A DNA stretch of 24,330 bases from a virus: IMG/VR virus record IMGVR_UViG_3300032334_000223, positions 1-24,330 of that record; one strand, 5' to 3'. Positions 1-24,330 of this stretch are shown here, piece after piece. A model generated the notes under the pieces. That model made no database searches and had not been told where the DNA came from. It saw only the letters and a program-made list of their open reading frames with translations. The translations under genes and the position numbers were made by a program. Numbering within the stretch: the first letter of the stretch is position 1; each line of letters begins with the position of its first letter.

Positions 1-171
1 AGCACCTTTTAAACTATCTTCAATATCATTGATTCTTGCTTGCGCAACCTTAAATTCCTCTGTATCTAAAGGAATACTTCTTAACTCTTTCTTCAGCTTT
101 TTTAATTCAGCAATTGAAGATGAGGTATCAATATCAATTTCGGTTGTATATTTTGTTGTATTATCTGCCAT
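1..171 (-). CDS. Tail tape-measure protein, N-terminus (partial)
   Basis: The first 57 codons of a gene that leaves the window at base 1. The start is ATG at 171, two bases after the stop of the upstream 49-residue ORF. The peptide opens with a short polar stretch (MADNTTKYTTEIDID), followed by a charged helical segment containing IAELKKLKKELRSIPLDTEE and then VAQARINDIEDSLKGA. This is the heptad-like opening seen in tail tape-measure proteins of Bacteroidetes phages, where a pairwise linker-style helix precedes the long coiled coil. The position after a tail module supports this. Tape-measure proteins fill the tail tube and set its length. Only the N-terminus is visible, so length and any lytic domain are unknown. 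The family call rests on pattern memory and context. Confidence 0.72.
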   Translation of the reverse strand, partial: MADNTTKYTTEIDIDTSSSIAELKKLKKELRSIPLDTEEFKVAQARINDIEDSLKGA

Positions 172-173
172 GG

Positions 174-323
174 CTATTTTTTACTTTTCCAATGTCTTTT
201 TATTAATTCTCTAAAAGCTTTCCAGCTATTAGGTCTTTTGTTTATTCCTTTAGCTATATCTACATTGTGAGATACACCATAAAAATCATCCATTGCCAAT
301 AAATCTATTATATTCTTTATCAT
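174..323 (-). CDS. Small hypothetical protein (49 aa) before the tape measure
   Basis: An uninterrupted 49-codon ORF that fills the gap between the 167-residue tail protein and the tape measure. It starts MIKNIIDLLAMDDFYGVSHN and ends in a very basic tail (FRELIKRHWKSKK). The stop is two bases from the tape-measure start. A GTTAAATTAG stretch lies just before its ATG. There is no recognisable domain. Its place, directly upstream of the tape measure, is where the frameshifted part of tail-assembly chaperones usually sits, but nothing in the sequence shows such a relation. It is kept as a gene because leaving it out would give an unusual gap in an otherwise gapless cluster. Confidence 0.5.
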   Translation of the reverse strand: MIKNIIDLLAMDDFYGVSHNVDIAKGINKRPNSWKAFRELIKRHWKSKK

Positions 324-336
324 ACTAATTTAACAT

Positions 337-840
337 TTAAGAACTAACATTTAATGAACCCTCTAAGATTGGACCTAATAGCTGAATTTGACATTCTCCA
401 GTAGATAGGTTATAATCATTGATTGCACGAAGGTGGTAATCATTTCCTCTAAAATTCACAATATCATTTAATTCCATATCAAAGTAATCAGCCAAAGGAA
501 TAATAGCTGCTGCATTAGTTATCCTAGTTCTTGGATTATACAACAGGTTTATATAATTTTCCCAATATGTTGTATAAAGCGATTCATTTGGTATATCTCC
601 ATAAGGTGCAGCCTCATTATTAAATAAAAGTGATAACGAACCAGTTGTAGTTACGTTACCAGAATAGTTATCAAAATAAGGAAACTCCTCTTTAGTAAAT
701 TGAGATGAGCCCGATTGAATCCAATATTGCTCACATGCTTTTGTACCATTGTAAAACATTATACGAGGTTGAACTCTTGCTGGGTCATAGTTTACAGAGC
801 TTATGTATAAAGGAATATATATTTTTTGTTGTTGTGCCAT
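337..840 (-). CDS. Putative tail/baseplate protein (167 aa)
   Basis: The 167-residue product is polar and aromatic, with no signal peptide or membrane segment. It is predicted beta-rich. The most family-like part is the C-terminal half, NLLYNPRTRITNAAAIIPLADYF followed by ELNDIVNFRGNDYHLRAIND and then TGECQIQLLGPI. It resembles the C-terminal domains of Bacteroidetes phage tail proteins that end in an ordered 'DYF..LND.V.FR...Y.I..IN' beta module. It lies directly downstream of the 674-residue tail protein (11-base gap) and before the tape measure, so a tail-tip or baseplate role is likely. The exact role cannot be read from sequence. The leader is A/T only, with no Shine-Dalgarno site. Confidence 0.55.
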   Translation of the reverse strand: MAQQQKIYIPLYISSVNYDPARVQPRIMFYNGTKACEQYWIQSGSSQFTKEEFPYFDNYSGNVTTTGSLSLLFNNEAAPYGDIPNESLYTTYWENYINLLYNPRTRITNAAAIIPLADYFDMELNDIVNFRGNDYHLRAINDYNLSTGECQIQLLGPILEGSLNVSS

Positions 841-850
841 AGTTTAAATT

Positions 851-2875
851 TTATACGCAATAAGGACAGTTATTATATGTGTTATAAGAAACAATACCTG
901 TAATTGAGCTAATACGCCATATTGCACAAGCATCATCATTATTAATTAAATAAGAAAATCCAGTTACTAAATTATTTCCGTATGCATCAAAATAAAGTAC
1001 TGCACTATCTTCTAATGTACCTGTTGATGAATATAAAGTAAATGGTCCATTTGCATAATTACATGAACGTTCTATATCACTACCACCATAAGTTGATAAA
1101 TAAAAATTATCTCCTATATTAGTTGCAATAGGTCCACCACTTTGTGCAGAACCAGATACTCCAGTACCCTGTAAATAAACTAATGGAGATGAAGATACTG
1201 ATGGTACAACTTCAAACTTACCTTGCGAAAAGAAGTTTTCTTGGTCTACATAATAAGTTTTACCATATTCTCTATTAGCACCTTTTGAAAATTGCTGAGA
1301 TACATAATCTGCATCTAATTTATCACCAAAATTTAATTCATTTACTGCAAAGTTATTAGCTGGAATTACTTCTATTTTTTCATTTAGATTTATATATTTG
1401 TTAAAATCCCATCTTCTACCTTTATCGTACCAATTGTTAAATGATTCAACTATAAATTCATTTCTTACAGTCTTTGATGGATATATTACTAAATTAAATT
1501 TCTTTTGAATAGCTGTAATAAATTCAATTTGCTTAATACCTCTAGTACCAAATGGCATATTAGCTCCTATATTCATTTCCCAACCTTCACCTAATTGATT
1601 CATTTTATCAATAGCTAAATAAGATTTTAATGAACCTGATGGACTTAAATAAACATCAATGAAAGGTCCACCGCTTATTGGTACTGTACCATAATTTAAA
1701 TAAAATTGATATGAACCTGATGGCAAAGTTGATGTTGAATAATTACTTGCTACTTCATAAGTTGCTGTACCAGTTTTATTACCTTGAGATATATCATAGG
1801 TTCTAATTGATTCCATATATTGATTTATAGTAGTCAATGTTGTTAATGATGTAGTTGCACCTGTATCAACATTTTTTACAATAAGTTCAAATCTTGGAAC
1901 ATAGTTACCATTACCTGTTTTTATTACTGAAAAGTTAAGATTTATTCTACCTCTAATACGAGTAGGATATTCAGTACCCCAAACTAAATTATCTCTAAAG
2001 TTTCCGCCAGGATTAGATGTAATATTACTCCAAGGTAAAAGGAATGGAGTATCCCTAGTTAATTTATTATTTGTACTTCCACTTGCCGGGCCAATTGTAC
2101 CTAAACCATAAGTTTCTAATTCTTCTTCTTGAAATACTGGATATCTTAATTTGTTATTACAAATCATATAAACATTATTCAACCAACTTTGTTGCCAAAA
2201 TGAACCTGAATATGTGTATCCATATTGATTGAATATTGCATCCCAAACTTCTTTAATTTTAATTGCAGGTTTATAATCTTGTACACACAATCCACCTTCA
2301 TTACTATCAATGCCTGTATATAAATCATCTGGCGAATAAACTAACTTCTGTCCGTAATCAGCCATTGGATAAACAATACTACCACTAAATAAATTACCAG
2401 CCCAGCTATTAACAATATTATCATAAGAAGCTGTGTGATTAAATTGTGCTAAAGATGCAGTCATATCAGTTAAGAAGTTTCTTTGAACTTCTCTAGCAAA
2501 TGAAGATACTGCTCCATAGATTGTTACCTCATACGAATCAATAAATTTGTTTTGATATAATACTACTTTGTTTAATTGAAGATATCCTTGCGCTAAGTAA
2601 ATACCATTGAAATCAATATAGCAAGGTACTTTAACATTGGTTGCAAATGTATCAGGTGATTGAACACTAATATCATATACATGCTCAAAGAATGCGTTAT
2701 TCTTTTTAGAGCCTGGCAACATAATCTGACGAGTAAAATCTGCCGGAACAATTCCCAAATCAAAAAGACCTGTTACATTATCCGATAAAAGAATTGGTTC
2801 ATCTTTAAATATGTCCAGTATAGTATCGTTTGCTACTAACTGGAATTTTATACCCTGTGTGCTTATTACACCCAT
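851..2875 (-). CDS. Large tail/baseplate structural protein (674 aa)
   Basis: This is the largest gene of the left-hand tail module. The N-terminus has the signature ADFTRQIMLPGSKKNNAFFE near residues 45-64, then a long stretch ending in YEVTIYGAVSSFAREVQRNF. This 'SFT.Q..LP.S..N...F' opening, followed by a hub-like beta domain, recurs in Bacteroidetes phage virion proteins. The middle is Thr/Ser/Asn-rich beta sequence. The C-terminal third has KQIEFITAIQKKFNLVIYPS and a segment with NNWYDKGRRWDFNKYINLNE, which resemble tail-hub type domains. The product ends in NTYNNCPYCV, with an unusual terminal Cys pair. A tail-tip, distal-tail or baseplate hub role is inferred from size and neighbours. 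The start at 2875 is three bases from the preceding gene's stop. Confidence 0.6.
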   Translation of the reverse strand: MGVISTQGIKFQLVANDTILDIFKDEPILLSDNVTGLFDLGIVPADFTRQIMLPGSKKNNAFFEHVYDISVQSPDTFATNVKVPCYIDFNGIYLAQGYLQLNKVVLYQNKFIDSYEVTIYGAVSSFAREVQRNFLTDMTASLAQFNHTASYDNIVNSWAGNLFSGSIVYPMADYGQKLVYSPDDLYTGIDSNEGGLCVQDYKPAIKIKEVWDAIFNQYGYTYSGSFWQQSWLNNVYMICNNKLRYPVFQEEELETYGLGTIGPASGSTNNKLTRDTPFLLPWSNITSNPGGNFRDNLVWGTEYPTRIRGRINLNFSVIKTGNGNYVPRFELIVKNVDTGATTSLTTLTTINQYMESIRTYDISQGNKTGTATYEVASNYSTSTLPSGSYQFYLNYGTVPISGGPFIDVYLSPSGSLKSYLAIDKMNQLGEGWEMNIGANMPFGTRGIKQIEFITAIQKKFNLVIYPSKTVRNEFIVESFNNWYDKGRRWDFNKYINLNEKIEVIPANNFAVNELNFGDKLDADYVSQQFSKGANREYGKTYYVDQENFFSQGKFEVVPSVSSSPLVYLQGTGVSGSAQSGGPIATNIGDNFYLSTYGGSDIERSCNYANGPFTLYSSTGTLEDSAVLYFDAYGNNLVTGFSYLINNDDACAIWRISSITGIVSYNTYNNCPYCV

Positions 2876-2878
2876 AAC

Positions 2879-4039
2879 TTATATTATTAATTTATATCCT
2901 TGTCCGTATCTGAATTCAAATGAATATTGTATCAATCCATCAACTACTCCTGTCTTAAATTGTATTGAAGGGGTGTCTATGGTGATAGGCGTCAGCGTAT
3001 CCGAGCTTTCTGTGGTTACATAGTATATTTCATCACTTACCATTAATTGCTTCAGGATATCGTTGTATGCTTCAGGAATCCAAAACGAATTAACTTCTAT
3101 TCCCTGATTTGAATCAGTAAGATAGTTAAGCGTTTGAGAATCGTAGTTATTATAGCTTAATGTTGCACCACCCCACGTACCAATTTGCGGTTGATAAGTT
3201 CTCTTTTCAGTTTTGAAAGATTTCTTATTAACCATATAGAAATTGAAGTAATCAAACTGCCCATATCTATTTTTCCACTTAATTCTTACATTTGGATACT
3301 TCTGCTGACATGCATTCTCAAAACGAATAGGCGTCCCTAATGCGGAAGCACCATTAAAAGCCTGAATAGTGTACCATTCTACAGTTGAAGCAAAAGGAAA
3401 CCCTAATTGCGCTGGAAATAGAGGTACTTGCTGTATTTGTCCAGAAGTTGTTGCACTTCCACTAAGATTTATATTAGCTGTTCCTAAATTTGATGTATAT
3501 GTTACCTTAGTTGGAGTTGATGTGCCGGCATCCTGCGTAAATACACCCATCGTTCCTAAATTATCAGGAAAGAATGATTGTGTTACAGGTCCATCGCTCA
3601 TCATAGGCCAATGTGGTGATTTAGAATAAACAGGTCCGTTAATTGCTTCCTGAAATATACCATATCCATCCAATACTTTATATACGCTTGATTCTACATG
3701 CGAAGATGTTACATATTGTGCACTTCCACTTTGATATCTCCAAAATGCATCAATTTTAAAATATTTTACATTTGATGGATTAGTCTGTCTTAAATCAGTT
3801 AATGTTGAATTAAGAATTCTGCTTGTATCAAATATACCTACTTTTGAAGCATTTGGATATTTTACTAATTCGTATTTGTAAGAACCCGATTGGTTTAATG
3901 AACCTGTCCAATAATACAAATCTGCATAATATTGAAAAGAAGATGAATATACTACATCAGTACTCTCAGACAGAGTAAATACTATTGGCGATTGTGCCAA
4001 AGATACTGTAGATGGGTTTTGTGTTATGCTAAGAGACAT
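2879..4039 (-). CDS. Tail-associated structural protein with W.NRYGQFDYF motif (386 aa)
   Basis: A 386-residue protein. Its N-terminal half is a beta-sandwich-like region: SPIVFTLSESTDVVYSSSFQ, then VGIFDTSRILNSTL near residues 67-80. About two thirds along is a distinctive block, RIKWKNRYGQFDYFNFYMVN followed by KKSFKTEKRTYQP. That block (a Trp/Asn/Arg core, then aromatic strands, then a Lys/Ser/Thr turn) recurs in Bacteroidetes phage virion proteins of unknown exact role, often next to baseplate genes. A tail-tip or fibre-attachment component is likely. The upstream 50-base gap holds a perfect 9-bp inverted repeat ending at the start codon. That gap also holds the GTTGTTAAAT element, so this gene may begin a transcription unit. 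Confidence 0.55.
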   Translation of the reverse strand: MSLSITQNPSTVSLAQSPIVFTLSESTDVVYSSSFQYYADLYYWTGSLNQSGSYKYELVKYPNASKVGIFDTSRILNSTLTDLRQTNPSNVKYFKIDAFWRYQSGSAQYVTSSHVESSVYKVLDGYGIFQEAINGPVYSKSPHWPMMSDGPVTQSFFPDNLGTMGVFTQDAGTSTPTKVTYTSNLGTANINLSGSATTSGQIQQVPLFPAQLGFPFASTVEWYTIQAFNGASALGTPIRFENACQQKYPNVRIKWKNRYGQFDYFNFYMVNKKSFKTEKRTYQPQIGTWGGATLSYNNYDSQTLNYLTDSNQGIEVNSFWIPEAYNDILKQLMVSDEIYYVTTESSDTLTPITIDTPSIQFKTGVVDGLIQYSFEFRYGQGYKLII

Positions 4040-4064
4040 TGTTAAATCTTTAATTATTTAACAA
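4039..4064 (-). repeat. Perfect 9-bp inverted repeat at a start codon
   Basis: TTGTTAAAT (4039-4047), an 8-base spacer (4048-4055), and ATTTAACAA (4056-4064) form a perfect inverted repeat. Its left edge overlaps the first base of the start codon of the 386-residue protein gene. One arm is the GTTAAAT element that recurs upstream of other virion genes. It could be an RNA hairpin controlling initiation, or two half-sites for a dimeric binding protein. No T tract follows, so it is not an intrinsic terminator. Confidence 0.6.
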
Positions 4065-4076
4065 CTTCATAAAGGT
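4056..4076 (-). promoter_or_regulatory. Candidate late promoter element ACCTTT-N5-GTTGTTAAAT
   Basis: Read on the minus strand, this is ACCTTT, five bases, then GTTGTTAAAT. The same 21-base arrangement, with identical spacing, occurs at 7291-7311. The core without the ACCTTT block recurs before four other genes or gene candidates. It lies in the only sizeable gap between the gp10-like gene and the 386-residue protein gene. A promoter role is inferred. An RNA processing or translation signal would explain the pattern equally well. Confidence 0.45.
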
Positions 4077-4089
4077 ATGTAATTGATGG

Positions 4090-4566
4090 TTATGATTTCT
4101 TAAATCCTAATGCTTCCATTTCGTCTTGAATTTCCGCATTAATTGCTTTAACATACCTATTGATTAATCCATTATTACCAAGTAAAGCGGCATCAACTGC
4201 TCTCTTTAAATCTGGGTCATTGTTTGCATCTTTAGCAAATGGTCTTGGTACACCATATCCACTTTTAGTTCCATTACCCCATTCTACCCACTTACCATAA
4301 GGTGCTTGAGGAGGCGCAAAGTTAAGTGATATAGTAACATTTGTTAGTTCTTCTTTAGTTCCTAATTTAGTAGAACGCATTGTAGCCATATTAGCTGCAG
4401 TGTTATAAGAACCTATTGCTTTATATAATCTACCTGTTTTCCAAATTGGTTTAACAGGTTTTGAAGGATTTCTACCAGGATATCCTTGCAACATCTTCTG
4501 CTGTGCTGTTTTGCGATATGCATCAGCAATTGCTTTAACACCAGGAAATGCGAATACTCCAGCCAT
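4090..4566 (-). CDS. HK97 gp10-like tail-completion / head-tail joining protein
   Basis: A 158-residue basic protein with the layout of HK97 gp10-type neck proteins. It has an N-terminal helix (GVKAIADAYRKTAQQKML), a 'KTGRLYKAIGS' segment near residues 43-53, and the diagnostic turn YGKWVEWGNGTKSGYGVPRP near residues 90-109. The last part corresponds to the family's 'Y..yvE.GT...ARPF' motif, and a C-terminal helix follows. These proteins help close the head-tail interface before the tail joins. The start codon overlaps the upstream stop as TAATG, so the two genes are probably translationally coupled. The order portal, connector, putative tail terminator, gp10-like is consistent with a siphovirus head-tail module. 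Confidence 0.68.
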   Translation of the reverse strand: MAGVFAFPGVKAIADAYRKTAQQKMLQGYPGRNPSKPVKPIWKTGRLYKAIGSYNTAANMATMRSTKLGTKEELTNVTISLNFAPPQAPYGKWVEWGNGTKSGYGVPRPFAKDANNDPDLKRAVDAALLGNNGLINRYVKAINAEIQDEMEALGFKKS

Positions 4567-5081
4567 TATGGATAAAGATTAAATAAACATCTTGGTCTAT
4601 CGTTATGAGCTATCAAATCAAATGAACAAACCCAACCGGCTAATCCATTTGGAAAATCTTCTCTAAATGCTACACAATTTATATTTGAATTAATATCAAA
4701 AGATTGTACAGCGTATTCTGTATAAGATAGTAAATCGTTTATTATTGCTAAAGTGTTAGCATGTATATCAACCATATCATCAGTACCATAGAAAGGTACA
4801 ACTTGTTCATTATATACTCCGGTTGACTCGTTATTCTTTAACTTAAGCTTGTCAGCAACTGTAAGTTGGCAAGAATATACAGTTTGTGAACCCTCAAACT
4901 TAGCTTCAGTTATTAATATATTACCTAATGGATATGGAGGAAATTCTAAATCATCTAATTGAGACATATCACCTGTTGATACTTGCGCAATAGAAGGATG
5001 ATTGCTCATTATTGTTTTAAAATAATCTAATGCGTTATAGTATAACGAATAGTTAGTTGCCTGATTGTTTACTACAGCCAT
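4566..5081 (-). CDS. Putative tail-terminator / neck protein (171 aa)
   Basis: A 171-residue acidic protein with no signal peptide. Recognisable segments are LDYFKTIMSNHPSIAQVSTG near the N-terminus, then FYGTDDMVDIHANTLAIIND followed by LL, and VAFREDFPNGLAGWVCSFDL near the C-terminus. The organisation (N-terminal helix, a strand with PP-Y/P, a long helix before the last sheet) fits tail-terminator or neck proteins. In Bacteroidetes phages this kind of protein lies between the connector and the gp10-like gene, as here. The call is positional and therefore moderate. It overlaps the next gene by one base (TAATG) and lies four bases after the connector gene (TAATATTATG). Confidence 0.5.
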   Translation of the reverse strand: MAVVNNQATNYSLYYNALDYFKTIMSNHPSIAQVSTGDMSQLDDLEFPPYPLGNILITEAKFEGSQTVYSCQLTVADKLKLKNNESTGVYNEQVVPFYGTDDMVDIHANTLAIINDLLSYTEYAVQSFDINSNINCVAFREDFPNGLAGWVCSFDLIAHNDRPRCLFNLYP

Positions 5082-5085
5082 AATA

Positions 5086-5604
5086 TTATAAATTTATACC
5101 ACCAAAATATGCATTACCCATATCAGGGAATACCTGAGTTTGATTACCAATTGATTGTAGGTATTGAGGTATTTGATTTGAGTATGATATTAGATAGTTT
5201 TGCATTCTAGTTGCGTAGAAATCTGCAGAGTTAAGAGATTTTTGTAAAAGATAATCAACTTGGTCTTTACCTACAGTTTCTGAATTATCAGTTTTTAATC
5301 TTACAGCTCCTTCACTCTTAAATTGTGTATTTGAGAATGGAAGATATTCTGCTACTGAATACCAAATTAAAGTTGGTTTAATATGGTCATTGATTAGAGT
5401 TTGGTAATATGGACCTAATTGGTCTACAGTACCAGCTTCAATTCTTGCTTGTAAGTAATAGAATAAAACAGTACCTAATAAGTTTAAAAGGTATTTGTCT
5501 TGTGCTGTTCTCACAAATGATAGTAATCTATCTGCATCAATAGAACCCTGTAATGGAGTTTGTTTGATGATATCGTTTCTGCTTATAAATAATGCGTACG
5601 CCAT
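5086..5604 (-). CDS. Head-tail connector (adaptor) protein (172 aa)
   Basis: A 172-residue, mostly helical protein with SRNDIIKQTPLQGSIDADRL at residues 8-27, a helix ending in AQDKYLLNLLGTVLFYYLQA, and INDHIKPTLIWYSVAEYLPF in the middle. This helical pattern (two N-terminal helices with a 'LLG..L' turn, then a Trp-Tyr helix) is that of gp6-like head-tail connectors. The connector binds the portal ring and prepares it for the tail. The gene directly follows the portal gene (TAATAATATG junction). In Bacteroidetes phages related proteins are often filed under a DUF family (possibly DUF6712), but that name is from memory and uncertain. Confidence 0.68.
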   Translation of the reverse strand: MAYALFISRNDIIKQTPLQGSIDADRLLSFVRTAQDKYLLNLLGTVLFYYLQARIEAGTVDQLGPYYQTLINDHIKPTLIWYSVAEYLPFSNTQFKSEGAVRLKTDNSETVGKDQVDYLLQKSLNSADFYATRMQNYLISYSNQIPQYLQSIGNQTQVFPDMGNAYFGGINL

Positions 5605-5608
5605 ATTA

Positions 5609-6898
5609 TTAGTTTGTTTTATATACTTCGTATTCTTTTGTAAAGTTAGGACTACTCATTGATATTGGTGTTTGCTCTAATTGGGCTTCACCACCTACTC
5701 CTTCACCTTCCGTATCGGTAACTGCTGGATTCTCACCAACTTCTGCTATATCTTTTTTAACTTCTTCAATAGTTTGCCCAGTCTTTTCAGCTTGTGATGC
5801 TAAAAGAGCTGATGGAGTAGATTGTTCAAAGTATAATCCTAAATCCTCCCATCCACCATCAGTAAGTGCTTTATCTAATTGGTTTAGAATCAAATTCTGG
5901 AATGGTTCTATTGTCATAGTTTGAAGAATAGAGTAAGCCGTTTGCATTTCCTCACTGTTAGAACTAAATCCATTTACGGCAGTTCTAATACCCATTAAAA
6001 GCGGCGATGTAACTCTATGTGATACCAATATTCTATCTTGTGCGTAATCTGCTACATATTTGAATTTCTCATGCAAATTATCAGTTTGGATAGTTTCAAT
6101 TGTTGGTTGTCTCTCCTTATCATCGTTGAATGTTAATATAAATCTACCAGCGTTTCTAGTGCCTGTAAATTTAGATTCAATCATATCTTCAATTGTATCT
6201 CTTTCTTCAGGAGCTGGAATACCATTGTTCATATTAACCATTACTAATGGTAAAAAACCATTTTCAATATTGTTAAGATGTAAGTTAGATAATTCAGCTT
6301 CTACAAATGCAAATTGTAAACCAGCAAACCAATCGGGTTGTGAATAATAAAAATGGCCAGGTGAATAATCCTTCATATAAAGTAATTCCATCTTTTCTTT
6401 AGATGTACCAAAAGCAGGAATAAAGATTTTATTTCTTTGAGCTTTCATATCATTCCAATTAGTGCAATAATAATATCCTTCCACTTTTGGAGAAGTATAT
6501 AACTTTTGTGCTCTAATACTTTGTACTGGAGTATGATACATTTTAATAATTTGCGTATGTTCATCATTCCAATATACTTGGAAACATGCATTACCATATA
6601 ATTTAAAATCAAATATTACTCTTTTAATTTCTTCTTGAGATAGCATCTTTGCAAATGCTTGCTTTTGTGCTTCATTTTCACAATAGATACCTTTACCAAA
6701 TATCATATCAGCTATACCACCAACACAAGCTGCATTAGTTGTAGAGTTGTTATATGAATCAGTTATGTTTTGAAAGAAATCATCAGGCATTATAATACCA
6801 ACAGGTATCCACGGATGTCTGGTCTTTGTATCCTCAATAATAACTGGGATGTCTTGTTGTGTTAGGTTTACTACACTAAAGTTTTGTGCTACTTTCAT
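5609..6898 (-). CDS. Phage portal protein
   Basis: A 429-residue protein of usual portal size. Supporting segments are AACVGGIADMIFGKGIYCEN near residues 56-75, FKLYGNACFQVYWNDEH near 97-113, KMYHTPVQSIRAQKL, the clip/stem region with EERDTIEDMIESKFTGTRNA near 230-249, and RILVSHRVTSPLLMGIRTA near 290-308. The last resembles the portal 'I...h.VPP.l.G' helix. The C-terminus is Glu/Thr-rich and disordered-looking (VGENPAVTDTEGEGVGGEAQ). The portal forms the dodecameric ring through which DNA is packaged by the terminase. It follows the 119-residue gene at a TAATATG junction. Unusually, it lies downstream of the capsid and tail-tube genes rather than between terminase and capsid. Confidence 0.92.
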   Translation of the reverse strand: MKVAQNFSVVNLTQQDIPVIIEDTKTRHPWIPVGIIMPDDFFQNITDSYNNSTTNAACVGGIADMIFGKGIYCENEAQKQAFAKMLSQEEIKRVIFDFKLYGNACFQVYWNDEHTQIIKMYHTPVQSIRAQKLYTSPKVEGYYYCTNWNDMKAQRNKIFIPAFGTSKEKMELLYMKDYSPGHFYYSQPDWFAGLQFAFVEAELSNLHLNNIENGFLPLVMVNMNNGIPAPEERDTIEDMIESKFTGTRNAGRFILTFNDDKERQPTIETIQTDNLHEKFKYVADYAQDRILVSHRVTSPLLMGIRTAVNGFSSNSEEMQTAYSILQTMTIEPFQNLILNQLDKALTDGGWEDLGLYFEQSTPSALLASQAEKTGQTIEEVKKDIAEVGENPAVTDTEGEGVGGEAQLEQTPISMSSPNFTKEYEVYKTN

Positions 6899-6899
6899 A

Positions 6900-7259
6900 T
6901 TATTCTAAAATTATATATTCGTTGTCCGTTAAATTACTCTTATAAACTTGCTCTAATGGAATTTGATTTTCATAATTAGCTTTATCCACCGATTGAGATG
7001 TATAAACTTGTATAGAACCATTCCAAATAGAAGAAGTACCATCTGATATGTATGCTCTATATTCATCGCCAACAAAAGCATTTAACGAAGCCGTAAATGA
7101 TAACATACTTTCATAAGCGTTGTAGCTATATGGTGAAATTGAAGAAGATGAATTCCTTAAGGTCATCATATCTTGCAAATGTAATGTAAGCGATTGAGAA
7201 CCAGTTGGAGCTGTTCTAATTGTGAATATATTACTTCCTGAAATATAGTATGCTAACAT
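6900..7259 (-). CDS. Small virion-associated protein (119 aa)
   Basis: A 119-residue beta-rich protein. It has GSQSLTLHLQDMMTLRNSSS near residues 20-39, LSFTASLNAFVGDEYRAYIS near 53-72, and a C-terminal segment ending TDNEYIILE. It resembles small proteins found near capsid and portal genes of Bacteroidetes phages, probably a beta-sandwich. The function is unknown: decoration, neck or tail-tube cap are possible. It is the first gene after the intrinsic terminator at 7328-7357 and has the GTTGTTAAAT element in its leader, so it likely heads the portal/neck/tail operon. The downstream junction with the portal gene is TAATATG. Confidence 0.5.
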   Translation of the reverse strand: MLAYYISGSNIFTIRTAPTGSQSLTLHLQDMMTLRNSSSSISPYSYNAYESMLSFTASLNAFVGDEYRAYISDGTSSIWNGSIQVYTSQSVDKANYENQIPLEQVYKSNLTDNEYIILE

Positions 7260-7290
7260 AGCGTGTCTTTAACTTGTTTTTATCTTATTA

Positions 7291-7311
7291 ATTTAACAAC
7301 TTTCAAAAGGT
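7291..7311 (-). promoter_or_regulatory. Candidate late promoter element ACCTTT-N5-GTTGTTAAAT
   Basis: On the minus strand this is ACCTTT, TGAAA, then GTTGTTAAAT. It matches the element at 4056-4076 in both blocks and in spacing. It lies 17 bases downstream of a strong intrinsic terminator and upstream of the first gene of the portal operon. That is where a promoter for a new transcription unit would be expected. The role is inferred from position and recurrence only. Confidence 0.55.
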
Positions 7312-7327
7312 TTTTAGTTATTAAGCA

Positions 7328-7357
7328 TAAAAAAAGGGAGAACTTTGTCCTCCCTTT
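7328..7357 (-). terminator. Intrinsic terminator after the tail-tube gene
   Basis: On the minus strand, AAAGGGAGGAC, a 3-base loop AAA, and GTTCTCCCTTT pair over 11 positions with one G-T wobble. A run of T follows directly (A run at 7328-7335 on the plus strand). It lies 20-50 bases past the stop of the tail-tube gene. It separates the capsid/tail-tube unit from the portal unit. This is the clearest terminator in the window. Confidence 0.9.
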
Positions 7358-7379
7358 AATATTTTAAGTGTAATACTGA

Positions 7380-7925
7380 TTAGTTATTGCTACCGTATAC
7401 AATTGTTGGTTTATTAGTTGCAGAACCGAAAGGATTTGCAGCTGAAGTAGAACCAGTGATGAAGTTTGCAGGAACAGGTTCAGTACCAGTGAAGGTAACT
7501 GAGTATCCGTACAAATCACCTAATGCAGCTCCAGTACCGATAGTACCAGCAGTTACATCTGCTCCTAAAGTTTTACCAACTAAGAAAGAATCACCATTGT
7601 TAGTTACAACAACGATTTGAGGTCTTCCATAAGCCATAAGCTTCAATTGAGTATTCATCTCTTGTGTGATTTTCTTTAAGTTCAACACTAACTCCTGAGA
7701 GAAGAATGTTGTACCGTTTTCACGAGATGTATTAACAGTTTCAGTATATGCACTTGTTCCTTTCAACTGATAGTAGTATGCACTAGCAGTTGGGAAAGAA
7801 GTAATGTAGCCGTTAGCATCAGTTCCGAATGAACCTGTTGTGTAGTTAATAAAATACACACCAGACAAACCACCGATACTCTCTTTACAAACTTCTTGTC
7901 TTCCTAATGATAAATCACAAGCCAT
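7380..7925 (-). CDS. Probable major tail (tube) protein
   Basis: A 181-residue protein beginning MACDLSLGRQEVCKESIGGL, with YYQLKGTSAYTETVNTSREN near residues 51-70, then GTTFFSQELVLNLKKIT and KLMAYGRPQIVVVTNNGDSF near 95-114. The C-terminal part GALGDLYGYSVTFTGTEPVP-like (residues 134-152) fits a beta-sandwich. The combination 'SRENGTTFFEQ...L.LKK' plus 'AYGRP.IVV...G..FLVG' is common in Bacteroidetes phages next to the capsid gene, and the protein is presumed to be the tail tube. It lies between the major capsid gene and a terminator. Its low lysine content and Gly/Thr-rich composition fit a highly expressed virion protein. The tail-tube role is inferred, not proven. Confidence 0.7.
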   Translation of the reverse strand: MACDLSLGRQEVCKESIGGLSGVYFINYTTGSFGTDANGYITSFPTASAYYYQLKGTSAYTETVNTSRENGTTFFSQELVLNLKKITQEMNTQLKLMAYGRPQIVVVTNNGDSFLVGKTLGADVTAGTIGTGAALGDLYGYSVTFTGTEPVPANFITGSTSAANPFGSATNKPTIVYGSNN

Positions 7926-7964
7926 AGTTTTGTTTTTTAATTTGTTAAGTTTTGTTTAAGTGAA

Positions 7965-7993
7965 GGGAGATATAGTTTTAGCTTTAATCTCCC
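7965..7993 (-). other. Hairpin between capsid and tail-tube genes
   Basis: GGGAGAT (7965-7971) and ATCTCCC (7987-7993) form a perfect 7-bp stem with a 15-base loop, 25 bases past the capsid gene's stop. On the minus strand it is followed by TTCACTTAAAC, not a T run. It may be a partial terminator or an RNA-stability hairpin that tunes capsid against tail-tube expression. The GGGAG stem is shared with the terminator at 7328-7357. Confidence 0.6.
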
Positions 7994-8017
7994 TATTACT
8001 CACTCAATATTTTGTTC

Positions 8018-8968
8018 TTATGGGATATAGATAACTGCATCAGATAGGATACCTACTTGAGTTGCAGCTGTATATCTCATTATGATTCTAAAGTTTTGAG
8101 AACCATCAATTTGAGCCATGTCTAACACTCTTACTTCGTTGTAATCACTCATCAAACCAGTACCGAAGTATAAGTTAGATTTTTGAGCTGCTACTACATA
8201 GTTAGAAGTCATACCAGGACACATTGCGATTTCAACACCATTGAAGTTCATTGGTTTTTCACCAACGTTCATTTGGTTGTTGTAACCATTTGCACCTTGT
8301 GCTCCACCTGCTAATGCTTGTTGATAAGCTTTAGCTACGTTTGTTGGTACATAGATAATTAAATCTTCTTTACCATACACAGTATTAGGGATTGTTTGGA
8401 ATACGTTATCCAATTTAGCTAATACGTTTGAGCTATTGATAGCTCCAGAACCAGTTGCTTGTAAAGCTGCACCAGCTCCACCAGCAGCTACAGAAGCAGA
8501 TAACGCTGGTAATAAACCTGCGAATTGTCCGTTAGTTGCTGCAGAACCTCCCCAAATAGATAATTCAGTTGCTTGAGCTACTGTACCACCTACATAGCTG
8601 ATTAAGAAATCAGTGAAGTCTTTAGGAATTTCGTCAAATGCAGAGTAACCTAATTGTAAGGCTTCCCAGCTATTTACGAAGTTTTGCTTACAAAGTTCTA
8701 AGTTAACTTGTAATTCTTTTGGTTCAATTACTCTTTCAGTAAGAGCTACTGTACCTGAAGTTACAAAGTTACAAGAAGCATCGTTCACAATTGAATCAAC
8801 AGCTATTTTTTGTAATACTTGCTTATACTTTACGTTAGGAAGGATAGTGATATACTTCTTATCCAAAGTAGTAGCAGATAACAATGCAGCTGCGATGTAC
8901 TTACCAGCGAACTCACCTGCGTAGGTAGTTGTAATTACTGGTTGAGCAAAATTTTGTTGCTTTCTCAT
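8018..8968 (-). CDS. Major capsid protein
   Basis: A 316-residue protein, the usual size for an HK97-fold capsid protein in this phage group. The N-terminus (MRKQQNFAQPVITTTYAGEF) is followed by AALLSATTLDKKYITILPNV and YKQVLQKIAVD near residues 28-58, NLELCKQNFVNSWEALQLGY near 90-109, an Ala/Gly-rich loop around 150-175, and GKEDLIIYVPTNVAKAYQQA near 199-218. The C-terminal segment with FRIIMRYTAATQVGILSDAV matches the last strand of capsid proteins. An acidic scaffold-like protein is encoded 22 bases upstream and a tail-tube protein downstream. No protease gene is visible beside it, so maturation may rely on the scaffold or on a gene outside the window. Confidence 0.85.
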   Translation of the reverse strand: MRKQQNFAQPVITTTYAGEFAGKYIAAALLSATTLDKKYITILPNVKYKQVLQKIAVDSIVNDASCNFVTSGTVALTERVIEPKELQVNLELCKQNFVNSWEALQLGYSAFDEIPKDFTDFLISYVGGTVAQATELSIWGGSAATNGQFAGLLPALSASVAAGGAGAALQATGSGAINSSNVLAKLDNVFQTIPNTVYGKEDLIIYVPTNVAKAYQQALAGGAQGANGYNNQMNVGEKPMNFNGVEIAMCPGMTSNYVVAAQKSNLYFGTGLMSDYNEVRVLDMAQIDGSQNFRIIMRYTAATQVGILSDAVIYIP

Positions 8969-8989
8969 GTTAAATGATTTTTGTTTTGT

Positions 8990-9670
8990 TTATTTATAAA
9001 GTTTTGATAAGAAAGTGTTTTGTGAATCTGCCACTAGTCCTTTCTTATTACTAAATTTGTGTGTTGGTTTTGGTTCATCATCAATAGGTGCACCATCTAA
9101 TTTTGGTAATTCTTCTTCATCAGAATCTTCATTATCAGTTTCTTCATCACCATCTACTGATGCCATAGATACAGGCTCAGTTTTTTCTGTTTGAGATTCA
9201 GCTGAAGGAGCTTTATCAATTAAATGCTCTTTTACTAATTTCTCTAATTCTTCAATTCTATAAGAAAGTGATTCCATAGTTTGAGGAATATCTTTAGGTT
9301 CTGTAGGAATCTCATTGGGAGCTTCAGGTAATGCGATATCGTCACCTGCGATGCTTTCCATATCAACAGCCTCATCCTTTGCAGGAGTTGCTTCTTCTAC
9401 ATTGCTTCTCTCAACGATTTTACCATCTTGAGTTTGTACTTGAATTCTTACATCGTTTCCTTCAGAATCTTTAAGAACAACTTCATGCTCACCATCAGGT
9501 GCTGGAGTTTTAGTTCCATCTTCATGCACAACTTCTACAGTCTCACCTAAATCAAAGGTAGGAGATTGTAAGATAGTTCCATCAGCTAGTTTAGCGTCTG
9601 TAAAAGTAACTTCGTCCTTCACTAATGAAAGAGCCGCTAATACTTTATCTAATACTTGTTTTGCGTTCAT
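8990..9670 (-). CDS. Acidic scaffold-like protein
   Basis: A 226-residue, strongly acidic protein. It opens with a helix (MNAKQVLDKVLAALSLVKDE), then a small beta module containing 'LADGTILQSPTFDLGETVEV' and a DGEHEVVLKDSEGNDVRIQV strand pair. The Glu/Pro-rich middle contains a coiled-coil helix (SLSYRIEELEKLVKEHL, near residues 134-150). The very acidic stretch ASVDGDEETDNEDSDEEELP precedes a C-terminus of KKGLVADSQNTFLSKLYK. Scaffolds of Bacteroidetes phages show this layout (beta 'DG' module, coiled coil, basic C-terminus that contacts the capsid shell). The place directly upstream of the capsid gene fits. Whether it is released or cut cannot be told. The start context is AATAATATG. Confidence 0.68.
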   Translation of the reverse strand: MNAKQVLDKVLAALSLVKDEVTFTDAKLADGTILQSPTFDLGETVEVVHEDGTKTPAPDGEHEVVLKDSEGNDVRIQVQTQDGKIVERSNVEEATPAKDEAVDMESIAGDDIALPEAPNEIPTEPKDIPQTMESLSYRIEELEKLVKEHLIDKAPSAESQTEKTEPVSMASVDGDEETDNEDSDEEELPKLDGAPIDDEPKPTHKFSNKKGLVADSQNTFLSKLYK

Positions 9671-9688
9671 ATTATTTTTGATTTAATT

Positions 9689-9698
9689 ATTTAACAAT
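9689..9698 (-). promoter_or_regulatory. GTTAAAT-type element upstream of the scaffold gene
   Basis: The minus strand reads ATTGTTAAAT, followed by AATTAAATC and then AATAATATG at the start. It is the same core as at 4056, 7291 and 12786. No ACCTTT block precedes it; the upstream bases are ACAAACA. It is a candidate promoter for the capsid unit, and is inferred. Confidence 0.4.
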
Positions 9699-9720
9699 TG
9701 TTTGTTTTTTTGTATTGATT

Positions 9721-12471
9721 TTATACTAAAATAGGTATAATTGAGAAGCTTCCAGAATCAGTAAATGTATGATACCAATAGCTTCCACTTTGTACAGCAG
9801 CTCCACCTGTTCCTAATTGTACATCTGATTTATATCTTATTTTAACAACACCATTTTTACCATTTACATATGCAGGTTCTGCAGTACCACCTTGTCCACC
9901 ACGTCCATATGTTCCTGTTGCAATACCATTTGGTAAACTGTAGTTATATCCTTGTCCATTAAGACCAGAACCACCACCACCAGCTGCATATGAGAATCCA
10001 TCAACCCAATAAGCACCATCATACTCGGCACTACCACCACCACCAAGAACACCAGCTGCATTGTATCCTTGTCCAGGAGTTCCTAAACCACCATTACCAC
10101 CACCAGAGCCACCATTACTGCCAATGAAATTAATATGTACACAGTTACCAGTATCAGAACCACCGCCTCCACCACCTAATGCTACTAATCCGTAGAAAGA
10201 TGAGTCTGTACCATTACCACCAATATAACCATTTCCTGCTCCACCTATACCAACGGTAATTGGATAACTGATTGATGCTGATAATATAATTGAACCTGAT
10301 AGTAAACCACCGGCACCACCACCCGTTGAACGAGAGTTATAACATTGTGGATTCCACCAGCTACTACCAGCACCACCGCCACCAACAATTAAGAACTCTA
10401 CAGTTGGCATTTTATATTCAACAACACTAGCAGTTATATGATAAGATGCAGTATTAGTTTGAGCTACAAAAGAAGCTGTTAAAGTACTCAATGCTCCAGC
10501 AGGTTTGCTTGAGCTTATCCACAAATACTTAGAATAGTTTATTTCAGGTATATCTAAATTTAATTTACCAATATACCAAGAAGAACTATCACTAGAGAAG
10601 AATGGAGTAAAGCTTGAACTTATACTTGCTGTTTGATTAAATGCGTATAAGTTTGTATATGATGAAGTTAATGGAGATGCGCATGATTGAGTAACCATTG
10701 TTACATTAGCATCTTTTCTAATATTCAAAGAAGAGCTGCCAGGTAAATCAGGCCCAGAACCAGATACACTCCAAAATATATTTGAATTAGATTGGTTACC
10801 TTTATTATTAATAATACTAGCAGTAATATTATAGCTATTTACATTTGTTTGCGATTCAAATGAAGCACTTATATAAGCTTGTGTTGTATTAGGATTAAAG
10901 AAAATAGATGATGTATATATTCCAGCTTCAGGTATTGATATTGACATCGTTACTGAACCTGTTGTGTTATTTATATTTGAAACAATAGATGCTGTTTGAT
11001 TAAATGCGTAATTGTTTAGATAAGAACCTGAGTTACTACCAGTTGTATTAGCTACACTAACCATTTGAACATTTACATCCTTTACAATTCTAAATGAAGA
11101 AGATACACCATTAATATTAGTACTATTACCAATTAAATCTTGCGTAGTTGATGTTGAGCCAGCTAGCCAATTAATAGGAGTATTTGATATATTTCCTTTA
11201 TTAAAAATTACACTTGCTGTAATATTATAAGGATTTTCATTTCTAGTATCAAAAGAAGCTGTAATAATATTAACACCAGCTGATGTTGCACTAAATAATA
11301 TAGATGATGTACTAATACCAGCTTCAGGTATATCCAAACTCATAGTTACAGAGCCTGTTGCGTTTGCTTGAATACTAGCTGTTAATGAAGATGTAAAATT
11401 AAATGCATAATCATTTAAAAATCCACCAAATCTACTTCCAGTTATTTCTTGATAATTTACTATTGAAACATTCTTATCCTTAACTAAATTAAATGAAGAT
11501 GTATATCCATTTATAGTTACAACATTACTTAAAGGAGATATGTTTGTTGTTGACCAGTTTATAGGGCCATTATTTATATTTCCTTTGTTATAGTTTATAG
11601 AGCTTGAAAAATAATGTATAGTATTATTACTAGCCACAAATGATGCACTACCAATAGCAGTTACAACATTAGGATTAAAAAAATATAATTTTTTATTAAT
11701 TCCTTCTTGCGGGCAATCAAATGACATTGTTGTTGAACCTGTCACATTGTTAATAGAAGCTGTATATGATGCAGTTACACTAAAACTATATTCATTGTAA
11801 AATGATGATGATTGTGCACTTCCACTAACTTCTTTAATATATGATAAGCTTGTAAATCTTTCAGATACATTATTAAATGATGTATTTTTAACTAAATTAA
11901 ATGAAGCGCTTGTTTCACCATTTATAGATGTGCTAACATTTCCAAATGCTGATGTTTTTTGAGCATTCCAGTTAATTAATGGATTGTATATATTTCCTTT
12001 TATATGAGATATACCAATGTTTAAATTATATTGTTGGTTGCCTAAAGGTGAAAAAGAAGATGAAATTTTACTTCCACTTAAATTAAAATTGTTTTGAGTT
12101 GCATTTTGAATTGATGATGTAGATTGATTAAATCCTAAATTACCACCAACAACAATAGCCATTATATTTGAACCAGTTAAAGGCCACACACCACTTCCAG
12201 TTAATGCAATTTTAACAGGTATACCTAATGCTGAACCTGAAGTTAAAGACCCAGTTTCATACCATCCATTAGAAGAACTTCCTGATATAAAAAGAGTTGT
12301 TGCAGAATATGGAGTGTATTCAATACTACCAGTACCAAAAACTAATGGCGGTATTTGAGTTGGGTTATCAGCAACATAATTGCTTAATCTAAAAGCCCAA
12401 TCCAATTTACCCTTAAGAAAGTTTCTAGTCTTTTGTAAAGGTTCAATCCAGTTATAATTGTAATTTAACAT
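9721..12471 (-). CDS. Repeat-containing fibre protein with C-terminal Gly-rich adhesin-like domain (916 aa)
   Basis: A 916-residue protein with three zones. Residues 1-40 are a non-repetitive N-terminus (WIEPLQKTRNFLKGKLDWAF) that may attach it to the virion. Residues 190 to about 689 hold four related repeats of about 122-136 residues. Each begins near SFNLVK (190, 326), SFRIVK (459) or SLNIRK (581) and contains a 'TGS.TMS...PEAGI' strand and a 'YNITASV..NKGN....INW' block. Residues 690-880 are Gly-rich: VEFLIVGGGGAG, then GGGAGGLLSG, YPITVGIGGAGNG and further Gly runs. That opening matches glycine-rich domains in phage adhesins. T-even gp38-type adhesins use similar Gly runs to pack a polyglycine-II sandwich, so receptor binding is plausible. 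The C-terminus (SGSYWYHTFTDSGSFSI) is a non-repetitive beta tip. Confidence 0.68.
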   Translation of the reverse strand: MLNYNYNWIEPLQKTRNFLKGKLDWAFRLSNYVADNPTQIPPLVFGTGSIEYTPYSATTLFISGSSSNGWYETGSLTSGSALGIPVKIALTGSGVWPLTGSNIMAIVVGGNLGFNQSTSSIQNATQNNFNLSGSKISSSFSPLGNQQYNLNIGISHIKGNIYNPLINWNAQKTSAFGNVSTSINGETSASFNLVKNTSFNNVSERFTSLSYIKEVSGSAQSSSFYNEYSFSVTASYTASINNVTGSTTMSFDCPQEGINKKLYFFNPNVVTAIGSASFVASNNTIHYFSSSINYNKGNINNGPINWSTTNISPLSNVVTINGYTSSFNLVKDKNVSIVNYQEITGSRFGGFLNDYAFNFTSSLTASIQANATGSVTMSLDIPEAGISTSSILFSATSAGVNIITASFDTRNENPYNITASVIFNKGNISNTPINWLAGSTSTTQDLIGNSTNINGVSSSFRIVKDVNVQMVSVANTTGSNSGSYLNNYAFNQTASIVSNINNTTGSVTMSISIPEAGIYTSSIFFNPNTTQAYISASFESQTNVNSYNITASIINNKGNQSNSNIFWSVSGSGPDLPGSSSLNIRKDANVTMVTQSCASPLTSSYTNLYAFNQTASISSSFTPFFSSDSSSWYIGKLNLDIPEINYSKYLWISSSKPAGALSTLTASFVAQTNTASYHITASVVEYKMPTVEFLIVGGGGAGSSWWNPQCYNSRSTGGGAGGLLSGSIILSASISYPITVGIGGAGNGYIGGNGTDSSFYGLVALGGGGGGSDTGNCVHINFIGSNGGSGGGNGGLGTPGQGYNAAGVLGGGGSAEYDGAYWVDGFSYAAGGGGSGLNGQGYNYSLPNGIATGTYGRGGQGGTAEPAYVNGKNGVVKIRYKSDVQLGTGGAAVQSGSYWYHTFTDSGSFSIIPILV
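10405..11904 (-). repeat. Four protein repeats of about 130 residues within the 916-residue fibre
   Basis: Repeats start near residues 190, 326, 459 and 581 (spacings 136, 133 and 122). Each shares the opening S-[FL]-x-[LI]-x-K, a 'YAF/YSF' strand, 'TASI', 'TGS.TMS', 'P.[AE]GI' and the 'INW' closing block. An extra closing block at residues 148-168 precedes the first full repeat. DNA identity between copies is visibly lower than protein similarity, so the copies are old rather than recent duplications. Confidence 0.75.
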
Positions 12472-12484
12472 TACTTTTTAATTT

Positions 12485-12766
12485 TTATCTTAATGCTATG
12501 ATGTTGTAAGCAGTTGAAGATGCACTTACTGCAGTTATAATACCAGGTATAAAACCAGATGCTGATGCAAATGTTAATACGCTACCATCATAAGTTTTTA
12601 CAACTATATCAGCAAATGAACCAACATATAATCCACCAGCTACAAATCCAAATTGAGGATTAGCTTGTGATGCATTATCAAATGCCGAACCAGATACCGG
12701 AGTTACTGCTACACCACCTGTAAATTGTGGATTAGTAATATACGAATTTTGAGATTCTATTTTCAT
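12485..12766 (-). CDS. Small spike-base-like virion protein (93 aa)
   Basis: A 93-residue protein with FVAGGLYVGSFADIVVKTYD near residues 41-60, GSVLTFASASGFIPGIITAV near 61-80 and a C-terminus of SSTAYNIIALR. The pattern 'LYVG..GD..V....G..VTF......G.I..V..T.T.A.NIVAL' is that of small spike-base proteins, such as the RCAP_rcc01079 family of gene transfer agents, and related phage decoration or spike proteins. It lies between a LamG protein gene and the Gly-rich fibre, so a base for a fibre or spike fits. The family link is from memory of the pattern and is moderate. The start context is AATAATATG, with the GTTAAAT element upstream. Confidence 0.55.
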   Translation of the reverse strand: MKIESQNSYITNPQFTGGVAVTPVSGSAFDNASQANPQFGFVAGGLYVGSFADIVVKTYDGSVLTFASASGFIPGIITAVSASSTAYNIIALR

Positions 12767-12785
12767 ATTATTTGTTTATTTTATT

Positions 12786-12795
12786 ATTTAACAAT
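12786..12795 (-). promoter_or_regulatory. GTTAAAT-type element upstream of the spike-base-like gene
   Basis: The minus strand reads ATTGTTAAAT, then AATAAAATAAAC and the start context AATAATATG. It has the same core as the elements at 4056, 7291 and 9689. It sits in a 49-base gap with no other feature. A promoter role is inferred. Confidence 0.4.
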
Positions 12796-12815
12796 TCTAT
12801 TGTAAAATTTATTGA

Positions 12816-13676
12816 TTAGATTGCGTAAATCATTGAAGCAGGTGGGGTTATTGTAGAACCAACATATCCTTTATCAGTTCCAACATATAATCTAAAATCA
12901 TTAAAGTAAGCTGGTACAGCTGCATAAGCAGGAATGTTAATACCTAATATATCCCAATAACCAACAGGAGAAGCAGCAATTGATGAACCATTTGTAAACT
13001 GAAATACCCTAGTTCCAGCAAAATAAATTGAGTTTGTTGAGCCACTTCTAACATACGCATAATGATACCATACTCCACTTTGTGCAATATTTTGTCCACT
13101 TGCAGCACCACCACTTCCATTTATATAAAATCTATTTTTTAAAGTTGCAGTAGCATAATCACAAAGTATTTGGTCACCAGATTGGTTACCAAATATATGA
13201 GTTTGATATAATACATTATTATCAATTATATTTACCCAAGTCTCAATTACAAAATTTTGTGTACCAAATGCAGTAAAAGTATCAGTAACAACTCCCGCAT
13301 TTTGTGAAGCTACATTTAATGTACCACCTAAAAGCATTGATGTAGCGTATCCATCAGAAGCAAAATTATAAGAACCAGAATTAACAGGTGTTCCACTATT
13401 ATTAAAAGTTCCTGAACCTGAAGGTACTAATTTATAATTTGTGCCACTTCCTTTTATAACTGCTGATATATCATCATAAAAATTATTCATTCCCAAATTA
13501 GTTGCTAATTGATATGGCATTGCTAATTTTAAATTAGCTGCGTATGGGTCAGTTCTAACTGCATATTGAGTTGCTGTTCCTGCTCCTTTTTGCGGATATA
13601 AATCTACTTGCTGAGAACCTATATAAGATTTTATTATTTCAGTATTGCCCAAATATATTTTACTTCCGTATTCCAT
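12816..13676 (-). CDS. LamG-domain fibre/receptor-binding protein (copy 2)
   Basis: A 286-residue protein. The N-terminus has NTEIIKSYIGSQQVDLYPQK, a short segment common in phage fibre-associated proteins. Next is a module RTDPYAANLKLAM followed by NLGMNNFYDDISAVIKGSG, which is also present in the protein starting at 15315. The C-terminal half is a concanavalin/LamG-type jelly roll: FVIETWVNIIDNN, QSGVWYHYAYVRSGSTNSIY, FAGTRVFQF, and FNDFRLYVGT ending in TPPASMIYAI. The 'W.H.A..R......Y..G..V' line is typical of the LamG_3 family, which binds carbohydrates or acts as a fibre tip. The start overlaps the upstream stop (TAATG). No catalytic motif was seen, so binding rather than degradation is expected. 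Confidence 0.75.
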   Translation of the reverse strand: MEYGSKIYLGNTEIIKSYIGSQQVDLYPQKGAGTATQYAVRTDPYAANLKLAMPYQLATNLGMNNFYDDISAVIKGSGTNYKLVPSGSGTFNNSGTPVNSGSYNFASDGYATSMLLGGTLNVASQNAGVVTDTFTAFGTQNFVIETWVNIIDNNVLYQTHIFGNQSGDQILCDYATATLKNRFYINGSGGAASGQNIAQSGVWYHYAYVRSGSTNSIYFAGTRVFQFTNGSSIAASPVGYWDILGINIPAYAAVPAYFNDFRLYVGTDKGYVGSTITPPASMIYAI

Positions 13677-13870
13677 TATTCAAATTTATTTATTTCCCAA
13701 TTCCATTTCATTCCTAATTCACATAATCCTCTTTCTTCATAGCATCTTACCATTTGTGAGTAGGATATGTTATACAATGGTGGATTAAATTCCATTGTTG
13801 TTATATTACCTTCTGCTATATGAATAACTATTCCGTTATCATCTACAAAGGCCCATGTTAATGTTTCCAT
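13676..13870 (-). CDS. Small fibre-associated hypothetical protein (64 aa)
   Basis: A 64-residue protein beginning METLTWAFVDDNGIVIHIAE and ending in a Trp/Lys-rich stretch, LGMKWNWEINKFE. The opening resembles small phage proteins encoded next to fibre genes ('W..vdenniV..I'), some of which act in fibre assembly. The upstream gene of 59 residues has a related opening (KWYACMDESNIVIDV). It overlaps the sulfotransferase-like gene by 13 bases and the following LamG gene by one base, so all three are probably translated together. The function is unknown. Confidence 0.55.
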   Translation of the reverse strand: METLTWAFVDDNGIVIHIAEGNITTMEFNPPLYNISYSQMVRCYEERGLCELGMKWNWEINKFE

Positions 13871-14349
13871 ATAAAATCTTCATTTGTTAATTCAGCTCCA
13901 CATAACATATCAACTCGTTTTGTTGGCTGATGCCAATCTTGTCTTATTTCTACCCCAAACTTTGTTGATATTCTTTCTAATAGTTTGTGATAGTTGTGTG
14001 TACACCATGTGTGTTCCACTACTAATATCTTTGTACTATCTAATGCTAATGCATCATCTATGTACTTTTGATGGGATTCTTTTGTCACATGCGTTACCCA
14101 TCCCATACGCTTTATACTTTCTAGCCACCTATCATACTCCTTATATATAACAATCGCATAATCAGAATGCGTTAGCTTAGGAGTAGTGTGCTTAAAATCT
14201 GTCCAATATGGATAAGAACCTTTTACATCATTTTGCATTTCATGCATTACGCTGTAATCTTCTAATCCTACAAAGTTATGTCTTAACGTCCATTCTATAA
14301 AGTTTGTACCAGAACGGGGTAAGCCAAAGACCTGTATTTTATTATACAT
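13858..14349 (-). CDS. Compact sulfotransferase-like protein
   Basis: A 163-residue protein from the ATG at 14349; a TTG four codons earlier is not needed. Residues 7-20 read VFGLPRSGTNFIEW, which is the 5'-phosphosulfate-binding loop of PAPS-dependent sulfotransferases ('[GS].PRSGT..[LI]..L'). Residues 65-81 (AIVIYKEYDRWLESIKR) line up with the 3'-phosphate-binding region, where many family members have 'v.R.P.dr..S'; here Tyr-Lys stands where the Arg would be. The segment ILVVEHTW (108-115) fits the strand with the usual 'v.yE.l'. At 163 residues it is well short of the 250-300 of typical enzymes, so it is a minimal version or a degenerate one. It sits between two LamG genes, so the substrate could be a fibre or host surface glycan; this is inferred. 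Confidence 0.7.
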   Translation of the reverse strand: MYNKIQVFGLPRSGTNFIEWTLRHNFVGLEDYSVMHEMQNDVKGSYPYWTDFKHTTPKLTHSDYAIVIYKEYDRWLESIKRMGWVTHVTKESHQKYIDDALALDSTKILVVEHTWCTHNYHKLLERISTKFGVEIRQDWHQPTKRVDMLCGAELTNEDFIWKH

Positions 14350-14521
14350 CTTCAAATGCAATAGTTTCTCCGTTATATCGTTTGCCTATAAGTGTTCTAT
14401 CTTCTTCAGTTAAAGATATTACCATTTCAATCCCATCATAATTTGTATCAGGGTTTGTAGGGTCTATAACTCTAACATCAATCACTATATTACTTTCATC
14501 CATGCATGCGTACCATTTCAT
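14342..14521 (-). CDS. Small hypothetical protein (59 aa) after the first LamG gene
   Basis: A 59-codon ORF, MKWYACMDESNIVIDVRVID to a C-terminus of NGETIAFEDV, filling the gap between the first LamG gene and the sulfotransferase-like gene. Its last eight bases overlap the sulfotransferase start (ATGTATAA). It is acidic and has no membrane segment. The opening 'W......(N/G)IVI.(V/I)' resembles that of the 64-residue protein on the other side of the sulfotransferase, suggesting a shared small family. The gap would otherwise be empty in a tightly packed cluster, and the overlap supports translation. Confidence 0.6.
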   Translation of the reverse strand: MKWYACMDESNIVIDVRVIDPTNPDTNYDGIEMVISLTEEDRTLIGKRYNGETIAFEDV

Positions 14522-14532
14522 AATATATAAAT

Positions 14533-15315
14533 TTAAGGTGCTATTACCATATTTGGTGGTGGTGTAAATGCAGCTGTGTATTTAGCAACTCCAATGTATA
14601 TTCTACAATCTTGAAATGCAGCTGCAGTTTGTGCAGTGTTATTGTAGTTCCCAATATATGTTGGCCATGTTGTACCACCATTTATTGTACCAGCTTGCGT
14701 TTTAGTTGTTCCAACCTGTACTCCATTTAACCATAAATAATAGTTGTTACCACTTCTACATAATGCAACATGTGACCACTGTCCTATTGGTATTGTAATA
14801 GCTTGTCCAACAAATATACCAAACTCGCTACCACCACTTTCAATGTATATACTAATAGTATTAGCTCCAGTAAACCAACCCATTTGAGTTGTTGCTACTT
14901 GATAAGAACGATAGTTGTTAAAGAAAGGTCTTGCTGTTGTTGTAGATGGGTTAATCCAATACTCCATTGTAAAGTTAGATGCTCCTAAATTTAATCTAGC
15001 ATCTACAATTTTTGCTAATAAAGCATTTGTACCAGTTACAACAGCTGCTCCTCTATATCCTTCGTTTAACCATCTACTACCAGAAGCATTTGTTTGAAAT
15101 GAACCTGATGTTGGTTGTCCTGATGTTAAAGATATAGGATATACATTTGCTATTCCACCACCTCTATAAATTTGAGATATATCATCAGCAGGTGATATCA
15201 TTCCTAAATCAGGAAACATAACACCTGGCGTTGCATATCTTAATGAAGATGCATTTGGGTCATATCTTAATTGTCCAAACTGTCCTGTGTTAGTGTATGG
15301 TTGAAATAAACTCAT
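14533..15315 (-). CDS. LamG-domain fibre/receptor-binding protein (copy 1)
   Basis: A 260-residue protein read from the ATG at 15315 (MSLFQPYTNTGQFGQLRYDP). An earlier in-frame ATG at 15363 lies inside the fibre gene and would create a 47-base overlap. The chosen start has the recurrent TAATATG context. The N-terminal module RYDPNASSLRYATP then LGMISPADDISQIYRGGG matches copy 2. The jelly-roll half contains FTMEYWINPSTTTARPFF, IPIGQWSHVALCRSGNNYYL, WLNGVQVGTTKT and FQDCRIYIGVAKYTAAFTPP. 'W.HVAL.R.GN...L..NG..VG' is the hallmark of the LamG_3 family. It probably forms a carbohydrate-binding tip or a partner of the collagen-like fibre encoded immediately upstream. Confidence 0.8.
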   Translation of the reverse strand: MSLFQPYTNTGQFGQLRYDPNASSLRYATPGVMFPDLGMISPADDISQIYRGGGIANVYPISLTSGQPTSGSFQTNASGSRWLNEGYRGAAVVTGTNALLAKIVDARLNLGASNFTMEYWINPSTTTARPFFNNYRSYQVATTQMGWFTGANTISIYIESGGSEFGIFVGQAITIPIGQWSHVALCRSGNNYYLWLNGVQVGTTKTQAGTINGGTTWPTYIGNYNNTAQTAAAFQDCRIYIGVAKYTAAFTPPPNMVIAP

Positions 15316-15316
15316 A

Positions 15317-18300
15317 TTAGATAAACTTTTTAGCCGGTAACAAATATACGTTGTTTGAATCAAATGCTACAAATGAAAGGATATCAAAGTTACCACTTCC
15401 AGATGTAGGTAAGTAAGCTGAGCCTGATATTTGTTTAACATTTGCTGAGAATGATGCTGTTGCTATTGCCACAGTCTGAGCTCTTACAGTTACTGTTTTA
15501 CCAGCACTTGCGTTTAAGATATCAAACTTAGTTATACCACTTACTAATGTTGTATAGTAAGTTCCAGCATTCATATCAATTGATGCGGTGTTATTAGATG
15601 TACCAGTTGTTAATGCTCCAGATATTATAATTCCAGCTGCAGAACCTGTTACGATTAATGAACCTGATATAATAGCTGAACCAGTATAAGGGAAATCACT
15701 AGCTCCTCCACCACTTATAGTAATAGAAGCCGTATTAGCACTTACTGTTGCTGTAACACCAGTACCAATAAAGTTTAAGAATGATGCTGCACCTTGCGCT
15801 GTACCTTCATCAGCTACAGTTAGTATTGTTGTTAATCCAGAAGTACCTGAAGAACCATTTACTCCATTTACACCTGATGTACCATTTGCTCCGTTTACTC
15901 CCGATGTTCCGTTTGCTCCATTAACTCCACTAGTCCCATTAATACCTGATGTACCATTAACTCCAGAAGTTCCGTTAGCACCATTTACACCGCTTGTACC
16001 ATTAGCTCCATTAACACCAGATGTTCCATTAACACCTGAAGTTCCGCTAACTCCTGAGGTTCCTGAGCTACCACCTGTGCCACTTACACCAGAAGTACCC
16101 GATGTACCTGCGGTGCCTGAAGTAACTGATGAACCAGACACAATATATAATGTATCTGCTACAGTTGTTCCAGCTGCAAGTAATGCTCCGTATGAACCTG
16201 AATCTAATGTTACAATCTTATTAGCCGGTTGAACATTTGTATATACATCACCTAATGTACTTACAAAGCTTCCACTAAATGAACACGATAATATACTTGC
16301 TGAACCAGTTACTCCTAATGAACCTGTAATTTGTGCACTACCACTATAAGGGAATCCAACACCAACTCCAGTACCACCATTTAATGTGATAGAAGCTGTG
16401 TTATCAGTTATTGTTAAGTTAGCTACCGAGCTACCACTAAATTGTAAGTAAGTTGCTGTACCTGCTATATTTGTACTACCACTAGCAAATCCAAATGCTT
16501 TTGCTGATGTACCGCTTGTACCTCCACTACCTGCAGTTCCATTGATTCCAGAAGTACCTGATGAGCCACCAGAACCAGCAGTACCATTAGTTCCACTTGT
16601 CCCACTACTTCCACCACTGCCGGCAGTTCCGTCAGTTCCTGATGTGCCACTACTTCCGCTTGTACCAGAAGTTCCTGAAGAACCTGATGTGCCAGAAGTA
16701 CCCGATGTGCCACCACTACCTGCTGTTCCATTTGTACCTGAAGTGCCTGATGTACCTGAAGTTGAACCAACAGCCACACCAATTTGTTTTGCATCTATCA
16801 ATACTGATGGAGATGCTGGGTATCCAGCTCCTGCTGCAGTAAATTGTAATTGTACTGATGAGTTATCTGATTGGAATACAAACTCTACATAATCATTTGC
16901 TGCCAATGTCCATTCATAAGGTACATAAGGTAAGTAAACTGAATCTACATTATCTAAAGTTATAGTTGATGCAGATGAACTAACATCATTACCATTTATT
17001 CTTGCCCATATTACTACATTAGCAGGAGAACCACCACTACCTTTAAGTATTTGTGCTGAATATCCAATTTGATAAACACCAGCATAAGATACTGCTATTC
17101 TAGTTGGATTACCACTTCCGTTATTTTGTATTGTAATTGCGTTACTTAAAGCAGTGTTTTCATAATACCAAACAGTTGGAGTATCAGGTCCACTTACAGC
17201 TTGTGTTGTACTACTATAAAATTCGCCAAAGTAATTCATAATACCAGCACCACCCGTACCAGGTGCTCCATTCGTACCAGAAGTTCCTGAAGTTCCGTTT
17301 GAACCATTTGCTCCCGAAGTACCTGATGTACCACCACTACCAGCCGTACCACGTGTGCCGCTTGTTCCAGCACTACCATTAGTTCCATTTATTCCCGATG
17401 TGCCAGAAGTTCCTGATGAACCACCGCTTCCTGCTGTACCATTGGTGCCTGAAGTACCTGAAGTACCCGATGAGCCACCAGTTCCTGCAGTTCCATTTGT
17501 ACCATCAATACCTGATGTACCACCACTGCCAGAAGTTCCTGATGAACCTCCACTTCCTGCAGTTCCATCGGTGCCGCTTGTACCACTACTACCACCACTA
17601 CCAGCTGTGCCGTTAGTGCCGGATGTACCGCTTGTGCCTGATGAGCCACCAGAACCTGCTGTTCCGTTTGTTCCTGAGGTGCCTGAAGAGCCTCCACTTC
17701 CAGCCGTACCATTTGTACCACTTGTTCCAGAAGTGCCGCCTGTGCCGTTTGTACCATCAATTGCTGATGTTCCAGCACTACCATTCGTTCCGTTTATTCC
17801 ACTAGTCCCATTTACTCCGCTTGTTCCATTAATACCTGATGTACCTGAAGTACCATCACCACCACTTGCTCCTGCTAAGTTTACATTCCATGCTGAATAT
17901 GTTCCACTTCCTTCAATCATTGTAATCTGAACTACCATAGCTCCATTAGCTGGATTGTATGATATTACAGGTCCTTGCATATAGTTTGTTCCATTATATG
18001 CAATTAAACATTGTTGTGCTACTGAATATGCTAATCCAGTTCCTATCGTAAGAGTTTGTGTTCCTAATCCTATTGTTAAAGAAGTAGATGAAGTAGTTAC
18101 ATATTTGTCACCATCATATCCAGAAGTACCTGAAGTACCATCCACACCACCACTACCGCTTGTACCAGAAGTACCCGATGTGCCAGATGAACCTGTTGTT
18201 CCAGCTGAACCATTTGTACCATTGATACCCGAAGTGCCGCTTGTTCCACCACTTCCGTTTGTTCCATCTATACCACTAGTTCCTGCTGAGCCGTTAGTTC

Positions 18301-19384
18301 CATTAATACCTGAAGTACCATTTACTCCCGATGTACCATTAACACCACTTGTCCCACCACTACCATTCGTGCCATTGATACCTGATGTACCTCCACTTCC
18401 GTTTGTTCCGTTTATTCCTGATGTGCCGTTTATTCCTGATGTACCATTTACACCTGAAGTACCAGCACTACCATTAGTTCCACTCACACCACTTGTCCCT
18501 GCTGAACCATTGCTTCCACTAAGGCCAGATGTACCAGCACTACCATTAGTTCCGTTAATGCCTGAAGTGCCATTAACTCCACTAGTCCCATTAACACCTG
18601 ATGTTCCGTTTAAGCCTGATGTACCAGCTGAACCATTTGTACCATCCTGTCCACTAGTCCCAGCACTACCATTCGTTCCATTTAAACCATTCAAAACAAA
18701 AGATAGGTAGTAACCAGCATTATCAGTTAAAGCTGTTGATACGCCACCTAAGAATGTTAAAGAAGATATGCTTAACACACTTCCGTTCCAGTTAGATGCA
18801 TTTACTTTGTATAAACCAAATTGAGTGTTATTGTTTACATTTGTGAACTGTACTTCGTATGTGTTTCCAGTTGTATCTAAATTAGCTAAATAACTAAATA
18901 ATTGAGTATAGCTATCACCATTTGTTGTACCATTAATCCATACTGCAGATATACCATCTAATGTAGTACCAGTCACATCAAATACAGATGTAGGTACTGA
19001 TGGTGCAAATCCTGCTCTATATGTCCACACATTTGTATTAGCTGGAACGATTGATGTACCTGAAGTACCATTTGTTCCTGCTTGTCCTATTACATTGATT
19101 GATGCAGTTCCATTATTTAGTGAAGCACTTACACTACCATAGAAGTTTAACACTCCTGCAGTTCCTAATATACTTCCACTACTAGCTACCTTAACTCCAC
19201 TACCACTTGCTATCAAGCCCTGTATTGATGCAGATAAAGCATTTGTTTCTGATTGTAGTGTCAAGCTATCAATCATATCACTATTAAAGTTTCTCAATAG
19301 CTCAGGTGTAATATAACCTATATTGTTATTGGGAAACGATGCGTTATTTTCTACCTTTAACTGCGGTTTATTTAATTGACTCAT
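15317..19384 (-). CDS. Collagen-like tail fibre with embedded C1q-like domain (1355 aa)
   Basis: A very large fibre protein. Residues 1 to about 230 are a non-repetitive N-terminus (LNKPQLKVENNASFPNNNIG, a short helix, then beta strands) that probably attaches to the virion. Four Gly-X-Y blocks follow, at about 231-425, 501-715, 875-958 and 1088-1181. Between them are a beta domain (about 426-500), a C1q/TNF-like jelly roll (about 715-875, with YYENTALSNAITIQNNGSGN, VSYAGVYQIGYSAQILKG and YVEFVFQSDNSSVQLQF), and another beta domain (about 962-1085). A beta-rich C-terminus ends in VYLLPAKKFI. The triplets are rich in Thr, Ser and Asn with few prolines, unlike animal collagen. N-G-T and N-G-S triplets repeat densely. 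It should form a trimeric fibre with knobs along its length. The first base of the next start lies one base past its stop (TAATATG). Confidence 0.88.
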   Translation of the reverse strand: MSQLNKPQLKVENNASFPNNNIGYITPELLRNFNSDMIDSLTLQSETNALSASIQGLIASGSGVKVASSGSILGTAGVLNFYGSVSASLNNGTASINVIGQAGTNGTSGTSIVPANTNVWTYRAGFAPSVPTSVFDVTGTTLDGISAVWINGTTNGDSYTQLFSYLANLDTTGNTYEVQFTNVNNNTQFGLYKVNASNWNGSVLSISSLTFLGGVSTALTDNAGYYLSFVLNGLNGTNGSAGTSGQDGTNGSAGTSGLNGTSGVNGTSGVNGTSGINGTNGSAGTSGLSGSNGSAGTSGVSGTNGSAGTSGVNGTSGINGTSGINGTNGSGGTSGINGTNGSGGTSGVNGTSGVNGTSGINGTNGSAGTSGIDGTNGSGGTSGTSGINGTNGSAGTTGSSGTSGTSGTSGSGGVDGTSGTSGYDGDKYVTTSSTSLTIGLGTQTLTIGTGLAYSVAQQCLIAYNGTNYMQGPVISYNPANGAMVVQITMIEGSGTYSAWNVNLAGASGGDGTSGTSGINGTSGVNGTSGINGTNGSAGTSAIDGTNGTGGTSGTSGTNGTAGSGGSSGTSGTNGTAGSGGSSGTSGTSGTNGTAGSGGSSGTSGTDGTAGSGGSSGTSGSGGTSGIDGTNGTAGTGGSSGTSGTSGTNGTAGSGGSSGTSGTSGINGTNGSAGTSGTRGTAGSGGTSGTSGANGSNGTSGTSGTNGAPGTGGAGIMNYFGEFYSSTTQAVSGPDTPTVWYYENTALSNAITIQNNGSGNPTRIAVSYAGVYQIGYSAQILKGSGGSPANVVIWARINGNDVSSSASTITLDNVDSVYLPYVPYEWTLAANDYVEFVFQSDNSSVQLQFTAAGAGYPASPSVLIDAKQIGVAVGSTSGTSGTSGTNGTAGSGGTSGTSGTSGSSGTSGTSGSSGTSGTDGTAGSGGSSGTSGTNGTAGSGGSSGTSGINGTAGSGGTSGTSAKAFGFASGSTNIAGTATYLQFSGSSVANLTITDNTASITLNGGTGVGVGFPYSGSAQITGSLGVTGSASILSCSFSGSFVSTLGDVYTNVQPANKIVTLDSGSYGALLAAGTTVADTLYIVSGSSVTSGTAGTSGTSGVSGTGGSSGTSGVSGTSGVNGTSGVNGANGTSGVNGANGTSGVNGTSGINGTSGVNGANGTSGVNGANGTSGVNGVNGSSGTSGLTTILTVADEGTAQGAASFLNFIGTGVTATVSANTASITISGGGASDFPYTGSAIISGSLIVTGSAAGIIISGALTTGTSNNTASIDMNAGTYYTTLVSGITKFDILNASAGKTVTVRAQTVAIATASFSANVKQISGSAYLPTSGSGNFDILSFVAFDSNNVYLLPAKKFI
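15840..16120 (-). repeat. Collagen-like repeat block 4
   Basis: Nine-base periodic DNA coding for Gly-X-Y triplets of the type GTSGVNGTSGVNGANG. Units are related to block 1 (Gly-Val/Ile-Asn) more than to block 2 (Gly-Ser-Gly-Gly). The nucleotide copies carry many synonymous differences. Confidence 0.9.
16510..16770 (-). repeat. Collagen-like repeat block 3
   Basis: Gly-X-Y triplets dominated by the unit GTAGSGGSSGTSG and runs of GTSGTSGSSGTSG, close to block 2. It follows the C1q-like domain directly and precedes the domain beginning AKAFGFASGSTNIAG. Confidence 0.9.
17240..17880 (-). repeat. Collagen-like repeat block 2
   Basis: The longest Gly-X-Y block. Its dominant unit is GTAGSGGSSGTSGTNG, several nearly identical copies at the protein level with synonymous changes in DNA. 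Because of the repeat, the opposite strand shows long Val-Pro-rich open frames, which are artefacts. Confidence 0.9.
18110..18700 (-). repeat. Collagen-like repeat block 1
   Basis: Gly-X-Y triplets of the type GTSGINGTNGSAGTSGLNG, with Val/Ile/Leu-Asn in alternate triplets and many N-G-T/N-G-S sequons. It lies between the N-terminal region and the first embedded beta domain. Confidence 0.9.
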
Positions 19385-19388
19385 TTTA

Positions 19389-19637
19389 TTAAATTGGTTT
19401 TATATCAAATCCTTGTGAGAATCCATCACTAAATGCACCTTGTCTAGTTGCAGATGATGCAGTTTGACCTATACCTTGTCCAATTAATGCACCTTCACAA
19501 CAATCAGTTGAATAAGTGTCAGCGTCCTCACACAAACAAGCTCTACGCTTATTATGTGGAATTGCTCTACCTCTTGTTGGACCGAAATATATTCCAGTCC
19601 ATTTTCTCATATTTCTAGTGTACGATGGAGTTGGCAT
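19389..19637 (-). CDS. Small Cys-rich protein with CLC...CC...QGIG motif (copy 2, 82 aa)
   Basis: An 82-residue basic protein. Its N-terminus (MPTPSYTRNMRKWTGIYFGP followed by TRGRAIPHNKRRA) is basic. The centre holds the motif C-L-C-x5-Y-S-x2-C-C-x-G-x-L-x2-Q-G-I-G (CLCEDADTYSTDCCEGALIG followed by QGIG). The C-terminus is Ser/Gln/Gly-rich. The four Cys could bind a metal ion or form disulfides. It lies five bases upstream of the collagen-like fibre gene and four bases downstream of its paralogue. I know similar small proteins from Bacteroidetes phages, without a function. A virion or fibre-related role is inferred from position. Confidence 0.6.
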   Translation of the reverse strand: MPTPSYTRNMRKWTGIYFGPTRGRAIPHNKRRACLCEDADTYSTDCCEGALIGQGIGQTASSATRQGAFSDGFSQGFDIKPI

Positions 19638-19640
19638 GTT

Positions 19641-19856
19641 CTATGTATTTAGTGAACCAGTTGCGTATATTAATCCTATACCTTGCTCACCTAAATAACC
19701 ATGACAGCATTTAAGTGAATAGTAATTACGATTTAAACATAAACATCCACTCTTTCCTCTCCCACTTCCTCTATTGTTTTTACTTGGTGTGTAATATCCA
19801 ACGGTAGGATGTTCTTTAACAGGAGCTTGTGGTTGTGCGGGTTTTAGTATTGGCAT
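19641..19856 (-). CDS. Small Cys-rich protein with CLC...CC...QGIG motif (copy 1, 71 aa)
   Basis: A 71-residue protein. The N-terminal half is Pro/Gly/Lys/Arg-rich (KPAQPQAPVKEHPTVGYYTP, then NNRGSGRGKSG). The C-terminal half has CLCLNRNYYSLKCCHGYLGE followed by QGIGLIYATG, which keeps the full motif spacing of the neighbour at 19389. The two are clearly paralogues that diverged strongly outside the motif. A GTTGTTAAAT element lies 18 bases before its start, so this gene may head the fibre transcription unit. The function is unknown; metal binding or disulfide cross-links are possible. Confidence 0.58.
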   Translation of the reverse strand: MPILKPAQPQAPVKEHPTVGYYTPSKNNRGSGRGKSGCLCLNRNYYSLKCCHGYLGEQGIGLIYATGSLNT

Positions 19857-19871
19857 CTGAATTCTTTATAG

Positions 19872-19881
19872 ATTTAACAAC
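19872..19881 (-). promoter_or_regulatory. GTTGTTAAAT element upstream of the Cys-rich/fibre unit
   Basis: The minus strand reads TTTAGTTGTTAAAT, then CTATAAAGAATTCAG and the ATG of the 71-residue protein. It has the same core as the other candidate promoter elements. It sits between the end of the shifted-frame chaperone ORF (stop at 19899) and the first gene of the fibre unit. The role is inferred. Confidence 0.45.
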
Positions 19882-19898
19882 TAAAGAATAAAAAATTA

Positions 19899-20165
19899 CT
19901 ATCCAATCTTTTTCATAGCTTCCTTATGCATCAGTTCCTCTAATTCATTCCTATCTGCCTGATATGCTAAATACATTAGACATTTCTCTAATGGCTGTTC
20001 GGTTATCTCATCTACTTTGAGGATATTGTTCCCTGCCAATTGGATAAGCGATGAATAAGATTTCCATTTTCTTCCAAAATTGATTTGATGTTGTGTGGAA
20101 TTGCTTTCTCCGTTATCAAAGAGCTCAGGGTAGAATTCAGCAAGTCTTTTAGTAAATTGTTGAAA
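19899..20165 (-). CDS. Shifted-frame C-terminal extension of the tail-chaperone-like protein
   Basis: An 88-codon open frame in the -1 frame of the gene at 20012-20665, entered at the T run, with no good start codon of its own. From the run it reads FQQFTKRLAEFYPELFDNGE, then NFGRKWKSYSSLIQLAGNNI, LKVDEITEQPLEKCLMYLAY and QADRNELEELMHKEAMKKIG before TAG. It looks like real protein: Trp, Tyr, charged helices, few rare residues. It runs 38 codons past the stop of the unshifted frame into otherwise empty sequence. In Bacteroidetes phage relatives the 'FGAVFFF' segment is, as I recall, followed by this kind of 'W..Y.SI..LA....K.DEIT..PL.KCL..L.Y..D..ELE' ending. The fused product would be about 255 residues. 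Confidence 0.7.
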   Translation of the reverse strand, partial: FQQFTKRLAEFYPELFDNGESNSTQHQINFGRKWKSYSSLIQLAGNNILKVDEITEQPLEKCLMYLAYQADRNELEELMHKEAMKKIG

Positions 20166-20665
20166 AAAAAAACTGCTCCAAAATGTACATCCATTGGTAC
20201 ATCCATAAACAGGTCTCCGTTTATATTAGCTTTATATGGCTCTATATCGTAGAGTGTTTTACTCTTATGTGTTACAGGTCTATAAAGAATTGACATTACT
20301 TCTGCCCAATTCTCATCTATCCCTACTGATTGATACTTTGATACGTCCACATAAGCACCATAGCTCATCTTAGATAAATCAGGTTCAAATCCATATTCCT
20401 TTCCATCTATTGTAATAAACTTTTGTAATGGATAGTCCAGCTTTTGTACGAATGAGAATAAATCATCTCTTACCTTTGTGTATGTATCAATATCTAACGA
20501 TTGTAAGTATTGTACTGGGAAGTGGCATAGGTGATGAAACATACATGCTATTAGGGCTTCAGGCTCATCCTTATACGCTTCCATATCTTTTCTGAATGCT
20601 AAGTAATCTTTAAGGGATACTGCACTCCAGTCTTTAGGTACTTCTATTTCTATTGTTTGTTTCAT
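20012..20665 (-). CDS. Tail-assembly-chaperone-like protein, unshifted frame (217 aa)
   Basis: A 217-residue protein if read without a shift. Residues 1-167 look conserved: IEIEVPKDWSAVSLKDYLAF at 5-24, KFITIDGKEYGFEPDLSKMS at 82-101, GAYVDVSKYQSVGID, EVMSILYRPVT at 122-132, and DVPMDVHFGAVFFF at 155-168. The 'PDLSKM..G.Y.DL..Y', 'I..LYRP' and 'MDV..GA..FF' series marks a Bacteroidetes phage family that I take to be tail-assembly-chaperone-like. The last 49 codons after the T10 run look less protein-like than the competing -1 frame. The gene follows the FkbM gene at a TAATATG junction. The function is inferred from family resemblance and the frameshift. Its place far from the tape measure is unusual. 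Confidence 0.62.
   Translation of the reverse strand: MKQTIEIEVPKDWSAVSLKDYLAFRKDMEAYKDEPEALIACMFHHLCHFPVQYLQSLDIDTYTKVRDDLFSFVQKLDYPLQKFITIDGKEYGFEPDLSKMSYGAYVDVSKYQSVGIDENWAEVMSILYRPVTHKSKTLYDIEPYKANINGDLFMDVPMDVHFGAVFFFNNLLKDLLNSTLSSLITEKAIPHNIKSILEENGNLIHRLSNWQGTISSK
20163..20172 (-). other. T10 tract: candidate -1 frameshift site
   Basis: Ten T in a row on the minus strand, in the context GGAGCAG-T10-CAACAA. In the unshifted frame it is read GTT TTT TTT TTC. Slipping back one base within the run gives TTT CAA CAA and opens the long -1 frame. Homopolymer runs like this allow slippage by ribosome or polymerase. They are also the commonest place for a sequencing indel: one extra T (T11) would produce the same fused protein without any recoding. 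Confidence 0.7.
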
Positions 20666-20666
20666 A

Positions 20667-21335
20667 TTATCTTCTTTTAAATAGCTTTACATAGTGTGAA
20701 TTAATACCATCACCGTCCGAATAAACCTCATCATGCGTTGTAGCAATCCAATCCATTAACTCTACTCCTTTATCTCCAGCATAGAATAAGAAGTTATGGA
20801 ATTCACCTGTAATGTATTTAATCTTGCTTAAATCCTTTTTATATAAGAAATCAAACTCTGCTCCTTCTATATCAATCTTTAATAGTCCAACTTCATTGTA
20901 TGGAGCTAATAGGGTTTCCAATGATATTGTTTCCACTTCTTCATACTCCTCACTATTCCATCCATGTCCATTATCAGATGTAAAGCCTGTAATACCATAC
21001 GAGCCTGTTTCAGTATCATTATCATTAACCATATACTTTCTTAATTGTACATGCGTATTATCTTTTGAGTAAAGTGCTTTATGCAATACACTATGCTGAT
21101 GATGTGATTTATATTCCTCTACATTGTAAGATGAAGCATCAATAGCTAAGATGTTGTCAAATCTCCACTTAAATGCTTCAGTAAAGCCACCAACATTACA
21201 GCCGGCATCTATTACCAATTCATTTCTTTCTAAATCCTCCATTAAGTGTATAGGATATTCTCTACTACATTCATCAGTTATTCTTTGAAACCAATTATCA
21301 GGTTGGTTAGCACATACTAGTTTATCTACTTTCAT
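20667..21335 (-). CDS. FkbM-type SAM-dependent methyltransferase
   Basis: A 222-residue class I methyltransferase. Motif I is VIDAGCNVGGFTEAF (41-55). An acidic residue that would bind the SAM ribose is in AIDAS (64-68). VETISLETLL (134-143) and LLKIDIEGAEFDFL (151-164) are the signature segments of the FkbM family ('v..isLd.ll', 'lKiDvEG.E...L'). GEFH (177-180) closes the fold. FkbM enzymes methylate sugar hydroxyls or similar groups on natural products, polysaccharides and S-layer or fibre glycans. In a phage structural region it may methylate a fibre glycan or host surface sugar, but the substrate cannot be read from sequence. Both junctions with its neighbours are TAATATG. Confidence 0.93.
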   Translation of the reverse strand: MKVDKLVCANQPDNWFQRITDECSREYPIHLMEDLERNELVIDAGCNVGGFTEAFKWRFDNILAIDASSYNVEEYKSHHQHSVLHKALYSKDNTHVQLRKYMVNDNDTETGSYGITGFTSDNGHGWNSEEYEEVETISLETLLAPYNEVGLLKIDIEGAEFDFLYKKDLSKIKYITGEFHNFLFYAGDKGVELMDWIATTHDEVYSDGDGINSHYVKLFKRR

Positions 21336-21336
21336 A

Positions 21337-21639
21337 TTAAAATTGTTTTTTTTCTCTATATTGTTCAGGGTTAGTTAGCTCATTATTAATCACAAGCGTA
21401 GCTGGTGTTATATCTACAGTATTAACTCTACTGTCCAACAATTGTTTAGCTTGTAGATACCTTTGATGCTCTTGGTTTCTTTGTGTGGATAGAGTAACGC
21501 AATATGCTTTTAACTCTCTTTCCTTTTCAGTTGCAGCATCTAATAATCCCTCTAAGTGTTGGATATACTTTGCCATCTCTAAGAAATCTTCTTTCTTTAA
21601 ATTCTCTAAATCTACATTTAATTCTTTTGCTTGTTCCAT
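21337..21639 (-). CDS. Coiled-coil hypothetical protein (100 aa)
   Basis: A 100-residue, charged protein with a predicted coiled coil over about residues 14-70 (LKKEDFLEMAKYIQHLEGLL, then AATEKERELKAYCVTLSTQR and NQEHQRYLQAKQLLDS). A short hydrophobic C-terminal part follows (VNTVDITPATLVINNELTNP). There is no enzyme motif and no signal peptide. It lies between the large terminase and FkbM genes with TAATATG junctions on both sides. It could be a packaging accessory or an adaptor, but no function can be assigned. Confidence 0.5.
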   Translation of the reverse strand: MEQAKELNVDLENLKKEDFLEMAKYIQHLEGLLDAATEKERELKAYCVTLSTQRNQEHQRYLQAKQLLDSRVNTVDITPATLVINNELTNPEQYREKKQF

Positions 21640-21640
21640 A

Positions 21641-22801
21641 TTATCGTACTTTAATTATATATTTTCCAGCTGCTGTTGCTTTATTACTCAATCTCATCAT
21701 ACATGCATATCGTGCCGCATCAATAAGGTGATTGTTAAAATCAATAGGCTTATCCAATTGCTTACCAAATCTATCAGTGCTCCACTCATACGAATAGAAC
21801 TCATTGATTAGATTCTGACATGTCTTAGGTATGTTTATCTTATAGTTGTTCATTACCTGAATGCCAAAGTTAATACTATCCTTTCCTTTGATTACAGGCT
21901 TTATATTCCATCCTAAACGATAGAGCTCATCTATTAGTCTTGGTTCTGCACTATCAGCCCATATCTCCTCTCTATCCTTTACTATACCCCTTAACATCTT
22001 ATCTATATCCGATGTCACCATTCCTTTCTCATAGCAATGCTCAATCAAATGTATTTCACCATCATACTTCCATACACTAACTAAAGCAGTAGGGTCTGAT
22101 GAATAACCAAAGTCCAAACCAAATGCTACGAACTCTGCATGTTCAGGCAACCATTCAGTTGTATTAAATGTAAATACAGCCTTCTCATTACCTGTGTATT
22201 CACCCAAACCATATACCTTCCATGCTTTCAGATTAGTATGCTGTAATTCTTCAATTGCTTTAACAACACTTCTTTCCAAAAATGAATTGTTCTTATATGT
22301 TGTAAAGTAACGAGTACAATCCTGCATTTGTCTAATCCAGTGGTAAGGTGATATGGTTGGGTTGTAACTTAATACTATTGGGCCTGTTGTACGAATTTGT
22401 AGCTGGAAGTATGATTCTTCATCTATCTCATTTGCTTCCTCTAACCATAGTATAGTACTCTTTAATCCTCTTAATTTATCTGCATCATCCGTTGATATAA
22501 ATGATATTGTGCTATCCGTATAGAATGAATATATCCTATCAGTTATATTCCAATCATGTTCATTCCAAACTCCCAAGCTCTGCATTATATCTTTAAAGTC
22601 TTTCATAACAGTTCGCTTGAGAGATGGAATTGTTTTACGGACAATGGTAATAGATTCTTTATTGGATAACGCCTTTACTATACACCATTGAAGTAAAGCA
22701 TAAGTCTTACCACTACGAGTACCGCCAATATGATGTGTCACACGTGTTGGGCTTTCTTCCTGATATTGATAACTAATCGTTGTATTAATCTCTAGGTTCA
22801 T
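21641..22801 (-). CDS. terL: Terminase large subunit
   Basis: The DNA-packaging motor ATPase/nuclease. Residues 26-33 (GGTRSGKT) are the Walker A loop. ILWLEEANEI (117-126) is Walker B with its catalytic Glu. SYNPTISP (145-152) fits the coupling motif. The C-terminal nuclease has its metal-binding acidic residues in FGLDFGYSSDPTAL (Asp 230), EIWADSAEP (Asp 283) and NHLIDAARYA (Asp 361), the order of the RNase-H-like domain. At 386 residues it is slightly shorter than the usual 400-500 but keeps all key motifs. The start overlaps the small-subunit gene by 17 bases, so the two are probably made together. It cuts the concatemer and drives DNA through the portal. Confidence 0.97.
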   Translation of the reverse strand: MNLEINTTISYQYQEESPTRVTHHIGGTRSGKTYALLQWCIVKALSNKESITIVRKTIPSLKRTVMKDFKDIMQSLGVWNEHDWNITDRIYSFYTDSTISFISTDDADKLRGLKSTILWLEEANEIDEESYFQLQIRTTGPIVLSYNPTISPYHWIRQMQDCTRYFTTYKNNSFLERSVVKAIEELQHTNLKAWKVYGLGEYTGNEKAVFTFNTTEWLPEHAEFVAFGLDFGYSSDPTALVSVWKYDGEIHLIEHCYEKGMVTSDIDKMLRGIVKDREEIWADSAEPRLIDELYRLGWNIKPVIKGKDSINFGIQVMNNYKINIPKTCQNLINEFYSYEWSTDRFGKQLDKPIDFNNHLIDAARYACMMRLSNKATAAGKYIIKVR

Positions 22802-23090
22802 CTACTACCTTTTGTGTTATGTTTACATTGATTTGCTGTATCCTTTGTTCAATCTCAGCTTTAATCTCAGTCCTTCCCAATTTAGGTAGAACATACTCCA
22901 TCATCTTTAAGGATAGCTCAATTGCTCTCTCCGGGTCTTTCTTTCTTATCTTCTCTAAATCTTCTGCTATCGTATTAAGTGTATTGTTTGCTGCACGTGC
23001 TAAGGTTAGTTTCATCTGCTCCGTAGAACGATTCAGTGCGCCGGGTGGTCTTCCCTTTGCTATCTTATTGCCTGGTTCAAATTTTGCCAT
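22785..23090 (-). CDS. terS: Terminase small subunit (probable)
   Basis: A 101-residue protein. The N-terminus FEPGNKIAKGRPPGALNRST is the 'F..GN..GKGRPKGS.NK' DNA-binding opening of many Bacteroidetes phage small terminase subunits. A helical core follows (LARAANNTLNTIAEDLEKIR then KKDPERAIELSLKMMEYVLP), with the characteristic 'EYVLPKLGRTE' turn. The C-terminus is a short coiled-coil-like stretch (EIEQRIQQINVNITQKV). It overlaps the large subunit start by 17 bases. Upstream is a 10-base tandem repeat and no other gene. The small subunit recognises the packaging start; the site for this phage cannot be identified from this window. Confidence 0.78.
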   Translation of the reverse strand: MAKFEPGNKIAKGRPPGALNRSTEQMKLTLARAANNTLNTIAEDLEKIRKKDPERAIELSLKMMEYVLPKLGRTEIKAEIEQRIQQINVNITQKVVDEPRD

Positions 23091-23108
23091 CGTTATTTAT
23101 CGTTATTT
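23089..23108 (-). repeat. 10-bp tandem repeat at the small terminase start
   Basis: The plus-strand sequence ATCGTTATTT is present twice in direct succession (23089-23098 and 23099-23108). The left copy includes two bases of the terS start codon. On the minus strand this reads AAATAACGAT twice. It could be a binding site for the small terminase or a regulator, or part of the leader. No function is demonstrated. Confidence 0.55.
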
Positions 23109-23176
23109 AAGGATATATACATATATAACATAATCCTTCATCTTTGTAGTTATTGGTTCAGGAGACCGGCTTAAAA

Positions 23177-23719
23177 TTAGTTTGTGAATGGGTTTGGGAG
23201 TGTGTTCTTAATGTGTGTCTTAACCTTCTTACAATTAAGGAAGGCTGTACTCTTTGATATGTGGATTTCTCCTGCTAACTTCTCTAATGTCATCTCATCA
23301 TTAAACCAATAGAGTTGTGCTAATTTAGAACTAGCCCATTGCTTTGTGTATTCCATTCTCTTTAACTCCTCTACTATATCATTGTATGTGTTTTCTAGCT
23401 TAGCATCATACTCCTCATCATACTCTGTTTCTACTCTATCATCATATACGTCCGAATGGTATTGTATCTTCTTATCTCTTTTAATCTTATTTAGGAATCT
23501 GGTCTTTATAAATGAATAACAATACATTACATTAAACGAATCCATACCCCACCATAGTGCTGGATTAACTTTCTCTCCTAAGTAAACATAAAGGTCTGCT
23601 ACCAAATCTTCTGCTACATCTTTATCCTTTGTTATATTATATGCAGCTGCTGATAACCAGTTATGTGATTCTTTATATAGATTACTCAGTCTTCTACTAT
23701 TTTCTTTATGCTTGTCCAT
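23177..23719 (-). CDS. Sigma-factor-like transcription regulator (180 aa)
   Basis: A 180-residue protein with a layout like a small (ECF-type) sigma factor. Residues 20-50 (NWLSAAAYNITKDKDVAEDL then VADLYVYLGEK) resemble region 2.1-2.2, in which 'A..it.d...AEDLv...y..l' binds the core RNA polymerase. The middle holds an acidic linker (YDEEYDAKLENTYNDIV). The C-terminus has a helix-turn-helix, MTLEKLAGEIHISKSTAFLN followed by CKKVKTHIKNTL (143-174), as in region 4.2. It precedes the terminase genes and could direct host RNA polymerase to late promoters. The region-2 promoter-melting aromatics are not clear, so it may instead be a regulator or adaptor. The start overlaps the preceding gene by 14 bases. 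Confidence 0.55.
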   Translation of the reverse strand: MDKHKENSRRLSNLYKESHNWLSAAAYNITKDKDVAEDLVADLYVYLGEKVNPALWWGMDSFNVMYCYSFIKTRFLNKIKRDKKIQYHSDVYDDRVETEYDEEYDAKLENTYNDIVEELKRMEYTKQWASSKLAQLYWFNDEMTLEKLAGEIHISKSTAFLNCKKVKTHIKNTLPNPFTN

Positions 23720-23942
23720 TCACTCGTTTAACATAGTTATTTAGTTCACCAACACAATCTCCCCAATGTCTTGCCGATGATGCGCATGTACAAGGTTGTG
23801 GTGTTGTTGTTCCTCTCACTGCATTACATCTAGCCCAAAAGATACCTGCTAAGTGTGTTGGTAGTGTATGTGTAATCCCTGCTAAATCATTCTTAATAGC
23901 ATTGAATTCTTCTTCCGTAAATGGATGGTATTTGTTTTCCAT
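23706..23942 (-). CDS. Small Cys-containing hypothetical protein (78 aa)
   Basis: A 78-residue protein read from the ATG at 23942 (MENKYHPFTEEEFNAIKNDL). An in-frame ATG 14 codons earlier lies inside the upstream gene and lacks the TAATATG context. The centre holds ARCNAVRGTTTPQPCTCASS then ARHWGDCVGELNNYVKRV. The Cys-x-Cys and the spacing to a later Cys suggest a metal site or a structural role. I recognise similar short proteins ('RG...PQPC.C.SSA..W') in Bacteroidetes phages, but no function is known to me. It overlaps the sigma-like gene by 14 bases, suggesting coupled expression. Confidence 0.55.
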   Translation of the reverse strand: MENKYHPFTEEEFNAIKNDLAGITHTLPTHLAGIFWARCNAVRGTTTPQPCTCASSARHWGDCVGELNNYVKRVNGQA

Positions 23943-23943
23943 A

Positions 23944-24129
23944 TTAAAATAATTTGATTTCTTCTTTACATCCGCATAACTCATTCAAATATATACGTCT
24001 GGCTTCACAACCACAGTCTGTCTTATTGAAAAACTTTAATGCTACCCATCCTGCTATATCTTTACCCCAACCTAATGTTATGATGTTTATAAGGCCATCA
24101 ACTATATTACCTAATTTTATTATACACAT
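23944..24129 (-). CDS. Small DCGC-motif hypothetical protein (61 aa)
   Basis: A 61-residue protein with a hydrophobic N-terminal half (LGNIVDGLINIITLGWGKDI then AGWVALKFF) and a C-terminal motif NKTDCGCEARRIYLNELCGC. The segment D-C-G-C-[ED]-x-R-[RK]-x-x-L-N recurs in short proteins near the packaging genes of Bacteroidetes phages, as I recall it. The hydrophobic half could be a membrane segment or an amphipathic helix. The function is unknown. Both flanking junctions are TAATATG. Confidence 0.55.
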   Translation of the reverse strand: MCIIKLGNIVDGLINIITLGWGKDIAGWVALKFFNKTDCGCEARRIYLNELCGCKEEIKLF

Positions 24130-24130
24130 A

Positions 24131-24330
24131 TTAATCTTTTTTTAGTCCGTACTTAATCCACTTATACCAAACCCTTTCATGTATATAATACTGAATAGGT
24201 TTATATACTAACTCAGCTATCCCAAATGCTGCTCCTACTTTAATTGAACCCGATATCATCCACATCAATACAAAGCCTATTAGTGTTGAAAGGATTCTAT
24301 AACTTATTGTTTTAGCTATGTGTCTCTTTC
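24131..24330 (-). CDS. DUF2061-type membrane protein (N-terminus cut)
   Basis: The last 65 codons of a gene that continues past the right edge. The visible part is KRHIAKTISYRILSTLIGFV then LMWMISGSIKVGAAFGIAEL and VYKPIQYYIHERVWYKWIKY. It has two hydrophobic segments around a short polar turn and a final 'YYIHER.W' helix. This is the pattern of the DUF2061 family of small inner-membrane proteins ('K...WR..A.......SW..TG....A......E...K...YY.HER.W'). Phages carry such genes occasionally; the role is not established. The junction with the next gene is TAATATG. Confidence 0.78.
   Translation of the reverse strand, partial: KRHIAKTISYRILSTLIGFVLMWMISGSIKVGAAFGIAELVYKPIQYYIHERVWYKWIKYGLKKD

Follow-up and report, generated by a model that had tools for sequence, protein, structure and literature searches.

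A phage gene family with a conserved T9-T10 run appears to make two proteins by -1 recoding

A phage gene divided between two reading frames

The DNA analysed here, which we call the window, is an IMG/VR virus record of 24,330 nt. On its minus strand, a gene downstream of those for the terminase large subunit and a methyltransferase is divided between two frames at a run of ten T residues (Table 1). A -1 step within this run would give a product of 255 aa, ending at position 19899, 38 codons beyond the zero-frame stop. An earlier note on this DNA had placed the run and given both product lengths and the 38-codon overrun, and a re-reading of the sequence found its coordinates and lengths exact. 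The T10 run is the only run of at least nine in the window. Conservation of the -1 frame starts exactly at the run, and within the extension W36, Y39, P60, L61 and D73 are invariant (34 sequences).

Table 1. Features of the recoded gene and its neighbours in the window
Feature	Position	Strand	Basis or remark
Zero-frame ORF, 217 aa (N-terminal domain of ~167 aa plus 49-residue zero-frame tail)	20012..20665	minus	AlphaFold2 model; kept in 134 unique relatives
T10 run, putative slip site; zero-frame reading GTT TTT TTT TTC	20163..20172	minus	T9 or T10 here in every relative
-1-frame extension, ~88 aa past the slip	19899..20171	minus	Invariant residues; no start codon near the run
Putative dual-coding overlap past the slip, both frames conserved	20012..20162	minus	Third-position divergence
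FkbM-type methyltransferase gene, directly upstream	20667..21335	minus	PF05050, E = 6e-12
Terminase large subunit	21641..22801	minus	PF04466/PF17288
Small Cys-rich paralogue, 82 aa	19389..19637	minus	
Small Cys-rich paralogue, 71 aa	19641..19856	minus	
Collagen-like protein, 1355 aa	15317..19384	minus	GTSG/GTNG repeats

The neighbourhood has some features of its own. The methyltransferase gene sits between the terminase and the recoded gene, and no homologue of it was found in the gene maps of the relatives G001, G004, G005 and G006. The two small Cys-rich paralogues have a common C-L-C ... C-C ... Q-G-I-G pattern and gave no family match in Pfam and PHROG searches. In G004, G005 and G006, too, this pair adjoins a fibre gene of the collagen-like type; the collagen-like protein of the window can be aligned only in part across relatives.

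The T run and the -1 relation are kept across the family

Relatives were collected in three scans. In the first, viral contigs were searched with the fused protein, giving 51 loci; the second, a profile search, found at least 524 relatives in the 600 candidate stretches that it yielded, and 80 loci were retained. The slip site lay outside the search patterns of both. Seven further loci were interrupted by contig ends and were left out of the 119 complete loci, which comprise 91 unique ones. In 91 of 91, the C-terminal part is encoded in the -1 frame relative to the N-terminal part, and the junction carries T10 in 58 and T9 in 33. The third scan was centred on the cultured phage P12024S and reached distant relatives, most of which share 23-57% identity with it, with T9 throughout except for one T10; one of its six patterns includes the junction peptide, which introduces a mild selection bias. 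The pooled set holds 134 unique sequences, which form 43 clusters at 75% identity; the shortest run has 9 T and the longest 10. None of these 134 relatives has a single-frame arrangement.

Several observations bear on whether the run is a genuine part of the gene. Two loci from other metagenomes that represent nearly the same phage (L002 and L003) have an identical T10. The cultured Nonlabens (Persicivirga) phages P12024S and P12024L encode a direct homologue as gp38 and gp39 (phrog_32199 and neighbours), directly after the terminase, with T9 in the same place and the same -1 relation; they differ in that the gene is annotated as two hypothetical proteins, the recoding having been overlooked, and in a shorter zero-frame product of 175 aa. 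Elsewhere on the same strand of the loci, runs of at least nine T are rare (4 in 853 kb). Two scans found no prophage homologues in bacterial genomes. Because the run is kept in all 134 distinct relatives, we read the -1 recoding site as a built-in switch of this gene in a Bacteroidota virus family, rather than as a sequencing error.

The earlier note had offered either recoding or a homopolymer indel, and had proposed comparing homologues for a conserved slippery run and for an ending encoded in one frame. The run was found in every unique relative, as the first of these readings predicts, and the indel reading falls with the out-of-frame layout and the retention of the run in homologues that include cultured isolates. 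An ending in one frame is absent from the close relatives and occurs in distant phrog_25418 homologues, described below.

Both C-terminal endings appear to be under selection

Divergence at the three codon positions follows the frame in use. Upstream of the run it is highest at zero-frame third positions (0.21), and beyond the zero-frame stop at -1-frame third positions (0.24). In the overlap, third-position divergence is suppressed in both frames, to 0.087 in the -1 frame and 0.062 in the zero frame. The zero-frame tails are also long, averaging ~47 codons where synonymous recoding of the -1 frame predicts 16, and have a common motif, 'P.NIKSILE.SG'. These comparisons indicate that both products, and both endings, are selected. 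The earlier description of the last 49 zero-frame residues as foreign to the rest of the protein does not hold, as the tails are long and motif-bearing and their substitutions are suppressed.

In the P12024S-like branch (L138-L197), the zero-frame tail is mostly 54-83 codons and covers nearly all of an 82-91-codon -1 extension, such that up to ~250 nt are read in two frames. In almost every member of this branch, the third frame meets a stop two codons after the run.

Homopolymers are error-prone, and the record of phage 6H seems to bear an indel in a distant homologue (191 aa versus 293 aa in phage 2A), but a sequencing or assembly error that hides one continuous frame was rejected here and has a negligible probability, given the same relation in 134 distinct sequences from many metagenomes and two cultured phages and an overlap selected in both frames.

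Distant homologues encode the fusion in a single frame

The profile of the fused protein matches the single-frame proteins of phrog_25418 over nearly its whole length (hhalign, 97.5% with E = 6e-12 over columns 5-236 of 257), crossing the junction; with smaller alignments the same comparison is weaker (56.8%, E = 1e-4). The phrog_25418 proteins are 270-301 aa long and come from cultured Flavobacterium, Cellulophaga and Bacteroides phages, namely the Duneviridae (Flavobacterium phages 2A and laban, Cellulophaga phage Ingeline) and Bacteroides phage BT-TP2, where they too belong to a virion gene module. They differ from the family described here in having one continuous frame, with neither T run nor recoding. 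In addition, a BFVD protein of 258 aa matches both halves, which were modelled separately. Since a full-length homologue occurs in one frame in cultured phages, the fusion is taken to be a real protein. The distant single-frame homologues apparently need one form only, which speaks against a chaperone role, and they would allow phages that have the recoded form to be compared directly with phages that lack it.

In the 6H record, the homologue (L198, 10047-10927) is annotated as gp10, whereas the near-identical sister phage 2A has a single ORF. The truncation of gp10 is probably due to indel errors in the 6H record.

The C-terminal part could instead be a separate gene with its own internal start. 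This is how P12024S is annotated, with gp39 beginning at an internal ATG, and short proteins resembling the C-terminal part are present in BFVD. However, in 35 of the 43 clusters the -1 frame lacks an ATG up to 30 codons past the run, and in the window it lacks ATG, GTG and TTG between the upstream stop and a point 30 codons beyond the run. In addition, -1-frame conservation begins right at the run, the single-frame homologues cross the junction, and a separate gene would not explain why there is a T run at all. Based upon the start-codon scan, we rejected an internal start for the second frame, and we regard this arrangement as very improbable.

Conserved run length points to probable RNA polymerase slippage

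Entry into the -1 frame could occur during transcription or during translation, and the form of the run bears on both. The run is found in three codon phases and in five arrangements around a central TTT TTT, namely (2,2), (3,0), (2,1), (1,2) and (3,1). The T's 5' and 3' of this centre compensate for one another, keeping the total constant at 9-10. Totals outside 9-10 occur in none of the 43 clusters, where independence of the two sides would predict 14.3; since this permutation ignores relatedness, the result is suggestive and is not to be read as a probability. On the tree, the arrangement has changed independently only ~6 times. Thus length, rather than codon phase, is what has been conserved, and a homopolymer of about nine or more is kept at the frame junction in 134 of 134 sequences, both of which are features by which transcriptional slippage is recognised.

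Such a run is well suited to transcriptional realignment. Poly(T) is the preferred slippage substrate of E. coli RNA polymerase, with a minimum of 7 T (PMC6260861), T9 or A9 runs give efficient slippage in vivo (PMC5009743), and slippage in known genes reaches 15-55% (PMC4256274). A genome-wide survey treated Tn with n>8 as indicative of transcriptional realignment (PMC3711429). In Shigella mxiE and spa13, Thermus dnaX and Citrobacter tssM, as here, a homopolymer of ~9 sets the site, structure is dispensable and two products result (PMC5009743, PMC4256274); those are bacterial genes, whereas here slippage is inferred from sequence for a phage gene.

The main competitor is programmed -1 ribosomal frameshifting on a U_UUU_UUN heptamer, of the lambda G/GT type, in which the extra T's would aid tandem slippage. 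The phage tail-chaperone precedents are ribosomal (PMC5009743), and a pair of products of this kind is characteristic of them. An in-frame T_TTT_TTT is present within the run in all 134 sequences, but this is uninformative because any run of at least nine T contains one. Moreover, such a heptamer needs only 7 T (6 with TTC), yet the length is fixed at 9-10 with compensation across phases, and no member of the family has replaced the run with another type of slippery heptamer. A downstream stimulatory RNA structure, common but not obligatory at ribosomal -1 sites, was not found in 49 representatives (mean z 0.01 for 60 nt and -0.02 for 100 nt), nor was any Rfam match. We therefore consider the ribosomal route, which the earlier note had implied, the less likely of the two. 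RNA polymerase slippage on T9-T10 is favoured over it because the length of a homopolymer, and not a phased heptamer, is conserved, and it is the probable recoding route.

A possible virion assembly factor encoded near the terminase

In all relatives mapped, the recoded gene lies directly after the terminase gene or within two genes of it. Probable tape measure genes were located in G001 (10049-12301) and in P12024S (gp49, PHROG tape-measure match E = 2e-4); the window ends before its own. Whereas lambda G/GT adjoins the tape measure gene, directly upstream of it, the tape measure gene lies ~6.4 kb downstream of the recoded gene in P12024S and is non-adjacent in G001. The earlier note was thus right to call the place unusual, with the tape measure elsewhere and the position after the terminase common to every relative mapped.

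Searches of Pfam, PHROG and NCBIfam gave no chaperone match above threshold, and NCBIfam no match of any kind. A Pfam hit to PF10109 had E = 0.23, below the cut-off. The 217-aa form was modelled by AlphaFold2 with a mean pLDDT of 82.8, and neither a fold search with this model nor a sequence search found a PDB counterpart; the -1 part modelled alone gave a weak model (pLDDT 69). Of 40 viral neighbours in BFVD with E < 1e-3, one (E = 7e-4, TM 0.34) bears the name tail assembly chaperone, which was assigned automatically. The description of the gene as tail-chaperone-like is therefore weakly favoured by sub-threshold Pfam and PHROG hits and by this one structural neighbour, and is not borne out by any match above threshold.

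In its architecture, the gene does resemble lambda G/GT. It is likewise a probable phage assembly gene that would yield two products by -1 recoding near the 3' end, with a common N-terminal domain and a minority form carrying a C-terminal domain from the -1 frame. Lambda G/GT differs in being ribosomal, and it has no convincing sequence or fold match to the gene here, which is also set apart by a dual-coding overlap of ~140-250 nt. By this analogy, a G/GT-like assembly chaperone is our best single guess and is plausible, at close to an even chance.

The recoding could also be real and the role a different one, for example that of a head-tail or packaging-linked assembly factor; this concerns function only and fits either mechanism. 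The constant place next to the terminase and the lack of a recognised chaperone profile speak for such a role, which we take as a serious, if tentative, possibility. Against it, the distant homologue in Ingeline has the adaptor gene on one side and the tape measure gene on the other, one structural neighbour bears the chaperone name, and a search upstream of the tape measure gene in P12024S and G001 gave no other recoded candidate for a chaperone. In P12024S, gp47 and gp48 stand in a -1 relation before the tape measure gene, but they were rejected as a second candidate, being an ordinary stop-start overlap with no slippery run.

A model for two products from one gene

Comparison of the relatives shows a gene that would make two proteins by programmed -1 recoding at its T9-T10 run. 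Our best explanation, to which we assign a probability of roughly 0.6, is that both proteins are functional, that the mechanism is transcriptional slippage and that the role is in virion assembly. The 217-aa form with the zero-frame tail would be the common product. RNA polymerase would realign on the T run, giving some transcripts with one extra U (or two fewer), and ordinary translation of these would enter the -1 frame. The resulting 255-aa form would be less abundant, its tail replaced by a conserved helical domain of ~88 residues. Judged by architecture and gene context, the pair could act as a virion assembly factor resembling lambda G/GT, with a common N-terminal domain and, in the minority form, an extra partner-binding domain.

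Programmed ribosomal frameshifting has its textbook case in phage tail chaperones. Neither the two-product layout nor either recoding route is new; the novelty here lies in the gene family, in a T9-T10 run conserved in different codon phases, in the long dual-coding overlap and in a corrected annotation of P12024S gp38/gp39. A literature search, largely confined to papers available without subscription, found no phage tail chaperone for which transcriptional slippage had been reported. It is a more doubtful proposition that a widespread Bacteroidota phage lineage makes a G/GT-like chaperone pair by RNA polymerase, not ribosomal, slippage on a maintained T9-T10, with both C-termini selected over 140-250 nt of dual coding. 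If true, the use of slippage for the same layout would suggest that selection acts on the ratio of the products and not on the route, and the family would offer a natural series of T9 and T10 sites for slippage tests in Bacteroidota. Because gene callers split or truncate the gene, as in P12024S gp38/gp39, a conserved assembly protein may be hidden as hypothetical ORFs.

A second run of this kind was noted in another gene. The window gene at 4566-5081 (171 aa) has a homologue in the relative G006 (L061, 1551-2444, minus strand) that extends to 298 aa, with a second T10 after ~176 codons of the ORF, at the place that corresponds to the end of the window protein. A slip there would give a short form like that of the window, and this T10 run is possibly a second slippage site.
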